NCBI GenBank assembly: GCA_023954855.1
Contig: JAGSGY010000017.1
Coordinates: 1-64,000 of the forward strand
Length of the DNA stretch: 64,000 bases
Source: Pseudomonadota bacterium
Lineage (GTDB): Bacteria; Myxococcota_A; UBA796; GCA-2862545
Reading direction: 5' to 3'
In this document: positions 1 through 64,000 of the stretch, piece after piece
Numbering within the stretch: the stretch's first letter is position 1
How the letters are laid out: the number at the start of each line of letters is the position of its first letter
The notes under the pieces: generated by a model
Database searches by the model: none
Told to the model about the DNA's origin: nothing
The model's input: only the letters and a program-made list of their open reading frames with translations
Translations under genes and position numbers: made by a program

Positions 1-6
1 CCCCCC

Positions 7-101
7 TTGGCGGGCGTGCACTGCAGGCCCGAAGGGCCGAAGCGCAGGTCCGGTAAAACAGGGCCGAAGGCCCGTGAGCCTGAGCTCGAACTCCCTGTCC
101 C
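7..101. repeat. Long direct repeat, copy 1 (95 bp)
   Basis: A 95-base block recurs at 279-373 with only two differences (positions 65 and 92 against 337 and 364). It holds two perfect 5-bp hairpins with GAA loops: GGCCC-GAA-GGGCC at 26-38 and GGGCC-GAA-GGCCC at 61-73. No convincing gene lies in 1-475; open frames there are low-complexity and lack ribosome binding sites. The function is unknown. It may be a copy of a dispersed intergenic repeat family, or a structured RNA element beyond the window edge. Confidence 0.9.
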
Positions 102-278
102 GCTCTCTACGACGGCTCACCCAGAACCCCCGCCGCCTCCATCCCTCACACCGCCCCAAACGACGCCCGACCCCGGGCCGCGGTGTGGGCGCGGTCCCAC
201 GGCCAGGGGGGGCCTGCGCAGGGGGGACGGCACGTCCCCCTAGCAAGGGGTTCCGAAGGGAGGACGACAGGTCCCCAC

Positions 279-373
279 TTGGCGGGCGTGCACTGCAGGC
301 CCGAAGGGCCGAAGCGCAGGTCCGGTAAAACAGGGCAGAAGGCCCGTGAGCCTGAGCTCGAACCCCCTGTCCC
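279..373. repeat. Long direct repeat, copy 2 (95 bp)
   Basis: This is the second copy of the block at 7-101, offset by 272 bases, with 93 of 95 positions identical. The C-to-A change at 337 shortens the second hairpin but still leaves a GGGC/GCCC stem. The bases between the copies (102-278) and after the second copy (374-475) show no gene. Confidence 0.9.
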
Positions 374-475
374 CACGTCTCCCAATCTCCGCAGCCAACC
401 ACCACGTCCAACCGCCCACCACGCACAACCGCGGGAGATGGGGCCCCGGGCGGATGCACGGGCGTCCGTCGAGCT

Positions 476-1318
476 CTACGCGTCCATGCGCGCCCGCCAC
501 ACCAAAGTCTGCGTAAACACGTCCAACGCCGGCACCGCCGCCTCCTCCAGCTGCCCCGGCTCGTACACGTCGACGCGCGCAAACCCAGCCTCGCGCAGAT
601 CTTCAACCACCTGCTCGCGCGTCCGCTCGTCCACGACAAAGCCCCGGCCCTTGGTGAACCGGCGCATCAGCCCTCCCAACAGCGCACCAATGAACCCGGG
701 CTTGGGCTGCTCGACGGCGGGCACAAAGTCGAAGATCAGCGCGCTGCCAGGCCGCTCGGCGCACAACGCCGCAATGCGCCGCCACAGGGCCTGCTGGGTC
801 TCGGCGTCGAAGTACATCAAGAGGCCTTCGGCGACCACGCACACAGGCCCGTCCTCGTGCAGCGCGCCCAGGTCCATCTCGCGAGCATCGCCCGCAAGCC
901 GCCTGAGATTGCTGCGAGCCGCCACCACTCGCCCCTCTTCCGACGCCTCCAACAACCGTGCCTTCGTCGCCACCATCGCCGGAAGGTCCACCTCGACATA
1001 GGCGACGCCCGGGTCTTCGGAGAGGGTCGCGCCACGGCGTGAAAGTCCTGCCGCCAACTCGACGAACTGCGTACAGCCGGACGCTCCCGCCAGGTGGTCA
1101 ATCATCGTGTGACGCTGAATCAGGCTGTGCTGCAGAGACGGCGAGCGCCGAAACCATGCAAAGAAGCGCATCACCGCATTCGTCGCGTTGAACACCCGCT
1201 CTGCACCCCGCGAAGCGAAGAGGCCCGCGTACGGAAACTCCCCCCAGATCCACGTCTGCGAGGTGTACAGCGCCGTGACGCTCAGATCGCCCTCGCCCTT
1301 TTCGGGAAGCTCAGCCAT
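476..1318 (-). CDS. SAM-dependent methyltransferase, leucine carboxyl methyltransferase-like
   Basis: Predicted 280-residue class I methyltransferase of the LCM/PPM-like O-methyltransferase family. The SAM-binding motif appears as FVELAAGLSRRG, followed by an acidic strand end (YVEVDLPAMVATKARLL), and the family motif VVAEGLLMYFD. These match the order seen in bacterial members often annotated as polyketide or leucine carboxyl O-methyltransferases; the substrate cannot be read from the sequence. An earlier start at 1399 is possible but adds 27 residues that do not look like the family, so the ATG at 1318 is preferred. It is divergent from the universal stress protein gene, with an AT-rich intergenic region between them. 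Confidence 0.85.
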   Translation of the reverse strand: MAELPEKGEGDLSVTALYTSQTWIWGEFPYAGLFASRGAERVFNATNAVMRFFAWFRRSPSLQHSLIQRHTMIDHLAGASGCTQFVELAAGLSRRGATLSEDPGVAYVEVDLPAMVATKARLLEASEEGRVVAARSNLRRLAGDAREMDLGALHEDGPVCVVAEGLLMYFDAETQQALWRRIAALCAERPGSALIFDFVPAVEQPKPGFIGALLGGLMRRFTKGRGFVVDERTREQVVEDLREAGFARVDVYEPGQLEEAAVPALDVFTQTLVWRARMDA

Positions 1319-1385
1319 GCGCCAGACTAGCCGAGAACGACCCGGTGAGCCGCCGCTCTCCCGCCCCAGAAATGAAGGAATGACA

Positions 1386-1399
1386 TTGATATACGACAA
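1386..1399. promoter_or_regulatory. Candidate FNR/Crp-like site in divergent promoter region
   Basis: TTGAT-ATAC-GACAA resembles the FNR-family consensus TTGAT-N4-ATCAA with one half-site diverged. It lies between the methyltransferase and the universal stress gene and is also part of an imperfect inverted repeat (ATATACGAC / GTCGCGATAT, about 1389-1414). Universal stress genes are known FNR-family targets in other bacteria, but one degenerate match is weak evidence. Confidence 0.3.
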
Positions 1400-1446
1400 T
1401 ATAGTCGCGATATGTGGTACGTACTAGTCAGGCACTGGGAGTTCCT

Positions 1447-1878
1447 ATGCAGAAGGTCATCGCAGCCGTCCAGCCCAACGACGCCTACTACGAAGCTGTC
1501 CTGCTCACCGCACACCGCCTCGCAGGTGGAGACCGGCTTCGAGTGGTCAGCATCTACCCATCGCCCATCGACTGGGTGTCCGAGCAGACCAAGACCCCAG
1601 AAGCGGTGACCCGCAACGACCGGCGAAAGATGCTGCTCGCCATCGAGGCGGACCTCGAGCGGCTCGGACTGAGAGGCTGCGAGGTAAGAGTCCCCGTGGC
1701 GCAGCGCGCCAACATCGGCGACAACCTGGTCGAGGCGGCCAGGGCCTACGAAGCCGACCTCTTGGTCCTCGGGACCCACGGACGCACGGGGATCACGGCG
1801 CTCTTCACCCAGTCTGTCGCGGCGCACGCGGTGAAGCACGCGCCCTGTGACGTCCACGTGGTACGAAAGCGGGCCTGA
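1447..1878 (+). CDS. Universal stress protein, UspA family
   Basis: A 143-residue single-domain Usp. The fold signature runs from the N-terminal strand KVIAAVQPND to the C-terminal ATP-binding loop GTHGRTG at residues 109-115, and ends with the typical HAPCDVHVVR strand. The classical ATP-binding consensus is G-x2-G-x9-G-(S/T). Here the third glycine is Gln122 followed by Ser123, so nucleotide binding may be altered. The ATG at 1447 removes 11 residues of an upstream in-frame extension that is not Usp-like. It is transcribed away from the methyltransferase gene. Confidence 0.9.
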   Translation: MQKVIAAVQPNDAYYEAVLLTAHRLAGGDRLRVVSIYPSPIDWVSEQTKTPEAVTRNDRRKMLLAIEADLERLGLRGCEVRVPVAQRANIGDNLVEAARAYEADLLVLGTHGRTGITALFTQSVAAHAVKHAPCDVHVVRKRA

Positions 1879-1962
1879 TCCCCGCAGCTGCGCAAGCGGT
1901 GCTGGAACCGCGAGGACATCGCCACGCCGTATGCTGGGGCCTCGCAAGCCCAGGAAGTAGCC

Positions 1963-2685
1963 ATGGCCGACCCGACGCCGATTCGCGTGCTGTTCCTCCA
2001 CGGCCTCGAGGGCCATCCCAACGGCTCCAAGGTCATCGCCATGCGTGAGCAGGGTCTCGACGTACGCGCGCCAGACATGAAGATGGGCCTTCGAAACTGG
2101 CGACGCGAGAATGCGGCGATTCGCCAACTCCCGAGGCTTCCCGAGGTTCAATTCGCCCTTCTCCTCCTATGCGTCGGAGCCATCGGATCCCCCTTCGACC
2201 TGCGCCTCGCACTGCTCTCAGCCCTTGCCTTTGCATGGCTCGTCGCCCGACGCGGCGCGTTGTTCTCGGCCGCCCTCTCGCGCAGCTTCGATGACTGTGT
2301 GTCGGTCGCCCACGACGCCCTGGCGGGACCGGACTTCGACGTCCTCGTCGGCTCGAGCTGGGGCGGTGCCGTGGCCTCTGAGCTGCTGGCCTCCGGAGCA
2401 TGGTCTGGCCCCACCATCTTGCTGGCCCCGGCGGTTGCCCGCATGCATCGATGGGCGCGGCGATCCGACGGGGATGCTCGGATTTCCGCTGCACGTGCCT
2501 CGAGCGCGCGTGTGGTGATCTTTCACGACCCGACCGACGACGTGGTGCCGCACGAGGACAGCGTGGCCCTGGCCGACGGATGCGACATCGAGCTTCGATC
2601 CGTCGACGCCGGAGGCCACCGTCTGCTCGGCCTTCTTTCCGACGGCAGGCTCGCCGCGGCCATTCGAGAGCTTGCAGACGGGTAG
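1963..2685 (+). CDS. Alpha/beta hydrolase, YqiA-like esterase with inserted membrane segment
   Basis: A 240-residue alpha/beta-hydrolase-fold protein. It starts with the strand IRVLFLHGLEG, carries the nucleophile elbow G130-S-S132-W-G-G, an acid-loop candidate HDPTDDVVP, and a C-terminal GGHRL supplying the catalytic His. This order matches small esterases of the YqiA/UPF0227 type. Unusually, residues of about 62-95 between strand 1 and the nucleophile are strongly hydrophobic (including FALLLLCVGAIG and LALLSALAFAWLVA) and look like one or two membrane segments, so the protein may be membrane-attached. The substrate is unknown. Confidence 0.75.
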   Translation: MADPTPIRVLFLHGLEGHPNGSKVIAMREQGLDVRAPDMKMGLRNWRRENAAIRQLPRLPEVQFALLLLCVGAIGSPFDLRLALLSALAFAWLVARRGALFSAALSRSFDDCVSVAHDALAGPDFDVLVGSSWGGAVASELLASGAWSGPTILLAPAVARMHRWARRSDGDARISAARASSARVVIFHDPTDDVVPHEDSVALADGCDIELRSVDAGGHRLLGLLSDGRLAAAIRELADG

Positions 2686-2756
2686 TCGCCACCGAGCGGA
2701 CACGCTCTGAACGAACATTCATTGACACGCGTACAATGGTCGTGTAGTTCGCCGGC

Positions 2757-4070
2757 ATGCCCAACGACAAGCCGCTCGTTCGCGACCCCAATGACCCAGA
2801 CAGCGCGTACTGGTTCATCCACGGAAAGCGCTACGATCTGCGCGAATACATGGACAAGCATCCGGCGGGTCGCCTGCCGCTCGAGCTGACCCAGGGTCGC
2901 GACAGCACAGAGCTCTACGAGAGCTACCACAGCCTGTGCAAGCGTCCGAAGAAGATGCTCAAGCGCTTTGAGGTCACCGACGCGCCGTCGGGCTGTCCCC
3001 ATCACAAGAGTCCGTTCAACTGGGATGAGACCCCGTTCTACGACGACCTGAAGTCCCGCGTCATCGCGCACTTCAAGGCCCAAGGTCGGCATGCCCACAA
3101 GACGCCGTGGCAGGGATGGATGCTGCACGCGACCTGGACGACCCTGGCCGTGCTGAGCTTTGCGGCCTGGGCGCTCGGGCACTGGTGGGCGCTGATCACG
3201 CTGCCGCTCTTCTACTGGCTCGGCCCCTCGAACATGATGCACACCGGCAACCACTTCGCGCTGTCGACCAAGCCGTGGGTGAACCAGCTCGGCGGCCTGA
3301 TCGGTGCCGCCCATATCGCACCGGCAACCTGGCATCGCCAGCACAACATCGGCCACCACGCCTACACGAACATCAACGGCCTCGACCCGGATCTGAACCA
3401 CTTCCAGCACACCGAAGTGCCCATGCCCGGCTTCCGCCTCTCTCCCGACCAACCGTGGATGGGCAAGTACGTCTGGCACCGCTGGGCGATGGCGGCACAG
3501 GCGATGATGACCACGATGGGACCGAGCCTGCTCAACACGCCCGAGTACCTGATCGACGGGACGATGGCCAAGACCGTGCCCTACCTGTTCCGCTCGCGAA
3601 CAGAGGTCTTGACCCACGTGGTCGGCCGCCTCGCCGTGGTTGGCGTCTGCTTTGTGCTGCCCTTCTTCTTGTTCAGCCCCGCCAAGGCCGCGGTCTTCGC
3701 CTTCGTTCCACTCGCGCTGCACGGCCTGCTGTACTTCGCATTCTCACAGGTCAGCCACGTCAACGCGCGCTGCGTGCCGTCAAACGCCGAGCCGATCGAG
3801 TGGGCGGTGCATCAGGTCGGGACCTGCCAGGACTACAGCATGAAGAGCCGGCTGTGGAACCAGCTCTCGATCGGCCTGAACAACCAGGTCGTGCACCACT
3901 TGTTCCCGCAGGTGGCGCCGTGGCACTACCCCGCCCTCGCCGAGATCATCGAGCAGACCTGTCGCGATCACGGGGTGGACTACGGCACGTCGCGGAACTG
4001 GCTGCATGCCTTCCAGCAGCTGCTCGACCATGTCGCTGGACTCAACGACGCGCCCGAAGCCACACCCTAG
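2757..4070 (+). CDS. Front-end fatty acid desaturase with N-terminal cytochrome b5-like domain
   Basis: A 437-residue membrane desaturase. Residues of about 15-60 form a cytochrome b5-like domain (Trp-x-Ile-x-Gly-Lys-x-Tyr-Asp, haem ligand His35 in HPAG instead of HPGG, and a second ligand in YHS). The membrane domain has three His boxes: HTGNH at 162-166, HNIGHH at 196-201, and QVVHH at 377-381. Gln in the third box together with a fused b5 domain is typical of front-end (delta-4/5/6/8) desaturases making polyunsaturated fatty acids. Regiospecificity cannot be assigned. Its stop shares the palindrome CTAG with the convergent hydrolase gene. Confidence 0.9.
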   Translation: MPNDKPLVRDPNDPDSAYWFIHGKRYDLREYMDKHPAGRLPLELTQGRDSTELYESYHSLCKRPKKMLKRFEVTDAPSGCPHHKSPFNWDETPFYDDLKSRVIAHFKAQGRHAHKTPWQGWMLHATWTTLAVLSFAAWALGHWWALITLPLFYWLGPSNMMHTGNHFALSTKPWVNQLGGLIGAAHIAPATWHRQHNIGHHAYTNINGLDPDLNHFQHTEVPMPGFRLSPDQPWMGKYVWHRWAMAAQAMMTTMGPSLLNTPEYLIDGTMAKTVPYLFRSRTEVLTHVVGRLAVVGVCFVLPFFLFSPAKAAVFAFVPLALHGLLYFAFSQVSHVNARCVPSNAEPIEWAVHQVGTCQDYSMKSRLWNQLSIGLNNQVVHHLFPQVAPWHYPALAEIIEQTCRDHGVDYGTSRNWLHAFQQLLDHVAGLNDAPEATP

Positions 4071-4939
4071 GCGCGCTCGGCAAGCTCCAGCTGCTCGGTG
4101 AGCAAGCGGGGCCAGATCGCGCGGGAGAGCTCGTGCCCCATGCCCTCGATCTCGACCAGGCGAGCGTCGGGCACCGCATGGGCCGTCGCGCGGCCTGCCC
4201 GTAGCGGAATCAGGGGGTCTGCGGTGCCGTGAACCACCGTGCTTGGGGCACGAACCGTGGCGAGGCGCTCGAGCCGGTTGCCGGAGGCGGTGATCGCCGC
4301 GAAGTGGCGGGTGAAGCCCATGGGATTGTAGCCCCTCTCCCAGCCGAGTCGCGCGCGCTCGCGGACCCAGCCGATGTCGATGGGAAGCTCACCGCCGACG
4401 GTCCGAAACATGTGCTCGTTGCCGTCCATCGCTTGCTCTGCCGTTCGCGGCGAGGGCCCGAGTAGCGCGCGAATCGCCGAGGGCTCACCCACCATGTGCC
4501 GCACACTCCCCGGCCCGGACATGATCGACGTCATCGAGAGCACGCGCTCGGGGTGTTCGATCGCAATGTGCTGCGCGATCATGCCTCCCATAGAGATGCC
4601 CATCACATGGGCCTTCTCGATGCCGAGGTGGTCGAGAAGCCCCATGGCATCGCTCGCCATGTCCGACAGCGTGTAGGGCGCCGGAATCGACAAGCGGGCC
4701 ACGCGACGGCCGATACACTCGATGGGCGTGGGGGCTGGAACCCCCTCGAGCCAGCTCGACTCGCCAATGTCTCGGTGGTCGTAGACGATCACGCGAAAGC
4801 CCGCGTCCACGTAGCCCTGCACGAACTCGGGGTGCCAGACGATGTGCTGCGCCGAGATCCCCATGACGAGCAACAATACCGGCCCTTCGCCGGCGTCCTC
4901 GAAGCAGATGTTCAGCCCGTTTACGGGTGCAAAGGCCAC
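4067..4939 (-). CDS. Alpha/beta hydrolase
   Basis: A 290-residue hydrolase of the large alpha/beta family (epoxide hydrolase/lactonase/esterase-like). It has the oxyanion strand VLLLVMGIS, a YDHRDIGES turn typical of the family, the nucleophile elbow GISMGG, the acid in HGTADPLIP, and the catalytic His in GMGHEL. A GTG at 4939 is taken as the start because sequence further upstream is Arg/Cys-rich, not family-like, and would run into the promoter of the divergent lipoprotein gene. A longer form starting at 5035 cannot be excluded. It shares its stop with the convergent desaturase gene via CTAG. Confidence 0.85.
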   Translation of the reverse strand: MAFAPVNGLNICFEDAGEGPVLLLVMGISAQHIVWHPEFVQGYVDAGFRVIVYDHRDIGESSWLEGVPAPTPIECIGRRVARLSIPAPYTLSDMASDAMGLLDHLGIEKAHVMGISMGGMIAQHIAIEHPERVLSMTSIMSGPGSVRHMVGEPSAIRALLGPSPRTAEQAMDGNEHMFRTVGGELPIDIGWVRERARLGWERGYNPMGFTRHFAAITASGNRLERLATVRAPSTVVHGTADPLIPLRAGRATAHAVPDARLVEIEGMGHELSRAIWPRLLTEQLELAERA

Positions 4940-4989
4940 GTCGCCCTCCGTCCTTGCCCCATTCCCGAATTGAGCCGGTAAGATGGGAC

Positions 4990-5604
4990 ATGCGCACCGT
5001 CTTGCTAGCCGCTCTCGTCGCCGGCTGCTCGCCAACCACCCTGATCGACACCACCGACGCGCCGACCACAGGCTCCCGGCACCGCATGCCCTGGGTGGAG
5101 TTCAACGTCTGGACCGACTTCCTCTCGCTCGAGGTCGGGCTCTCCGACAGCTGCACATTCCTCGAGCCGATCGTCGACAACCACTCGGTGAGCAACCCAC
5201 CGATTCAAGCGTTCTGGGTCATCTACCAAAACGAGAGCGATGTGGTCGACGGCAGCCAGGTCGAAGACACCTTCTGGCTCGGCGACAGCTTCGCAAACCA
5301 CGACTACCCCGAGATCGACGGACTCGACGCCCTCGGATTCAAATTCCCCCCGCCGATTCAGCAGTCCTTCCTCTCGATTGAAGAGATTGTGCTGTCGGAG
5401 GACCGCCGGCAGGCCGACGCCGTGCTCGGCAATCCGCTCGATGTGCGCCTACGCATGGTCACCGATGAGATCGACGGCATCTGCACCATCACCCACACCT
5501 ACTGCGCCATGCCCTGCGACGAACCCAACGCGGAGCTGGACCACATCGAAGTCGAGCTGGGCTTTCTGAACACCGTGCAGAACGTGACCTTCATCGAGCC
5601 GTAG
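4990..5604 (+). CDS. Hypothetical lipoprotein
   Basis: A 204-residue protein with a 12-residue signal ending in the lipobox LVAGC (Cys13), so it is predicted to be lipidated and exported. The mature part is acidic, with a CTITHTYCAMPC segment near the C-terminus holding three closely spaced cysteines plus an earlier DSC, suggesting disulfides. No known domain is recognised. The ATG at 4990 gives a clean lipoprotein signal, whereas an upstream in-frame start would add an Arg/Pro-rich stretch. It lies 12 bases before the beta-helix lipoprotein gene and is probably co-transcribed with it. Confidence 0.7.
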   Translation: MRTVLLAALVAGCSPTTLIDTTDAPTTGSRHRMPWVEFNVWTDFLSLEVGLSDSCTFLEPIVDNHSVSNPPIQAFWVIYQNESDVVDGSQVEDTFWLGDSFANHDYPEIDGLDALGFKFPPPIQQSFLSIEEIVLSEDRRQADAVLGNPLDVRLRMVTDEIDGICTITHTYCAMPCDEPNAELDHIEVELGFLNTVQNVTFIEP

Positions 5605-5616
5605 TAGGGTCGCCGC

Positions 5617-7073
<1,457 letters not shown>

Positions 7074-7077
<4 letters not shown>

Positions 7078-7538
7078 CGCGCAGCAACCAAACGAGAGCC
7101 TGCACGCACCCGGCGGTCCCAACTCTCCGCGAGGCGCGCCGGTAGGTCCGGATGACTGCGGATCGCTCGCTGTGTCGCTGCATCCGCCCTGAGCGCGACA
7201 GCCACAAGCAAGCCATCGAACTGCACGTACTGCCCGCGCCGCAACGCAAGCTCCAAGAAGGCCTCGCAGGTGCCTGCCAACGCCGCTGCCACGTCCTGTT
7301 CTGACAACGGACTGAGTGTGACGTAGTACGGCGGCCGGTCCGGGTAGCGATGCTCCACCAACCAAACCTGCGAGCAGGCCGCGCACCGCGTGAGATCGGC
7401 CTCGGGATAGCTCCCATCCGAGACCGCCCAGAGCGTTCTTGCCCCCGGGATGCTCTCCTTCACAAGGTCCACGAAACCACCGCTGTGGCTCGTTCGGGGG
7501 GAGCCCGTCGAACAGGTCGGGCAGAAGGCGTCAGTCAT
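7074..7538 (-). CDS. Hypothetical protein with zinc-ribbon-like cysteine pairs
   Basis: A 154-residue protein with a CPTC pair at the N-terminus and a CAAC pair near residue 52, arranged as one four-Cys metal site. The sequence between the pairs and after (VWLVEHRYPDRPPYYVTLSPLS) looks like a small folded domain. The C-terminal half is helical and Arg-rich. No family was recognised. The stop is shared with the convergent beta-helix gene (CTAG 7074-7077). Its 5' end faces the beta-ureidopropionase gene across about 220 bases in which no further gene is seen. Confidence 0.65.
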
Positions 7539-7757
7539 CGAGGCTCCAGAGGGTCAGCGTAGCGGATCAAGGCTCCGCGCGTCGCGCTCGGCGCACAGCT
7601 CGCAAGGTGAACACCCACGATGCCCAAGCCATCGGATTCATCGCCGCGCCTGTCCCCAATGGACACACCTGACCTACACTGCGAGGTCCCTTCTCGCGGA
7701 GGCACGGCCAACCCCGTGCTGCAGCCCGCAGAATCGTCGATCAAAGAGGATGTCCGG

Positions 7758-8921
7758 ATGAGCAAGAAGAAAGAAGTCGCCAGCCTCGAGTCCCTCCTGC
7801 GCAAGCTGCCCGAAGAAGACCAGGCCGAGGCCTTCCGCATTCTCTACGGCGACCTGCCCGACGAGCTGCCCATCCCCGCCGAGCTCAAGAAGGACGCCGC
7901 CAAGCACAACTACGACGTGGCCGCCTACAAGTTCCACTGCAAGACCGAGCAGCGGCGTCCCGCCCGCATCGTGCGTGTCGGCGTCATCCAGAACCAAATC
8001 GTCGCGCCGACGTCAGCACCCGTACAGGAGCAGTTCGACGCGCTCCTCGCACGCACCGAGCAGCTCATCCACGCCGCCGGCGCAATGGGCGTGAACGTCC
8101 TTGGCCTGCAAGAAGCCTGGACCATGCCGTTTGCGTTCTGCACCCGCGAGAAGGAGCCGTGGCTCGAGTTCGCCGAAGAGGTCGATGGGCCTTCCACGCG
8201 CGCCCTGGCCAAGCTGGCTCGCCGCTACAACATGGTCATCGTCTCGCCGATCCTCGAGCGCGATGAGGCCCATGGCGGCACCATCCACAACACCGCGGTG
8301 GTGATCTCGAACCACGGCAACATCATCGGCACGCACCGAAAGAACCACATCCCGCGCGTCGGCGACTTCAACGAGTCGACCTACTACATGGAGGGCAACA
8401 CCGGCCATCCCGTGTTCCAGACGCAGTTCGGAAAGGTCGGCGTGAACATCTGCTACGGCCGCCACCATCCCCTCAACTGGCTGATGTTCGGCATCAACGG
8501 CGCCGAGATCGTGTTCAACCCGTCGGCGACCGTCGGTGCCCTCTCCGAGCCGCTCTGGCCGATCGAGGCCCGCTGCGCGTCGATCGCGAACAACTACTTC
8601 ACAGCGTCGATCAACCGCATCGGCACCGAGACCTTCCCGAACGCCTTCACCTCGGGCGACGGTCAGAAGGCCCACAACGACTTTGGGCACTTCTACGGCT
8701 CGAGCTACGTGTCGGCGCCAAACGGCTCGCGGACGCCCGGCCTGTCACGCGTAAAGGACGGCGTCCTCGTCTCCGAGATCGACCTCAACCACTGTCGTCA
8801 GGTGAAAGACAAGTGGGGCTTCCAGATGACCGGGCGCTGGGAAGAGTACGCAGACGCCCTCACTGAGGCCACCGAGCCCGACTTCGAGCCCCAGGTCATC
8901 GTCGACGCGGGTCTCGACTAG
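7758..8921 (+). CDS. Beta-ureidopropionase (N-carbamoyl-beta-alanine amidohydrolase), eukaryote-like
   Basis: A 387-residue nitrilase-superfamily enzyme predicted to hydrolyse N-carbamoyl-beta-alanine to beta-alanine, CO2 and ammonia, the last step of reductive pyrimidine breakdown. The triad is Glu119 (LQEAW), Lys195 ([15 protein letters not shown]) and Cys232 ([12 protein letters not shown]). Long stretches match the animal/plant enzyme as I remember it, including the N-terminal helical region ([10 protein letters not shown]...RILYG) and the [12 protein letters not shown] and MTGRWEEYA segments. The ATG at 7758 follows a good ribosome site (AAAGAGGA). No other pyrimidine-catabolic gene is adjacent. 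Confidence 0.93.
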
Positions 8922-8939
8922 AGAGCCGAAACGATGGAA

Positions 8940-8973
8940 CGTGACCCGGTCCCCGTCAACGGACCGGATCACG
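8940..8973. terminator. Bidirectional hairpin between convergent genes
   Basis: An inverted repeat CGTGA-c-CCGGTCC / GGACCGG-a-TCACG with an 8-base loop gives a 12-bp stem with one mismatch. It lies between the end of the beta-ureidopropionase gene and the end of the small zinc-ribbon gene on the other strand. There is no clear T-tract, so termination efficiency is uncertain. Confidence 0.65.
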
Positions 8974-8987
8974 CTCGTTCGTTCGCT

Positions 8988-9221
8988 TCAGCCTCCTCCA
9001 AGATCGTCCCAGTCGCCTGAGAGTTCGTCCAAGAACCCTTGGTCCGTGCACGACTCACAAAAGACGACAGGCTCATCGTCAATTCGACGAGCCGGTTCAC
9101 CGCAGGAGGCACAACTCTCCTGCGTTCGGAGCCTACGTGCTCGCATGCGCTCCGCCGCGGACACTTGAGACCCAAGCGGACGCAACAGCAAAATGCCCTG
9201 TGCGATTGATAAACGTGCCAT
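8988..9221 (-). CDS. Small zinc-ribbon protein
   Basis: A 77-residue protein with CASC and CESC pairs 15 residues apart (CASCGEPARRIDDEPVVFCESC), a typical zinc-ribbon spacing, followed by an acidic tail (FLDELSGDWDDLGGG). Function is unknown; such ribbons occur in small regulators and RNA/DNA-binding proteins. An internal ATG (MRARRL, 52 residues) is an alternative start and would keep the whole ribbon. It sits between two hairpins, which suggests an independent transcript. Confidence 0.55.
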   Translation of the reverse strand: MARLSIAQGILLLRPLGSQVSAAERMRARRLRTQESCASCGEPARRIDDEPVVFCESCTDQGFLDELSGDWDDLGGG

Positions 9222-9235
9222 TTCTCACCCCCGAC

Positions 9236-9262
9236 AAAAGCTTGCGGATCATTCCGATCCGC
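9236..9262 (-). terminator. Rho-independent terminator (minus strand)
   Basis: A perfect 7-bp stem GCGGATC (9244-9250) / GATCCGC (9256-9262) with a 5-base loop. On the minus strand it is followed by AAGCTTTTG, giving a short T-run. It lies just past the stop of the YciF-like gene and fits as its terminator. Confidence 0.7.
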
Positions 9263-9265
9263 TAA

Positions 9266-9814
9266 TCAAACCAACCCCACCTCGCGCGGAACCGGGATTT
9301 GATGGCGCTGCACCATCTCGGGCGTGGCCCGATCCAGTCCTCGGCTCAGCAACTTGTCCAGCATCCACTCGATCTGCTCACGCGTTCCCGTCAGCAGATA
9401 GACCGACCGCTCGAGTTCGACCCCAAGGCGCGGCTGGTCGAGCTGGCGCCACATCGACGCAAGGCTCGCGCACCCCGCAAGCGACCAGTAGAGAATGCGT
9501 AGGTTACAGGTTGCCAGCACCAAATCGCGCACCACAGGATCTTCGATAGCCAGGGCACTCTCGCCCTGACGCAGCAGCGCATCGAGAGCGAGGTGCCGCA
9601 CATCGCGAGGCTCCCGTCGAAGCGAGTCATTGCACTCCTGCAACGCTCCCAGCAGGCGATGGTTTACCTCGAGCTGATCGTCGAGCGCCGCCCTCAGCAG
9701 CAGGTCCGACGATGCGTCACGCATCTGAGTCAGTACCGCGCAGATGGGAGCATTCGCCTGAATGAGACGATCGAGCTCGTATGTACAGTACCCTTCAATC
9801 TTTCTGCGCAACAT
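9266..9814 (-). CDS. YciF/DUF892-like helical protein, probably without metal site
   Basis: A 182-residue all-helical protein that resembles the ferritin-like DUF892 (YciE/YciF) family: four long helices, the segment EDPVVRDLVLATC...YWSLAGCASLASMWRQL in place of the family's metal-binding helix, and a C-terminal helix after LLTGTREQIEWML. The Glu/His ligands expected in the helix VEHYEIA of family members are not visible (here LRILYWSLA), so if the assignment is right the protein has lost the di-iron centre. It has a good ribosome site (GAGGGGG) before the ATG. Family assignment is tentative. Confidence 0.55.
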   Translation of the reverse strand: MLRRKIEGYCTYELDRLIQANAPICAVLTQMRDASSDLLLRAALDDQLEVNHRLLGALQECNDSLRREPRDVRHLALDALLRQGESALAIEDPVVRDLVLATCNLRILYWSLAGCASLASMWRQLDQPRLGVELERSVYLLTGTREQIEWMLDKLLSRGLDRATPEMVQRHQIPVPREVGLV

Positions 9815-9842
9815 GTGACCCCCTCATAGTCCCGCTTATACC

Positions 9843-9857
9843 CTGAGTTTACCTCAG
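9843..9857. promoter_or_regulatory. Small inverted repeat upstream of the YciF-like gene
   Basis: CTGAG-TTTAC-CTCAG is a perfect 5-bp inverted repeat located between the pseudo-kinase stop and the YciF-like gene. On the minus strand a TATAAG sequence follows directly. It could be an operator at the YciF-like promoter or a weak terminator of the upstream gene. Confidence 0.3.
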
Positions 9858-9885
9858 CCTAACCCCAACCCAAAGCCGCAAATAA

Positions 9886-11280
9886 TCACACTCCTATGTA
9901 TGCAGACTGCGAACTTTGATGAACGGCGGCGCCAGCAGAAACGGCTTTCGCCATTTCCGCCTTCTGAGCCGCTTTCCGGCGACGCTCCTCTGCGGTGCGC
10001 ATCGCACGACGAACCCGTAGTAGTACCTGCGGCGTGAGCTGCTCCACCGGCTCAAACACCGCACCCGGCGGCGTCGCGGGCAGCTCGGCCGCCAGCATAC
10101 GGAGCTCAAGACGGCCCGAGTGCTCTGTGAGACTGCCGCCAAGACAGCGCAAGAGCTCTGCCGCCCGCCACGTTCCCGGACTGGTGTCCACCGGATAGAG
10201 GCTCATGACCACCTGGTCTGGCTCGGCGTCGAGCTTGATCTGGAGAATGCGCTGCGTGCGCAAGCGGACGACGCCGAGAATCAGGTGGAGCATGGCCGTG
10301 CGCAGTCGGTCTGGATCGACCCACGCCGCCGCCACCGACGCCTCGACGTGAAGCGAGATGTCGAGCTCGGACTCGTCCACCTCATCGTGGACCTCCTCGA
10401 GCAAGTCGAGCACGAAGGGCAACAGGTCGATGGCGCGGGTCTGCACCTGGGCGGTGCCGTCTTGCAGACGTGCCAGCTCAAACACATCCTCGATGGTCGC
10501 CGACAGGCGACGTACTTCCGCACAGATTCCGAGCGCCTGCTTGCAGACGAAGTCGTCGGCCCGACGGTCAATCAGTTCTTCAACTGAGCTCAAGATCGAG
10601 CCGAGCGGCTCCTGAATCTCGTCACCGAGGTCCCGAAGCAGGTGCCCCGTAGCAAGCTGCGCACGCTGAAGGGCGTCACGCTGGTCGTGGAGCACCGTCT
10701 CGAGTTGACGGTGGGCCCTGAGCTCCTCGTGAAGCTCTTCCGAGGTCGTCTGCAGTCGAACCACCGTGCCCTGATGCTGCCGCCGCGCTCGACGAAGCTC
10801 GAGGCTCTGCCGGGCAATACCGATCATCGCTCGGCGTTCGGTCTCGCGGGCCTCGGCACAGCGCCGACGCTCTCCTGCCGTTCGCTGGTGGCCGCGCTCC
10901 ACCGCTGAGACCATCGTCTCAAGCCAATCGTCAGCGCCCATGGCCACCACATCGAAGGCCCCAAAGCGAAAGCCGCACAACACATCGTCAACACCACCGA
11001 GCTCGGAATAGAGCACAACCGGCACATGCGCTCCCCCCACCGCGAGCCGCTGGGGCGAGGAGAGGCCATGCCTATCCTCCGCGTGGCACGCCAACACCGT
11101 CACGCTCTCGTCCAGGTCACCCACGGCCTGGTCGACACTTCGCGCAGCGCGCACCCCCCACCCCAGCGGCTCGAGCACCGAGCGCAGCCGGCTCAAGCGC
11201 TCATCACTCGGCTCAACAACCAACAAACTTCGCCGCAACGCGGCATCCGTTCGACTTGAACAACCCTCACCCACCCACAT
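9886..11280 (-). CDS. Degenerate receiver plus pseudo-histidine-kinase protein
   Basis: A 464-residue protein with the layout of a hybrid sensor. Residues of about 15-125 form a receiver-like domain (LLVVEPSDERLSRLRSVLE...) lacking the acidic pair and phospho-Asp motif. About 140-215 is coiled coil. About 205-270 is a HisKA-like dimerisation helix in which the H-box reads LGDEIQEPLGSI, with Asp220 where the phospho-His should be. The following ATPase-like region keeps DPDRLRTAMLHL but has Gly-Val-Val in place of the N-box Asn and no G-boxes. Catalysis is therefore unlikely; a scaffolding or signal-integration role is inferred. A charged Arg/Lys-rich helix ends the protein. Confidence 0.7.
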   Translation of the reverse strand: MWVGEGCSSRTDAALRRSLLVVEPSDERLSRLRSVLEPLGWGVRAARSVDQAVGDLDESVTVLACHAEDRHGLSSPQRLAVGGAHVPVVLYSELGGVDDVLCGFRFGAFDVVAMGADDWLETMVSAVERGHQRTAGERRRCAEARETERRAMIGIARQSLELRRARRQHQGTVVRLQTTSEELHEELRAHRQLETVLHDQRDALQRAQLATGHLLRDLGDEIQEPLGSILSSVEELIDRRADDFVCKQALGICAEVRRLSATIEDVFELARLQDGTAQVQTRAIDLLPFVLDLLEEVHDEVDESELDISLHVEASVAAAWVDPDRLRTAMLHLILGVVRLRTQRILQIKLDAEPDQVVMSLYPVDTSPGTWRAAELLRCLGGSLTEHSGRLELRMLAAELPATPPGAVFEPVEQLTPQVLLRVRRAMRTAEERRRKAAQKAEMAKAVSAGAAVHQSSQSAYIGV

Positions 11281-11729
11281 CCGAACACCTCCCGTGGTGC
11301 AACTTCAGTGAAACGCTTCAGCGGCGTTCTGAAAAGGTCGAAAACAAACTTTGTTTCCCCTTCCGCTGGCGGCCCGGATCTGGGGGTGCAACCGATCATC
11401 ACACCACCCTTCGGCGCGATCCACAAAACCGCGCAAAAGCGAGCTAGCACCACTATTTTCGCATAGTCATAAATCTAGCAGCCGCCTGCGCCAAGGGCAC
11501 ATAAGCGCCGCTGTCGGGGACCCATGCCGTGAAGACAAACGCCCGCAAAAGCTACATCTAGTTAGGAAAGCCGTCTTCTTCGCGGCACGGCTCGAGACCG
11601 GTCCTTGGGTTCGGCTTTCGTTATCTGGATCTTCGGCGAAGATGGGTGGATGATTCTCCACGGGGAGCGTTCCAGCCGCCGACCCCATCGGCTTCACCAA
11701 ATGGCAAACTCTCCCCTCTCAGAGGCCTC
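11281..11729. other. Non-coding intergenic stretch between divergent genes
   Basis: About 450 bases separate the pseudo-kinase start from the next lipoprotein start. No gene with a plausible product is visible on either strand. It is more AT-rich than its surroundings around 11440-11480 and should hold both divergent promoters, but I could not assign -35/-10 pairs with confidence. A short TCTTC-GGC-GAAGA hairpin lies near 11630. Confidence 0.6.
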
Positions 11730-12296
11730 ATGCTCCCCCTACTTCTGCTCGCCTGCGCCACAAACCCACCTCAAGTCGCCCAGGAGCCGTCGCCCGCCTC
11801 GCCGCCAGCAGCAACCGACGCGCCAGTGGCTGCCAAGACGGAGAAGCCGCCCACACCCACCACCGTCCGCGAAGCGCCGAGACCCAAGGGACACTGTTCC
11901 AGTGGCGAGCTGGCGTACTTCGACTGCGCCGCCGGCGACCAGAAGCACCTTTCGCTATGCGGCTCCGCGGACCTGTCCCCGCCGACGGCGTTCCTGAGCT
12001 ACCGCTACGGCCCTCTCGGCGCGCCAGAGCTGGTCTATCCAGAGTCGCCAAGGGGAAGCCTCGAGCGATTCCACTACGAGGCCCGTGCGCACGTCCGCAG
12101 CCAGGGTGACACGGTCCACTTCGACAACGGGAGCTTCCGCTACACGGTGATGGCGATGTCCGGTAGCGGGCACCCAGGCGAGGGAGCCCCGAACAACTTC
12201 GTCGGCGTCATGGTGGAGGAGGACGGCAAGTCCATCGCAACGGTCACGTGTACCGGTACCGCCGCCGACCAACTTGCCAAGCTGGCACCCCAGTAG
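11730..12296 (+). CDS. Hypothetical lipoprotein with Pro/Ala-rich linker
   Basis: A 188-residue lipoprotein with an exceptionally short signal (eight residues before the lipobox Cys in LLLLAC). A Pro/Ala/Lys-rich spacer of about 40 residues follows, then a domain with three cysteines in its first part (HCSSGELAYFDCAAGDQKHLSLC) and a fourth near the end (TVTCTGT), suggesting disulfides. The domain ends with a beta-rich part (FVGVMVEEDGKSIATVTCTG). No family was recognised. The ATG at 11730 is preferred to an upstream in-frame one because it gives the lipoprotein signal and has AGAGG just upstream. Confidence 0.65.
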   Translation: MLPLLLLACATNPPQVAQEPSPASPPAATDAPVAAKTEKPPTPTTVREAPRPKGHCSSGELAYFDCAAGDQKHLSLCGSADLSPPTAFLSYRYGPLGAPELVYPESPRGSLERFHYEARAHVRSQGDTVHFDNGSFRYTVMAMSGSGHPGEGAPNNFVGVMVEEDGKSIATVTCTGTAADQLAKLAPQ

Positions 12297-12326
12297 GCGC
12301 CCCGCGTTGCGCAAAAGATCAAAAAG

Positions 12327-12345
12327 CTGAAAGCCGATCTTTCAG
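12327..12345. terminator. 7-bp hairpin downstream of lipoprotein gene
   Basis: CTGAAAG-CCGAT-CTTTCAG forms a perfect 7-bp stem about 30 bases after the lipoprotein stop. The T-rich flank is on the minus-strand side, so it would terminate minus-strand transcription better than plus-strand; its role is uncertain. Confidence 0.35.
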
Positions 12346-12500
12346 AATTCGGTGAACACCACGAGGACCCCCACCGCTGCGCCGTCTCGACACCTGCAGT
12401 TGCGATATCCACACGGGTGTTACCAATATCCAAATAATCAAAACTGCTACGGTCCAGGAGGAGCAAGCCCGCCCCAATGACATACCCTTCTGGAGAGTCC

Positions 12501-13649
12501 ATGACCGTCCCGCGCACCCTTGGTTTGATGAGCTTGCTGTTCGCGACGAGCGCCTTTGCCGGGCAGGGCGACATCCGCGTGATGACCCAGAATCAGTATC
12601 TTGGCGCCGACCTCACCCCCGTTGTGGCTGCACCCGACGCGGCCAGCTTTAACGACGCGCTGGTGGACGTGATGACCAAGGTGGCCGAGTCCAACCTGCC
12701 CGAGCGGGCCGAGGCACTTGCCGGGCAGATCGAAGACCGCCAGCCGCACCTCGCTTCGCTCCAGGAAGTCTTCTCGTACACGTGTACCGACCTCGCTCCC
12801 GTTCCCGAAGGCTACGGCTGCACCGACCCCCAGATTGCCGGGGCCTTCAACGACCACCTCGCCGAGACCTTGGCGAACCTCGACGGCTACAACGTCGCCG
12901 GAACGGTCGTGAACCTCGATACCAGCGTCGTGAACGTCATCGGCATTCCCGGCATTCCGTTCTACATCAACGGTGTGCCCGCCCTGCTCAACGTCATCGA
13001 TCGCGACGTCGTGCTGTCTCGCGACGATGTATTCGCCCAGGCGACGCCGATTCCCTGCGCCCGCCCGTCGGCTGATGGCTGCAACTACCAGGCCGTCGCC
13101 TCGGCCAACACCCCGGCAGGACCGCTCGCCTTCGAGCGCGGCTTCGTCATCGTCGATGCCTTCGTCGACGGCTCGCCCTACCGCTTCGTCGCGACCCACC
13201 TCGAGACCCGCTACCCGGACCCGACCAACCCCTACTCGCCCGCCATTCAGGCCTTCCAGGCGCAGGAGTTGCTCGCCACCCTTGCCGCCGTGCCGTCCTA
13301 CCCGGGTACGGAGCTCATCGTCGCCGGTGACTTCAACTCGGCCGACGTCGACACGCCGATGAACTCGCCCTACGGCCTGATCGTGCCCCCGTACATGCAG
13401 TTCGCCTACAGCGGCTACGCCGACGCCTGGGACTTCCGGCCCGGCAACTCCAAGGGCTACACCTGCTGCCAGGCCGAGGATGTCGCGAACCCGACCTCCG
13501 AAGCCTACGAGCGCATCGACCAGATCTGGACCGCCAGCGCACCGAGCCGCGTGAAGGCCAACGTCATTGGCTACGACGAGGAAGATCAGACGGCCTCGGG
13601 CCTGTGGCCTTCTGACCACGCCACGGTCTACGCCGAGATCACGTACTAG
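12501..13649 (+). CDS. Secreted endonuclease/exonuclease/phosphatase family protein
   Basis: A 382-residue EEP-superfamily hydrolase with an N-terminal Sec signal ([20 protein letters not shown]). All the superfamily motifs are present in order: [10 protein letters not shown] (Asn), SLQEV (metal-binding Glu), [15 protein letters not shown] (His), AGDFNS (Asp-x-Asn), ERIDQIW and the terminal SDHATV (Asp-His). It should therefore be an active metal-dependent phosphodiesterase or phosphatase, with nucleic acid or a phospholipid as substrate. It is exported, so an extracellular scavenging role is likely. The ATG at 12501 follows TGGAGAG; six cysteines in the mature part suggest disulfides. Confidence 0.88.
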
Positions 13650-13652
13650 GCA

Positions 13653-14087
13653 CTACAGGTCGAATTCCGCCGACTGCTTCGCCATCTCTTCGCAGAGGGT
13701 GGGACAGTCGGCGTTCGCCATGGCGGCCATGCCGGTCTGCACGCCGCCCTCGACTAGGTCACCACCGAGCTCCATGACGTCGCGCATCATCTTGGCCTCG
13801 GCACTCTGATCGCCCTGAAGGCCGAGCTCGACAATCTCGCCCTGAAGCGAGAGCGCGCCCTGCACGACCCCGACGGCCATCTTCTGCTGCGCGACGCAGA
13901 TGGACTGCGTGGGCGCAGGATTGCACCCGCACTCATCGAGATGCGCACAGACGCCCTCTGCCGTGCTTGGCCACTCGCCGTTGTCGAGTCGTATGGACTC
14001 TACGGCCGCACGCTCGGTGATCGGATTGGAACCGCCACAGGCCAAAGCGAAGCCGAGCAACACGGCGAGTACGGGTAGGGCGCGCAT
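13653..14087 (-). CDS. Hypothetical cysteine-rich lipoprotein
   Basis: A 144-residue lipoprotein with lipobox FALAC and a GGS start to the mature chain. Cysteines in [20 protein letters not shown] and DCPTLCEEM could form three disulfides, with a Met-rich helical region between them. No family was recognised. The ATG at 14087 is chosen because GGAG lies six bases upstream; the ATG four codons earlier has no such site. It converges on the EEP gene with only three bases between the stops. Confidence 0.65.
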
Positions 14088-14205
14088 CAGGGACTCCATT
14101 CACGCTGCTAACGCGCAGGCCCACCGCGATGGTCCCCTGGACTCACCAATTCGTGACCGCGAGGCCGCCGGCCATCGGGCACAACCGAGGCCAGCCCGGT
14201 GACCC

Positions 14206-15108
14206 ATGACCCGCTTCGCCCCCTTGCTGTTCGCATTGGCCTGCCAGAGCTCTGGCACGCTGACACCTGACGACCATCCGGACGAGGCCCCACCCGACGT
14301 CAACCCGGTGGATCTGGTCTCGACCACGTCGTACGAACGCTCGATGGAGGAACTTCTCTACACGCACCTCGGCGAGAACCGTGGCTTCGGGCCCGAGCAT
14401 GACCTGGCCCGCGACAACATCGCCACGGAGTTCGAGACCTATGGCCTGGACGTCGCGCTCGAGCCCTTCACGTACCAAGGCGCGACCTACCACAACGTCG
14501 TCGCCACTCAGTTAGGCACGAGCCGACCCGACGAGGTGCTCGTCATCGGCGCGCACTTCGACTCGGTCGACAACCCGGGTGCCGACGACAACGCCACCGG
14601 CACCGCCATGGTCCTCGAGGTGGCTCGGGTCCTCTCGCAGTACGAAAGCGCGGTGACCTTGCACTACGTGGCCTTCGACCGCGAAGAGCAGGGCAAGGTC
14701 GGAAGCCGGGCCTTCGTGGCCGCCCACGCCGACGAGGCGATTCAGTTCGCACTCACCGCCGACATGATTGGGCAGGACCACGGCGGCTACGCGATGGACC
14801 TGTTCAGCACGACGGCCTCTGTTCCTCTTGCGAGCGACTTCTCCCGGGCCATCGACACGCACGGCAACGGACTCTCCGGCCGCTTGCAGACCGGCGACTA
14901 CAGCTTCAGCGACCACTGGTCCTTCGAAGAAGCCGGCATTCCCGCCTTTGTGATCATCGAGGCCGACTACAGCGGTAATCCGCACTACCACCAGTCGACC
15001 GACGCCGCCGACCTGGTCGAGGACTACATCGACTACGTCTACGTTGGCGACCTTCTGCGCGCGGTGGTGGGCTTCGTCGCCGAAGAAGCCGAAGTGCGAT
15101 CTAGATAA
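14206..15108 (+). CDS. M28-family zinc peptidase, lipoprotein
   Basis: A 300-residue lipoprotein (lipobox FALAC, Cys13) with an M28 aminopeptidase domain. The co-catalytic zinc ligands are visible in order: His and Asp in GAHFDSVDNPGADDN, the Glu pair in FDREEQGKVGS, Asp in TADMIG, and His in NPHYHQSTD. This is the complete M28 set, so an active aminopeptidase on the outer envelope is expected. Its 3' end overlaps the convergent membrane-protein gene by eight bases. Confidence 0.88.
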   Translation: MTRFAPLLFALACQSSGTLTPDDHPDEAPPDVNPVDLVSTTSYERSMEELLYTHLGENRGFGPEHDLARDNIATEFETYGLDVALEPFTYQGATYHNVVATQLGTSRPDEVLVIGAHFDSVDNPGADDNATGTAMVLEVARVLSQYESAVTLHYVAFDREEQGKVGSRAFVAAHADEAIQFALTADMIGQDHGGYAMDLFSTTASVPLASDFSRAIDTHGNGLSGRLQTGDYSFSDHWSFEEAGIPAFVIIEADYSGNPHYHQSTDAADLVEDYIDYVYVGDLLRAVVGFVAEEAEVRSR

Positions 15109-15682
15109 ACAGCCGGCCCGCGGCGAAGGATAGCTGGAACAACATCAGCACGGTCACCGCACTGAACGCGCCGGCGAAGGGAGAGCCCACCGTCGGCGCC
15201 ACCAGCGCCACCGGAAGCGTCGGGCGGCCACTCACCGCAAGCCACGTGTACAGCGGCGCGAGCCAGAGGCACTGCACCATCGCCGAGATCGAGCCGCAAG
15301 CCAGCGCGAGCGGCGCAAAGTTCGGGCAGGTCAGCAGCGACGCGAGCCCTGCGACGGCCGCGCCCCAGAGTCCAAGCAGCGGGACGCCAACCACCAGGCT
15401 CACCGAAGGCCTGGCGCGAGCGGGCGCCCATGCCAGGAGCCTCGGGAACAACGCACCCACGGCGCCGCCAGACAGTCCCCCGAGCAACGCGGCCACGCCC
15501 GCGAAGCGCAGCGGAATGCCGGGAATCATCTGGGTCGCCAGCATCGGCGCCAAGCCCGCGGTAACCAGACCGATGAAAGCCCAGTCGCGCGACCAACGCC
15601 AGGCCGGCGCTTCCGGGCGTGGGTCATGAACCCGGGGTGGGTCGAAAACGAGCGGGCGGGACGTGGTGTGAAGCGGTGTCAT
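15101..15682 (-). CDS. Integral membrane protein, unknown function
   Basis: A 193-residue protein with about five or six hydrophobic segments (including FIGLVTAGLAPMLATQMI, FAGVAALLGGLSGGAVGALF, LVVGVPLLGLWGAAVAGLAS and FSAVTVLMLFQLSFAAG) after a soluble N-terminus of about 30 residues with Pro and Arg. No family was recognised. The ATG at 15682 is the most downstream start that leaves all hydrophobic segments intact; the open frame continues much further upstream but only as a shadow of the GH92 gene. It is divergent from GH92. Confidence 0.65.
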   Translation of the reverse strand: MTPLHTTSRPLVFDPPRVHDPRPEAPAWRWSRDWAFIGLVTAGLAPMLATQMIPGIPLRFAGVAALLGGLSGGAVGALFPRLLAWAPARARPSVSLVVGVPLLGLWGAAVAGLASLLTCPNFAPLALACGSISAMVQCLWLAPLYTWLAVSGRPTLPVALVAPTVGSPFAGAFSAVTVLMLFQLSFAAGRLFI

Positions 15683-15751
15683 GCAGCCACTATGCCCCCG
15701 CCGTGTGCAGAGACGATGCAGACGCGATGGAGGTGCGCGGTACACTGCGCC

Positions 15752-17977
15752 ATGCTTCGCCTCATCCCACTCGCTCTCGCCCTGTCCCTCGTCGCCTGCA
15801 AGGCCAAGGACGCCGACGCCAACGACCCGATCGAGCCCTACGACCCCACGGAACTCGTGGACGTCTTCATTGGCTCGGACACCGTCGGCGTGAACTTCGG
15901 CGCCGTCTCGCCAGCCGCCACTCGGCCGTTCGGCATGGTCACCGTAGGCCCCGACACGCGTGGACCGCTCGGCTCGCCGCCGTTCTCGTTCAGCGGCTAC
16001 TTCTACGCCGACGACCACATCAGCGCCTTCTCGCACACGCACTCTCAAGGCATGGGTGTGGTCGACTTCGGCGCAGTCGGCTTGATGCCCAAGGATGGCT
16101 GGGATCCGGCCTACACCACTGACGACGGTCGCGAGTCCGAATTCAGCCACGAGCAAGAGTGGGGCGCACCCGGCACCTACGCCGTCGACCTGCCCGAAGA
16201 ACAGGCGCACGTCGAGATCGCAGCCCACGAGCGGTCCGCGCTGCACCGCTACACCTTCGAGAGCGGCGCCGACCCCGTGGTCGTCCTCGATCTCGGACAC
16301 TTTATCGGCAACGTCGAGATTCTCGAAGCCAACGCCACCCTCGACGGGGCGAGCCTGACCGGCTTTCAGCTCGTCAAGGGATCGTACTCAGGACGGTACG
16401 GCGGACATCAGACGCACTTCGCCATGGAGTTCTCTCCCGAGCCGGTAGCCAGTGGTGGCTGGACCGACCCGACCGCCCCAGTCGACGATCTCGCCACCGT
16501 GTCGGGGACGATGTCCGGCCTGTACTTGACCTTCCCGGAGGGCACGACCGAGGTCCTCGCCAAGGTCGCCATCTCGTACGTCGACACCGACGGGGCCCTC
16601 GCGAACCTCGAGGCCGAGCAGTCCGACTGGGACATGGATGCCGCCCTCGAGGCATCGGTCGAGTCGTGGCGCGAAGAGATGGGCAACGTACGCGTGCGCG
16701 GCGGCACCGACGACGAGCGGGTCATTTTCCACTCGGCGCTGTACCGCGCCTACCACATGCCGATGATTCACAGCGACGTCGACGGCCGCTACCGAGGCAT
16801 GGACGACGCCATCCACAGCGTCGACTACACGATGTACTCGACCTTCTCGCTCTGGGACACCTTCCGAACCCAGCACCCCTGGCTGATCTTGGCCCGCCCC
16901 GACCGGCAGGTCGACATGGCCAACAGCCTCGTCCAGATGGCCAAGGACGGCGGGTCACTTCCGCGCTGGCCGATGACCCACGGCTACACCGGCGGCATGG
17001 TCGGTACGCCGGCGGACCAGGTCTTCGCAGAGACCTGGCTCAAGGGTCTGCAGACCGGCTGGGACGTCGACGGGGCCTGGGTCGCCGCCGAGAAGCAGTC
17101 GACCGAGGCGATGCCTGACGCGAGCCGAGGCGGCATCGAGGGCTACTTGGAGCGGGGCTACGTGTCCTGGGAAGACGTGTCCGGAGGACCGGCGGCTCTC
17201 ACGCTCGAGTACGCCTGGAACGATGCCGCCATGTATGGCTGGGGCACTGCGATGGGCAAGGACGACGCCGAGCAGTTCGAGACCATGCGTCACAGCTGGA
17301 AGAATCTCTGGGACCCCGAGACGCAGTTCCTACAGGGTCGCCACGACGACGGCAGCTTCACCGTGGCCAACGAGCCCGTCGACTGGTTCGACGCCTATGT
17401 CGAAGGCAATGCCTGGCACTACCTGTGGGGCGCGCCCCAAGACGTGCAGGGCATGATCGATGTGCAGCACGACGGCAGCACCGAGGCTTGGGTCGCCCGC
17501 ATGCGCGAGTTCTGGGACGACACCGACAGCTTCGACCAGGAGCTCTATCCAGACCCCTACTACTGGCACGGCAACGAGCCGGACCTACACTACGCCTTCC
17601 TTCCCGCCATGGTGGGCGATCTCGAGCTCACCTCGGAGGCCTCTCGCTACGTGATGTCGACCCGCTACAGCACCCTGCCGAGCGGCATCGACGGCAACGA
17701 CGACTCAGGCACGCTCTCGGCCTGGTACCTGTTCGCGGCGAGCGGCTTCTACCCCATCGCCGGAACGACAACCTACGCGGTCGGAAGCCCCCTGTTCAGC
17801 CGCGTCGAGATCGACCGGACCGGCGACGAGATGTGGGTCATGAGCGCACCCGGACACAGCGACGGCGGTACCGTCGTGCTCTCAGCACTGCTTGACGACG
17901 AAGAGCAGGGTGGCACCTTCGATCACGCGGAGTTCGACGCGGCAGGTGAACTCGTCCTCGAGATGCCCGTGGACTAG
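15752..17977 (+). CDS. Glycoside hydrolase family 92 (alpha-mannosidase-like) lipoprotein
   Basis: A 741-residue lipoprotein (lipobox LVAC) with a complete GH92 domain. The N-terminal beta-sandwich begins LVDVFIGSDTVGVNFG and has GMVTVGPDT. The (alpha/alpha)6 barrel includes YSTFSLWDTFRTQHPW, the WHGNEPDLHYAF segment, and the family signature GNDDSGTLSAWYLFAASGFYP near residue 650. GH92 enzymes are calcium-dependent exo-alpha-mannosidases; the bond preference cannot be read here. The lipid anchor fits outer-surface glycan trimming. TACACT directly upstream of the start suggests a very short leader. The stop is shared (CTAG) with the convergent HxlR gene. Confidence 0.93.
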   Translation: MLRLIPLALALSLVACKAKDADANDPIEPYDPTELVDVFIGSDTVGVNFGAVSPAATRPFGMVTVGPDTRGPLGSPPFSFSGYFYADDHISAFSHTHSQGMGVVDFGAVGLMPKDGWDPAYTTDDGRESEFSHEQEWGAPGTYAVDLPEEQAHVEIAAHERSALHRYTFESGADPVVVLDLGHFIGNVEILEANATLDGASLTGFQLVKGSYSGRYGGHQTHFAMEFSPEPVASGGWTDPTAPVDDLATVSGTMSGLYLTFPEGTTEVLAKVAISYVDTDGALANLEAEQSDWDMDAALEASVESWREEMGNVRVRGGTDDERVIFHSALYRAYHMPMIHSDVDGRYRGMDDAIHSVDYTMYSTFSLWDTFRTQHPWLILARPDRQVDMANSLVQMAKDGGSLPRWPMTHGYTGGMVGTPADQVFAETWLKGLQTGWDVDGAWVAAEKQSTEAMPDASRGGIEGYLERGYVSWEDVSGGPAALTLEYAWNDAAMYGWGTAMGKDDAEQFETMRHSWKNLWDPETQFLQGRHDDGSFTVANEPVDWFDAYVEGNAWHYLWGAPQDVQGMIDVQHDGSTEAWVARMREFWDDTDSFDQELYPDPYYWHGNEPDLHYAFLPAMVGDLELTSEASRYVMSTRYSTLPSGIDGNDDSGTLSAWYLFAASGFYPIAGTTTYAVGSPLFSRVEIDRTGDEMWVMSAPGHSDGGTVVLSALLDDEEQGGTFDHAEFDAAGELVLEMPVD

Positions 17978-18561
17978 CGAAGGCCGTCCCGAAAGGCCTT
18001 CCAGACCGCGGCATCCCCATCGACGGTCACCGAGTCCGCTCCGAAGAGCGCCGCGAGGAGTTCCGGCTCCTCACCCGTCAGCACCACATCTGCCGGAAGC
18101 TCACCGTCCATTACTAGTAAGGGAGCCCCAAGTACGATCGTGAAGGACCGCGTGGGAGCACGCAGCACCATCGTTCCCTCGCCGGTCCCATTCCAGCGCC
18201 GCTTCAGCGACAGCGCCGCCCAGCGCAGGTTCACCGCGTCACCTCCGGGCTCGGTCAGGTACGACGCGCCGAAGGCTCCCAGCGCCAGCACGACCGCCTC
18301 GAGCTCACGACCGCGCGCAGTGAGCTGGTAGACCCGCGCCCCGGACGGCGCCGGCAGGGTCACCCGCTCGATCAAGCCCTCGGCCGTCATGCGCCTGAGA
18401 CGATCAGCGAGGAGGTTGGTCGTCAGGCCTTTCAGGGCGCTAAGCAGGTCCGAATAGCGCCGCGGCCCCAGCAGCAGCTCGCGGACGAGAAGCAGCGTCC
18501 ACCGCTCACCCACGACGTCGAGCGCCTTCGCGACTCCGCAGAATTGTTTGTATGACCTCAT
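17974..18561 (-). CDS. HxlR-family transcriptional regulator with C-terminal extension
   Basis: A 195-residue regulator. Residues 1-100 form an HxlR winged helix: FCGVAKALDVVGERWTLLLV, the recognition region RRYSDLLSALKGLTTNLLADRLRRM, and wing VYQLTARGREL. The extra 90 residues (LKRRWNGTGEGTMVLRAPTR...) are a beta-rich domain resembling the SCP2-like sterol-carrier fold fused to some HxlR proteins, which may bind a hydrophobic ligand. It is divergent from a membrane protein gene; the 45-base space between them contains an inverted repeat that is a good operator candidate. Confidence 0.88.
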   Translation of the reverse strand: MRSYKQFCGVAKALDVVGERWTLLLVRELLLGPRRYSDLLSALKGLTTNLLADRLRRMTAEGLIERVTLPAPSGARVYQLTARGRELEAVVLALGAFGASYLTEPGGDAVNLRWAALSLKRRWNGTGEGTMVLRAPTRSFTIVLGAPLLVMDGELPADVVLTGEEPELLAALFGADSVTVDGDAAVWKAFRDGLR

Positions 18562-18566
18562 ACTTT

Positions 18567-18583
18567 AGTTATACATAGTAACT
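18567..18583. promoter_or_regulatory. Candidate HxlR operator
   Basis: AGTTA-TACATAG-TAACT is a perfect 5-bp inverted repeat with a 7-base centre, extended by TACT...AGTA outside. It is in the AT-rich 45-base gap between the HxlR gene and the divergent membrane protein. HxlR-type regulators commonly bind such dyads in their own divergent promoters. Confidence 0.5.
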
Positions 18584-18606
18584 GCGAATTCGTCCAGGGA
18601 GCCGAG

Positions 18607-19296
18607 ATGGTCTTCATCCTGCCCAATGCCCTCACCACCTTTGCTTTCGTGCTCATTCTGATCGCCGTGGTGCTCGCGTTCTGTGGCGGCGTGTACCTGT
18701 CGAACCGCGACGAGAGCCCGGAGCTCGCCACCCGCCGTACTGCCTGGGTCGCCGTCGGCCTCGCGGTCTGGCTCGCGGCTCTGGGTGCCTGGGTCCTGAC
18801 CGACGTCATCGCGACGAATCCCCTCCTGATCGGGGCCTTCGCCATCAGCTCGAACCTCGCCGCGGTCGCGGTCGCGCTCTCCCCCATCGGCAAGCGGCTG
18901 GCCACGCTGCCCATCGCCTGGCTGATCGGTTTTCAGGCCTTTCGCCTGCCCCTCGAGGTCATCTTGCACAGCTGGGGAGAGCAGGGCTCGATCCCCATGA
19001 CCATGACCTGGAGTGGCTCGAACCTCGATGTCTTCGCGGGGCTCGCGGCAGTCCTTGCCGCACCGCTCAGCCGCTACCGACCCGTCGCGTGGGGCTTCGC
19101 GTTGCTCGGCTTCGGCCTGCTCATGAACGTCGGCCGCGTCGCGATGATGTCCTCACCGCTGCCCTTCGCATGGGGCCAGACCCCGCCGCTGCTACTCGCG
19201 ATGCACCTTCCCTACGCCTTCATCGTGCCGGTGTGCGTCGCGGGTGCACTGTGCGTGCACATCGTGCTGTTCCGAAAGCTCTGGGCCGAGCGCTAG
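18607..19296 (+). CDS. Seven-helix membrane protein, putative HxlR target
   Basis: A 229-residue protein with seven hydrophobic segments, from TTFAFVLILIAVVLAFCGGVY to PYAFIVPVCVAGALCVHIVLF. Conserved-looking polar residues inside the helices include SWGEQGSIPMTMTW and AFRLPLEVILHSWG. I do not recognise the family with certainty. A GGGA ribosome site precedes the ATG. The divergent HxlR gene and the shared operator suggest HxlR-dependent control. Its stop shares CTAG with the convergent lipase-like gene. Confidence 0.7.
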   Translation: MVFILPNALTTFAFVLILIAVVLAFCGGVYLSNRDESPELATRRTAWVAVGLAVWLAALGAWVLTDVIATNPLLIGAFAISSNLAAVAVALSPIGKRLATLPIAWLIGFQAFRLPLEVILHSWGEQGSIPMTMTWSGSNLDVFAGLAAVLAAPLSRYRPVAWGFALLGFGLLMNVGRVAMMSSPLPFAWGQTPPLLLAMHLPYAFIVPVCVAGALCVHIVLFRKLWAER

Positions 19297-21215
19297 TCGC
19301 AGCTCTGCGCGGAACCGGGGGCCACCACGGTCGGTGTGCCCTCCGCCACCCAGCTGGTCAGGAAGCATCGGGTCATCTGCTTGGCCGCATCCGTCTGGAA
19401 CCAGACCTCGTGGCCATCCTCGACCCCGTCTTCGAGCTGCTGGAACACCGCACGCGTCGACGCCTGGCCCGTGTAGGGAAGTGTGGATGCTGAGGCACCG
19501 CTGTAGACGAGTAGATCTTCGAGAGGACGGTGATCGACCAGCTCTGCATGCACCGCATCTTCAGACGGGCCCACGAGCTCGAGGCCGAGCGACAGGCTGG
19601 CGCTGTTCGCGATCGGCGGCAGGATGTAGTGGTCGACGATGCCCTGCACCATCAGAACATGCACGTCCTCGCCGATGGGATGGGCCACGGCCGGAGGGTC
19701 CGCGCTCTCGCCGGCCCACTGCAACAGCATCAGCGCCGGATCAAAGCGCGTCAGCTGCCCCTCGTCGTAGCCAAGCATGGTCTCGGCGATGGGCCGCGTA
19801 CGCAGCGGCTTCTCCTTGAACATGATGTTCTCGACCCAAGACCCACCCGCACCGGAGAGCACCACCGCGCCGTACTCGGGAGCCGCCGCCAGCACGAGCG
19901 GCGCCACCGTCGCCCCCATCGAGTGACCGGCGAGGAAGAGATGGTCGAGATCAAAGGACGCCGTCGCAGACGCATCTGGACAGTCGGAGGTGTCGAAGGT
20001 CCAGGTGCCGAGCAGCTCTGGCAGAGCGGCGAGCTCGACCGCAGTCTGACGCACGTTGTCGCGCATCGCGGGTGGATTGCCCACGTTGAACATCAGGAAC
20101 TGCTCATCGCCGCCTGTGTTGCGAAGGCCCGTGTGCGGGCCGTCCATCGACAAGCCTGCGAAGCCCGCTTGAGCGAAGCTCAGCGCCGGCCCCGTTCCCG
20201 CAATCGCGACCTGACCGTCTTCGTCGCGCACCCCGCGGTCGACCAATGCCCGAGCCCCTCCCGCGCCGGTTCGGACGAGCACACCGATGGGCCATCCGCC
20301 GGCCGGCGCCGCGCTCCGGGGAATCGTGACATCGACATAGGCTTCTGCGGTGTCCTGCCGAACGGGCGCGCCGTTCTCAAAGGACCACTGGCCTCCTTCG
20401 GAGCTGTAGGGAAGCTCGCCGTCCTGGAAGACTTCGACCTCGAGGGTGCCTCGGTACACGCAGTAGTCGTCGAACACATCCGTCAGGGTTGGCGCCTGAC
20501 CGACTGTGGGTGCAGCGATGGCCTCCCGGACCGCCATCAGCTCGGTGGTCGGGTCCTGGGTCCGGAACACCGTCGCCCCGGTGAGGGTGTCGAGCAGCGC
20601 CGAATCGAGGGTGGACAGGGCCCGCTCATAGTCGGCGGCCGCCGCATCGCTCACCCCCTCGACCGGACGGCCTCTCGCCAGATCGCGCACCGTCGCAGAC
20701 CGCTCCAAATCCGTGCCGACCGCCGTCGTGACCACCGCCGCGTACAGGGTCTCTGCGCGCAGCGGCACCCCCTGAAGAGGCAGCAGCACGAGGTGGGGAC
20801 CGTTAGGGCCAAACGGGGACGCGTCTTCGACAAACGCGACATCGAGGGGCACGCGCTGACCGAGATCGGGCGAGTCGGGGTCTGCGACAAGCAGCTGTAC
20901 GGACGCATCCTCGCTCAACGACCCGGCCAGATCCGGTAGGTCGGACGCATCGACGTCGTCTCGCACCGGCAGAAACACCGCCGAGGTCGTGCCGAAGCCG
21001 GTGAGCTGGCCGTCGATCAGCGACACGAGGTCCGAGACAAAGCCGACGTCATCGGGATAGTCGATGCCCTCGAGTCGCACGGTCCCATCCTCGGAGAGGA
21101 GATGCTGCGACGGCAGGGGAGCGTCCCACAGGCCATCGTCAAACTGCATGCGAACCAGGCCCTCTTCACCGGAAGAGCAGCCCACGAGCACCAGAGTCCA
21201 CAGCGCCAGCCTCAA
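19293..21215 (-). CDS. Lipoprotein with alpha/beta-hydrolase (lipase-like) domain
   Basis: A 640-residue lipoprotein (lipobox LVGC, Cys13). The first 250 residues are a beta-rich N-terminal region like that of bacterial lipases annotated as virulence-factor lipases. The C-terminal half carries a hydrolase core with the elbow GHSMGA, the strand HVLMVQGIVDHYILP supplying a possible acid residue, and a His candidate in GHEVWFQ. It is predicted to be an exported esterase or lipase; the substrate is unknown. Its start overlaps the stop of the upstream gene by four bases (ATGA), so the two are translationally coupled. Confidence 0.75.
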   Translation of the reverse strand: MRLALWTLVLVGCSSGEEGLVRMQFDDGLWDAPLPSQHLLSEDGTVRLEGIDYPDDVGFVSDLVSLIDGQLTGFGTTSAVFLPVRDDVDASDLPDLAGSLSEDASVQLLVADPDSPDLGQRVPLDVAFVEDASPFGPNGPHLVLLPLQGVPLRAETLYAAVVTTAVGTDLERSATVRDLARGRPVEGVSDAAAADYERALSTLDSALLDTLTGATVFRTQDPTTELMAVREAIAAPTVGQAPTLTDVFDDYCVYRGTLEVEVFQDGELPYSSEGGQWSFENGAPVRQDTAEAYVDVTIPRSAAPAGGWPIGVLVRTGAGGARALVDRGVRDEDGQVAIAGTGPALSFAQAGFAGLSMDGPHTGLRNTGGDEQFLMFNVGNPPAMRDNVRQTAVELAALPELLGTWTFDTSDCPDASATASFDLDHLFLAGHSMGATVAPLVLAAAPEYGAVVLSGAGGSWVENIMFKEKPLRTRPIAETMLGYDEGQLTRFDPALMLLQWAGESADPPAVAHPIGEDVHVLMVQGIVDHYILPPIANSASLSLGLELVGPSEDAVHAELVDHRPLEDLLVYSGASASTLPYTGQASTRAVFQQLEDGVEDGHEVWFQTDAAKQMTRCFLTSWVAEGTPTVVAPGSAQSCD

Positions 21216-22480
21216 TCGAGCTCACTCATAAGGCGAACTTCGAGAGCCCTCTCGCGGAGCGCGGCGAAGGAGGTCGAGTCGGGCGGCCCATCGAAGCGAT
21301 ACAGGGGCGGCCACACATTCGGCTCACGCGACAGGCCACCGAGGGCCTGCACGGCGTCCCAGGGGACAAACATCGCGAGCTGCTCTTCGTCCGGCCCGAT
21401 GATGTTCACAAGATCGGTCTGTGGAAGCAGTCCTCGCACGGGCGGCCAGATGGCGTAGGAGCGTGGACGCTCGGTCTCGTCAGTCTGAATCGCACCGAAG
21501 TGCGCCACGAAGCGATCGTCCCCGTCGCGCTCAAAACCCGTCTCGAGTAGCTCCTTGAGCTCGGCGTAGGTACTGCCCCGGTTCCGCACCGCGAGCTCAC
21601 CCCAGGCAGCCGAGAGACGATGACCCTCGGGGGCCCACCAGTCCTCGTAGCCATGTTCGCGCAGAACGATGGGCTGGAGCGTGTCCAGGCGCGGCTGCCG
21701 CGAAGCCTGAAGCGCCGTATCGAGCAACACAGAGAGGCCGGCGACATCGCCCTCACCGCAGACGTAGAGCGTGTCGCGGTTGGCGGGCAGCACCACCGGG
21801 TCACCGTGGACCGGCAGCTCGCGAATCGCATCCGTGAGCACGAGCCGCGCCGAGTCGTAGCAGTCCCCCACTTCGGCCGCCCAAACGCCCGAGGTGACCC
21901 GGGTGAACGGGGAGGGGTAGCTCGCACGCAGATTGGCCTCGGCGTGCGCAAAGGCCTGCTCGAGGGTGACGCCCCAGGTCTCGAGCTGCTCCGGCGGCAG
22001 GCTCATGATCGAGCGAGGACTGTCGAGCACCAGCTCGAGCAGGAGCTCCTCGGTAAGCTTGCGGCTCGGTCCGTCTGGAAGCTCGCCTTCGAATCCTTCG
22101 AGAGCGAAGCGCAGCCGAGTGATCGTGCCAAACGAGCGCGGACGAACGCGGATCTGTAGGCGGCCGGCAGCATCTTCCCAACTCGCAGGTGCCTTTGGCT
22201 GGCGCTGGATCTGAAGAATGCCCTCGGCGATGTCGACCAGCATGTGCTCGCGCTCGTCGGAGTCGTGCGAGCCACTCCAGACCCCGAAGCGGTTGCCCAG
22301 ATACGCGACGGCACCGTCCTCGAAGCGCAGGGTGAAAGCCTCGAGGTCAAGGGTTGCGGGATGTCCCGCCGACGCGAGCATGCCTTGGATGCGGATCGCA
22401 AACAGCTCGCGTACTTCGTCGGACGGAAGCGCGGGCTCCTCTCCGGCTAGGCGCTGCAGCAGCTTGGAAAAAAACGACAT
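21212..22480 (-). CDS. Hypothetical protein, possibly DUF1444/YtpQ-like
   Basis: A 422-residue cytosolic protein. The middle part (WGVTLEQAFAHAEANL ... VLTDAIRELPVHGDPVVLPANRDTLYVCGEGD) recalls DUF1444/YtpQ proteins of unknown function, but the match is from memory and tentative. The C-terminal part (YAIWPPVRGLLPQTDLV) is Pro/aromatic-rich. The ATG at 22480 is preferred because upstream in-frame sequence is only the antisense of the prfC region. It is translationally coupled to the lipase-like lipoprotein and divergent from prfC. Confidence 0.6.
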   Translation of the reverse strand: MSFFSKLLQRLAGEEPALPSDEVRELFAIRIQGMLASAGHPATLDLEAFTLRFEDGAVAYLGNRFGVWSGSHDSDEREHMLVDIAEGILQIQRQPKAPASWEDAAGRLQIRVRPRSFGTITRLRFALEGFEGELPDGPSRKLTEELLLELVLDSPRSIMSLPPEQLETWGVTLEQAFAHAEANLRASYPSPFTRVTSGVWAAEVGDCYDSARLVLTDAIRELPVHGDPVVLPANRDTLYVCGEGDVAGLSVLLDTALQASRQPRLDTLQPIVLREHGYEDWWAPEGHRLSAAWGELAVRNRGSTYAELKELLETGFERDGDDRFVAHFGAIQTDETERPRSYAIWPPVRGLLPQTDLVNIIGPDEEQLAMFVPWDAVQALGGLSREPNVWPPLYRFDGPPDSTSFAALRERALEVRLMSELD

Positions 22481-22612
22481 CCGACCCCAGAAGCTCCACC
22501 CTACACCGGTTGGGCTCTCGAGAGTGAGACATCCGCTTGGTCGGGCACATTCGCCGCCTACCGCCCGCATCTCTGCACGCCGGGTTACTTCCGCAGCCAC
22601 TCGGAGACAGTC

Positions 22613-24205
22613 ATGGATCTCGCCGCTGAGGCCAACAGGCGCCGCACCTTCGCCATCATCAGCCACCCCGACGCAGGCAAGACCACGCTGACCGAGAAGA
22701 TCCTTCTCTACGGCGGTGCCCTGCACCAAGCCGGAGCCGTCAAGGCGCGAAAGGCAAGCCGCCACGCCGTCTCTGACTGGATGGAGATGGAGAAGGAAAA
22801 GGGCATCTCGATCACCTCGTCGGTGCTGCAGTTCGACTACCAGGGCAAGCGCATGAACTTGCTCGACACTCCCGGACACGCCGACTTCTCCGAGGATACC
22901 TACCGCACCCTCGCCGCCGTCGACTCCGCGGTCATGCTGATCGACGTCGCCAAGGGCGTCGAGTCCCGGACCCTGACCTTGTTCAAGGTCTGCCGCATGC
23001 GCAAGATGCCCGTGGTCACCTTCGTCAACAAGATGGACCGCCCTGGCTACGAGCCCCTGGACCTGCTGGACAGCGTGTCGCAAGCCCTCGACATTCGCAC
23101 CGTGCCGATGAACTGGCCGATTGGATCGGGCAAAGAGTTCCGCGGCGTGGTGAACCTCCTCGACAACACCGTCACGCTCTACGAGCGCATCGAGGGCGGA
23201 ACCGACGTCGCTCCCGAGCGCCACCTACAGATGGACGACCCCGAGCTGCCCGGCTTGCTCCGACCTGGCCTGTGGGAGCAGGTGCTCGAGGAGATCGAGC
23301 TCGTCCAAGAGGCCGGCGATGCCTGGTCCATCGAGGACTACCTGGCCGGTGAGGTCACGCCCTTCCTGTTCGGCTCGGCCATGACGAACTTCGGCGTGAA
23401 GCCCCTGCTCGACACCATTCACGAGTTCTCGCCCCCGCCGCTCAAGCGCGAGACCACGCAGGGTGACCGCGAGCCCGACGACCCGGCATTCTCGGGCTTC
23501 ATCTTCAAGATCCAGGCCAACATGAACCCGCGCCATCGGGACCGCATCGCGTTCCTGCGGGTGGTCTCGGGCATGTTCGAGCGGAACATGGAGGTGCGCT
23601 TGGCGCGCTCGGGCAAGAAGCTCAAGCTCGCAAAGCCCCACAGCTTCATGGCCTCGGAGCGCTCCATCGTGGAGGACGCGGCCCCTGGCGACATCGTCGG
23701 CCTCTACGACCCGGGTGAGTTCCGCATCGGCGACACGCTCTCGGCGGGGGGAACCATCGAGTTCCAGGGCATTCCACGCTTCGCTCCCGAGCACTTCGCC
23801 CGGGCCGTGCTCAAGGACCCCACCAAGCGCAAGCACCTGCAGAACGGCCTGCGGCAGCTCTCGCAAGAAGGCGCGATTCAGCTGTTCATCGACCCCCTGC
23901 TCGGCAAGGCGGACCCCTACCTGGGTGCCGTCGGCCTGCTGCAGTTCGAGGTGCTCAAGGAGCGGCTCAAGAACGAGTACTCGACCAAGATGGAGCTCCA
24001 GCCGGCGCCGTTCCAGGTCGCTCGCTGGCTTCGCGGACCGCCAGAGGCCATCGAGTGGGTGCGCGCCAAGCGCGACTACAAGGTGGTGGAGGACCGCGAC
24101 GGTCGTCCCGTCGTACTCGCCTCGAGCCCATGGCTCCTCGACTACGCGCTGCGTGAGGTCAAGGACCTCGAGCTCTTGAACGTCAGCCCGCTGTCGGACG
24201 ACTAA
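22613..24205 (+). CDS. prfC: Peptide chain release factor 3
   Basis: A 530-residue class II release factor, the GTPase that recycles RF1/RF2 from the ribosome after termination. The GTPase motifs are G1 SHPDAGKTT, switch I around KGISITSS, G3 DTPGH and G4 NKMD. The RF3-specific features follow: the SGFIFKIQANMNPRHRDR domain II start, LAKPHSFMASERSIVEDA, and the C-terminal VGLLQFEVLKERLKNEY. Length matches the family. It is immediately followed by a small gene overlapping its stop by one base (TAATG). Confidence 0.97.
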   Translation: MDLAAEANRRRTFAIISHPDAGKTTLTEKILLYGGALHQAGAVKARKASRHAVSDWMEMEKEKGISITSSVLQFDYQGKRMNLLDTPGHADFSEDTYRTLAAVDSAVMLIDVAKGVESRTLTLFKVCRMRKMPVVTFVNKMDRPGYEPLDLLDSVSQALDIRTVPMNWPIGSGKEFRGVVNLLDNTVTLYERIEGGTDVAPERHLQMDDPELPGLLRPGLWEQVLEEIELVQEAGDAWSIEDYLAGEVTPFLFGSAMTNFGVKPLLDTIHEFSPPPLKRETTQGDREPDDPAFSGFIFKIQANMNPRHRDRIAFLRVVSGMFERNMEVRLARSGKKLKLAKPHSFMASERSIVEDAAPGDIVGLYDPGEFRIGDTLSAGGTIEFQGIPRFAPEHFARAVLKDPTKRKHLQNGLRQLSQEGAIQLFIDPLLGKADPYLGAVGLLQFEVLKERLKNEYSTKMELQPAPFQVARWLRGPPEAIEWVRAKRDYKVVEDRDGRPVVLASSPWLLDYALREVKDLELLNVSPLSDD

Positions 24206-24663
24206 TGCAAGCCGCCCTCACACTGCTCGCAACCCGAACCGGAACCTACGCAGGTGCCGGCGTGAACCATGACGGGCAGCCCTTTCGCGGCGTGCTCCGC
24301 ATGCATCCAGTGCTCGGCGGACGCGGCACTCGCCTGCGCTTCGTGGCGACGGCCACCGACGGCACGCTGCTGCACGAAGAAGAGACGTTGATCGGCGCCG
24401 AACCCAGCGGCTCTCCGACGCTCGTCACCCTGTCGAGCAACCTCCCCGGCCTCTTGGTCCACCACCTGGTCGATGTGGCGCGCGGAGAGGCCGTACAGCT
24501 CGTGTTCCGCCATGGCGACGTCGACGACGACAGCGTGTTTCGCGAAGAGATCCGCATCGGCATGCACCCCGAGGGGGACGTGACCTACGCCTTCGCTTGG
24601 GGCATGCCAGGGCAGCCGTTCGCGGACCGCTCCGGCGTGCGTATGCGCCGGATCGGCGACTAA
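24205..24663 (+). CDS. Small beta-rich protein coupled to prfC
   Basis: A 152-residue protein of alternating short strands (TGTYAGAGVNHDG, TRLRFVATATDGTLLHEEE, AVQLVFRHGD, VTYAFAWGMPG), compatible with a lipocalin/FABP-like or nitrobindin-like beta-barrel, without an identifiable ligand site. I do not recognise the family. Its ATG overlaps the prfC stop codon (TAATG), implying translational coupling, although a functional connection with termination is not evident. Confidence 0.65.
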   Translation: MQAALTLLATRTGTYAGAGVNHDGQPFRGVLRMHPVLGGRGTRLRFVATATDGTLLHEEETLIGAEPSGSPTLVTLSSNLPGLLVHHLVDVARGEAVQLVFRHGDVDDDSVFREEIRIGMHPEGDVTYAFAWGMPGQPFADRSGVRMRRIGD

Positions 24664-24714
24664 TCGAGCGACGTCGCGCAGGACCGGGTGCTAGGCTCCG
24701 CCCTCGGAGGACTG

Positions 24715-25581
24715 ATGACCCGCACCATCCTGCTTGCCCTCGGGCTCGCTGCGCTCACCGCCTGCATTCCCAAGGGCAAGTACGTCGCCCTGGAAGAGGA
24801 GCTGGCATCCACCCGCGCTGACTATGACGCGAAGCTCGCCGAGCGCGACGCCACGATCGCCGACCAAGAAGCCACCATCGCCAAGATGCAGGGCCAGATC
24901 CGCGACCTCGAAGGCGCGATTCGCAAGATCACCCAAGAGCTGGCCTCCCGCGAGAAGCAGCTCGCTGACCTGAACGCCGAGAAGGCCGCCGCGCTCGCCG
25001 ACAAGGGCGCCCTGCGCGCTCAGATCGAAGACATGACCGCCGCACTCGCCGAGCTGCAAGAACGCAAGGCGCAGGCCGAAGCCCGTGTCGCCGAGTTCAA
25101 GGACCTGCTCGCCAAGTTCCAGGGCTTGATCGACTCCGGCACCCTCGAGGTGAAGATCGTCGACGGACGCATGGTCGTGGCGATGGCCACCGACGTGCTG
25201 TTCGCGTCGGGCAGCGCCTCGCTGTCGGCCGAAGGCAAGGAAGCCGTCGTCAAGGTCGCCGAAGTACTCGCGACCATCTCAGATCGCAGCTTCCAGGTCG
25301 AAGGACACACCGACAACGTGCCGATGCGCGGCTCGGAGCGCTACCCGAACAACTGGTACCTGGGCGCCGGCCGCGCGATCAGCGTCACCGAGGCCATGGT
25401 CGCCGCCGGCATGCCCGTCGAGACCATCTCGGCCGCATCGTACGGCGAGAACCGCCCGACGACCGAGAACGAGACCACGGAAGGCAAGGCCCAGAACCGC
25501 CGCATCGAGATCGTGGTCGTGCCCGACCTCTCGCTCCTGCCCGGCTACGAAGAGCTCGAGGAGATGGTCAACGGCGGCTAG
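24715..25581 (+). CDS. OmpA-family lipoprotein with long coiled coil
   Basis: A 288-residue lipoprotein (lipobox LTAC, Cys17). Residues of about 25-150 are a continuous coiled coil rich in Ala, Glu and Lys. The C-terminal 130 residues are an OmpA/MotB peptidoglycan-binding domain: DVLFASGSASLSAEGKEAV, the diaminopimelate-binding motif VEGHTDNVPM, SVTEAMVAAG and the end motif AQNRRIEIVV. It probably tethers the outer membrane to peptidoglycan at a set distance. The ATG at 24715 gives a typical signal. Its stop is shared (CTAG) with the convergent sulfatase-fold gene. Confidence 0.9.
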   Translation: MTRTILLALGLAALTACIPKGKYVALEEELASTRADYDAKLAERDATIADQEATIAKMQGQIRDLEGAIRKITQELASREKQLADLNAEKAAALADKGALRAQIEDMTAALAELQERKAQAEARVAEFKDLLAKFQGLIDSGTLEVKIVDGRMVVAMATDVLFASGSASLSAEGKEAVVKVAEVLATISDRSFQVEGHTDNVPMRGSERYPNNWYLGAGRAISVTEAMVAAGMPVETISAASYGENRPTTENETTEGKAQNRRIEIVVVPDLSLLPGYEELEEMVNGG

Positions 25582-26849
25582 GGCGCACTTGGCTTCGGTG
25601 CCGGGTCCACGTACCCGAGTGCCTCGAGCTCGGCGGTTTTCGGTCCAAGAACGCGCTCGCCTTCAGCCGGTGGATCGCTGCGGATCAGTGCGTCGAGGGC
25701 CGAGCTCAACGCCGCGTTGGGGGCAAGAGCTGTGCGCTCTCCCGGATCCGCGGCGAGGTCGAAGCGCTGCTCACCCGCGGCCGTGCGGATCTGCTTCTGG
25801 TTGCCGTCGCGGACCGCCCAGGACGTGTGACTGCCCCGTACAAGCTGGCTAAACACCGGTACAGGCGCCACCTCACGTCGGACATCACGGCCCAATCCCG
25901 AGACGTCGACCCCGGCCGCCGCCAACAGCGACTGGTGCATGTCCCGCAGCCCCACCGGGGCAGGCTCCCTGCGTGCGGTCACGCTCGGCGCACGGAGGAC
26001 GCACGGCACTCGAATCGACTCCTGGTACAGCGCGCGCCGATGGCCGAAGTGCCCACGCTCACCGAAGGCCTCGCCATGATCCGAGGCGAACAGCACCACG
26101 TCGTCATCGCCGACACCAAGCACCTCGGACGCACGACGAAGCCAGCTATCTGCGTCGCGAATCTCGCCGTCGTACAGACGAAGCGCTCGCTCCACCGCCT
26201 CGGGCTCTGCCCCAACAAGCTCTCCGGGTGTCCCTGGCGAAGCCGCGTGATCACCCTCCGTGAGCCAGGGTGTTCCCGGAACCGCAAAGTAGGGATCATG
26301 CGGATCAAACAGATGAATCCATACAAACGAGGGCTGGGTCGAACCTCGCACGGACTCCGCGAGTTCCTGAACCAGCGGGTCGACCTCATCGACCGGAGCC
26401 CACCCCACGCTGCGATAGGTGTCGAAGCCCTGTGCCCAGCCAAAGCGCTTGACCAAGTGGCGGTTCGAGACCACAGCATGCGTCGCGTAGCCCTCGGCGC
26501 TCAGACGCTCAGCGAGGGTCGTGGTGCTCTCAGGCAGAGCGGGGTGGTCGACCTGTTCGAGTCGCTGGTCCACATGGAGGGAGGGCGCATCATGCATGCC
26601 GATCGTCCAGGCGTGCTGGCCGGTGTGTAGGGACGCAAGACTCGGAACGGTCCACGACGAGGGGGCCTGGCACTGCTCAAACACCGCCGAACCCTCAGCG
26701 AGCTCCGATAGGAAGGGGGTCGTGCTTCGGGTGTGGCCATAGGTGGAAGTCCTGTCCGCCCGCAGCGTATCCACGGTGAATAGAAACACGTCTGGCCGCG
26801 ACGGAGCCGACGCGCAGCCCATCAAACCGAGGAGAAGGAGCAGTCTCAC
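25578..26849 (-). CDS. Sulfatase-fold lipoprotein with Thr in place of formylglycine Cys
   Basis: A 423-residue alkaline-phosphatase-superfamily enzyme, lipoprotein (GTG start, lipobox LMGC). Metal-site segments include TVDTLRAD at the N-terminus, HLFDPHDPY, and ASDHGEAFGERGHFGH. The catalytic loop reads SSWTVPSLASLHTG: Thr occupies the position of the formylglycine Cys in C-x-P-x-R sulfatases and the Arg is replaced by Leu. It may therefore act as a phosphodiesterase or phosphoglycol/phosphoethanolamine transferase, or be a divergent sulfatase. The GTG overlaps the upstream stop (GTGA). Confidence 0.8.
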   Translation of the reverse strand: MRLLLLLGLMGCASAPSRPDVFLFTVDTLRADRTSTYGHTRSTTPFLSELAEGSAVFEQCQAPSSWTVPSLASLHTGQHAWTIGMHDAPSLHVDQRLEQVDHPALPESTTTLAERLSAEGYATHAVVSNRHLVKRFGWAQGFDTYRSVGWAPVDEVDPLVQELAESVRGSTQPSFVWIHLFDPHDPYFAVPGTPWLTEGDHAASPGTPGELVGAEPEAVERALRLYDGEIRDADSWLRRASEVLGVGDDDVVLFASDHGEAFGERGHFGHRRALYQESIRVPCVLRAPSVTARREPAPVGLRDMHQSLLAAAGVDVSGLGRDVRREVAPVPVFSQLVRGSHTSWAVRDGNQKQIRTAAGEQRFDLAADPGERTALAPNAALSSALDALIRSDPPAEGERVLGPKTAELEALGYVDPAPKPSAP

Positions 26850-28150
26850 TCGAGATAGCCCATGGCACGGAGCTGCTCTCGCTCCTCGTCTGTCGCGTCC
26901 GACTCCATGGCCGTCGGCTCCCACACTGGAAAACCCCGGCTCTCCCATGCCGCCTTCAGTCCCGCAGCCCGCTCTGAGGCCTCGGCGCTGCGGTCGGTGT
27001 GCTCGTCGGGAAGCTCGTACAGCCGGGACTCATCCCCCACTCGACTCCACTTCCAGCCGCTCTCGAGTACGGCTACGTGCTTGGATCCGAGCTGAGCAAA
27101 GCGCGCGCCGCTCACGTCACCCCGCAGATCTTGGCCCACCCACTGCTCCGACGGCGCCAGACCGGCTGCCGCGACCAAGGTCGTAGCCACGTCGACGAGT
27201 GACACCTGCTCTGTGCGACGACCAGCGGGCATGCCCGGCACCGCGAGCACCAGGGGAACGTGCACCGTCTCTTGCCAGAGCGGTCCGTGATGTCCGAGGC
27301 GCCCGTGTTCGCGGAACTCCTCGCCGTGATCCGACGCGAACAACACCACATCGTCGTCGCCCACCCCGAAACGCCTCGACACACGCTCCAGGAAGGCGTC
27401 GGTCGCATGGATCTCGCCGTCGTACAGCGTGACCAGGTCTGCCAGCCCCTGACCCGAGACGGTCCTCGGATCCTTGCGCAGCTCCTTCATCAGCAACGAG
27501 TCGAGGGGAGGCTCACCGAGCCTCGCCTTGAGGTCTGGGTCGAGAATCGCCGTGTGCTTGGGCGAGTAGACATAGGCCTCATGCGGGTCGAACAGATGTA
27601 CCCACAGAAACACGGGTCGCTCGTCTTGGGCGAGGTCCGCCTGGATGCGGGCCAAGGCATCGGCCACCGCAAACCGCGGTCCGAAGCCAACGTTCTCGAA
27701 ATGCTCGAAACCGCGCTCGTAGCCCCGCTCGGGCGAGATGTGGGCGTTGGCCGCCACCCCGTAGGTACCGTAGCCCGCGTCGCGGAACACCTCAGCAACA
27801 CTCACCGCCTCGCTCGGCAGACCTTGGCGCTTCGAGTTCTTCGCCGTGGCTTCCCAGATCCCGAGCTGCCACGGATACGCACCGAACAGTGTGGAAGACA
27901 CACCCGGCACGGTCCAGGACGACGTACTTGCGCAGTTTTCGAAGACCACACCACGGCGAGCCAACTGCTCGAGCCAGGGGGTGACTTCGCGGTCGTAGCC
28001 ATAGACCGTCGTGTGGTCTGCTCGCAGTGTGTCCACTGTGAACAGATACACATTGGGCCGCGGAGCCTCGCCAGACGAGGTCCACAGCAGCCCTGCTCCG
28101 GCAAATGCCATGAGCAGAACAAGCGCGGGGATAAGGATGCGGCCTTTCAC
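26846..28150 (-). CDS. Membrane-anchored sulfatase-fold enzyme with Thr nucleophile position
   Basis: A 434-residue relative of the downstream gene, with an N-terminal membrane anchor (ILIPALVLLMAFAGAGLLW). It shares VDTLRADHTTVYGYDRE, HLFDPHEAY and ASDHGEEFREHGRLGHHGPL. The active loop is SSWTVPGVSSTLFG, again Thr in place of Cys/Ser and no Arg two positions after the Pro. It starts with a GTG. The two paralogues are coupled through GTGA, and a tiny lipoprotein and a GT-C glycosyltransferase lie upstream on the same strand, suggesting joint modification of an envelope glycan or lipid. Confidence 0.8.
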   Translation of the reverse strand: MKGRILIPALVLLMAFAGAGLLWTSSGEAPRPNVYLFTVDTLRADHTTVYGYDREVTPWLEQLARRGVVFENCASTSSWTVPGVSSTLFGAYPWQLGIWEATAKNSKRQGLPSEAVSVAEVFRDAGYGTYGVAANAHISPERGYERGFEHFENVGFGPRFAVADALARIQADLAQDERPVFLWVHLFDPHEAYVYSPKHTAILDPDLKARLGEPPLDSLLMKELRKDPRTVSGQGLADLVTLYDGEIHATDAFLERVSRRFGVGDDDVVLFASDHGEEFREHGRLGHHGPLWQETVHVPLVLAVPGMPAGRRTEQVSLVDVATTLVAAAGLAPSEQWVGQDLRGDVSGARFAQLGSKHVAVLESGWKWSRVGDESRLYELPDEHTDRSAEASERAAGLKAAWESRGFPVWEPTAMESDATDEEREQLRAMGYLE

Positions 28151-28183
28151 CAGCGGCCCTTATCCCCGCAAAGTTCGAGCGTC

Positions 28184-28378
28184 TTAGCGCTCGCGCTCGA
28201 GATCAGCGCCGGGCGTGTTTCCCGGAAGGCGCCAGCCAGCCGGGTCCTGCCGGACACGCATGCCCTCGTAGGAAGTGTCATCACCAGAATCAACCGTCTC
28301 GTCGGTATCATCGCCGTCAGTGCAGGCACCGAGTCCCAACAGGGCTCCGAGCGCCAGCGTCGCGAGTGTTGCGCGCAT
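28184..28378 (-). CDS. Tiny lipoprotein
   Basis: A 64-residue lipoprotein: signal of 18 residues with lipobox LGAC, then a very acidic stretch (DGDDTDETVDSGDDT) and a short basic tail. The ATG follows a strong ribosome site (GAGGAGAC). It has no folded domain long enough to classify. It is located between the glycosyltransferase and the sulfatase-fold pair on the same strand. Confidence 0.7.
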   Translation of the reverse strand: MRATLATLALGALLGLGACTDGDDTDETVDSGDDTSYEGMRVRQDPAGWRLPGNTPGADLERER

Positions 28379-28450
28379 TGTATTGTCTCCTCAGACCCAC
28401 TCGGGGCCGTTGCGACTATAGTCGGGTCCGCAAAGACCTGGCAAACCATT

Positions 28451-30094
28451 TCACGGTGTAGGTGCTGGATTCGCCGGGTTTGTCTTCGCCTTCGGTCGGA
28501 CCCAGATGCCGATATAGCCTGCACCGAGGTCCACTTCCTTCGCCTCGGACACGCCTGTTGACATGTCGATAGCGCAGGGTGGACAAGGCACGACGATCAG
28601 GGCGCGCTCTGCATCGAGCGACCACTCCAGCACATCCCCGGCTCGCTCGACACGCATGGTGGTTCCCACCCAACTCAACACACTCGGATCGCGATCCGTG
28701 CCGCGTAGCTTCGGAGAACTGAGGACTTCGAGTTGGTAGTCACCGTAGCCCTGGGCATCGCGGGTCGAGAACACCTTTCCCCACTCGGCGAACAACGCAA
28801 TCGCTTCGAACTCGGGATGGGCAGCCATCGAGGTTCGCTGAAGCTCGTGCGCGCCCGAGAGAAAGACCAATGCATCCCGATCCGGGTCCGCGTCTGCGAG
28901 CTCCAAGCCAAGCTGGCGCAGCGGCCGCGTGCGGTATCGAAGGCCTCGAGCGGAGTAGTCGCCGAGTACCCAGACGTCGTCTGGAACGAGCTCTGGCGCG
29001 TCTTTGTAGATGTAGGCCTCGACGGGAACGGCAACGATGAACAACGCCGCGTTCAGCACGGCGTAGAGCAGTCCGATGACCAGCGAGACCCGTCGCCAGT
29101 CCCGCGCCAGCAACACGACGACCACCGCAAGGCCGGGGATCACGGTCAGGGCGTACCCCGACTTCGGCAGGTGGTGAAGCACGTAGTAGGCCGTCGGCGG
29201 GCCCAGCCATGCCACGAAAAAGCCTAAGGTCACCGGTGCAAAAGCCGACCTTCGCGCCCAGGAGGGCAGCGAGACGAGAGGCAACAACAGGGCGAAGTTC
29301 AGGGCATCGGCGAGGTACATCGACAGGCTGCGTAGATTGCGCCACCCCGCACGCCCATCACCTGAGAGCGCACTTCCGGCGCGGAACTGCCAGGCCGAGA
29401 GCGCTGCGGTGGCCTCTCGAAAGGCATGGACCCCGCCGGACTCCGCGATCATCGGAAAGAACCACCCGGCCGACACAACAGTGAACGAGGCCAGCCCGCC
29501 CATCCAGCCCGCGGGACGACGCCAGATCGTGAAGGCCATCAGCGGTGTCAGCGTAAGCGCGCCGTTCGGCCGAATACCCAGTAACAGCGCCCACACTGCG
29601 GCAGCCCAGACCAGCGGCAGCTGACCGCGTAAGACCGCCACACACGATGCGGCCACGCCGATGCTGCACATCGCCTCGGCGACGTAGGCCGTGGATGCCG
29701 CGCCGTGCATCCAGAACAGCGGACAGCAAGCCACCGCCAGCGCGAAGAATGCATCGCCGCGACCCAGGAAGGGGCGGACCAGAAACCCCGCGCAAGCCAG
29801 CACGCCAGCGGTCATTAGGGCATTGACCGCGACGAAGGCCCCCGTGCCCGGGAAGAGCACGCTCGCCAGCTTGAGCAGAGCGACGAAGAGCGGGTAGCCA
29901 GGCGGGTGCGGCTGGTGTTCGAAGACGTTGAAATCCCGCATGCCCAGCGCGTAGTTGGCCGAGTCCCACTCGAAGAGTTCAGCGGGGGCGACGGCAACCC
30001 GAGCGGCGATGACCACCACGAGCAGCACCGCCCACACCATCGCATCGCGGCGGGTGTAGGGAAGGGTGTCGCTGTGTTCGGTGAATCCAGCCAT
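28451..30094 (-). CDS. Polytopic glycosyltransferase, GT-C (ArnT/PMT-like)
   Basis: A 547-residue membrane protein with about ten to twelve hydrophobic helices and a C-terminal soluble domain of about 170 residues. The first periplasmic loop holds the GT-C hallmark acidic site (FEWDSANYALGMRDFNVFEHQPHPPGYPLF), as in polyprenyl-phosphate-sugar-dependent transferases of the GT39/GT83 type. It probably adds a sugar to a lipid or protein on the periplasmic side. The start is uncertain between ATGs at 30109 and 30094; both leave the domain complete. A possible donor or acceptor cannot be named. Confidence 0.75.
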   Translation of the reverse strand: MAGFTEHSDTLPYTRRDAMVWAVLLVVVIAARVAVAPAELFEWDSANYALGMRDFNVFEHQPHPPGYPLFVALLKLASVLFPGTGAFVAVNALMTAGVLACAGFLVRPFLGRGDAFFALAVACCPLFWMHGAASTAYVAEAMCSIGVAASCVAVLRGQLPLVWAAAVWALLLGIRPNGALTLTPLMAFTIWRRPAGWMGGLASFTVVSAGWFFPMIAESGGVHAFREATAALSAWQFRAGSALSGDGRAGWRNLRSLSMYLADALNFALLLPLVSLPSWARRSAFAPVTLGFFVAWLGPPTAYYVLHHLPKSGYALTVIPGLAVVVVLLARDWRRVSLVIGLLYAVLNAALFIVAVPVEAYIYKDAPELVPDDVWVLGDYSARGLRYRTRPLRQLGLELADADPDRDALVFLSGAHELQRTSMAAHPEFEAIALFAEWGKVFSTRDAQGYGDYQLEVLSSPKLRGTDRDPSVLSWVGTTMRVERAGDVLEWSLDAERALIVVPCPPCAIDMSTGVSEAKEVDLGAGYIGIWVRPKAKTNPANPAPTP

Positions 30095-30234
30095 GGCGCT
30101 GCCTACCATGATCGGCGCCGATTGTGCCCGTCGACGCCGCTGCACAAGTCGTGCACAGACCCTCCGCGCACCCTGCGCGCGCCCCCCATCGGCTGTGCAG
30201 ACCGGGGCTCTACCTTGTCGTTCAAGGAGGCCCC

Positions 30235-30798
30235 ATGTCGGCTGCTGTGTCCCCCACCGAGGTCGTCTCGACCGTCCCAGACTCTCCCACCCTCGCGCAT
30301 CTCGCCATCGCGATGGCGCAGTTTGCCCTACTCGGCGCCGCGGCCGGCATCGGAAGCGGTGACCTCGCCACGGCCGTGCGAACGGTACCCAGTGGCCTCG
30401 CCGTCGGAACGGGCGCGCTGGTCATGACCGCACCGGCCCTCGTGGTCATGCATCAATTCCTGGGCCTCGCGGCCGACCCGGACGCCCTCGTGCACACGCT
30501 GTCGCGGGGCTTGGTGCGCGGCGGTCGACTCGCGTTCGGCTTCGCGCCCATGGCCTTGTTCTTCGCCACGACGACCAACCTCTGGGCGGTCTTTCTGACC
30601 CTCGTGCTGGCCGCGACGGGTGGAACCATTCTGATGCGGCTGATGGTCGACCTTCGCCGGGTCGAGATTCAGCACCCAGCACCCAACCCCGCCACTCGCG
30701 GCTTCACCATGACCGCGCTCACCGCCGGGTGGGCCGGCCTCGCCGTTCTCATCGCCCTCCGACTCGCCTGGGATGTCGCCGCCTTCGTGGCCGGCTGA
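30235..30798 (+). CDS. Integral membrane protein, first gene of a two-component operon
   Basis: A 187-residue protein with five or so hydrophobic segments (AIAMAQFALLGAAAGIG, LAVGTGALVMTAPALVVM, LAFGFAPMALFFATTTNLWAVFLTLVLAATGG, AGWAGLAVLIALRLAWDVAAF). The family is not recognised. An AAGGAGG ribosome site precedes the ATG. The next gene starts 11 bases after its stop; the following three are equally close, so it heads an operon ending with a response regulator and sensor kinase. Confidence 0.7.
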   Translation: MSAAVSPTEVVSTVPDSPTLAHLAIAMAQFALLGAAAGIGSGDLATAVRTVPSGLAVGTGALVMTAPALVVMHQFLGLAADPDALVHTLSRGLVRGGRLAFGFAPMALFFATTTNLWAVFLTLVLAATGGTILMRLMVDLRRVEIQHPAPNPATRGFTMTALTAGWAGLAVLIALRLAWDVAAFVAG

Positions 30799-30809
30799 AG
30801 GAGACCCCC

Positions 30810-31556
30810 ATGACCTTGCTGCAACTCACTGCCATCCTGCTCAAGCGCCCCGCCGAAATCGTCGACCGGGCTGAAGACCGCGCATTCTTCGCCTCGGTCG
30901 TACCCAAACTCATTGTGCTCGTGGTGCTCGGGGCCGCCGTGTTCGGGGCCGTCGCCGGCTCGTACCGAGGCGGCGTGCAAGTGCTGTTCGCCGCCGTGAA
31001 GCTCCCGGTGCTGTTCCTGGTCCCGCTGATCGTCGCTCTACCGGCAGTTCGGGCCATCGCCGAGGTGAGCGGTGCTCCCCTCGCCTGGTCGCGCTTGGTC
31101 CTCGCCGCGCTATCGGGCGTCGCCCGCACCTCAGTGATCGCCGCAGCGCTCTCACCGGGCCTCTGGCTGCTGTTCTCGTGGACCTACCAAGGCCGCGACG
31201 AGGTGGTCTACAACGTCATCGGCTACCACTCTGCCGTGCTCATGTTCGCCGCGTCCGTGCTCGCGGTTGGCCTTCCGCTATTGCTCACGGTCGCCTCGGC
31301 GCTGCCCGCCACCGGCGTACGTAAGTTCGTCGCGATGGGGGCCAGTGCGGCCGTCCTCGGCGCGACCCTGATGCAGACTGGCTGGCTGCTGCGGCCCTTT
31401 GTGGCGCGCCCCACCACCGAAGTCGCCTTCCTGCGGCCGGTCGAAGAAGACGTGTTCTCCGCCCTCACCTGGACCACCTTCTCGGCGGCCGGAGCCTACG
31501 ACAGCCAAGGCTGGGAGGCCCGCCCGTCCGGCGCCTTCCGCCGCACCCGGAGGTAG
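30810..31556 (+). CDS. Integral membrane protein, Yip1-like
   Basis: A 248-residue protein with an N-terminal amphipathic region (LLKRPAEIVDRAED) and six or so membrane helices, ending in an Arg-rich tail. The layout (KRPAEIVDR... then a multi-helix core with a GSYRGG loop) recalls Yip1/DUF1282-type membrane proteins, but this is tentative. It sits two bases before the next gene and 11 after the previous one. Confidence 0.65.
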   Translation: MTLLQLTAILLKRPAEIVDRAEDRAFFASVVPKLIVLVVLGAAVFGAVAGSYRGGVQVLFAAVKLPVLFLVPLIVALPAVRAIAEVSGAPLAWSRLVLAALSGVARTSVIAAALSPGLWLLFSWTYQGRDEVVYNVIGYHSAVLMFAASVLAVGLPLLLTVASALPATGVRKFVAMGASAAVLGATLMQTGWLLRPFVARPTTEVAFLRPVEEDVFSALTWTTFSAAGAYDSQGWEARPSGAFRRTRR

Positions 31557-31558
31557 TC

Positions 31559-32152
31559 ATGCTCGCCCTCTTGCTCACAGGAAAATCCGCGGCGACGGTG
31601 CTCGCCCTACTCGGATACGTCGGCATCGGCGCCGGCATCGGCACGCGACTCGCGAAGGACGGACACGGCTCCGCCACCGCATCGTCCGCGCTGGCCGCCT
31701 GGCCGCTACTCCTCCCGCTGCTCGGCGAACAACCGGCCCCGCGGGACCCCGACGCCGGCCCGTACCGCACCCGCATCGCTCAAGCGCTCGTCCGGCTGCA
31801 GGAGGCGCTGGGGGACCCCGCGGCAGGCGACCTCTCCTGGGAGGGCGAGATCGCCGCCCTGCGGGATGTCTTGCTTCGGGCCGACACCCGGCTCCGCCTG
31901 GTCGATCGCCTGCTCGCCGACGAAGACGGCGATGAAGAGGTCGCGAAGAGCCGCGCCACCTTGCGCGAGGCGAGGTCCCGAGCCGCCGACGAGATCGAGG
32001 CCGTCATCAGTGGCATCGCCCAGCTGCGCCTGCAGGTCGGTCTTCTCGCACTGGAGGGTGACGATCTGCCCGTCAAGGCGCGGCTCAGAGAGCTCGCTGG
32101 TCGCGCTGGCGCCCTCGAGGAGGTCACCCGAATCGGCAGTCGTGCGGTATGA
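31559..32152 (+). CDS. Membrane-anchored coiled-coil protein
   Basis: A 197-residue protein: a hydrophobic N-terminal segment (VLALLGYVGIGAGIGTRLA and AAWPLLLPLLG) followed by about 130 residues of charged helices with heptad character (ALRDVLLRADTRLRLVDRLLADED and AKSRATLREARSRAADEIEAV). The family is not recognised. It lies between two membrane proteins and a two-component pair, preceded by GGAGGT, so a role as signal input or partner of the sensor kinase is possible but unproven. Confidence 0.65.
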   Translation: MLALLLTGKSAATVLALLGYVGIGAGIGTRLAKDGHGSATASSALAAWPLLLPLLGEQPAPRDPDAGPYRTRIAQALVRLQEALGDPAAGDLSWEGEIAALRDVLLRADTRLRLVDRLLADEDGDEEVAKSRATLREARSRAADEIEAVISGIAQLRLQVGLLALEGDDLPVKARLRELAGRAGALEEVTRIGSRAV

Positions 32153-32170
32153 ACGCATGGGAGGCGCCAA

Positions 32171-32844
<674 letters not shown>

Positions 32845-32848
<4 letters not shown>

Positions 32849-34266
32849 AGAAGGGCGGGCCCTTTCTTCCCGTGGTCCTGTCGCTGCGCTCGTGGCTGAC
32901 GCTGTCTCACTTCGCCATGCTCGCCCTACCCGTCGTGGCCCTGCTCGCCACCGGCGCGCTCGCCACTGACCTGCGCAACCAGACCGAGGCCGACCTTCGC
33001 CACCAGGGTCAGATCATCGCGACCACCCTCTCGGACCGCATGCACCGACAGGACAAGGCCCTGGTCGAGCTGCAAGGGGTATCGCCCCTACTGACGGCGA
33101 TTCGCGAACAGACCCTCGCCGGCATTCGCATCGTCAATGCGGACGGCATCGTCGTCGCCACCAGTGGCGATGAGCACGGCGTCGACCTGTCGAGTCGACC
33201 CGAGATCGCCGAGGCCCTCGAGGGCGCCATCTCCGAAGACGTGCGCGCCAGGCCTCCGGTGTCACGCAGACAGTCCCTCGCAAGCGACTCACGCTTTGCG
33301 GCGGTCCGCGTGTTCGTGGCGGTGCCTGTGATGAACGCCGGTCGGCCCGCAGGCGCCGTCGTGCTCTCACGCACCCCCCGCGAGGAGATGCAGGCCATCT
33401 ACCAGGTGGCACCCCAGGTCATCCTCGGCACCGGCATCGGCCTGTTCCTGACCTTCTTGCCGACCTTGGTGTACGGCTACCTCTTCTCACGTTCCCTGCG
33501 ACGAGTGGCACGCACCGCCAATCGGGTCGCCAGCGGCAGCGTGGCCGACCTCGCCGACCTCGACCTTCCAGAGAGCTCGCATGTGGTCGAGGCCCGCGAG
33601 TTGTCGGCCGCCTTCACCACCATGGCCGTGCGCCTGCAAGAGCGTCTGTCTTACTTCTCGGAGTTCGCCGGCAACGTCGCCCACGAGTTCAAGACCCCGC
33701 TGTCGAGCCTCAAGGGCACCATCGAGTTGATCGAAGACCCCGAGATGCCCGAAGCCCAGCGGGCGCGCTTTCTCGCCAACGCCGCCGAGGACGTCGACCG
33801 GCTCGACCGATTGGTGGGCGGACTGCTCTCACTTGCCCGTGCCGAAGAGGGCTTCGGCCAAGACCCCATCGCCCTCGACGACCTCGTTCAACAGGTGGTG
33901 GCGCGCCATCCGGGTGTGCAGATCACCGGCCAGGCCGCCTGGGTGCGCGGCAACGCCGAGCAGCTCGCCTCGGCGGTGGACAACCTGCTCGAGAACGCCG
34001 CTCACCACGGAGCGGCACCGATTCACGTGCACCTCTGGGTCGAGGGCCACCACACCGGCTTCGACATCAGCGACCGCGGCGAGGGCATCTCCGAGGGCAA
34101 CGCCGACAAGGTCTTTCAGCGCTTCTTCACCACCCGGCGCGACCATGGCGGAACGGGCCTTGGCCTCGCGCTGGTTCGGGCCATCACGCGGGTCCACGGC
34201 GGCAACACCACCCTCGAGCAGCGCGCCAACCCGACCACCTTCCGCGTGCGGCTACCCCGCAGCTAG
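32845..34266 (+). CDS. Sensor histidine kinase
   Basis: A 473-residue membrane kinase. The N-terminal helix (LTLSHFAMLALPVVALLATGALA) is followed by a periplasmic sensor region of about 160 residues with a Cache/PAS-like look (IRIVNADGIVVATSGDEHG), a second helix (VILGTGIGLFLTFLPTLVYGYLF), a HAMP domain, HisKA with His280 (NVAHEFKTPLSSL), and an HATPase with N-box (DNLLENAAHHG), G1 (DRGEGI) and G2 (GGTGLGLAL). All catalytic motifs are intact. It is coupled to the response regulator by ATGA. Its stop shares CTAG with the convergent sigma-factor gene. Confidence 0.95.
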
Positions 34267-34877
34267 AGGGAGCGAAGCGTCTCGCGTGCCGCTCGGCGCA
34301 GCCAGGACTCGACGGCAAGTTGGTCTTGTCTCGGCAGCTTGGCGATGCGCCGACGAATGCGCTGCACCCGCTGGGTCACCGCAGCTCGACTGGTGTCGCG
34401 CTCACGGGCGAGTGCCACCTTGGAGCCAGCCCCGAGCAAGGCGCGAAGATAGGCTTCGTCCTCGCCGCTCAGCGGACAGGCTTCGACCATGGTGGCGTTC
34501 TGGGCAGGACCTTCGAGCTCGGCGAACCAGCGCTCGATCTGGTCGGCCTCCTCGCGCAGCGTGTCACGCTCGCGAATGCGGCGACGCGCGGTCCGAAACA
34601 CCGTGCGGTCGGTAATCGTACGCACAAAGGCGATGAGCTCCCCGATCGAGCCGCCTCTGAACGAGGCGAAGCTTCCGCTGATGAGCTGCATCAGCACCTC
34701 ACCCACCAGCTCTTCGCGCTCGGAGTCCGAGAAGATGCCGGACGCGCGGTGGCGAACGAGGTTGGAGACGCGCTTGTCGATGTACTTCAACAGCGTCAGG
34801 TAGAGCGCCTGGGCTTCCGGCGTATGCCGGTTCGCCATCAGGTCGCGTAACTGGGTCTGGAATGCGTCGGTTTCCAT
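34263..34877 (-). CDS. Sigma-70-like (ECF-type) RNA polymerase sigma factor
   Basis: A 204-residue protein with a sigma region 2-like segment (ALYLTLLKYIDKRVSNLVRHRASGIF...ELVGEVLMQLISGSFASF, then IGELIAFVRTITDRTVFRTARRRI) and a C-terminal region 4-like helix-turn-helix (LSGEDEAYLRALLGAGSKVALARERDTSRAAVTQRVQRIRRRI). The spacing fits ECF sigma factors. Its ATG is one base after the stop of a small secreted-protein gene and downstream of a TPR-like gene, so the three form one operon that may encode a signalling or regulatory unit. Sequence before the ATG is not sigma-like. Confidence 0.75.
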   Translation of the reverse strand: METDAFQTQLRDLMANRHTPEAQALYLTLLKYIDKRVSNLVRHRASGIFSDSEREELVGEVLMQLISGSFASFRGGSIGELIAFVRTITDRTVFRTARRRIRERDTLREEADQIERWFAELEGPAQNATMVEACPLSGEDEAYLRALLGAGSKVALARERDTSRAAVTQRVQRIRRRIAKLPRQDQLAVESWLRRAARETLRSL

Positions 34878-34878
34878 C

Positions 34879-35076
34879 CTAGAAACCGTTGCTGATAGAG
34901 GCCGGCGCAAAGCCGAACTCGACGGTCTTGGCGGGCTCGACGCAGTCGGTGTCGTCGAGGGTCTCTTCGATCGCGGAGCGCTGCAGGCGCGCCGTGTCGC
35001 AGCTCTCGGCGTCGACGGGCACCGGTCCACCGAATTGCGAGAGGAACCAGAACATCAGGGCAGTCAGGGTCTTCAT
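34879..35076 (-). CDS. Small secreted protein in the sigma-factor operon
   Basis: A 65-residue protein with a hydrophobic N-terminal signal (KTLTALMFWFLSQFGGPV) and a short mature part with two cysteines (ESCDTARL and DTDCVEP). A GAGAGGA site precedes the ATG. Its stop lies one base before the sigma-factor start. The size and position suggest an anti-sigma or sensing peptide-like role, but that is only inference. Confidence 0.55.
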   Translation of the reverse strand: MKTLTALMFWFLSQFGGPVPVDAESCDTARLQRSAIEETLDDTDCVEPAKTVEFGFAPASISNGF

Positions 35077-35089
35077 GGGGCGGTCCTCT

Positions 35090-35683
35090 CTATCGAAGTG
35101 TAGCGAGATCGGGGTCACACGCGACCATACGGTCGAGGTCCTTCACGATCTCGGGTGGAAGTGATCCGCGAATCTGCTCGAGCAGCGCGGTGGCATGGTC
35201 GACTTCGCCGACGCGGACCAACGAGCAGAGCACGTTGCCGAAGTTCTCGGCGGTACGCTGACGCTCGAGGGAGCGGGTGAAGTAGTCGAGGGCAGTCTCG
35301 TAGTGGCCCCGCAGGTAGGCGAGCACACCGCGGTGACGCTCAACCGAGGCGAGGTTCGCATCGAGGTGCGGTCCCCCTTGCTCGAGGGCGGCGAACTCTT
35401 GCTCACCGACGAGGCGAGCCGCCTCGGCCCAGTCTTGAACCTTCGGCGAGGCGGCCACGACATGCAGCGCAGAGAGCTGCAGCACGCGGTCGATTCGGCC
35501 ATCCTTGTACATGCGACGGACGACGGCGCGGACCTCCGTAGGCTCGAAGCCCGGATCCTGCAGCATCGTCTCGACCTCGGCCATGGCCTCGCGGTGCTCT
35601 TCTGGAAGATGCGACGAGGGCGTCAGATACGCCTTCTCATCGACCTGCTGAAGAATTCTCGCGAGTATGGCCTGGTAGTCCAT
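35090..35683 (-). CDS. TPR-like helical protein
   Basis: A 197-residue protein. The second half is made of tetratricopeptide-like helix pairs (HRGVLAYLRGHYETALDYFTRSLERQRT and NFGNVLCSLVRVGEVDHATALLEQI), the first half of helices without a clear repeat. It has no signal peptide or membrane segment, so it is cytosolic. It is the first gene of the operon leading to the small secreted protein (13 bases downstream) and the sigma factor. It may regulate the sigma factor by protein binding. Confidence 0.65.
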   Translation of the reverse strand: MDYQAILARILQQVDEKAYLTPSSHLPEEHREAMAEVETMLQDPGFEPTEVRAVVRRMYKDGRIDRVLQLSALHVVAASPKVQDWAEAARLVGEQEFAALEQGGPHLDANLASVERHRGVLAYLRGHYETALDYFTRSLERQRTAENFGNVLCSLVRVGEVDHATALLEQIRGSLPPEIVKDLDRMVACDPDLATLR

Positions 35684-35814
35684 GTTCCTGCCGGGATTGA
35701 AGGGCTCTCTAAGATGACCCAGAAAAGCCTCATCCGCTCGGTGAGAACCGAAAAGCAGTTGTTAACGGCCACCCGATCAAAGTGACCCTTTACCCCGCAT
35801 TGTGACAGCCGCAC

Positions 35815-36132
35815 CTAGGCCGAGACAGCCCCCGCACGCTCGACGACGTCTGAACCGACCTGGAACATGACCCATACCGTCCAGACCATGAAGACGGTGC
35901 GGAACAGCTTCTTGAACGGCCAGAGAAGCAGCATGCGGACCAGTTCCCAGCCGGTCGCGAGGGGTTCATCCGCAAGAGCGTGCAGTTCCTCGGTCGACAG
36001 CGAACGGCCGGCGCTCGACGCAGCCTTGGTGAGCGCACGCCGCCGCACTTGATTCTGCGCCACCGTGTCGAGCAACGGAACCGGGATGAGCTCACAAGCC
36101 GCGGCGGCCACTGCGTATCGTCGAACGGTCAT
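35815..36132 (-). CDS. Small membrane protein with DUF697-like motif
   Basis: A 105-residue protein. Its N-terminal part carries AACELIPVPLLDTVAQNQVRRR, similar to the IPIPG-L-D-type motif of DUF697/GTPase-associated membrane proteins, and the C-terminal half has one hydrophobic hairpin (WELVRMLLLWPFKKLFRTVFMVWTVWVMF). A strong ribosome site (AGGAGAGAG) precedes the ATG. It stands alone between the sigma operon and the peroxidase gene. Confidence 0.65.
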   Translation of the reverse strand: MTVRRYAVAAAACELIPVPLLDTVAQNQVRRRALTKAASSAGRSLSTEELHALADEPLATGWELVRMLLLWPFKKLFRTVFMVWTVWVMFQVGSDVVERAGAVSA

Positions 36133-36285
36133 TCTCTCTCCTAGGAACCCAACCTAGGGGCGCCGATTGAGGGCGGTTCGGCGTTGAGATGAAAGGCGTG
36201 TGAATCGCTCATCCGACGTGCTTTGCCACACTTCGCACCGCTGTGGACTCCCTATTGCTAAACTGCCCGCCTCACGGAGTTCTCG

Positions 36286-37341
36286 ATGCGTATTCTGCCC
36301 CTTCTCGCCCTTCTCGCCTGTGGTGATGCCCCCGAGGCCCCCGAGGCCCCCGCCCCCGCTGAGCCCGAGGTTGCAGCCGAGGCCGCCGCGCCAAAGCACG
36401 CAGCCCTGTTCGCCGCGCTGCCCGCCGTCATGGAAGGCGAAGGAAAGTCGCGCACGACCGCGCAGATCGACCTCGGCCGCCAGCTCTACTACGACGCGCG
36501 CCTGTCGAAGAACCACGACATCAGCTGCAACTCCTGCCACCAGCTCGACGCCTTCGGCCAAGACGGTGAGGCCACGTCGCCCGGCCACAAGGGTCAGCGC
36601 GGCGGCCGCAGCAGCCCGACCACCTACAACGCCGCCCTGCACCTCTCGCAGTTCTGGGATGGTCGCGAGCCCGACGTCGAGGCCCAGGCCAAGGGACCGG
36701 TCCTGAACCCGATCGAGATGGCGATGGCCGACGAAGCCACGGTGGTCGCCGTGCTCAAGAGCATTCCCGGCTACCAGGAGGCCTTCAAGGCCGCCTTCCC
36801 GGAAGCCGAAGACGCCGTCACCTACCAGAACATGGCCGATGCCATCGGCGCCTTCGAGCGCGGCTTGGTCACCCCGTCTCCGTTCGATGCGTACCTCAAC
36901 GGCGACGAGGCCGCGCTCACCGATGCGCAGAAGGCCGGACTCGACGCCTACGTCGAGGCGGGCTGCACCACCTGCCACCTGGGCGTGGCAGTCGGCGGCT
37001 CGATGTACCAGAAGCTCGGCCTGGCCAAGCCCTACGAGACGGCCGACAAGGGTCGTGGCGACCTGACCGGCAACGAGGCCGACAACTACTTCTTCAAGGT
37101 CCCGAGCCTTCGGAACATCACCGAGACCGGCCCGTACCTGCACGACGGAAGCATCGCGACTCTCGAAGAGACCGTGAAGATCATGGGCGAGTACCAGCTC
37201 GGCAAGGAGCTCGACGACGCCCAGGTCTCAAGCATCGTCACCTTCCTCGGTGCGCTGAAGGGCACGCCGGATCCGTCGTACATCGCCAAGCCGGAGCTGC
37301 CCGAGTCCGGCCCCGAGACGCCCGCCGCAGACCCGAGCTGA
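36286..37341 (+). CDS. Di-haem cytochrome c peroxidase, lipoprotein
   Basis: A 351-residue CcpA/MauG-family protein. It has a short lipoprotein signal (LLAC), an Ala/Pro/Glu-rich linker of about 25 residues, then a first haem site CNSCH (Cys81) and second CTTCH (Cys227). Other family segments are [40 protein letters not shown] and [18 protein letters not shown]. It should reduce H2O2 to water in the periplasm using c-type cytochrome electrons. ACGGAG precedes the ATG. Confidence 0.93.
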
Positions 37342-37368
37342 TTCGCAGAGCTGGGGGCCAACGGGCCC

Positions 37369-38451
37369 TCAGTCCTCGATGACCGAGTTGACCACGACGA
37401 TCGGCGTGTCGTCGTGCGTCGAGATCTGCGGCTGCACCGCGTACCAGGTTCCGCCTGTGTTTCCGCGGACCACGCTGTTCTCGATGCGCACGTCGCCGGT
37501 GTGGTTGTTGGTGACGAAGAAGATGCCGCTGCCGTGCTGCACGACATCGTTGGCTTCGACCGCAGTCCCGCACAGCGACAGCGTCATGGTGTTGCCGTCG
37601 TTGTAGATGGCACCGCCGCTGCCTCCGCCCGGAGTGCCACTCTGGGCAGGATTGCCGCCGTTTCCGATGGCGCGATTGTGCGAGAACAGGCTGTTGATCA
37701 CTGTCCACGACACGCCGATGCTGCTGATGCCGCCGCCGTTCGAGCAGGTGTTGCCGAAGCCCTCGTCGCCGCCAAAGGTGCTGTTCACAACGAACACCTC
37801 GGCATCCTCGAACTGATCGAAGACCCGCACCGCGGCACCGCCCACGTCCGGCCCCTCATCGGCGCAGACATTGCCGAAGAACCGGCTGTTGACCAGGCGA
37901 AGACGGCCTCCCCGCGCCCAGATCGCCCCACCGCCATCGAACTCGTCCTCGTCTTTCGAGTTGCCATCGACGAAGGTGATGTTCTGGACCGTGAGCCGCG
38001 GATGGTCCTGGTCGTTGCAGTGTGAGGTGGTCCAGACCTGGTTCTCGTCGCAGGTGTTCATGTAGAGGATGCGCCGCTCGCCGCCGCCGCTCAACGTCAC
38101 GAGGCCGCCGCCGTCGATCACGATCTCGGGACCGGTGTCGTTGAACACCTTCGCGGTCTCGTCCAGGGTGATGGTGACCGGGTCCTCGCCGCAGTCGAAG
38201 GTGATCACGCCTCCGCCCGCCACCGCTGCCACGACGGCCTCACTCGTACAGCTCGCGGCAGAACCATCGCCAACCACCGTGGTCGGTGCGCTCACATCGG
38301 CCAATCCGGCCTCAGCGGGGATCTCGCAGGCATCCTCAGCGTTCGGATTGCCCGCCGCGGGTCCGTCGTCGGGGTCGGTGAGCGGGTTGTCCACCTCGAC
38401 CCCAGGAGAGCCTCCACAGCCCATCATCAGCACCAGTCCCAGCACGCGCAT
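37369..38451 (-). CDS. Beta-helix (polymorphic-repeat) lipoprotein
   Basis: A 360-residue lipoprotein (11-residue signal, lipobox MMGC). After an Asp/Pro/Asn-rich linker comes a right-handed parallel beta-helix of the type found in polymorphic outer-membrane-like proteins: GGGVITFDCGEDPVTITLDE, PRLTVQNITFVDGNSKD, GGGAIWARGGRLRLVNSRFFGN, GGAAVRVFDQFEDAEVFVVNSTF and GGGSGGAIYNDGN. It probably faces the cell surface; no catalytic residues can be identified. The start at 38451 gives the clean lipobox. It is divergent from the GH105-type gene. Confidence 0.8.
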   Translation of the reverse strand: MRVLGLVLMMGCGGSPGVEVDNPLTDPDDGPAAGNPNAEDACEIPAEAGLADVSAPTTVVGDGSAASCTSEAVVAAVAGGGVITFDCGEDPVTITLDETAKVFNDTGPEIVIDGGGLVTLSGGGERRILYMNTCDENQVWTTSHCNDQDHPRLTVQNITFVDGNSKDEDEFDGGGAIWARGGRLRLVNSRFFGNVCADEGPDVGGAAVRVFDQFEDAEVFVVNSTFGGDEGFGNTCSNGGGISSIGVSWTVINSLFSHNRAIGNGGNPAQSGTPGGGSGGAIYNDGNTMTLSLCGTAVEANDVVQHGSGIFFVTNNHTGDVRIENSVVRGNTGGTWYAVQPQISTHDDTPIVVVNSVIED

Positions 38452-38530
38452 GCACACTCCACATCCAGCAGCATACGGGATGCTCGGCCCGTTCGAGGGG
38501 AGACCAAGCCGGAGTGCGGTAGAACTGGGT

Positions 38531-39661
38531 ATGCATCGTATCCTCCCCCTGATCCTCCTCTGCGCCTGTACACCCGATCCAGAGCTGCACGACACCCTCG
38601 CCACCGCCGATCTCGTGGCCGCTCGAGGCATCGACAACTGGTCGCCCGATGCTCTCGGACTCGGCTGGATCCCCACCGTTTGGGGGCACGGGCTGATTCG
38701 CTACGACGTCGTCAAGGAGGGCACAGCAGGTCTGGACTACAACGAGGGCTGGATGGCGGACGTGGTCCCGGCCTTTTCCGGCACCGATCCCAAGCGCTTC
38801 ACGGCCTCGGACGAACTCGCTCTGGCGTCCGTCGCTTCCTGGGTCCACGACAAGCGCCCTGAAGCTGCACTTGAGCCGATCCTGACGGCCGCCGAGACCT
38901 ACCTGGCCGACGCCCCGACCACAGACGAAGGCGCGATCGAGCACTGGACGGGTGCCACCGCCACACAAGAGCCCTACGTGGACCAGATCTGGGTGGACTC
39001 GCAGTTCATGTTTGGCATGGTCTGGCTGCTCGAGTTCGACCGGACCGCCGACAGCGCGCTGCTCGACAAGACGGCGGAGCAATACCTGTTGTTCTCGCAG
39101 CTGCTTCGCGACGAGGGCGACCAGCTCTACCTGCACGCCTACGATGACGTGGACGACGTGAACATCCCCGCCGACGCCGTGTACTGGGCGCGCGGCAATT
39201 CTTGGGTCTTGATCAGTGGTGTGGAGCTGCTCGCGCGCATGCCCGAGGACCACGCCGACCGCGCCGAGGTGCTGGGATTGGTGCAGACCCATGCCGACGC
39301 CATCATCGCGAGCCAGGCCGACGACGGGCTCTGGCACACGGTCATGAACCAACCCATCGCGGAAGACCCCGACAACTACACCGAGACCTCGGGCGCCGCT
39401 TTGCTGCTCTACGGCCTCGCACGTGGGGTTCGCGAGGGTGTGCTCGATGCCGAAGCCACGGGGCCCGCCATCGACGCCGCGGTGGTCGGCATGCTCGACC
39501 GCATCAAGGACACCGGTGAAGTCGAGGACACCTCGTACGGCACGAATCCCGGCGACTACGACAACTACGTGGGCATCGGAACGGCCGACGACCTGATGCT
39601 TGGCGTCGGCGCTGTGTTGATGGCCCTATCCGACGTGCATGGCCTGGAGAAGACCCCATGA
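38531..39661 (+). CDS. GH105/GH88-type unsaturated uronyl hydrolase, lipoprotein
   Basis: A 376-residue (alpha/alpha)6-barrel hydrolase with a short lipoprotein signal (lipobox CAC, Cys13). Family-like segments include PYVDQIWVDSQFMFGMVWLLEF, NIPADAVYWARGNSWVLISGVELLARMPED, DDGLWHTVMNQP, and ETSGAALLLYGLARGV, where Asp and Arg/Trp positions match the catalytic groove of unsaturated rhamnogalacturonyl/glucuronyl hydrolases. These enzymes remove the unsaturated sugar left by polysaccharide lyases, so the coupled lyase gene (ATGA overlap) makes functional sense. The start has almost no leader, AACTGGGT directly precedes the ATG. Confidence 0.82.
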   Translation: MHRILPLILLCACTPDPELHDTLATADLVAARGIDNWSPDALGLGWIPTVWGHGLIRYDVVKEGTAGLDYNEGWMADVVPAFSGTDPKRFTASDELALASVASWVHDKRPEAALEPILTAAETYLADAPTTDEGAIEHWTGATATQEPYVDQIWVDSQFMFGMVWLLEFDRTADSALLDKTAEQYLLFSQLLRDEGDQLYLHAYDDVDDVNIPADAVYWARGNSWVLISGVELLARMPEDHADRAEVLGLVQTHADAIIASQADDGLWHTVMNQPIAEDPDNYTETSGAALLLYGLARGVREGVLDAEATGPAIDAAVVGMLDRIKDTGEVEDTSYGTNPGDYDNYVGIGTADDLMLGVGAVLMALSDVHGLEKTP

Positions 39662-41805
39662 GAGTGCTCGTCCTGCTGGCCCTGATCGGCTGCAAGCAGA
39701 CCGAAGAAGAGGCCGAGTACGTCGGACTGATTGTCGACAACAGCGACCGCGAAGCCCTGCTCGCCCGCATCGACACGGCCCCCTACGACCTGATGTACGC
39801 GGCGATGGTCGAGACCGCATCCGAGCCCATCGAGATTGCCGAACCCGGCCCGTGGGACCACAACCTGCACGGCCACAATGGTGACCGGGCGCAGTCCGCG
39901 GCCTTTCTGGCCTGGCTGCACGAGGACGAGAGCTACGCCGACACCGTCCGCGAGGCCTTCGACGCCCTCGAGACCGATGTGCTCACCACCGAGACGTCCG
40001 ACGTCAACATCCGCATGCCCCACACCACCATCAGCTACACCAACGCCTGGGACCTGATGGAGCTCGGCGGATACTGGGACGAAGCGGACCGCGCCGAAGC
40101 GCGCGACAAGATCCTCGAGGTCACCGACGCGACCTTCGAGCGCTTCCACGACGACGACGTGTACCGCAATGTCTGGCTCAAGCCGGCACAGAACAACCAC
40201 CCGATCCGCACCAGCGCGGCAGTGGGGTACCCAGCCCTGCGCTTTGCCGATCACCGCGACGCCGAGGAGTGGAGCGACTGGGCCGCGAGCGAGCTCGAGT
40301 ATCTGTGGGGACCCGACGGTCAGTACGTACAGCCCGACGGCGGAGTGTCGGAGGGTCCGTTCTACTACGGCTTCGCGCTGAGCCCGTCGCTGGCCTACTT
40401 CAGCGCCGTCGACCGCCTGCACCCCGAAGGCATGGCGGCGACGCGTGACTGCATCAACCGCAGCGACCTCGACCCCTGGACCGGCCACGGCTGCGTGGAC
40501 GGCGACGCGTTCACCTTCGCCAACCCCATCCGCGACCCGCTGTTTCACGCGACCGTCGACTGGAGCATTGGCATTCGCCTGCCCGATGGAAGCCGGCCGC
40601 CGCTGGCAGACAGCTACTTCAACCCACTCAATGGAGCCGCCATCCTGACGGGCTTCGGCGGTGAGGGACACACCCACTGGGACTGGGCAAACAACGTCGA
40701 GCGGCCGTACACGACCCACCACGGCTTGGACCTATCGCCGTATCACTTCGTGTACGTGGCCCCTGATGTCGAGCCGGTCGAGCCCCCGTGGACCACACGC
40801 ATCCTTCCCGACGCGGGGACGGCGACCTTCCGCTCGGACTGGAGTGAAGACGCCCGCTACCTGCTGCTCGTCGCCGAGTCTGGATCCGCCCGAAAGACGC
40901 TGCACGACCACGCCGACGGCACCAGCTTCTCGCTCGCCGCCTATGGCGAGTACCTGCTCGTCGACCCCGGCTACTACAAGCCGAACAGCCTGAACAACGC
41001 CGTGACCTCGTCGCCCGAGTCGCACAATGTGCTGCTCATCGATGGCGTGGGCGGCCCCGACAAGGGCCTACTCACCAACTTCGGCGACACCGACTCCAGC
41101 CTCGAGAACGCCATCGTCGGCGAGCACCTGGCCTACGCCGAGGCCCACATCGCCTACGACGAGGCCGACATCGAGCGCTCGGTGTGGATGGTGGACGGTC
41201 GCTACTTCATCATCGCGGATCGGATCGACGGCGACGCGGCAAGCCGCAGCTACGCCTTCAGGGTCGGGGGCTACGCAGGCTACGGTGTCGGCGGAAGCTT
41301 CGAGCTGAGTGGGGCCCAGTTCAACGTCGAGCGCGACAAGGCGGGCATCGATGTGCGTGTCGGCACCACCGCCGGCGCGCCGACCTTCGTGGAGCCCGAG
41401 TTCGTCGAGAACGCGTCCCCCCACGTGCACAAGCTCGCCCTCAACCGCGAGGTCAACCACCACGTCGTCGCCGATGCGACCGTGCAAGCCGCGGCTCCCG
41501 GCTTTCTCACCGTGCTCGCGCCGTACAAGGTGAACGGCACTGGAGATGACGCTCCCCTCGCCGTCACCGCGCTCACCGGCCTGCCCACCGGATGGACAGG
41601 CTGGGATGTCGCCGGCGACCGCGTGCTGCAGCGCGATCCCGGATCGGCCGAGACCGCGACGCTCTCGGACGGAACCGTCATCCAGACCGACGCAGAGGCC
41701 GTCTTTCTCGGGGCCTCAGCCCAGCTGCGTGTCCGCGGCACGCACGTGACTGTCGACGGCTCAGCGACCTTGGACCAAGCTGGGGCCGTTCAGCTGGCTG
41801 AGTGA
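39658..41805 (+). CDS. Heparinase II/III-family polysaccharide lyase, lipoprotein
   Basis: A 715-residue lipoprotein (lipobox LIGC). The N-terminal (alpha/alpha) toroid includes NNHPIRTSAAVGYPALRFADH and GGVSEGPFYYGFALSP. The central region carries the family's LHDHADGTSFSLAAYGEYLLVDPGYY, with the catalytic/metal-binding His of the HDHAD type, and the later ESHNVLLIDGVGG. The C-terminal beta-sandwich includes YFIIADRIDG. It should eliminate uronic-acid linkages; the exact polymer (alginate, heparin-like or other) cannot be assigned. ATGA couples it to the upstream uronyl hydrolase. Confidence 0.88.
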   Translation: MRVLVLLALIGCKQTEEEAEYVGLIVDNSDREALLARIDTAPYDLMYAAMVETASEPIEIAEPGPWDHNLHGHNGDRAQSAAFLAWLHEDESYADTVREAFDALETDVLTTETSDVNIRMPHTTISYTNAWDLMELGGYWDEADRAEARDKILEVTDATFERFHDDDVYRNVWLKPAQNNHPIRTSAAVGYPALRFADHRDAEEWSDWAASELEYLWGPDGQYVQPDGGVSEGPFYYGFALSPSLAYFSAVDRLHPEGMAATRDCINRSDLDPWTGHGCVDGDAFTFANPIRDPLFHATVDWSIGIRLPDGSRPPLADSYFNPLNGAAILTGFGGEGHTHWDWANNVERPYTTHHGLDLSPYHFVYVAPDVEPVEPPWTTRILPDAGTATFRSDWSEDARYLLLVAESGSARKTLHDHADGTSFSLAAYGEYLLVDPGYYKPNSLNNAVTSSPESHNVLLIDGVGGPDKGLLTNFGDTDSSLENAIVGEHLAYAEAHIAYDEADIERSVWMVDGRYFIIADRIDGDAASRSYAFRVGGYAGYGVGGSFELSGAQFNVERDKAGIDVRVGTTAGAPTFVEPEFVENASPHVHKLALNREVNHHVVADATVQAAAPGFLTVLAPYKVNGTGDDAPLAVTALTGLPTGWTGWDVAGDRVLQRDPGSAETATLSDGTVIQTDAEAVFLGASAQLRVRGTHVTVDGSATLDQAGAVQLAE

Positions 41806-41806
41806 C

Positions 41807-42973
41807 TCACTTCGCGACGGCGTCGGCCTCGATCGGAGCGTGGCCGAAGGGGTAGTCTTCGCCAGCGGGAAGGCGCTTCATCGAGGTGTTGCCGACCATG
41901 ACCTCGACCAGCTTGCGGCACCGGACGAACACCGATTCCTGCACATACGGCAGGCCATGCTTCTCGCAGAGCGCCTTGAGATGCGGCTGCATGCGCCGGT
42001 ACTGAAGCATCGACGCTTCGGGAAACAGGTGGTGCTCGATCTGGTAGTTCAGCCAGCCGTGGAAGAAGTCGATGCTGTCGTTGCCGCAGGGGTAGTTCAC
42101 CGACCCCGCGATCTGGCGAACGTAGAAGTCGCCCTTGCCCTTGCCCTTGCCGTCGAAGCGCCAGCAGTCCTCACCCGAGTGGTTCGGCGCGATGACGAGA
42201 AAGGCGTGCAGGTTCGTCAGCATCTCGGCGAGCAGGTTGTTCACCAGGACCGAGAACGAGGCCCAGAGCCCAAGTGGCGCGAACAGGAGCGGCAGCAGCA
42301 CGAAGTGAATCGACGCGAACGGAAGCCAGCTGCGCAGCCAGACGAGCCGACCGACGGGCTGAAAAGGGTTCCAGTCGATGGCTGGGAACACGCGGTCCCC
42401 TTCGCGCTGGGTTCGTGCGGCCTTGCGCTGCTGCTCGGTGTACCAAGAGCGCCAGGTGGTGGGCGCGTAGTACAGCGGCTTCCAGACCGAGGCGCCGGCG
42501 GCCACAAACGCGTACTTCAGCGGAAGAGGCGCGCGGGACTCGCGAAGAAAGCCGGCCGTCTCTTCGACCAAGTCGGGGTCGGCAAGCTCACCCAGGCGGT
42601 AGTGGTGCATCTGGTTGTGCTCGTGCGCCCAGGCCTCGGGGGCCATCCAGTCGAGCCAGTCGAGGTAGCGGCGCCAGCGAACGGCCCAAGAGTGGCTGTC
42701 GTAGCGTGCGGCGCCGAGATCGGTGCGGTCGTAGCCCTTGTGCACGATCGGATGCGAGAGCACCGTCCACCGCGCGAAGCGGGCGGTCGAGATCAGCACG
42801 ATGGAGATCGGGTTTGGCGCAATCCACGCGAGCGCAAAGCCCACCGCAGAGCACGTCCAGGTCCAGCGCTCCATCTTGCGCAGATGCTGTACATCCTCTT
42901 CAGTCGGCGGGCCCACGAACTGCTTTCGCAGTGCGGCGATGTCCGCAGTCAGCGCTGGAATATCGAGGGCCAA
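41807..42973 (-). CDS. Front-end type fatty acid desaturase (no b5 domain)
   Basis: A desaturase of about 388 residues. The three His boxes are [13 protein letters not shown] and QIEHH, with Gln in the last box as in front-end desaturases, and about four membrane helices (including [21 protein letters not shown]). It lacks the cytochrome b5 domain seen in the other desaturase of this window. The start is uncertain: a TTG at 42973 after GTGGAG gives a normal N-terminus, whereas an ATG at 43042 adds a Cys/Leu-rich segment that does not look native. It probably works on polyunsaturated lipids with an external electron donor. Confidence 0.85.
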
Positions 42974-43113
42974 GGGAACTCCACGGCCGCTCGTAAACCG
43001 AAGGGTCGGAGGCGATCCACAAAAAAGCAGGAGGATGCACACCTCGTCAGGGGAACTGCTGCACTACACGCTGGCCCGATCGGTGTAGACTGGCACACTC
43101 CCCGGATCCAACT

Positions 43114-44040
43114 GTGCTGCTTGGCGCCCTCCGCTCTCTGTTCGCAGACCTCGACTGGCAGGCGTCCCCGACGGCCGCAGCCCTTGAGAGCGCTGTCGAC
43201 GGCACCGACTGGACGATCGAGGGTTCGCACCACATCGGGCGCTTGATCGATGGTCTTCCATGCCGGGTACTGCGGGACAGCGAGGCCAAGGCGCTGGTCG
43301 CGAACGTGCGCATGCAGGAGCCATGGGCCTTTGTGTTCCGCGGAGAGTCAGCGCCGCTCGAGACCGCCGTGGGGCCCACCGCAGGCACAATGGTCGGCTA
43401 CCAGTTCTCGGGCCCAGAGGCCTTCTTGCGCGGGCTCGCGGGCGGACCACAGGTCTCCTCCCTACTTGAGGCCCTCCGAGAGGACGGTGTGCAGGTCGAG
43501 ATGCACGAAGGACGCGTCGGCCTGACTCAGCGTGGCGCAGACCCCGACGAAGCCCCGATCCTCGGAGACGCCGCCATCGCGCTCGCGGGCGCCCTGCGAG
43601 AGGCCTGGAATCGCATGATTGAACGTCCGCTCCGCAAGGAGGGACTGGTCTGGACGGGCGCCACTTGGGAGAGCCACTCCCGGCACGCCTCAGTGACGGT
43701 CGAGCCAGGGCGAAGGCTCGCGATCCGCGCCCGCTTTACGACAGTGTTGTCAGAAGGAAGCGCCATTCGAGCCCGTCAGGGAGCTGAGGCACCCGCCCCC
43801 CTGCCCGGCGGACTCGGTCACAGCCTGGCGACCGATGGCGAGGTTCCCGACGCCCTCTTCGAGGATGAAGACGTGGGAGAGGCGCTGCTGGCCCTGCTCC
43901 TCGAGCCCGGGTCGCGCGTGCATGCCCGTGGGGTCGACCTGCGGTTTAGGCCCTGGCCGGTTGGACGTGCGCTGACCGAGTGCTTCGACGCGCTCGAGCT
44001 CGTACAACAGGCGGTTCGGGCTCCCACAACCCCGAGCTGA
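43114..44040 (+). CDS. Hypothetical protein
   Basis: A 308-residue soluble protein beginning with GTG. It mixes alpha and beta segments (CRVLRDSEAKALVANVRMQEPWAFVFRGES, VQVEMHEGRVGLTQRGADPDEAP, LRFRPWPVGRALTECFDALELVQQ). No signal, membrane segment or known motif is visible. It sits alone between the second desaturase and the short-chain dehydrogenase. Confidence 0.6.
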   Translation: MLLGALRSLFADLDWQASPTAAALESAVDGTDWTIEGSHHIGRLIDGLPCRVLRDSEAKALVANVRMQEPWAFVFRGESAPLETAVGPTAGTMVGYQFSGPEAFLRGLAGGPQVSSLLEALREDGVQVEMHEGRVGLTQRGADPDEAPILGDAAIALAGALREAWNRMIERPLRKEGLVWTGATWESHSRHASVTVEPGRRLAIRARFTTVLSEGSAIRARQGAEAPAPLPGGLGHSLATDGEVPDALFEDEDVGEALLALLLEPGSRVHARGVDLRFRPWPVGRALTECFDALELVQQAVRAPTTPS

Positions 44041-44112
44041 GTCCCTCCGCGCCAAGAATTCCCCCTTGCCGTCTCGTGCTCGGGTTGCAGTCTTGCGCAC
44101 CAAGAGGCCCTC

Positions 44113-45036
44113 ATGTCCCTGCTCACACGACTCTCTCCCGCTGGCGCCAACGGCTTTGGCGCACACTCCACCGCCGAAGAGGTGAGCGCTGGGCTCGACC
44201 TTAGCGGCAAGACCTACCTGGTCACCGGCGTGAACTCAGGACTCGGAGCCGAGACACTGCGGGTGCTGACCCTGCGCGGGGCCCACGTGATTGGCGCCGC
44301 CCGGTCGCTGAAGAAGGCCGAAGCCGCCACCTCCGCCTATGGCGAGCTCGCGACGCCGGTGGCCTGCGAGCTGTCCGAGCCCGACAGCGTCCGAGCCACG
44401 GTGCAGGCGGTGAAGGACACCCGGCGTCCCCTCGACGCCATCATCACCAACGCCGGCATCATGGCCTTGCCGGAACGCACAGTGAAGCACGGGCTGGAGC
44501 TGCAGTTCCTCACCAACCACATCGGGCACTTCATTCTCGTCACCGGCCTCCTCGACAGCCTGTCCGAGACCGGGCGCGTCGTGTCGCTCTCGAGCAGCGC
44601 GCACACGAACCCGTACCGGGAGGGCATTCGCTTCGACGACCTCGACGCGGCGAAGGGCTACAGCGGCTGGGGCGCGTACGGACAATCGAAGCTGGCCAAC
44701 CTGCTGTTCGCCCGCGAGCTCGCCACGCGCCTGCCTGCGGGACAGACCGCAAACGCCGTGCACCCCGGCGTCATTGCGACGAACCTCGGCCGGAACATGA
44801 ACATCCCCGGCTTTCTCGACGCGGCGCTCCGTCCTGTGCTCAACGCCACCTTCTTCAAGTCGGTTCCACAGGGCGCGGCGACGCAGACCTACGCCGCAAG
44901 CCACCCTGACGCCGCCGAAATCAACGGCGAGTACTTCGCCGACTGCAACGTCGCGCGCTCCTCGAAATACGGCCGCGACGCCGACCTTGCCCGCAGGCTG
45001 TGGGAGACCAGCGAGGCCCTCGTCGCCAAACTCTAG
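44113..45036 (+). CDS. Short-chain dehydrogenase, retinol dehydrogenase-like
   Basis: A 307-residue SDR of the classical/WW-domain-oxidoreductase-like group. It has the NAD(P) motif TGVNSGLG (TGxxxGxG), the NAG motif (ITNAGIM), Ser in SLSSSAH, and the catalytic Tyr-x3-Lys in YGQSKLAN. The C-terminal portion (VHPGVIATNLGRNM) is typical of proteins annotated as retinol dehydrogenases. The actual substrate is unknown. GAGG precedes the ATG. The retron-associated operon starts 44 bases after its stop on the same strand. Confidence 0.9.
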   Translation: MSLLTRLSPAGANGFGAHSTAEEVSAGLDLSGKTYLVTGVNSGLGAETLRVLTLRGAHVIGAARSLKKAEAATSAYGELATPVACELSEPDSVRATVQAVKDTRRPLDAIITNAGIMALPERTVKHGLELQFLTNHIGHFILVTGLLDSLSETGRVVSLSSSAHTNPYREGIRFDDLDAAKGYSGWGAYGQSKLANLLFARELATRLPAGQTANAVHPGVIATNLGRNMNIPGFLDAALRPVLNATFFKSVPQGAATQTYAASHPDAAEINGEYFADCNVARSSKYGRDADLARRLWETSEALVAKL

Positions 45037-45080
45037 ACGGCGCTTGAGAGCACCCGGCCCCTTCTGTACGGTCGCAGCTC

Positions 45081-48000
45081 ATGCGCATCGTTCGCCATAC
45101 CGCTCTGCACTTTCAGCGAGGGACCTCGGACAAGGTCTACGAGGTCGATCTGTGCGAGGTCGGCGCGGGCGAGTTCGTGGTCAACTTCCGCTATGGACGG
45201 CGCGGAGCCGCACTTCGAGAGGGATCGAAGACGGTGCTTCCCGTCGACCGCGCCAAAGCGGACGGCATCTTCGACAAGCTGGTCACCGCCAAGAAGAAGA
45301 AGGGCTACGTCGACGTCACGCCGGCGCCCACGACATCGGCACCCCCAGCTCCAGTCGCCCCCACGCCGAGCCCGACGCCTGGCCAGCTGAGCGAGCGCGA
45401 CCGGACCATCGTCCGCTATCTGGCCGAGCCGTCGAGTCGGCCGTCTGACTGGCCCCTGCCGCGTATCGCTTGGCGTGCCGGCGAGCTGCGCATCCGAGCG
45501 GCAGCCCCTCACCTGGCCACCATGCTCAACGGGGACGGCGCCCTCGCCTATTCCGCGACCTGGGCGCTCGGAAGGCTCGCCAATCCCGACTACGCCGAGG
45601 CCCTGCGCAAACGCTCGACCTCGGGTACCGCAAGCCACACGCGCCGCATCGCCGTGGAGGGTCTACGCGCGTGCGCCACGCCGCAGCAACGCGACGCCCT
45701 GAACGCGCGGTGGAGGGGAGAGCTGCCTTCATCGCTCGCGGCTGCCCTCGACGATGCCCTGGCGTTCTCGGCCGCCCTGACCGCGTGGGTCGAGACCGCG
45801 GGCCCAGACCGAGCACCCGTGTTTCGGCTGCTCTACCTCATCGACAGCCCATCGATCCGCCCCGGCCTGCTGCACCAGCTGCGCACCCTCTCGCTCAAGC
45901 CGCCGAACTTCAAGATCTTCCGCCAACTGCTCAAGGCGGCTGAGTTCCGCGTCGACGGGCAGGTCTTCGGCACGATTGCCCGCCGCATCTCGATGACCCG
46001 GCAGAACTACTCGAGGGGCTACTGGTCAAGGGGGACGGTGTGGTTCCCCGGCCAAGGCAGCCTGAGCATCGCCGAAGAGTCCGCCAAGCTCGACTCGCGA
46101 CTCGCCTACTCGAAGGGCACGCGCACCTGGCTGCGCCGCCATGTCTGGCGCGTCCTGCGCCGCCTCGCAGCCGACCAGTCCGCCGACTACGTCACGCTGG
46201 CCACCGGCCTGCTCTTGGCCATCGCCGATGGCGACTCGCCAAATCCGAGGCAACGCCGGGTCTGGTACTGGGGCACGGGCGAGCGCACGACCCACTACGA
46301 CCGCTTCGCCAACTTCTGGGCAGTGAACAAAGTCCTGCACGGCAAGAGCCGGCGCTACGAGCCGCGGTACGCGAGCCTGAGCCATGTCTGCGTGCCGCCG
46401 TTCGAGCCCGGCAGCCCCGCACCGGCCACCCGTGAGGAGTCGTACCCGGATCTCTGGAATGCGCGTCCCGAGGCAATGGTCACGCTGCTCGACAAGAGTG
46501 CGTGTGACCCCGTGCACGTCTTCGCCGCGCGCGCCCTGCGAACACAGACCACCGCCTGGTCCCTGCCCACGCCCGCCCAGCTGCTTGGCTGGCTGAACTC
46601 GGGCTACGCGATCACCGAAGAGCTCGGCGCCGACATCGCCATCGCGCGCCACGACCCGGCGAATCCCGACCTCGAGCTGGTCGCCGCACTCTGCCAAGCA
46701 CGTCTCGACCGCGCACGCCACACCGCCCACGGCTGGGTTCGCTCAGATCCCAGCGCCTACGTTGGCGACAGCCCCTTTGTCGTGCAGCTCGCGCTCTCTG
46801 GACAAGCCGACTCCCGCGGCGTGATTCGCGATGTGCTGAGCACGGCGCTGCTCACCCCCGAGCAGCAGGACGCGCACATCAAGGCGCTGCTCGATGCCTT
46901 GGCCGACATCCCCGATGAGGACGGGCCGAGTGACGACGCCATCCGCGAGGTCGCCACGCTGATCACCAGCGCCTTCGGCAGGCGCGCGCGGGTCCTGGAC
47001 CTCGCCCAGATCGCGGAGCTGCTCCAGCACGAGCGCGGCACCGTCCAAGAGGTCGGCGCACGCCTACTCCTCGACCACGAGACGCCGGCCGAGAAGCTTC
47101 CGGACGCGATCATCGCGGGTCTGATGCGGTCTGGTTACGCGCCGATCCGCACCATCGGCCTGAACCTCTTCGGTCGCCTGCCCGATGCGGTGCTGCTCGA
47201 GCGCTACAGCGTCATCGTGCACCTGTGCGCCAATCCCCACGCCGACGTGCGCAGCGCGGTGCGTCCCATCATCGGTCGCCTCGCCCCCGCTCACCCGAGC
47301 TTCGCCGCGTCTCTCTTCGACAGCCTGCTCAGTGTGCTCACCGCGGACGAGGCCTTCGAGGGACTGCACACCGACCTCGTTCGCCTGACCCGCGAGCAGC
47401 TCGCAAGCGCTCTCTCGAGAGCAACAACGGCCCAGGTATGGAAGCTGCTTCAGTCGCCGACGGGCATTGTGCAGGAGCTTGGCGGTGAGCTTCTCGGCAC
47501 CCACGTCGATGCCAGCGAGCTGACCATGCGCCAACTCGCAGAGCTCGGTAGTCACGACATCCGCGCCGTCCGGACCGCCGTCTGGGACCTGTACGCCGCC
47601 AACGCCGACCGGGTTCGCGCGGAGCTCGACGAAGCGCTGCGCATCCTCGACGCGAGCTGGGACGACACCCGGATGTGGGCGTTCCTGTGGTTCGAAGAGA
47701 CCCTGACCTCCACCGATCTCACGCCGACCTTGCTCGTCTCGATGTGTGACGGCGTGCGGCCCGACGTGCAGGCCTTCGGTCGCCGCATGCTCACACGCCA
47801 CTTCGAGGGTGAACACGGTCCGGAGTACCTGCTCAAGCTCTCGCAGCACCCGGCCACGGACATGCAGCTGTTCGCGACGAACTACCTCGAGCGCTACGCC
47901 GGTGGTCACACCGACCGCGTCGAGCGACTCGTGCCCTACTTCACCTCGGTGTTGAGCCGCGTGAACAAGGGCCGCATCGCAAAGCAGCGCGTGCACGCCT

Positions 48001-48200
48001 TCCTCGCAGGTGAGGCCGCCCGGGACGAGGCTTCCGCCCAGCTCATCGCAGATATTCTCGCCCGCGTGTCGGCAAGCTGTGCGGTCCAGGACCGGGCCAA
48101 GGCCATCGAGACGCTGCTCCAGATCGCGACCCAGTACCCGTCGATCGCCATGCCGCTGACCGTGCTTCCCACTGCCCGCCGAGGCTCCCGTGCAGTTTGA
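45081..48200 (+). CDS. Retron-associated WGR + ARM/HEAT-repeat protein
   Basis: A 1039-residue protein. Residues 1-77 form a WGR-like domain (LHFQRGTSDKVYEVDLCE..., FRYGRRGAALREGSK, then AKADGIFDKLVTAKKKKGY), a nucleic-acid-binding module known from PARPs and MolR. A Pro/Ala/Thr linker (about 80-103) leads to about 900 residues of ARM/HEAT-like helical repeats, e.g. YSATWALGRLANPDYAEALR, EVGARLLLDHETPAEKLPDAI and ADVRSAVRPIIGRLAPAHPS. ARM-repeat proteins of this size accompany type XIII retrons, together with a SWIM protein and the RT. It starts at 45081 and overlaps the SWIM gene by 11 bases. Confidence 0.85.
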   Translation: MRIVRHTALHFQRGTSDKVYEVDLCEVGAGEFVVNFRYGRRGAALREGSKTVLPVDRAKADGIFDKLVTAKKKKGYVDVTPAPTTSAPPAPVAPTPSPTPGQLSERDRTIVRYLAEPSSRPSDWPLPRIAWRAGELRIRAAAPHLATMLNGDGALAYSATWALGRLANPDYAEALRKRSTSGTASHTRRIAVEGLRACATPQQRDALNARWRGELPSSLAAALDDALAFSAALTAWVETAGPDRAPVFRLLYLIDSPSIRPGLLHQLRTLSLKPPNFKIFRQLLKAAEFRVDGQVFGTIARRISMTRQNYSRGYWSRGTVWFPGQGSLSIAEESAKLDSRLAYSKGTRTWLRRHVWRVLRRLAADQSADYVTLATGLLLAIADGDSPNPRQRRVWYWGTGERTTHYDRFANFWAVNKVLHGKSRRYEPRYASLSHVCVPPFEPGSPAPATREESYPDLWNARPEAMVTLLDKSACDPVHVFAARALRTQTTAWSLPTPAQLLGWLNSGYAITEELGADIAIARHDPANPDLELVAALCQARLDRARHTAHGWVRSDPSAYVGDSPFVVQLALSGQADSRGVIRDVLSTALLTPEQQDAHIKALLDALADIPDEDGPSDDAIREVATLITSAFGRRARVLDLAQIAELLQHERGTVQEVGARLLLDHETPAEKLPDAIIAGLMRSGYAPIRTIGLNLFGRLPDAVLLERYSVIVHLCANPHADVRSAVRPIIGRLAPAHPSFAASLFDSLLSVLTADEAFEGLHTDLVRLTREQLASALSRATTAQVWKLLQSPTGIVQELGGELLGTHVDASELTMRQLAELGSHDIRAVRTAVWDLYAANADRVRAELDEALRILDASWDDTRMWAFLWFEETLTSTDLTPTLLVSMCDGVRPDVQAFGRRMLTRHFEGEHGPEYLLKLSQHPATDMQLFATNYLERYAGGHTDRVERLVPYFTSVLSRVNKGRIAKQRVHAFLAGEAARDEASAQLIADILARVSASCAVQDRAKAIETLLQIATQYPSIAMPLTVLPTARRGSRAV

Positions 48201-49836
48201 GTACCGCTACTTCGGCAGCTCTTCGGTGCACTCGAGCGCCTCGAGCCAGGGCCTCTCCTTCGCGCCGGACACGTCGCGCGAGCCCACCTGGTTCAAGGGA
48301 CGCATCTCCGAGCAGCTCGCCTTTCGCGAGGGCATCAGCGCCCTTCACGACGTGGTCGTCTCGGACCAGCGCTTCAAGCCGAAAGACCGTACCGAATACC
48401 TGGAATGGCGGGCGCAGCAGGACGAGTTCGACTGGGCAGATGTCATCCAGAACCGCGGCGACGTGCTCAAGCAGATCGAGAACCTGCAGGACGAGCTGCA
48501 GACCCTCCAGCGAAGCCGCATGGGACGCTGGAAGGGCTTCTACGCCGACCGAAAGCGCTACTTCCAGTACCTCTGGGAGAAGTCCCGCGAGGCGTGGTGG
48601 GTGCTCGACCCGGTCATCACGGTGCACCCGGACCAGGTGTTCTTCGAGTGCTTCAGCGAAGACGAGTCGAGCTACGCCCGGCTGGGCTGCTCGTACGAGG
48701 TCTTTGACAAGGTCGGAGAGTTCGCCTGCGGCACGACGAACGTCGACTACAGCTCCGCGCTCTACGACGAGTTCCAGAAGATCCGGTCCTACAAGGCCAC
48801 TGATCTGACTGTCGACCCGGCCGGCTTCTCGGTCCAGACGACCGGCGAAGACGACTACCGCGAGGTCAAGATCGACCTGCCGGACAGCTGGGTTCGCGGC
48901 TTCTTGCAGGTCTCGTCGGCAATGACCCTTCCGGGCGCGACCTTCGAGCTGCACCCGATGGACGTGCACAACCTGTGCTTCTTCCTTCGCCGGCAGAAGG
49001 AGACCCACGGTCCCCGGTCCCTGCGCATCAAGCTCGAGCCCGGCAAGCCGGTCTCCATCGGCATCGAGCCGTGGAACCACACGCTGACCTGCCCACGCAG
49101 CATCTACAAGGGGCGCGACAGCCATGAGATCCGCCTGTGGGGCCGCCGCCGTCTGCACGTGCTCGAGAGACTGATTCCGGTCGCCAAGCGCTTCACCGTC
49201 ACCACGCTCGGCTCGGGCTTACCGTCGTTCTGGGTCGCCGACCTCGGTCACCTGTCCTTCACGCTCGGCTTGTCGGGTTGGACGGCCAACGACTGGTCCG
49301 CGTCCGGCAACTTCGACCTGCTCGCCTCGCGCGCCGAGGTCGACAGCTTCACTCAGCAGCGCGTCTTCGATGCACTCGGCACCCACTGGTTCGCGACCGC
49401 CGAGACGCTCAGCAAGGAGCTCGGACTCGACAGCGCGGTCGTGCACTCCGCCCTCGGGGCCTACGCACAGGCCGGCCGGGTGATCTACGACCTCGACAAG
49501 GGCGTGTACCGAAAGCGCGAGCTCACCCGCGAACCCCTGCCCATCGACGCGCTCCGCTGGACCAACGAGCGCGAGCAGTCCGCCGCGACACTCGTCCAGA
49601 GCGGCGCCGTCGAGAAGGTCCGCGCCTCGACCGTCGGCAAGGACACTCGCCTTGAGGGCGAAGTCCGCGTTGGCACGCGACTCGAGACGCCTCAGTTCGT
49701 GCTCGACGCCGATCAGCGCATGACCGCACCGGCCTGCAGCTGCAGCTACTTCTTTCGCAACCAGCTCAAGCGTGGGCCGTGTGAGCACCTGCTCGCCCTA
49801 CGTCTTGCGCACAGCCGCAACGCGAGGTTCGCATGA
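48190..49836 (+). CDS. Retron-associated SWIM zinc-finger protein
   Basis: A 548-residue protein starting with GTG inside the end of the ARM gene. The C-terminus is a SWIM zinc finger: Cys516-x-Cys518-x12-Cys531-x-His533 (CSCSYFFRN..., PCEHLLALRLAH). A winged-helix-like region precedes it (VDSFTQQRVFDALGTHWFATAETLSKELGLDSAVVHSALGAYAQAGRVIYDLDKGVYRKREL, about 390-450). This winged-helix plus SWIM layout is the second effector-type subunit of type XIII retrons. It may bind msDNA or target nucleic acid. The msr-msd RNA begins 49 bases after its stop. Confidence 0.87.
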   Translation: MQFEYRYFGSSSVHSSASSQGLSFAPDTSREPTWFKGRISEQLAFREGISALHDVVVSDQRFKPKDRTEYLEWRAQQDEFDWADVIQNRGDVLKQIENLQDELQTLQRSRMGRWKGFYADRKRYFQYLWEKSREAWWVLDPVITVHPDQVFFECFSEDESSYARLGCSYEVFDKVGEFACGTTNVDYSSALYDEFQKIRSYKATDLTVDPAGFSVQTTGEDDYREVKIDLPDSWVRGFLQVSSAMTLPGATFELHPMDVHNLCFFLRRQKETHGPRSLRIKLEPGKPVSIGIEPWNHTLTCPRSIYKGRDSHEIRLWGRRRLHVLERLIPVAKRFTVTTLGSGLPSFWVADLGHLSFTLGLSGWTANDWSASGNFDLLASRAEVDSFTQQRVFDALGTHWFATAETLSKELGLDSAVVHSALGAYAQAGRVIYDLDKGVYRKRELTREPLPIDALRWTNEREQSAATLVQSGAVEKVRASTVGKDTRLEGEVRVGTRLETPQFVLDADQRMTAPACSCSYFFRNQLKRGPCEHLLALRLAHSRNARFA

Positions 49837-49884
49837 GCTACGCTGCGGCTGTTGTTCCGCGCCATTCGGCGAGGGAGCGCTCTT
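49837..49884 (+). promoter_or_regulatory. Leader between SWIM gene and retron RNA
   Basis: These 48 bases separate the SWIM stop from repeat a1. No convincing -35/-10 pair is seen, so the retron RNA may be processed from a long transcript or be driven by a promoter inside the SWIM gene. Confidence 0.3.
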
Positions 49885-49900
49885 TTTCAGTGCGGGGACC
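49885..49900 (+). repeat. Retron inverted repeat a1
   Basis: Sixteen bases that are the exact reverse complement of a2 at 50094-50109. Pairing of a1 with a2 closes the msr-msd RNA and primes reverse transcription in all known retrons. Confidence 0.9.
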
Positions 49901-50093
49901 TGGACCTTGCCATCCGGGCGGTGTGATCGCCGTCCTGGCTTCCAGCTTCTCCATGCATCACCGGCCCGGTCTTTCCTGTGCAGGACCTGCCATGGTGTCG
50001 CCGGTTTCGGTTTGCCCCCCGTGGGGGAACCGAGCGACACCATGGCGGTCCTGCGTCGAGTTGACCGATCCGCTCTACCGCCTTGACGAAGGT

Positions 50094-50109
50094 GGTCCCC
50101 GCACTGAAA
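50094..50109 (+). repeat. Retron inverted repeat a2
   Basis: GGTCCCCGCACTGAAA, the perfect partner of a1. It ends 31 bases before the RT start codon. Confidence 0.9.
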
Positions 50110-50115
50110 TCCCCT

Positions 50116-50135
50116 CCTCCACTTCCTGGTGGAGG
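50116..50135 (+). promoter_or_regulatory. Hairpin covering the RT ribosome binding site
   Basis: CCTCCAC (50116-50122), a 6-base loop, and GTGGAGG (50129-50135) form a perfect 7-bp stem. The 3' arm contains the GGAGG Shine-Dalgarno of the reverse transcriptase, whose ATG is at 50141. Folding would limit RT translation. Confidence 0.6.
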
Positions 50136-50140
50136 GCCGC

Positions 50141-51787
50141 ATGAGCGACGACCGGCCGACCCGGCAGGAGCTCTACGACCGCATCCGCGGGTCCTCCAAA
50201 GACCAGGTCATCCTCGAAGAGATGATCCGGCTGGGCTTCTACCCCAAGGACGGCTCGCTTCCCGACGACCCGATTGCCGAGATCCAGCGCCTCGGGGACC
50301 TACACGGCCAGCTGCGAAAGCTGCGCCGCGACCACGCCGACCTGCACAACCTCGACAAGCTGAAGCGCCAGGCGAAGCGCGCCCGTATGGACGCCGCGCT
50401 GCAGCGTCGCAAAGAGACCAAAGCCAAGCGCCTCAAGGCGCGCCAAGACCGAGCCGCCGCCTGGGTCGTGCGCCAGTCCACCGAGCTACTGCACATTGGC
50501 GAAGGCGTGTCCGAAGGCCTCGGCCAGACCGAGGGAACCCCCCGCTACGCCCTGCCGAACCTGCAGGACGGCGCCGCGATCGCCGCCGCCATGGACATCG
50601 ATGTCGGCGAGCTGCGCTGGCTCGCGTACAACCGACGCGTCTCGAAAGTCAGCCACTACAAGCGGTTCTCGATTCCGAAAAAGACGGGCGGAGAACGCCT
50701 GATCTCAGCCCCGATGCCACGCCTGAAGGCGAGCCAACACTGGGTGCTGCGCAACATCCTCGACAAGGTGCCGCTTCACGACGCGGCGCACGGCTTTGTG
50801 ACCGGTCGCTCGATCGTCAGCAACGCCGCTCCGCACGTGAACGCGCGCATTGTCGTGAACATGGACCTGCAGGACTTCTTCCCGTCGATCAGCTGGGTCC
50901 GCGTGCGTGGCCTGTTCGCAAGCTTCGGCTACTCTCGCGAGGCGGCCACCGTGTTGGCCCTGCTCTGCACCGAGGCCAAGACTACGGCCATCGAGCTCGA
51001 CGGCGAGACCTGGCACGTGGCCCAGGGCGAGCGGGTCCTGCCGCAAGGCTCCCCTGCGAGTCCCGCGATCACCAACGCCCTGTGTTGGCAGCTCGACCGA
51101 CGCCTGTCCGGCCTGTGCGCCAAGCTCGGCTTTGTCTACACGCGCTACGCCGACGACCTCACCTTCTCGGCCAAGTCCGACGACGCCTACGTCGGCACGC
51201 TGCTCAAGGCCGTGGGTCAGATCGTCGAGGAAGAGGGCTTCACCGTGCACCCGAAGAAGACCCGGGTGATGCGGGCGGGCAGCCGGCAGGAGGTGACCGG
51301 CCTGGTCGTGAACAACGGGCTCTCGGTCAGCCGACCCCTACGCAGAAACTGGAAAGCCGCCTTGTTCCGCCTCGAGCGCGATGGCCCCGATGCGGTCGAG
51401 TTCGGTCACGGCAATGACGTGTTCGCCTCGCTGATCGGCTTTGCCGAGTTCGTCGCGATGGTCACCCCCAAGGTCGGCGCCCCCATGGTCGAGCGCGCTC
51501 GCGCCGCCGCGGCCGCGCATGGCTGGAAGGCCCGGGTTCGGTCGGTCGAGCCCAGCACCGGGTGGAAAGAGAAGCAGGCGGCATCCATCGCGGCCCGGAT
51601 CGATCGCACCGCTCAGGCCCATGCGTTTCTGTCTGGAGCCACGGCCCAGCCGCCCGAGGGGGCACCGACCGGGCCAAGGCCAACGTCGCAGACCGAGTCT
51701 GCAGCAGCCTCGACCGAGGCGGACTCCTCGGAGAGCACCCCCCATGAACCCGCCAAGTGGTGGGAGTTCTGGAGATGGTTCGAATGA
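50141..51787 (+). CDS. Retron reverse transcriptase
   Basis: A 548-residue retron RT. The retron hallmarks are present: N228-A-A-P-H232 (NAxxH) before VVNMDLQDFFPSI, QGSPASP, the polymerase site Y336-ADD, and V385-T-G (VTGLVVN). About 150 residues precede the RT core and are rich in Arg, Lys and coiled-coil-like helices, as in long myxobacterial retron RTs. About 50 C-terminal residues are low-complexity (Ser, Thr, Glu, Ala) and end WWEFWRWFE. It would make branched msDNA from the upstream RNA. Its stop overlaps the next start (ATGA). Confidence 0.95.
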   Translation: MSDDRPTRQELYDRIRGSSKDQVILEEMIRLGFYPKDGSLPDDPIAEIQRLGDLHGQLRKLRRDHADLHNLDKLKRQAKRARMDAALQRRKETKAKRLKARQDRAAAWVVRQSTELLHIGEGVSEGLGQTEGTPRYALPNLQDGAAIAAAMDIDVGELRWLAYNRRVSKVSHYKRFSIPKKTGGERLISAPMPRLKASQHWVLRNILDKVPLHDAAHGFVTGRSIVSNAAPHVNARIVVNMDLQDFFPSISWVRVRGLFASFGYSREAATVLALLCTEAKTTAIELDGETWHVAQGERVLPQGSPASPAITNALCWQLDRRLSGLCAKLGFVYTRYADDLTFSAKSDDAYVGTLLKAVGQIVEEEGFTVHPKKTRVMRAGSRQEVTGLVVNNGLSVSRPLRRNWKAALFRLERDGPDAVEFGHGNDVFASLIGFAEFVAMVTPKVGAPMVERARAAAAAHGWKARVRSVEPSTGWKEKQAASIAARIDRTAQAHAFLSGATAQPPEGAPTGPRPTSQTESAAASTEADSSESTPHEPAKWWEFWRWFE

Positions 51788-52206
51788 CGAAGCTCTACAC
51801 CGCCGCTGCCGCGAGCCTCTTTGTGGCCTTCGCGCTGGGCTGCGGAGCCGGCAGCGCCACCTCGAAGATCAGCGGCCGTCTAGAGGTGGCCTTTGCAGCC
51901 GGAATCCTGCAAGACAAGACGGGCCTCACGCTCAAGGCCATCGACTGCGAGGTGCATGGCGGTGATGCTTTCTCGTGCACCCTCGAGATCACCGACCGCG
52001 ATCAGGTCGAGCTCATCGCCAAGTCCATGGGCCTGTCGCTTCTTCCCGACGGCTCGTCACTGGCCCCGACCCCAGGCCACTGCGTGCCGACCGAGGCCGC
52101 CACGCATTGGTACTCCCCCGAACAAGGGGATGGTCACGGCGCCTGGTGGCTCCACGACCAAGGTGGAACGACCCTCTGCGCTACCGCAGAGCACATCGAC
52201 CTGTAG
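51784..52206 (+). CDS. Lipoprotein translationally coupled to retron RT
   Basis: A 140-residue lipoprotein (signal with lipobox FALGC, Cys20). The mature chain (ISGRLEVAFAAGILQDKTGLTLKAIDCEVHGG..., FSCTLEITDRDQVELIAKSM) is compact with four more cysteines in pairs (Cys-x10-Cys, HCVPTE, LCATA). No family was recognised. Its ATG overlaps the RT stop (ATGA), which implies co-expression with the retron. Such a partner is not part of the type XIII set as I know it, so it may be an unrelated gene or an unreported accessory. It converges on the S41 peptidase gene. Confidence 0.7.
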   Translation: MTKLYTAAAASLFVAFALGCGAGSATSKISGRLEVAFAAGILQDKTGLTLKAIDCEVHGGDAFSCTLEITDRDQVELIAKSMGLSLLPDGSSLAPTPGHCVPTEAATHWYSPEQGDGHGAWWLHDQGGTTLCATAEHIDL

Positions 52207-52209
52207 GTG

Positions 52210-53202
52210 CTAGGGCGCGGCAGCCATCGCGGCCTCCAGCATCTCGTCGGTCCCTGCGGCGAGCACCTCTGGGTCGTTCAGCAGCTCGATGTCCACCGCG
52301 CAGCCCACGGCTTCGAAGATCTCGCCGTCCATCCGCCGGATCTCTTGGGTGGGTAGGTTGAAGAACCAGCCATTGGGCATCTCACGGCCGATAGAGGTCG
52401 CGAGCGCACCATTCGTGCGCACGCCGATGGTGGTGGTGTTCGGGAGCGCCTGAAGGCCAAGCACCATGCGCTCCCCAGCGCTGATGGTGTAGCTGTCCGT
52501 CAGCAACACGATGGGCAGGTCGATGGGGTCGTCGGTGCGGGACTGGATCGGCCAGGTGAACCAGTCGTCGAACTCGCCGCGCTCCGGGCCGGAGCGAGTG
52601 CGACTCTGGTGAATGTCCAGGTCCTGACCGGTCCACATCCCCAGCGCCCAGTAGGGGTAGGTGAAGGACCCACCGCCGTTGTGGCGCAGGTCGATGACGA
52701 GAGCACGCGCATCGGGATAGCGCTCCTCGATCTCCTCGAGCACGTATGTGTTGTCGTCCACCCAGGGGAACCACACGTAGGGTAGGCCCGGCTCCAGCTC
52801 GCCCAGAACGTAGCCATCCCAGGGCCCGATCTCGACGTCGGTCAGGTACTCGGACTTGACCACTTCGATGTCGAAGGCATCGTCGTCGGGCTTGTCGCGA
52901 ATGACGTGGTTTCCGTTGAAGTACTCGCGCCCCGGCGCACTCATGCCGATGTGACCGTCATCAAAGACGGCCAGCATGCCAGTGAGTGTCTCCCAGAGGT
53001 CGTCATCGGTGCTCTGCTCGTCGAGCGTGGGTCGCCAGGTGTCGTACTCGGCGTCCCAGTCCACACCGCGGATGTCGAACCCGCCGTACATCCCGTCGAA
53101 CTCCTCCCACACGTGGTCGAAGGTCGCGACCGCCGAGTCGTCAGGCGGAGTACACGCGCTGGCGATGGCGATGAGAGGAATGAGGGGAATGAGGGCGCGC
53201 AT
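52210..53202 (-). CDS. S41-family peptidase, lipoprotein
   Basis: A 330-residue protein with a short lipoprotein signal containing a triple LIP repeat and lipobox IASAC. The tail-specific-protease-like domain has VIDLRHNGGGSFTYPYW, the strand PIVLLTDSYTISAGERM with the putative nucleophile Ser in SAGE, and the later GVRTNGALATSIGREMPNG. There is an N-terminal helical region, but a PDZ domain is not obvious. It is likely a periplasmic or outer-membrane protease. Its start overlaps the stop of the outer-membrane protein gene (TAATG). Confidence 0.82.
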   Translation of the reverse strand: MRALIPLIPLIAIASACTPPDDSAVATFDHVWEEFDGMYGGFDIRGVDWDAEYDTWRPTLDEQSTDDDLWETLTGMLAVFDDGHIGMSAPGREYFNGNHVIRDKPDDDAFDIEVVKSEYLTDVEIGPWDGYVLGELEPGLPYVWFPWVDDNTYVLEEIEERYPDARALVIDLRHNGGGSFTYPYWALGMWTGQDLDIHQSRTRSGPERGEFDDWFTWPIQSRTDDPIDLPIVLLTDSYTISAGERMVLGLQALPNTTTIGVRTNGALATSIGREMPNGWFFNLPTQEIRRMDGEIFEAVGCAVDIELLNDPEVLAAGTDEMLEAAMAAAP

Positions 53203-53996
53203 TAGAACCTCCCGCGGAGACCGGCGGAAGCGCCGAGCTGGAGTTGGGTTGCAGGCCGCGGACTCGCGGCGTGGTAGGCGTCGAGCCGGGTCGAGACGAG
53301 CAGCGCCCAGCGAGGATGAAGGTCGATGGCGTAGCGAAGCCGCAGATGGCCCGCGGCGTACCGCACGGGGCTCACGACGCGGCCGTCGCCGATGTACCGA
53401 AGGATGACCAGGGGCACGTTCGCATCGCGGTTGTGCCAGATGTACTCGCCGTCGTGCAGCGCGTACGGAGACCGGCTCAACCACGTCACGGCGGGCGTCC
53501 AGCCCTCGACGTCCAGGCTGTGTCCCTTGGCCAGCTGAAGCCTGAGGTTGGCCCACGGTGCGAACTCGAAGGCCCCCACGTAGCCGCTGCCGCCATAGTG
53601 CCCGTAGTCCCAAGGCAGCGCCTCGAAGTGCCCGGCAACGGTGCCGCCGAGATCGAGCGACCAACGTTCGCCGCCGAGCTGCCCGCCCACCGCGTACTGC
53701 AGATCGGCGAAGGTCACATTCGTGGGGTGCGTACTGCGCGTGTCGCCGTCGCGGGTGTACTCCCAGGCCTGCTGGGAGCGAATTTTGGCGAGCTCAACGC
53801 CCAGGTTGAGTTTGTGGGTGAGCCGGTCGCCGCGGGCTGTCCAGCCGATCGCGATGGCGGGCCCGGTGCCCCGGTACGTCCTCGGGGACATCAGCTCATC
53901 CTGGCGCTGAATGTGGTCCACGCCGACCGTAAGGTCGAGTTCGTGGTCTGCGGCGCTGGCGAGCGGCGAGAGCAAGAGAAGAAGAAGAGCGGTCAC
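53202..53996 (-). CDS. Predicted outer-membrane beta-barrel protein
   Basis: A 264-residue protein with a signal (GTG start, TALLLLLLSPLASA) and regularly alternating aromatic and polar residues typical of beta-barrels (DHELDLTVGVDHIQ, GPAIAIGWTARGDRLTHKLNLGVELAKI, ADLQYAVGGQLGGERWSLDLGGTVAGH), ending in the C-terminal Phe common to barrels (LRGRF). The GTG at 53996 follows GGAGGC at a good distance. It is coupled to the S41 peptidase gene. Between it and the upstream porin gene are 170 bases without a gene. Confidence 0.7.
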   Translation of the reverse strand: MTALLLLLLSPLASAADHELDLTVGVDHIQRQDELMSPRTYRGTGPAIAIGWTARGDRLTHKLNLGVELAKIRSQQAWEYTRDGDTRSTHPTNVTFADLQYAVGGQLGGERWSLDLGGTVAGHFEALPWDYGHYGGSGYVGAFEFAPWANLRLQLAKGHSLDVEGWTPAVTWLSRSPYALHDGEYIWHNRDANVPLVILRYIGDGRVVSPVRYAAGHLRLRYAIDLHPRWALLVSTRLDAYHAASPRPATQLQLGASAGLRGRF

Positions 53997-54166
53997 GTTT
54001 GCCTCCTGACCCTTCGACACCGCCGGTACCCAAAGGAGGGAGGCGCTGTCACCAGCGGTAAGGAAACCCGGGTCACGGGAGCGCGTTGCACGCGACGCAC
54101 AAGTCCAACGGCCTGGGCCCTGTGGTCACAAACCCGGAGAGCTGCACTGCTCGGCGCGTCCTGGTG

Positions 54167-55450
54167 CTACTTCCGCCAGGACACCCGGGCGAGCAGCGTG
54201 TGGTTCGTGTCCCAGCGGTACCGACCAAGTCCGTTGACGAAGGAGTAGCCGCCGGCAAACGAGAAGTGGCCGACTCCGAAGACGTCGACGAAAAGGTCGC
54301 CATAGGCGGTGGGCGTCCACTCCTTGCGACCGTCCTGCCCGCGCCAGCCGCCGGCGATAGAGCCGTCGAAGGCCAAGCGCTCCAGCGGCTCCCAGACGAG
54401 CTGAGCGCTGCTGTAGATGCCGGGACCGCCGCCCCACTGGTAGGCGTGCTGCTGCAGGGTCAGATCGAGGGGTCGCCCAAACAAGCCCGCGGCCGTCCAG
54501 CCCACGCGCGCCACGCCGTAGGTCTGCTCCCCGACCTCGCCCGGCCGATACGAACCCGAGAAGGTGAGGTTGTGCACCGCATCCGCGCCCACCTGGACGG
54601 GAACTCGCGCACTCAGCTCCACCTGGTGATGCACGCGCTCGTCGAGGGCTCCGATCTCGAGCGCCTGCTCGAGACCCGTCGAGCGCCGCGCCCACCGGGT
54701 GAGCGCCGGGTCGCGCTCATTGGTCAGCAGCAGCGCCGCCGCACTCCACGCCCGCCAGCCTGCTGTGACTCGAGCATCCCCGAGGCGGGTCTGAGCCTGA
54801 GCACGAAGGTCCGCCGGTCGCACAGGGTGGGCCGCATCGCCAAAGAGCAGGTCGGCCCGAGAAGACAGGCGTAGCCAGTCGGTGACGTCGTGACGCACGT
54901 CGACGACCGCCGAAGCGCGATCGAGGCCGGCGGCCGCCACGAGCACCTCACCGAGAAGGTCGAAGCTCGTGTTCTTTCCGTCGTAGTGCAGGGTTGGGCC
55001 ACCGCCGAAGCGCGCCGCCGGAATCGTGGAGAATGGATCGGGGGCCTCGCCGGCGAAGCCGCCAACCCGCCAGCCGTCGCCGAACTTCACTGTCGCTGCG
55101 GCGCCATCGATGAGCCGAAAGCCACCGCCTTCCGGAGCAAAGCGCCCGAAGGTGAGCGCGGGTCCAGGCTCGGTGTACACCGCAAGCTCGCGAATGCGCG
55201 CACGGTCGATCATGCCCTCGCCAGGCTCGTCGATCAGGCGAATGCCGGCGCGCCCGGCAAACCGGAACTGCCCCCAGCTCTGCTCTTCGCCGCCGAGGTT
55301 CAGCCGAAGCCGGGCGCCGGAGTACCACTCAAGAGCAGGCTCCTCGACCGCATGCCCAACCTCACCGATGAGCCCGGTCGTGACGCGCGCGTAGTCCCGA
55401 GACTCACTCTGAGCCCAGCTCGCGCTGAGGATGGCGAGGAGCCAGATCAC
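54167..55450 (-). CDS. Outer-membrane porin-like protein of the multihaem cytochrome operon
   Basis: A 427-residue predicted beta-barrel: signal (VIWLLAILSASWA) and many alternating strands (ARLRLNLGGEEQSWGQFRFAGRAGIRL, TVKFGDGWRVGGFAGEA, ELSARVPVQVGADAVHNLTFSGSY). The last residues are WRK rather than Phe. It starts with GTG overlapping the 6-haem cytochrome stop (GTGA), so the two are coupled. Barrels of this kind insulate outer-membrane cytochromes in electron conduits. That role is inferred from context, not from a conserved motif. Confidence 0.72.
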   Translation of the reverse strand: MIWLLAILSASWAQSESRDYARVTTGLIGEVGHAVEEPALEWYSGARLRLNLGGEEQSWGQFRFAGRAGIRLIDEPGEGMIDRARIRELAVYTEPGPALTFGRFAPEGGGFRLIDGAAATVKFGDGWRVGGFAGEAPDPFSTIPAARFGGGPTLHYDGKNTSFDLLGEVLVAAAGLDRASAVVDVRHDVTDWLRLSSRADLLFGDAAHPVRPADLRAQAQTRLGDARVTAGWRAWSAAALLLTNERDPALTRWARRSTGLEQALEIGALDERVHHQVELSARVPVQVGADAVHNLTFSGSYRPGEVGEQTYGVARVGWTAAGLFGRPLDLTLQQHAYQWGGGPGIYSSAQLVWEPLERLAFDGSIAGGWRGQDGRKEWTPTAYGDLFVDVFGVGHFSFAGGYSFVNGLGRYRWDTNHTLLARVSWRK

Positions 55451-55956
55451 TCTTGTCCATCCGGGTGACACTCGATGCAGGCCGAGTCCTCATTCCGAAA
55501 GCCCGGCACGTCATCGTGCTCGTTTCGCTCGTTGGGATGGCAGGTCAGGCAACTCCAGTTCGTCGAGGTCGCGGGCTCCCCGTGGCAGGCGTTGCACTCG
55601 CCATCGGCGTTGCCGTGCTGGCGCGGGAAGGTGTGATTGCCGAAGCCGGTCTGCTCCCAGTTGATGCCCGCGGTGTGGCAGCCCTCGCAGTTGTCGAGCC
55701 AGGGGTGGTCGAGCTGGGGGTTCGCGGCCAAGCGGTCCTCAATGGTCGCGAGGTGGCACTGCGTGCAGGTGGCGCCACGCAACTCCTCGAAAGGCGCATC
55801 CACGGGGGCATGGCACGTCGCGCAGGTCACCTCGGCGTGGCGTCCCGCCAGATCGAAGTCGGCATGTGGAGCGGTCGGCGCCTCACACGAGACCCCCACA
55901 AGCGACGCCATCAGGCCGGCACTGAGGCCGAAAGCATAGAGTCGAGCAGCGGTCAT
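55447..55956 (-). CDS. Hexahaem c-type cytochrome
   Basis: A 169-residue exported cytochrome with six CxxCH motifs (CATCH, CTQCH, CEGCH, CNACH, CLTCH, CIECH). The N-terminal segment FGLSAGLMASLVGVSC may be a lipoprotein signal. It lies between the 27-haem cytochrome (ATGA overlap upstream) and the barrel (GTGA overlap downstream), and probably passes electrons at the outer membrane. Confidence 0.85.
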   Translation of the reverse strand: MTAARLYAFGLSAGLMASLVGVSCEAPTAPHADFDLAGRHAEVTCATCHAPVDAPFEELRGATCTQCHLATIEDRLAANPQLDHPWLDNCEGCHTAGINWEQTGFGNHTFPRQHGNADGECNACHGEPATSTNWSCLTCHPNERNEHDDVPGFRNEDSACIECHPDGQE

Positions 55957-58058
55957 GGCGAAGCCCTGTGCGGATTGAAGGTGCGCTCCCAGTCGTAGGG
56001 CTGATGACAGCCCTCGCAGCGAAGGTCGTTCGGGTCGCGGTGCTCGCCCGGCTCGAAGTCCCGAAGGTGGCAGCTCACGCAGTCCTGCGGGGTGCCGATG
56101 TAGCCGGCGGCGTGACAGTCGTTGCAGGCCGCCATGCGGTGTGCGCCGCGCAACGAGAACCCGGTGCTCGCGTGACGGAAGCTCGTGCGCAGCCAGTCCA
56201 CTTCGCCGTGGCAGGTGGAGCAGTCCGAGCCGAGCAGGTTGCGGTGGGGATCCTCGTCGGCGTGGCAGCTCTCGCACTCGCGCGGTGCCGCAGACATCGG
56301 CTTTCCGGTGCCGTGGCAGGCGACGCAGGTGACGGTCTCGTGGGCTCCATGCAGCCCGTAGCCGGTGACTTCGTGGCCGAGCGGTCCGAGGTTGGCCGGC
56401 ATCCAGCCGGCGGTCTGGTGGCACTCCCCGCAGGTCTCGCCAAAGTGCTCGGGTGGGCTGTCGTCGACGTGGCAGCTCTCGCAGGCCGTCTTCTGGCCCT
56501 CGAAAGCGGGGTCGCTATGGCAGTCATTGCAGCCCACATCGGTGTGCGACCCGTCGAGCGCGAACTCGGTCTCTGACGCGTGGTCGAAGCGCACATCGAC
56601 CCAGTCGGTGGTGGCGTGGCAGTCATCGCACGTGTCGGCGGCGAGCTTGCCGTTGTGGGGCTCGTCCTTGGCGTGGCAGTCGTTGCAGCTCTCGTGCTCG
56701 ACCGGATGCCAGACCCAGCCCTCTTGCTGCGTGCGACCGAGGTTGAACAGCGCCGCTTCTTGCGCCACCGCTGCGGCCTGGGTCGCCGTGTGCTCGAGAC
56801 CTTCTGGGTAGTGACAGCTCTCGCACTCCACCTCTGAATGCTTGCCCTTCAGCGAGAAGGCCGTGCGGCCGTGGTCGAAGTCCTCGACGTCCCAGGTGCC
56901 GTCGAGGTGGCACTCAGCGCAGGGAGACGGGTCGAAGCGCCCCTCGTGCTCATCGTCATGGCAGGTGTCGCAGCCATCGAAAGGAAGGCTGGCGAAGGTG
57001 CTCGCAGGCCCGTCCCCGTGACACTCATCGCAGCCGACCTTGGCGTGGTCGCGCTGAAGCGGAAAGTCGGTCTGGTCGTGATCGAAGCCCGACAGCGCAA
57101 AGTCCGGAAGGAACTCGCTGTGGCAGGCATCGCAGTCGCGCGGCGCGAACTGCCCTTCGTGGGGGTCCGCATGGCAACTGGAGCACTCTGCATGCGGAAG
57201 CGGCTTGTAGATCGCCGCCTCGCCGTCGCCGTGACAGGCCTCACAGCTGACCTTTCGGTGCACGCCCTTGAGGGGGTAGTGGCTCGCCCTGTGGCTGAAC
57301 TTACGCAGCGCAAAGTCGGCGGTGTGCACGTCGTGGCAGTCTTCGCAGGCCTTGGGTGCGAACTGGTCACCGTGGATATTGTCGTGGCAGTCCTCGCATT
57401 CGCCGGACTCGACCGGCACGAAGGTCCAGTCCTCGTGGCAGTCCTCGCAGCCGACCTCGACATGTTCACCCTCGAGCACGAAGTCGACTTGCTCGCTCTG
57501 GGTGTGGTCGAAGACCTTGAGGTCGAGGGGCAGTGCGGGCCAGTCTTCCTTGACCTCGTGGCAGGTGTCGCAGCTCTGAAGCAGCGCCCGGTCGCTCTTC
57601 ACGGCGCCATGCGGGTCCTCGTGGCAGTTCATGCACGTCTGCTCGAGCCCCGTCCAGACATCGGGCTCTTCGTGGCAGTCGCTGCACTCGATTTCGCCGT
57701 GCTCACCTTCGAGGCGAAAGCCGGTCGAGTCGTGATCAAAGACCTCTTGCTCTTCCTCTTCGAAGTTCACCATGTCGAAGTCGGCGCCGCGGTGATCGGG
57801 ATGGCAGCTGTGGCAGGTGGCTCCCTTGTCGGCGTGAAAGCCCGTCTTGGTGCGGACCTGCTCCTCGACGCGGTCGTGGCAGTCCATGCACAGCGCCGCC
57901 GAGACCCCTGAGCCCACCTCATGACAGGAGGTGCACTGGGTGATGCCTGTGAGGTCCGCATGCGCCGACGAGAGCTCGCCAGGACTTAGGAAGTCGCCCA
58001 GGCCCTGGGCCGAAGCGGTGTTCATCCACGCAGAGAAGAGGAGCAAAAGCATCGTCAT
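55953..58058 (-). CDS. 27-haem c-type cytochrome
   Basis: A 701-residue periplasmic cytochrome with a signal peptide (MTMLLLLFSAWMNTASA) and 27 CxxCH haem motifs, on average one per 26 residues. The chain shows modular repeats of about 60-70 residues with FDH...F.L.G.H..V.C..CH (e.g. HTQSEQVDFVLEGEHVEVGCEDCH, FDHDQTDFPLQRDHAKVGCDECH), as in large deltaproteobacterial multihaem cytochromes. Many motifs are followed by acidic residues. It overlaps both neighbours (ATGA). It is the likely periplasm-spanning wire of the operon. Confidence 0.92.
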   Translation of the reverse strand: MTMLLLLFSAWMNTASAQGLGDFLSPGELSSAHADLTGITQCTSCHEVGSGVSAALCMDCHDRVEEQVRTKTGFHADKGATCHSCHPDHRGADFDMVNFEEEEQEVFDHDSTGFRLEGEHGEIECSDCHEEPDVWTGLEQTCMNCHEDPHGAVKSDRALLQSCDTCHEVKEDWPALPLDLKVFDHTQSEQVDFVLEGEHVEVGCEDCHEDWTFVPVESGECEDCHDNIHGDQFAPKACEDCHDVHTADFALRKFSHRASHYPLKGVHRKVSCEACHGDGEAAIYKPLPHAECSSCHADPHEGQFAPRDCDACHSEFLPDFALSGFDHDQTDFPLQRDHAKVGCDECHGDGPASTFASLPFDGCDTCHDDEHEGRFDPSPCAECHLDGTWDVEDFDHGRTAFSLKGKHSEVECESCHYPEGLEHTATQAAAVAQEAALFNLGRTQQEGWVWHPVEHESCNDCHAKDEPHNGKLAADTCDDCHATTDWVDVRFDHASETEFALDGSHTDVGCNDCHSDPAFEGQKTACESCHVDDSPPEHFGETCGECHQTAGWMPANLGPLGHEVTGYGLHGAHETVTCVACHGTGKPMSAAPRECESCHADEDPHRNLLGSDCSTCHGEVDWLRTSFRHASTGFSLRGAHRMAACNDCHAAGYIGTPQDCVSCHLRDFEPGEHRDPNDLRCEGCHQPYDWERTFNPHRASP

Positions 58059-59365
58059 GCCAGCTTCTCCCGCCGCTTGCCGAAGTGCCGCTCGACAGAG
58101 ATCCCAGCGCTCTGCAGGAAGGCAGTGGGCAGCACACCGCCGGCGAACACGAACACATGGTCGTTGGCGACGACTTCTTCGGCGCCCTGCACATCCAGGG
58201 TCACTCGATCAATGCCAATCGAGGACACGGTGCTGTTGAGCAGCATGCGCACCTTGCCAGCGTCCGCAGCGGCCTTGACGGCAGCATCATTCACCGCATT
58301 TGCCCGGCTGAACACATCCTTGCGGTAGGACAGCGTCACCCGCGTGCCCGCCTGCTTCGAAAGCGCCACCGCGGCTTCGAGGGCAGAGTCGCCGCCCCCT
58401 ACCACCAACACGTGGCTGTGCTGGAAGTTCTCGGGTTCGAGCAGCCGGTACACGACCTTCTCGCGCTCCTCGCCGGGCACCTCGAGTCGACGCGGCGTGC
58501 CGCGACGGCCAACGGTGAGCAAAACCCGCGTCGCGCGAATCTGGCGCTCGGTCGTCTGCACGTCGAAGCCCTCGGCCGCCTTCTCGACGGCCAGCACCCC
58601 TTCCTTCTCTGCGATCGGCAGGCCCGAAGCCTCGACCGCACGCTCGAGAATGGCGATCAGCTCTTCTTTGAGAAGCGTCCCCGGAGGCACTGTCGGCTGG
58701 CCTGGAAGCGTGAATCCATGCGAGGTCACCAGCTTCTGGCGCGGATAGTGCCGAATGGCGCCGCCAAACTGGTCCTGCTCCAAGATCACCGCCGAGAGCC
58801 CGAGTTCCTGCGCCCGAAGCCCCGCGGCAATGCCCGCCGGTCCAGCACCCACAATGATGAGGTCATGAGCGACGTCGTCGCGCTTCGGAATCTCCTTCGC
58901 GATGTACTCGACCGCTTCGGTGCCCTGCTTCACGGCATTGGCGATCAGACCCATTCCGCCGAGCTCTCCGGCAATGTACAGACCGGGCACATTGCTCATG
59001 AACTCGGGATTCACGTCCGGAAGATCGACACCGCGACGCTCACTGCCGAACACGAGCTCGATCGCCGACGTTGGACAGGCCGCCGCACAGGCTCCGTGCC
59101 CGACACAGTGCGAGCCATCGACGAACTTGGCGTGGCCATCCACCACCCTCAAGATCTTGCCCTCGGGACAGGCCCGCACGCAGGTCGCGCAGCCAATGCA
59201 CTGGCTGGCATCGATGTAGGGGCGCAAGCTCATCGGCTCGTTGCGACCCAAGGCCTCCGCCGCCTCCCAGAGCTCGCGGGCTTCGGCCTCTTCCCGTCGG
59301 AACAGCAGGTAGGCCGGCAGCACGAAGAAGACGGCGATGAGGGCGATGACGATTGCGTAGGCCAT
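58055..59365 (-). CDS. FAD/NAD(P)-dependent oxidoreductase with two 4Fe-4S motifs
   Basis: A 436-residue protein anchored by one N-terminal helix (AYAIVIALIAVFFVLPAYLLF). A ferredoxin domain follows: CIGCATCVRACP, then CVGHGACAAACP in which His replaces one Cys. The rest is a TrxR-like flavoprotein with an FAD motif (IIVGAGPAGIAAG) and a second Rossmann motif (LVVGGGDSALEAAVAL) but no CxxC redox disulfide, closer to ferredoxin-NADP reductase-like members. It may feed electrons from NAD(P)H or a quinone to the cytochromes. It overlaps the 27-haem gene (ATGA) and the b-type gene (TGATG). Confidence 0.85.
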   Translation of the reverse strand: MAYAIVIALIAVFFVLPAYLLFRREEAEARELWEAAEALGRNEPMSLRPYIDASQCIGCATCVRACPEGKILRVVDGHAKFVDGSHCVGHGACAAACPTSAIELVFGSERRGVDLPDVNPEFMSNVPGLYIAGELGGMGLIANAVKQGTEAVEYIAKEIPKRDDVAHDLIIVGAGPAGIAAGLRAQELGLSAVILEQDQFGGAIRHYPRQKLVTSHGFTLPGQPTVPPGTLLKEELIAILERAVEASGLPIAEKEGVLAVEKAAEGFDVQTTERQIRATRVLLTVGRRGTPRRLEVPGEEREKVVYRLLEPENFQHSHVLVVGGGDSALEAAVALSKQAGTRVTLSYRKDVFSRANAVNDAAVKAAADAGKVRMLLNSTVSSIGIDRVTLDVQGAEEVVANDHVFVFAGGVLPTAFLQSAGISVERHFGKRREKLA

Positions 59366-60282
59366 CAGGTGAACAGCTCCATGAGCGTTCCGATGGCGCC
59401 GCCGAACAAGATGGCGGTGAGCACGTGGAGCGAGACAATCAGATACATGGCGCCGGCGAGGGGTCGGTGAAAGAGGTGCCAGTAACGGAAGAGTCGGCCG
59501 ACCACGCGCATCGACTCTACACCCCCCTTCAGGCGCAGCTGCTCGTGGAGCATGCCCCGCGCGTGGGCCTGCACCTCGGGCGGCAGACCGGCGCTTGCGA
59601 GAAGCCGGTTCATCTCGCCGCGACGGCGTCCCATCTCACCCCGAAGGCGCCAGAGACCGACCACCGTGTGCGCCTGCATGTCGAGGTCGCGAACCAGGCT
59701 CACGGCCTGTCCGATCTGGTCGCCATGCGAGCTGGCCGTCGCGGCCACAAGCTCACCGCGCAGGTCGAGCAAGGTCTCGCGGGCCTCGCTCCACGCCAGC
59801 GCTTGACCGCCCTGCATGCGTGGAAACCACCCGTAGACGTAGCGACCAAAGGCGCCCGATAGCGCAACCAGCACCATGCACCAGAAGCCGACGGCGATGA
59901 GGCCACGAGGGGTCTCGAAGGCGGTGTGCATCAGGATGAACACCGGGCCCATCACCCCACAGATGATGTGGAAACGAAGCCAGTGCACCACGTTGCCGAG
60001 TGCGGTCACTTGAATCAGCCACTTCCGGAGCGTGTACAGAAGCATGGCGCACATGAGGAAGGTGCCGAACACACCGTAGAACAAGCCAAGGCCGGCGCCC
60101 GGGCCGTACATGAAGCGCAGTTCCGACTCGATGCGCTGTTCGTAAGGGAGGAGGTAGTACTCAAGGCCGCTTGCCAGCCCCACCGCCGCTCCGACCGCGA
60201 GGGCCAGGCCGAATGCGCCCAACAGCGCGCTTGCCACCAACCAACCAGCACTCTTTCGAAGCGTACTCACGTGCCGTGCCAT
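59365..60282 (-). CDS. Membrane b-type cytochrome
   Basis: A 305-residue protein with about five to six membrane helices. Candidate haem-b ligands are paired His residues in HWLRFHIICGVMGPVFILMHT and WHLFHRPLAGAMYLIVSLHVLT. A soluble insert of about 120 residues lies between the helices (ARETLLDLRGELVAATASSHGD...). It resembles quinol-oxidising b cytochromes or ferric-reductase-like domains. It is the first gene of the conduit operon; the flavoprotein gene overlaps its stop. Confidence 0.78.
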   Translation of the reverse strand: MARHVSTLRKSAGWLVASALLGAFGLALAVGAAVGLASGLEYYLLPYEQRIESELRFMYGPGAGLGLFYGVFGTFLMCAMLLYTLRKWLIQVTALGNVVHWLRFHIICGVMGPVFILMHTAFETPRGLIAVGFWCMVLVALSGAFGRYVYGWFPRMQGGQALAWSEARETLLDLRGELVAATASSHGDQIGQAVSLVRDLDMQAHTVVGLWRLRGEMGRRRGEMNRLLASAGLPPEVQAHARGMLHEQLRLKGGVESMRVVGRLFRYWHLFHRPLAGAMYLIVSLHVLTAILFGGAIGTLMELFT

Positions 60283-60582
60283 CCCCCAAGTTCACCGTGC
60301 CAGAGACGCAAAGCCGCCCGCCACCGAGAGATGCAACGGCGAAGTCAAGGTCTGACCGATGTTCACAAGGATTTCCTGAAAAACAGGCTCGGACCCCGGC
60401 GATCCACGAAGAACCCGTCTGACTCCCACGTGCGAAACCATGTTTGCGAGATTGGAGCCCGCAGTTTCCGCTTCTGGCGCGAGAAGGGACAAGTCGCCAA
60501 CCCTGGCACCTCAGTAGAGGTATGCATCAGCCACTGCACAGGCGGCGATCCCTGGCTAAGCTGCAAGCTCGATGGAGTTGAC
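60283..60582. other. Divergent promoter region of the cytochrome operon
   Basis: About 300 bases between the b-type cytochrome start and the small lipoprotein start. No gene with a plausible product was found; a 60-base AT-richer part lies near 60350-60390. Promoters for both directions should be here, but I could not assign a clear -35/-10 pair. Confidence 0.5.
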
Positions 60583-60915
60583 ATGCCCGCACGTTGGTTG
60601 CTGCCCCTTGCTCTCACCCTCCTGGGATGCAAGAGCGAGCTTGACTGCAGCCTCCCGCCGCCCACCGAGTTTTCCGAGGCGTGGGACCTGACAGAGGGCG
60701 ACATCGAAGCCGTCCTCGCGGCGGTTGACACCACCCGAGCTGAGCTGACCTGCGACGAAGCCTGCACCTACGCCCACGCCGAGTGGACCGGCGACTCGCC
60801 AGACCAGATCGACGCGTGCGTACTCGAGCTCGACAGCACGGCGGGAGCCACCTCAGATACCGTCGTCGGCACCGTCACCTGCGACGGGATCTCCACGCGG
60901 TTCTACTGCATCTGA
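60583..60915 (+). CDS. Small cysteine-rich lipoprotein
   Basis: A 110-residue lipoprotein with signal ending in the lipobox LLGC (Cys16). The mature chain has six cysteines (ELDCSLPP, LTCDEACTYAH, ACVLEL, VTCDGIS, FYCI), so disulfide bonding is expected. The family is not recognised. The ATG follows TGGAG. It ends before the tRNA terminator. Confidence 0.68.
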   Translation: MPARWLLPLALTLLGCKSELDCSLPPPTEFSEAWDLTEGDIEAVLAAVDTTRAELTCDEACTYAHAEWTGDSPDQIDACVLELDSTAGATSDTVVGTVTCDGISTRFYCI

Positions 60916-60956
60916 CCCCGCCGCTCGCGGTGGAGCCTTGGCCAGCGCTAGTCCAC

Positions 60957-60991
60957 CAAGAAACCCCTCCGACCCGAAGATCGAAGGGGTT
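60957..60991 (-). terminator. Rho-independent terminator of tRNA-Pro
   Basis: On the minus strand, AACCCCTTCG / CGGAGGGGTT form a 10-bp stem (one G-T pair) with a 10-base loop, followed by TTTCTT. It lies immediately downstream of the tRNA. Confidence 0.8.
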
Positions 60992-60997
60992 CTAAGG

Positions 60998-61074
60998 TGG
61001 TCGGGGTAGCAGGATTTGAACCTACGACTTCCTGCTCCCGAAGCAGGCGCGCTACCAGGCTGCGCTATACCCCG
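60998..61074 (-). tRNA. tRNA-Pro, anticodon CGG
   Basis: A complete cloverleaf on the minus strand: acceptor CGGGGTA / TACCCCG, D-arm AGCGCAGCCTGGTAGCGC, anticodon arm CCTGC-TTCGGGA-GCAGG with anticodon CGG (decodes CCG), T-arm GTAGGTTCAAATCCTGC, discriminator A and an encoded CCA (60998-61000). It reads the most G+C-rich Pro codon, in line with the composition here. Confidence 0.97.
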
Positions 61075-61221
61075 AACGACGCGTGCACCTACCCCCGCCG
61101 TGCGAAGGCGTCAAGCAGTGAAGATCGGGCCCTGCTCCGTTCGAGGCCCGCCTCGCAGGTTCTTCCCCATCAAATGGATCGGCATCACGGCGTCGATCTC
61201 GACGATTGTGTCGACCGCAGG

Positions 61222-61250
61222 TAAACAACGACGCGTGGACCGCCTATACT
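61222..61250 (+). promoter_or_regulatory. Candidate sigma-70-like promoter of the TadE gene
   Basis: TAAACA (61222-61227), a 17-base spacer and TATACT (61245-61250). The -10 matches the consensus TATAAT in five positions and the -35 matches TTGACA in four. It sits 24 bases before the TadE-like start. Confidence 0.5.
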
Positions 61251-61273
61251 GTTCACAATTCTGGGAGAGATCC

Positions 61274-61708
61274 ATGACCCGCCCATTCCGAGCCAAGCGT
61301 CGCCGCGGTGCTGCCGCCGTCGAGTTTGCCGTCACTTTCCCGATCTTGTTGCTGCTTACCTTCGGCATCATCGAGTACGGCTGGATGTTCCATGAGTACA
61401 ACCAGTTGCACACCGCATTGCGCGATGCCGCCCGCGCCGGAGCCAAGATTGGCGCCACGAGCGCCGAAACCACAGCAGAGACGCGCTTTCAGGCAAACAC
61501 TTTTTACTACGGCCTGTGTGGAAGCAGCTTCAGTCCGTGCGTGGGCACTGCCACGGTGAATGCGACAGACGGCGTGGTCAACGACCTGCCAGGCCAGAGC
61601 TTGCACATGCTGGGCCGCATTCCCTACACGCCGGTGACCGGGTTCTCGGTGCCTGGTGTTCCGCCAACGCTCAGCGCAGAGATCGTGTTCGGGCTCGAGC
61701 CCAGCTAA
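61274..61708 (+). CDS. TadE-like pseudopilin
   Basis: A 144-residue protein with a TadE signature: RRRGAAAVEFAVTFPILLLLTFGIIEYGWMF, a basic end, Glu at position 5 of the hydrophobic stretch and one membrane helix. Mature segments include two cysteines (LCGSSFSPCVG). TadE proteins take part in the assembly of Tad/Flp pili. No other tad gene is in the window. GGGAGAGA precedes the ATG. Confidence 0.85.
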   Translation: MTRPFRAKRRRGAAAVEFAVTFPILLLLTFGIIEYGWMFHEYNQLHTALRDAARAGAKIGATSAETTAETRFQANTFYYGLCGSSFSPCVGTATVNATDGVVNDLPGQSLHMLGRIPYTPVTGFSVPGVPPTLSAEIVFGLEPS

Positions 61709-61834
61709 GCCGTCAAAGCGGCAGCGCGAAGCAGTCGTGGCCGCACTCCGTCGAGTCGGATAGGCGCGGATCCCGCGAGGTGAGCCGTCTCAAGCCCGTT
61801 CCTCGAAATCGACCGCGCGCACTGGGCGCCGCTC

Positions 61835-62701
61835 GTGCACGAAGACTCCGCCAGCTTGGCGCGATCTGAGGTCGCAAAGCTGCGCGGACTCGAAGAAGCC
61901 TTGTCCATCGACGAAGTCGAGCAGGTCTACTTGCCGCTCGCTCGGCTGATCCGGCTCCACATCGATGCCGCAAACGCCCTGCGCGAGCAGACCAAGGCCT
62001 TCCTCGGTACCAACGGCGACGCGGTGCCGTTCATGATCGGCCTGGCCGGGAGTGTCTCGGTCGGGAAGAGCACCACCGCGCGCGTACTGCACGCCCTTCT
62101 CCAGCGTGACAACCTCAACGTCGCGCTGGTGCCGACCGATGGCTTCTTGCTCTCGAATGAGGAGCTCGAGAAGCGTGGCCTGCTTCGGCGCAAGGGCTTT
62201 CCGAACAGCTACGACCAGCGTGGCCTTCTCGACTTCGTCCACGCGCTCAAGTCCGGCGAGGACGAGGTGTACTGTCCCCAGTACAGCCACAAGAACTACG
62301 ACGTGGTGCCCGGCGAAGGCGTTCGCATCGAGAAGCCCGATGTCGTCATCGTCGAAGGCCTGAACGTGCTCCAGACCGGTACGGGCCGCGAGCGCGTGTT
62401 CGTGTCGGACTACTTCGACTTCTCGATCTACGTGCATGCTGACCGCGACGACCTCCGCCGCTGGTACGTCGCGCGCTTCCTACGCCTGCGCGAGACCGCT
62501 TTTCAGGACCCCGAGGCCTACTTCCACCGCTACGCGGACCTCAGCGACGAGCAAGCCGAGGCGACCGCCCTCGGTTTCTGGAACGACATCAACCTGCCGA
62601 ACCTGCTCGAGAACATCCTCGACACCCGAGATCGGGCGGACCTCATCCTCGAGAAGGGACCTGACCACCTGGTCCGACACGTTCGGCTGCGAAAGGTCTA
62701 G
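61835..62701 (+). CDS. coaA: Pantothenate kinase, type I (5' end apparently frameshifted)
   Basis: A 288-residue CoaA, the ATP-dependent first step of coenzyme A synthesis. The P-loop reads [10 protein letters not shown], followed by [38 protein letters not shown] and the conserved [12 protein letters not shown]. The first residues available from a canonical start (GTG 61835) begin after the usual N-terminal motif. Upstream in the same frame, [13 protein letters not shown] (61799-61837) matches the family N-terminus (FDRxQWxxL), but an in-frame TGA at 61781 blocks it. A GTG at 61780 in another frame would join it if one base near 61798 were absent. Confidence 0.9.
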
Positions 62702-63151
62702 TCACCAGGCGGGGTGCGCATGGCTAGCCACCCAGAGGCCCGCCAGGCCCGTCATCACCGCACACACGAACGCGCCTGCGAGCATGGATCGCGCCGCGCG
62801 ACGGCCGGCCGCGGACTTGCCCGCCCCCCGTAGGACGAGCGCGCCAGAGATCGCGAGGGCGACGGCGAACACGGCCAGGTGCTCTTTGGTCTCGAAGACC
62901 GCGGCGACGGCGGGCGCTTGCGCAACCAACTCGGGCTTCACCCCAGAGCGGTAGGTCGGGTAGATGACCGCGCCGAGAGCGAATGGGGCGGCCATCAACA
63001 GCGCCGCGAGGTCCGCCGAGAGCTGCATGCGACGACTGACCCCACGTCCCTTGCCGAGGGTGATGACCGGGTGCAGCAGCACGGCGAGACCGAGCCAGCC
63101 CAGATGCCCATGCAAGCGCTCGAGCAGGGCATAGAGCACCTCGGCACTCAT
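62702..63151 (-). CDS. Small integral membrane protein
   Basis: A 149-residue protein with four hydrophobic segments (LHGHLGWLGLAVLLHPVITL, LAALLMAAPFALGAVIYP, HLAVFAVALAISGALVL, MLAGAFVCAVMTGLAGLWVA) and several His in the membrane parts (HGHLGW, LLHPV, TKEHLAVF, ASHAHPAW). The family is not recognised; the His pattern allows haem or metal binding. It overlaps the upstream small membrane protein gene by four bases (ATGA). Confidence 0.65.
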   Translation of the reverse strand: MSAEVLYALLERLHGHLGWLGLAVLLHPVITLGKGRGVSRRMQLSADLAALLMAAPFALGAVIYPTYRSGVKPELVAQAPAVAAVFETKEHLAVFAVALAISGALVLRGAGKSAAGRRAARSMLAGAFVCAVMTGLAGLWVASHAHPAW

Positions 63152-63426
63152 GGGAACACCACGGCGATAGTGACGCAGAACGACAGCACAAGCGCGACCG
63201 CTAGGGGCACACGCTCCAGCCAGGCGTCCGAATCACGCACCGCCGAAGCGGCGGCAAGTCCAGCCACGAGCCCATGCAGCCCCGCGAGCGCGCTACGCCA
63301 GAAGAACGGAATGTGCACAGTCCCGGCGCCGCCCGGCTCCCCCACCGCGAGCAGGCGCAGCACGGCGTAGCTGAGGCAAACGACCAAGCCAAAGGCCGAA
63401 GCCCCCACTGCAACGCGTTCCCTCAT
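63148..63426 (-). CDS. Small integral membrane protein
   Basis: A 92-residue protein with three hydrophobic segments (VGASAFGLVVCLSYAVLRLLA, FWRSALAGLHGLVAGLAAASAV and VPLAVALVLSFCVTIAVVF). The family is not recognised. Its start overlaps the radical SAM gene stop, and its stop overlaps the next membrane protein start (ATGA both), so the three genes are translationally linked. Confidence 0.62.
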   Translation of the reverse strand: MRERVAVGASAFGLVVCLSYAVLRLLAVGEPGGAGTVHIPFFWRSALAGLHGLVAGLAAASAVRDSDAWLERVPLAVALVLSFCVTIAVVFP

Positions 63427-64000
63427 GAGGCCCGCACCTTCGGACACTCCGGATCCGGCGCCAGCGCATCGCCGGTGAGGTGTGCGGCGACGACCCGGCA
63501 ACCGCCTCGACAGACGCTCTGCCACTCGCAGCTTCCGCAGGGCTCGGGCGGTGCTGCAGCCCGCTCCCGCCAAGCACGCAGAGACTCTCCCGTATCCCAG
63601 GCTTCGTCGGGACCACCCTCGACCGAGTCCGCCGCGAACGAGCAGCCAGACCAGCGTCCGTCGGCCCCGCGAGCCAGCAGACTCTGCCCAGCCACGCATC
63701 CGATGGCACCGAGGCGGCCTGCATGCTCGGGACTGTCGACGTGTGCGGCGACAAAGGGCGCTAGGGCACAATCAAAGCGAATGCGGAGGCCCAGTTCTTT
63801 CTCGAAGGAGAGCGCCAACGGGAACAGGCCATCGGCCTGGACGGGCCGAAGTGCGAGATCGCGGTAGTGCGTCGCTCCCCTGCCGGTCGGCTTGAAGCGC
63901 AGCCACTGCCAGTCGGCGATCTCGAGCTTGGAGAGCGCCGCCGCCAGCTCGGGAAGGTGGTCGAGATTGCGGCGCGACAAGACGGTGTTCACGCCGACCC
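63423..64000 (-). CDS. Radical SAM protein with SPASM domain (5' end beyond window)
   Basis: At least 192 C-terminal residues of a radical SAM enzyme; the N-terminal [4Fe-4S] CxxxCxxC motif is outside the window. The end of the SAM barrel (VGVNTVLSRRNLDHLPELAAAL) is followed by a SPASM/twitch domain with multiple auxiliary-cluster cysteines: FDCALAPF, AIGCVAGQS, SGCSF and CGSCEWQSVCRGGC, plus a late Cys in DPECPK. SPASM proteins modify peptides or make cofactors. It is linked by ATGA overlaps to two small membrane proteins, and no RiPP precursor is visible in the available sequence. Confidence 0.88.
   Translation of the reverse strand, partial: VGVNTVLSRRNLDHLPELAAALSKLEIADWQWLRFKPTGRGATHYRDLALRPVQADGLFPLALSFEKELGLRIRFDCALAPFVAAHVDSPEHAGRLGAIGCVAGQSLLARGADGRWSGCSFAADSVEGGPDEAWDTGESLRAWRERAAAPPEPCGSCEWQSVCRGGCRVVAAHLTGDALAPDPECPKVRAS

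Follow-up and report, generated by a model that had tools for sequence, protein, structure and literature searches.

What occupies the gap between a SWIM-type gene and a reverse transcriptase (RT) gene in the 64,000-nt stretch of DNA analysed here (the window), and to which system does it belong? A sequence-only reading had called this segment a retron RNA. That reading is correct and precise, and the object is of an ordinary kind, a complete type XIII retron. It gave neither the retron type nor the effectors, and the outer helix around the msd and the CCUU:AAGG extension of the a1/a2 helix escaped it. The features of the locus are collected in Table 1.

Fold and covariation of the RNA

The a1 and a2 repeats are exactly complementary over 16 bp, at the very coordinates that had been given for them, and they form the sole perfect inverted repeat of at least 14 bp with arms 20–320 nt apart in the 64-kb window. 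In 40 first-order Markov simulations of the window, chance inverted repeats averaged 0.15 at 14 bp and 0 at 16 bp. Folded with a secondary-structure program, positions 49870–50115 (246 nt) reach -138.5 kcal/mol, compared with -97.6 ± 4.6 kcal/mol for dinucleotide shuffles (z = -8.9; 0 of 200 shuffles as good). The msd hairpin is built as had been claimed, with a basal helix of 8 bp (GCAGGACC at 49980–49987 with 50047–50054), a bulged T49988, a second helix of 13 bp (49989–50001 with 50034–50046) and an upper part consisting of TCGGTT/AACCGA and then CCCCC-CGT-GGGGG at 50015–50027; the whole stem is enclosed by the conserved outer helix. The claim of three short msr hairpins was too generous. 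Stability and conservation coincide only in H1 (arms 49916–49923/49928–49935). On its own, the msr folds scarcely better than its shuffles (z = -1.4), and a second hairpin is present in some relatives only. The layout is that of a retron, in which complementary a1 and a2 flank a hairpin-bearing msr and a long msd stem beside an RT gene. A scan with Rfam 15 found no family at gathering score for the ncRNA and nothing meaningful at 49800–50160, with tRNA as the only match over the 64-kb window. The ncRNA occurs as a single copy in the source genome.

Table 1. Features assigned to the retron locus, in window coordinates
Feature	Position	Strand	Basis
WGR_XIII gene, 1039 aa; N-terminal WGR, then HEAT/ARM-like helical repeats; presumed effector/sensor subunit	45081..48200	+	PADLOC WGR_XIII 1061 bits, residues 1-1031
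SWIM_XIII gene, 548 aa; C-terminal SWIM zinc finger C516-x-C518 ... C531-x-H533	48190..49836	+	PADLOC SWIM_XIII 753 bits
Retron ncRNA (msr-msd) including a1 and a2	49885..50109	+	Fold, arm-swap, covariation
a1 repeat, TTTCAGTGCGGGGACC	49885..49900	+	Exact reverse complement of 50094-50109; unique in window
CCUU, inner extension of a1/a2 helix	49905..49908	+	Pairs with AAGG 50089-50092; pair beside priming G covaries
Predicted 2'-5' priming (branch) guanosine in UUGC	49909	+	Invariant G directly after covarying helix
msr hairpin H1, 8 bp, UGAU loop	49916..49935	+	100% of cells paired in 19 distinct sequences; compensatory change in 4/8 pairs
Outer helix, 5' arm	49960..49971	+	Pairs with 50063-50074; compensatory change in 7/11 pairs, 93% of cells paired
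Predicted RT-DNA, about 109-117 nt	49972..50088	-	5' end opposite G50088; 3' end approximate; from a1/a2 helix end and msd base
msd hairpin	49980..50054	+	8 bp, bulged T49988, 13 bp, asymmetric loop, 6 bp, 5 bp CCCCC-CGT-GGGGG cap
GAGTTGA block, 3' of msd stem	50058..50064	+	Invariant in 14 aligned sequences
Outer helix, 3' arm	50063..50074	+	Pairs with 49960-49971; covariation on 20 loci
AAGG	50089..50092	+	Pairs with CCUU 49905-49908
a2 repeat	50094..50109	+	Perfect reverse complement of a1, 16 bp
Retron reverse transcriptase, 548 aa, YADD/NAAPH/VTG motifs	50141..51787	+	PADLOC RT_XIII 589 bits; Pfam RVT_1 95 bits

Covariation in the stems, on which the sequence-only reading had staked itself beforehand, is present. 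In alignment A2 (14 sequences, aligned with MAFFT free of structure; RNAalifold consensus of 49 pairs), compensatory changes occur in 31 of the 49 pairs, and 90% of cells pair, compared with 72% in shuffles and at most 43% with slid partners. When six more loci were aligned to the model to give 20 loci, 36 of the 49 pairs changed on both sides, although the count of 31 is the fairer one because the 20-locus alignment is fitted to the structure. The covariation score of this larger set is 0.663; shuffles give 0.170 (0 of 500 reach the observed score), and slid controls give no more than 0.134. In the same set, 227 cells changed on both sides versus 61 in column shuffles and 35–57 in slid controls. 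An alignment-free arm-swap comparison gave -45.2 kcal/mol for a1/a2 with its own partner versus -24.5 kcal/mol when swapped, and -55.0 versus -25.4 kcal/mol for the msd; the own partner was best in 13 of 14 relatives, both for a1/a2 and for the msd. H1 is near-invariant among close relatives, and in Chamaesiphon (GGAUGAUG/CGUCAUCC) and Thiothrix (GAAUAGUG/CGCUAUUC) its two arms have changed in concert. A covariance model built from 14 relatives, with the following loci outside the building set, matches just upstream of the RT gene in Chamaesiphon (139.5 bits), Thiothrix (115.3 bits), L022/L030 (87.5 bits) and L031/L034 (68.7 bits). These data support an RNA structure that is kept by selection and covaries as a folded retron RNA; the covariation over 20 loci and the retron RT gene starting 31 nt after a2 bear out the identity first proposed.

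The msd stem also has a recurrent geometry. Single-sequence energy folds of the window and 15 relatives, taken as they stand, place an irregularity after 5–9 bp of the msd stem in 15 of the 16 sequences. It is a single unpaired base of the 5' arm, with nothing opposite, in the window (L019), L011, L016, L018, L004, L002 and L003; the other relatives have a 1x1 mismatch or a 2–3 nt asymmetry, and L008 has no irregularity. Above it there are mostly 10–17 further bp, and the msd sequence itself is unconserved.

The priming site and the predicted RT-DNA

In retrons, the priming guanosine lies either within the a1/a2 helix or immediately 3' of its end (PMC6868368). Because the end of the extended helix beside an invariant G fits this rule, we predict that priming occurs at G49909 and that G50088 is the first base to be templated. 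The last pair of the CCUU:AAGG extension is U-A in most relatives, A-U in L030, L031 and L034, and G-C in L022. The priming tetranucleotide would be UUGC here, which is absent from the list in a review of retrons (TAGC, CAGA, CAGC, GAGC and ACGC; PMC6868368), while the canonical UAGC is found in L030, L031 and L034. The sequence-only reading had estimated an msDNA of 110–130 bases counted from the a2 edge. The length was roughly right, but the edge was not, as copying is predicted to start at 50088 and to yield about 109–117 nt. The predicted product, folded as DNA, reaches -41.8 kcal/mol (z = -8.3).

Two local features of the region were also observed. Positions 50080–50092 read CCTTGACGAAGG in the query and TTCGAAGG in relatives; the query sequence permits a local hairpin, ACCGCCUU/AAGGUGGU, as a competitor of the CCUU:AAGG extension in the minimum-energy fold. 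Between a2 and the RT start, at 50114–50137, a hairpin CCTCCTCCAC-TTCC-TGGTGGAGG would mask the Shine-Dalgarno sequence GGTGGAGG of the RT gene. L018 has a similar one, but the family as a whole does not, and we rejected such masking as a family feature.

The operon, its relatives and its type

The SWIM gene has a GTG start that overlaps the WGR stop, the ncRNA fills the intergenic gap between SWIM and RT, and the RT start lies 31 nt downstream of a2. The RT is the sole RVT_1 match in the source genome. Its score with RT_XIII compares with 329 bits for the next best retron model in PADLOC, and a profile of its family, searched against solved structures, favours Ec86 (E about 1e-65) over group II RTs (about 1e-12); every retron RT matched in that search is named for another system. 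NAxxH in region X and VTG in region Y are retron-specific RT motifs (PMC6868368), and the product of 50141–51787 carries NAAPH, VTG and the YADD core. The WGR protein matches Pfam WGR at E 2e-4, just under the cut-off; in its family, Pfam WGR is matched by six of nine members and HEAT_2 by five of nine, and the family profile matches HEAT-like alphaRep chains in the PDB. In the SWIM family, Pfam SWIM is matched by 8 of 14 members and the zinc ligands CxC...CxH are invariant in 14 of 14, while a PDB profile search with this family gave chance-level matches only. Searches of Pfam, PADLOC and PDB profiles found no enzymatic, toxin or nuclease domain in either protein. AlphaFold models were of low confidence and too poor for a fold search (mean pLDDT 51 for SWIM from a 3-row alignment and 45 for WGR from a single sequence); the WGR model suggests a beta-rich N-terminus followed by HEAT-like helices. 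Both proteins look like nucleic-acid or protein binders.

A scan of 377 same-phylum genomes with RT_XIII gave strong matches in 73. The query locus is L019. The order WGR-SWIM-ncRNA-RT is kept in 12 of these same-phylum genomes (L008–L018 and L020; long forms L038–L049) and in Ruegeria (L004), and it is ncRNA-RT-WGR-SWIM in Thiothrix (L003). A Gemmataceae contig (L005) has a match to the RNA model upstream of a SWIM gene (L005:5782–5948) of only 31 bits, and L021–L037 form a second group of SWIM-linked RT_XIII loci, with RTs about 40–48% identical and an ncRNA found weakly or not at all by the model. In the cyanobacterium Chamaesiphon polymorphus, the ncRNA match (L002:4371–4556) precedes a 51% identical RT. 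Because no SWIM or WGR homologue was found on this 10.4-kb contig, the RNA–RT pair may sometimes act with other partners. A genome of the same genus (G068) gave no RT_XIII match; compared with the window as a candidate empty site, it has a 56% homologue of the left-flank gene, and no other window ORF in 36000–64000 matches its neighbourhood, including the right-flank cytochrome gene (701-aa protein), for which no match was found there. At 55447–58058 on the minus strand, the window carries a gene pair for multi-CxxCH cytochrome-like proteins beside outer-membrane-like ORFs.

Type XIII belongs to a scheme reportedly drawn up by Mestre et al. 2020 and used in PADLOC-DB, whose type XIII models are RT_XIII, SWIM_XIII and WGR_XIII / HEAT-ARM_XIII. 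The RT is of type XIII by profile score, SWIM and WGR/HEAT partners lie in its operon, all three proteins match their models nearly full length, and the ncRNA is just upstream of the RT; no feature of the locus falls outside the type, which is assigned here by protein models. We therefore regard the locus as almost certainly a complete type XIII retron operon (WGR-HEAT, SWIM, ncRNA and RT). Retron-Eco1 (Ec86) has the closest solved RT by profile and the same a1-msr-msd-a2 plan, but it has no WGR or SWIM protein and a shorter RT that lacks the N-terminal extension. Its effector is an NDT-type protein unrelated to WGR or SWIM. Compared by description, Mx162 and Sa163 (Retron-Mxa1 and Retron-Sau1) share the long msd, the N-terminal extension of the RT and an a1/a2 helix ending at the priming G, whereas their priming tetranucleotide is CAGC rather than UUGC, and the RT-DNA of Mx162 is 162 nt rather than the predicted 109–117 nt (PMC6868368). 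A search of an open library for experimental work on type XIII retrons, their anti-phage activity included, returned none.

Genes in GC-rich genomes often have strong hairpins nearby, and the element could on that ground be a hairpin of another kind (a terminator, an attenuator, or a remnant of a group II intron or DGR) that lies beside an RT gene. This explanation is refuted by covariation and genomic context and retains next to no credibility: the RT profile favours retron RTs, an a1-msr-msd-a2 arrangement in which a covarying helix stops at an invariant G is the build of a retron, and the model matches precede type XIII RTs in other phyla. It is similarly very improbable, though a little less so, that the RNA has kept its shape in a system that is inactive here. 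The query does depart from its family at the C-C opposition 49961/50073 and in having GACG for UUCG before AAGG; however, the three ORFs are intact, the RT retains its catalytic and retron motifs, a1/a2 and the msd pair almost perfectly, and some of the changes peculiar to the query are compensatory (U-A to C-G at columns 59/179).

Possible function of the system

Retrons act by abortive infection, with a toxic effector restrained by the RT, the ncRNA and the RT-DNA (PMC12548924). By analogy, a guard-type defence mechanism is the probable role of this type XIII operon. From general retron biology, the RT would bind the msr hairpin, use as primer the 2'-OH of G49909, where the a1/a2 and CCUU:AAGG helix ends, copy from G50088 and stop near the msd base (about 49972–49980). 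The product would be a single-stranded DNA of the length predicted above, with a 21-bp hairpin that carries one bulged base, still joined to the msr RNA. The RT–msDNA complex would most likely keep the WGR-HEAT and SWIM proteins inactive, and phage damage to the msDNA, or binding of it, would release them and lead to growth stop or death of the infected cell. This killing step is assumed by analogy, given that the searches of the WGR and SWIM proteins yielded no enzymatic domain.

Alternatively, the retron RNA and RT could be functional and the msDNA could have a regulatory or repair role in the host, with neither the WGR nor the SWIM protein acting as a toxin. Consistent with this are the lack of a toxin or nuclease domain among the matches of either protein, the frequency of RT_XIII relatives in the phylum (73 of 377 genomes) and the vertical inheritance that has been argued for myxobacterial retrons (PMC6868368). 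Yet PADLOC catalogues these proteins among its type XIII retron defence genes, the same-genus genome without an RT_XIII match suits a patchily distributed defence gene, and retrons with studied effectors act in defence (PMC12548924). We thus consider a host role unlikely, and guard-type defence remains the preferred reading.

The defined ends, the fold supported by covariation and the predicted first templated base provide a ready construct for making and sequencing the RT-DNA. Beyond the earlier reading, the analysis adds the priming site, the start base, the outer helix and the conserved bulge geometry. The last of these leads to a tentative idea, namely that the msd DNA hairpin may be a shape code: its sequence would be free, while nearly all relatives would keep an irregularity on one and the same side of the stem 5–9 bp up from its base, then a helix of mostly 10–17 bp and, beneath the apical hairpin, an asymmetric loop, since the bulged duplex would be read as an 'intact' signal by the WGR or SWIM effector or by a host protein that binds mismatches or bulges. 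Apart from the construct and this geometry, the locus adds one further example to a listed retron type; a bulge geometry conserved free of sequence would offer a testable statement on what the effector reads.

Follow-up and report, generated by a model that had tools for sequence, protein, structure and literature searches.

The operon and its products

We will call the window the whole stretch of 64,000 nucleotides analysed here. On its minus strand there are five contiguous, overlapping genes (Table 1), which the original prediction described as an operon for a membrane b-type cytochrome, a membrane-anchored FAD/4Fe-4S oxidoreductase, cytochromes with 27 and 6 haems and an outer-membrane barrel. 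All five open reading frames are present. The two cytochromes have exactly the stated numbers of haem motifs, and variants of the type CX3CH or CX4CH do not occur in them. The GC content of the operon agrees with that of the rest of the window.

Table 1. The five genes of the operon, in the order of transcription
Gene product	Position	Strand	Features
cytB	59365..60282	-	305 aa; PCC3-type inner-membrane protein, predicted di-haem b cytochrome, 5 TM
FAD/2x[Fe-S] oxidoreductase (flavoprotein)	58055..59365	-	436 aa; N-terminal TM anchor (predicted)
27-haem periplasmic cytochrome	55953..58058	-	701 aa; 27 CXXCH; signal peptide
6-haem cytochrome	55447..55956	-	169 aa; 6 CXXCH; probable lipoprotein (C24)
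Outer-membrane beta-barrel (porin, predicted)	54167..55471	-	434 aa from GTG 55471; 427 aa from GTG 55450

The original prediction gave overlapping sequences for all four junctions. The first three are found in the DNA as they had been read: TGATG, ATGA and ATGA. The fourth, GTGA between the 6-haem gene and the barrel gene, requires a barrel start at 55450. A start at GTG 55471 looks at least as likely: it gives a 25-base overlap with the 6-haem gene and a signal peptide with an arginine in its n-region.

The first protein, cytB, has two HX13H pairs, which are its predicted haem ligands: H105 and H119 on TM3, H272 and H286 on TM5. Each pair is preceded by W-x3, so that the motif WX3HX13H appears twice, and the four histidines are invariant in an alignment of 45 homologues. 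TM4 contains the sequence SGAFG (residues 142–146). From the pattern of positive charges we predict that the N-terminus and the large TM4–TM5 loop are cytoplasmic and that the C-terminus lies outside. No family of Pfam or NCBIfam matched cytB. This includes the FRD family (PF01794) of Pfam, and its likeness to NOX and FRE enzymes is one of motif and topology only.

The 27-haem protein gave only weak matches to small cytochromes in a sequence search of the PDB. The 6-haem protein has one N-terminal cysteine in addition to those of its six CXXCH motifs. Its own lipobox is weak (VGVSC); the relatives of this gene have lipobox-like ends LSAC, LGC, LMSC and ASSC, and the protein is probably a lipoprotein. 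Elsewhere in the window, at 36286–37341 on the plus strand, there is a lipoprotein-like open reading frame of 351 aa with two CXXCH motifs.

The barrel had been claimed to be an outer-membrane protein, and it is indeed predicted to be a porin. The AlphaFold model, of modest confidence (mean pLDDT 60, pTM 0.55), has about 20 long antiparallel strands and an N-terminal signal helix; a low-confidence C-terminal tail may add two strands, which would give a total of about 20–22. Among the best PDB matches listed by Foldseek almost all are outer-membrane porins, the best one with 9e-6. No Pfam or NCBIfam family matched the barrel; homologues are present in relatives of the class to which the window belongs. 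Directly downstream of the operon, on the same strand (53202–54020), we find a secreted, beta-rich protein with a C-terminal phenylalanine, which is probably another outer-membrane protein. It was considered as a sixth member of the operon and rejected, since it has no homologue in related loci.

The flavoprotein

The second gene codes for a protein with two iron-sulfur motifs, C56..C59..C62..C66 and C87..H90..C93..C97, followed by FAD and NAD(P) domains (Pfam: Pyr_redox_3, 2e-45; Fer4_10, 3e-11). Its anchor helix is followed by the sequence RREE, from which an N-out/C-in topology is predicted, with the redox domains in the cytoplasm. The AlphaFold model has a pLDDT of 90.7. When compared with solved structures by Foldseek its best match is YpdA (2e-24), followed by thioredoxin reductase (TrxR) and TrxR-type ferredoxin-NADP+ reductases (FNR). 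The FAD and NAD(P) domains are 25–27% identical to those of TrxR-type FNRs and YpdA (Bdr).

A peculiarity of this protein is the order of its segments. The segment NVPGLYIAGELGGMGLIANAVKQG, usually C-terminal in TrxR-like domains, precedes the first Rossmann motif. If residues 117–160 (approximately) are shifted in silico to the C-terminus, the match to the Deinococcus TrxR is extended from 167–419 to the full length and its score rises from 61.4 to 67.9 bits. The domain is thus a circularly permuted version of the TrxR/FNR fold. It differs from TrxR-type FNRs and YpdA in this permutation, in its membrane anchor, in having its own iron-sulfur clusters and in the lack of an active-site cysteine: the protein has seven cysteines, all of them within the two iron-sulfur motifs, and a disulfide chemistry like that of its TrxR and YpdA relatives is therefore not expected. 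Two basic residues, R348 and R354, are retained at positions which in TrxR bind the 2'-phosphate of NADPH. Together with the fold matches to TrxR-type FNRs and the absence of other cysteines, they point to an FNR-like chemistry, and from homology we infer that the protein binds NAD(P)H.

The second iron-sulfur motif is CxGHxxCxxxCP, with a histidine instead of the second cysteine, in 107 of 109 homologous open reading frames. The second position of the first motif is occupied by serine (59), cysteine (35, the window among them) or threonine, alanine or glycine (13). As non-cysteine residues appear in both motifs in the family, the type and potential of the clusters are uncertain, which counts against the model of electron export proposed below. 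H90 possibly corresponds to a histidine-ligated or a 3Fe-4S cluster.

Relation to PCC3 and occurrence in other genomes

Judged from motifs and homology, the operon is a PCC3-type cluster as described by He et al. (2017; PMC5566968). In their PCC3 passages the inner-membrane protein has about 300 aa, five TM helices, SGXXG on TM4 and two WX3HX13H motifs on TM3 and TM5. The sequence, hydropathy and motifs of cytB agree with this description, and it matches the inner-membrane protein of a Gallionella PCC3 locus (BLASTP, 2e-18). The flavoprotein is 46% identical to its counterpart beside that cluster. PCC3 periplasmic cytochromes have 21, 24 or 27 haems, the last being the number found here. When its CXXCH motifs are masked, the 27-haem protein still matches the first cytochromes of PCC3 loci: 4e-23 with a 23-haem protein of Bacteroidetes, 3e-15 with a 24-haem protein of Gallionellaceae. 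With the second cytochromes of those loci the values are 5e-4 or worse, with the exception of one Bacteroidetes locus (L096, 2e-14). An iterative profile of the barrel also reaches PCC3 porins. The direct comparison with distant PCC3 porin profiles is marginal (E 0.0015 among 819 targets; hhalign 7e-4); reversed or unrelated profiles have lower scores. The reading of the operon as a trans-envelope conduit, which had been proposed from its gene content, is supported. Neither of the two outcomes named as refutations came about: the barrel is predicted to be a porin of the outer membrane, and other genomes have the same gene order.

The five-TM inner-membrane protein with its motifs, the large periplasmic cytochrome and the clustering of the genes are common to PCC3 and the window; the second cytochrome, variable in PCC3, and the predicted porin agree in position. 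The differences are three. The second cytochrome, predicted to be extracellular, occupies the usual position but has 6 haems, fewer than the 10–35 listed for Gallionellaceae. The barrel is small and has no N-terminal extension of the kind seen in most PCC3 porins. Finally the operon contains a flavoprotein gene, whereas none is described in the PCC3 passages of the main texts searched, the figures and supplements of which may draw it as a neighbour.

Other known systems are less similar. PCC4, in the account of He et al., also has a porin, periplasmic multihaem cytochromes and an inner-membrane protein with the same motifs, and in its subgroup II an iron-sulfur gene adjoins the latter. According to the same authors this protein has no overall homology with that of PCC3, and PCC4 has three periplasmic cytochromes with 4, 5 and 10 haems; the window has 27 and 6 haems and a flavoprotein, so that we do not assign it to PCC4. 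MtrCAB, MtoAB and PioAB share the combination of a porin with periplasmic and outer cytochromes. In the window a b cytochrome and a flavoprotein are used and the operon has no decahaem MtrA/MtoA: with 27 and 6 CXXCH motifs, and a score of 29 bits against a cut-off of 192 for the DmsE-type decahaem model, membership in this group was rejected.

We searched 187 relatives with cytB and found matches in 42 genomes; the flavoprotein is present in 28 of the 39 loci inspected. In the opposite direction, a scan of genome contigs with an alignment of the flavoprotein alone gave 491 relatives. The counts that follow cover the best 80 of these 491 and do not represent a random sample. A cytB gene is found at a distance of 6 kb or less in 65 of the 80 loci, Gallionellaceae included, and a cytochrome with at least 15 haems in 59. 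If only loci from this set with at least 4 kb of flanking sequence on both sides are counted, cytB is beside the flavoprotein in 41 out of 45. In seven loci (L056, L064, L068–L071 and L075) both proteins form a single open reading frame of 665–788 aa. Their evolutionary distances are correlated (r = 0.82, reached in none of 2000 permutations), a value that is confounded by shared species history. Since the same parts are found together in dozens of other genomes, their grouping is not due to chance. The flavoprotein, which had been considered an unusual component, instead regularly accompanies the b-cytochrome of PCC3.

The arrangement of the genes is variable. The order of the window (cytB, flavoprotein, large cytochrome, second cytochrome, porin) is matched in about ten loci, mostly from Bacteroidetes (L096, L105, L108, L124, L125, L148, L149 and L152 are examples). 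The flavoprotein gene of Proteobacteria, among them Gallionellaceae (L101, L115, L143), usually adjoins the b-cytochrome gene and is divergent from it. Members of the window's own family and class (L037, L041) have a rotated order: 27-haem cytochrome, second cytochrome, barrel, cytB and flavoprotein. Two other relatives (L080, L082) are deltaproteobacterial MAGs. Searching the literature for PCC3 in Myxococcota or Bacteroidetes we found nothing among the accessible papers; the module is here extended to Bacteroidetes and to the phylum of the window. Very large cytochromes are found beside the module in three loci (L103, L138, L156): two from symbiont genomes have 67 haems (1687 and 1697 aa) and one from an Azonexaceae MAG has 74 (1970 aa).

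Seven loci have a different module (L047, L059, L063, L066, L067, L074, L076). In them cytB is the C-terminal part of an open reading frame with several 4Fe-4S motifs, often followed by a cytochrome with 18–30 haems. Pfam was run on three of these seven; that of L076 has a weak match to a cyclic-nucleotide-binding domain. The flavoprotein is therefore not obligatory, which also counts against the export model.

Electron input and direction of flow

The original prediction compared the inner-membrane part with the quinol oxidase of known conduits. The flavoprotein, through its association and fusion with cytB, argues for coupling to NAD(P)H or ferredoxin on the cytoplasmic side, instead of a quinol oxidase or besides it. 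The predicted topologies agree with this interpretation: with the C-terminus of cytB outside and the anchor of the flavoprotein N-out/C-in, the two proteins together would have six TM helices and a dehydrogenase on the cytoplasmic side, an architecture known from NADPH oxidases (NOX), to which iron-sulfur clusters are added.

We consider it fairly probable (about 0.6) that the operon codes for a complete PCC3-type trans-envelope conduit with its own cytoplasmic subunit for electron input, fed by NAD(P)H or ferredoxin and working outward. NAD(P)H or reduced ferredoxin would reduce the FAD of the anchored flavoprotein, which would pass electrons through its two iron-sulfur clusters, possibly by direct transfer, to the inner haem b of cytB (H105/H272). 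From the outer haem b (H119/H286) they would enter the 27-haem cytochrome, which may span the periplasm, and then the 6-haem lipoprotein. The latter, placed in or at the barrel, would reduce an extracellular acceptor such as a metal oxide, humics or another redox partner. The outward direction is suggested by the fact that electrons would move to a higher potential and would follow the electrical gradient. It speaks against the proposal that carrying electrons outward from NAD(P)H by way of a di-haem b cytochrome spends membrane potential and would by itself conserve no energy.

The opposite direction has been published. In the PCC3 passages of He et al. (PMC5566968) the cluster is modelled as exchanging electrons with the quinone pool and serving Fe(II) oxidation, with inward flow, a framing which counts against the outward model. 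Electrons from Fe(II), Mn(II) or a mineral would then pass through the porin and the cytochromes to cytB and the quinones, and the flavoprotein would take a share for the reduction of NAD(P)+. PCC3 is reported to be frequent in iron-oxidising Gallionellaceae (PMC10734462) and the inner-membrane component of one of its copies to be up during iron oxidation in Sideroxydans CL21 (PMC12442390), in the parts of these papers that concern PCC3; furthermore multihaem conduits are able to run either way. In Sideroxydans lithotrophicus ES-1, on the other hand, both PCC3 clusters are reported to be downregulated on Fe(II) in the corresponding part of PMC8788666, and many of the carriers are Bacteroidetes not known to be iron oxidisers. 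To reduce NAD(P)+ along this path, electrons would have to be driven uphill and also against the membrane potential, and the cluster has no ion-coupled subunit. The genome itself, rated 97% complete and tested family by family, has three haem-copper oxidase genes; neither RuBisCO nor NapC/CymA was found in it, so a CymA-like quinol dehydrogenase was rejected as a component. A heterotroph with oxygen respiration fits this gene content better than a lithoautotroph. We regard inward flow as rather unlikely for this operon.

Still less probable, in our opinion, is a surface reduction of metals or oxidants with an assimilatory or detoxifying function, of the type of NOX and ferric reductases, instead of a respiratory one. 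The inner-membrane part does resemble these enzymes in its predicted pair of haems b, bound by the HX13H histidines, and in a FAD-NAD(P)H domain that follows six TM helices on the cytoplasmic side, and the module occurs in Bacteroidetes, of which Emticicia aquatica (L148) is an example. The dehydrogenase of the window differs from theirs in being a permuted, TrxR/FNR-like domain and in having two iron-sulfur clusters, and its electrons would go to multihaem cytochromes. A 27-haem relay with a second cytochrome and a porin far exceeds the known needs of a ferric reductase. It is also quite improbable that the flavoprotein stands outside the electron chain, acting as a redox sensor in the cytoplasm, as a disulfide-type reductase or as a factor for cytochrome maturation. 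YpdA and thioredoxin reductases are among its closest solved relatives and in Proteobacteria its gene is divergently transcribed, outside the operon, but the lack of a catalytic cysteine, the two iron-sulfur clusters, the membrane anchor and the fusion with cytB in seven loci all stand against such a role.

The export model has consequences beyond this operon. Among the porin-cytochrome clusters of environmental bacteria that await characterisation, PCC3 is one of the common ones, and in the passages searched an extracellular electron transfer role was demonstrated for no PCC3. The models published so far start from the quinone pool and from Fe(II) oxidation; an NAD(P)H/Fe-S flavoprotein which is conserved and sometimes fused to cytB would be an alternative input and would alter the meaning of PCC3 genes as markers of iron oxidation. 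It looks like a standard but overlooked part of PCC3 and suggests that the system is fed by NAD(P)H and not from the quinone pool only. More tentatively, we think it possible that PCC3 as a class consists of NAD(P)H-linked export machines and not of quinone-linked iron oxidases. They would have a NOX-like core, made up of FAD, two iron-sulfur clusters with unusual ligands and two haems b, and would bypass the quinones, with cytB as a socket for either permuted FNR-like or cyclic-nucleotide/Fe-S modules.

About 2.4 kb past the 3' end of the operon, on the plus strand (50129–51787), there is a gene for a reverse transcriptase of retron type XIII (PADLOC RT_XIII, 7e-178).
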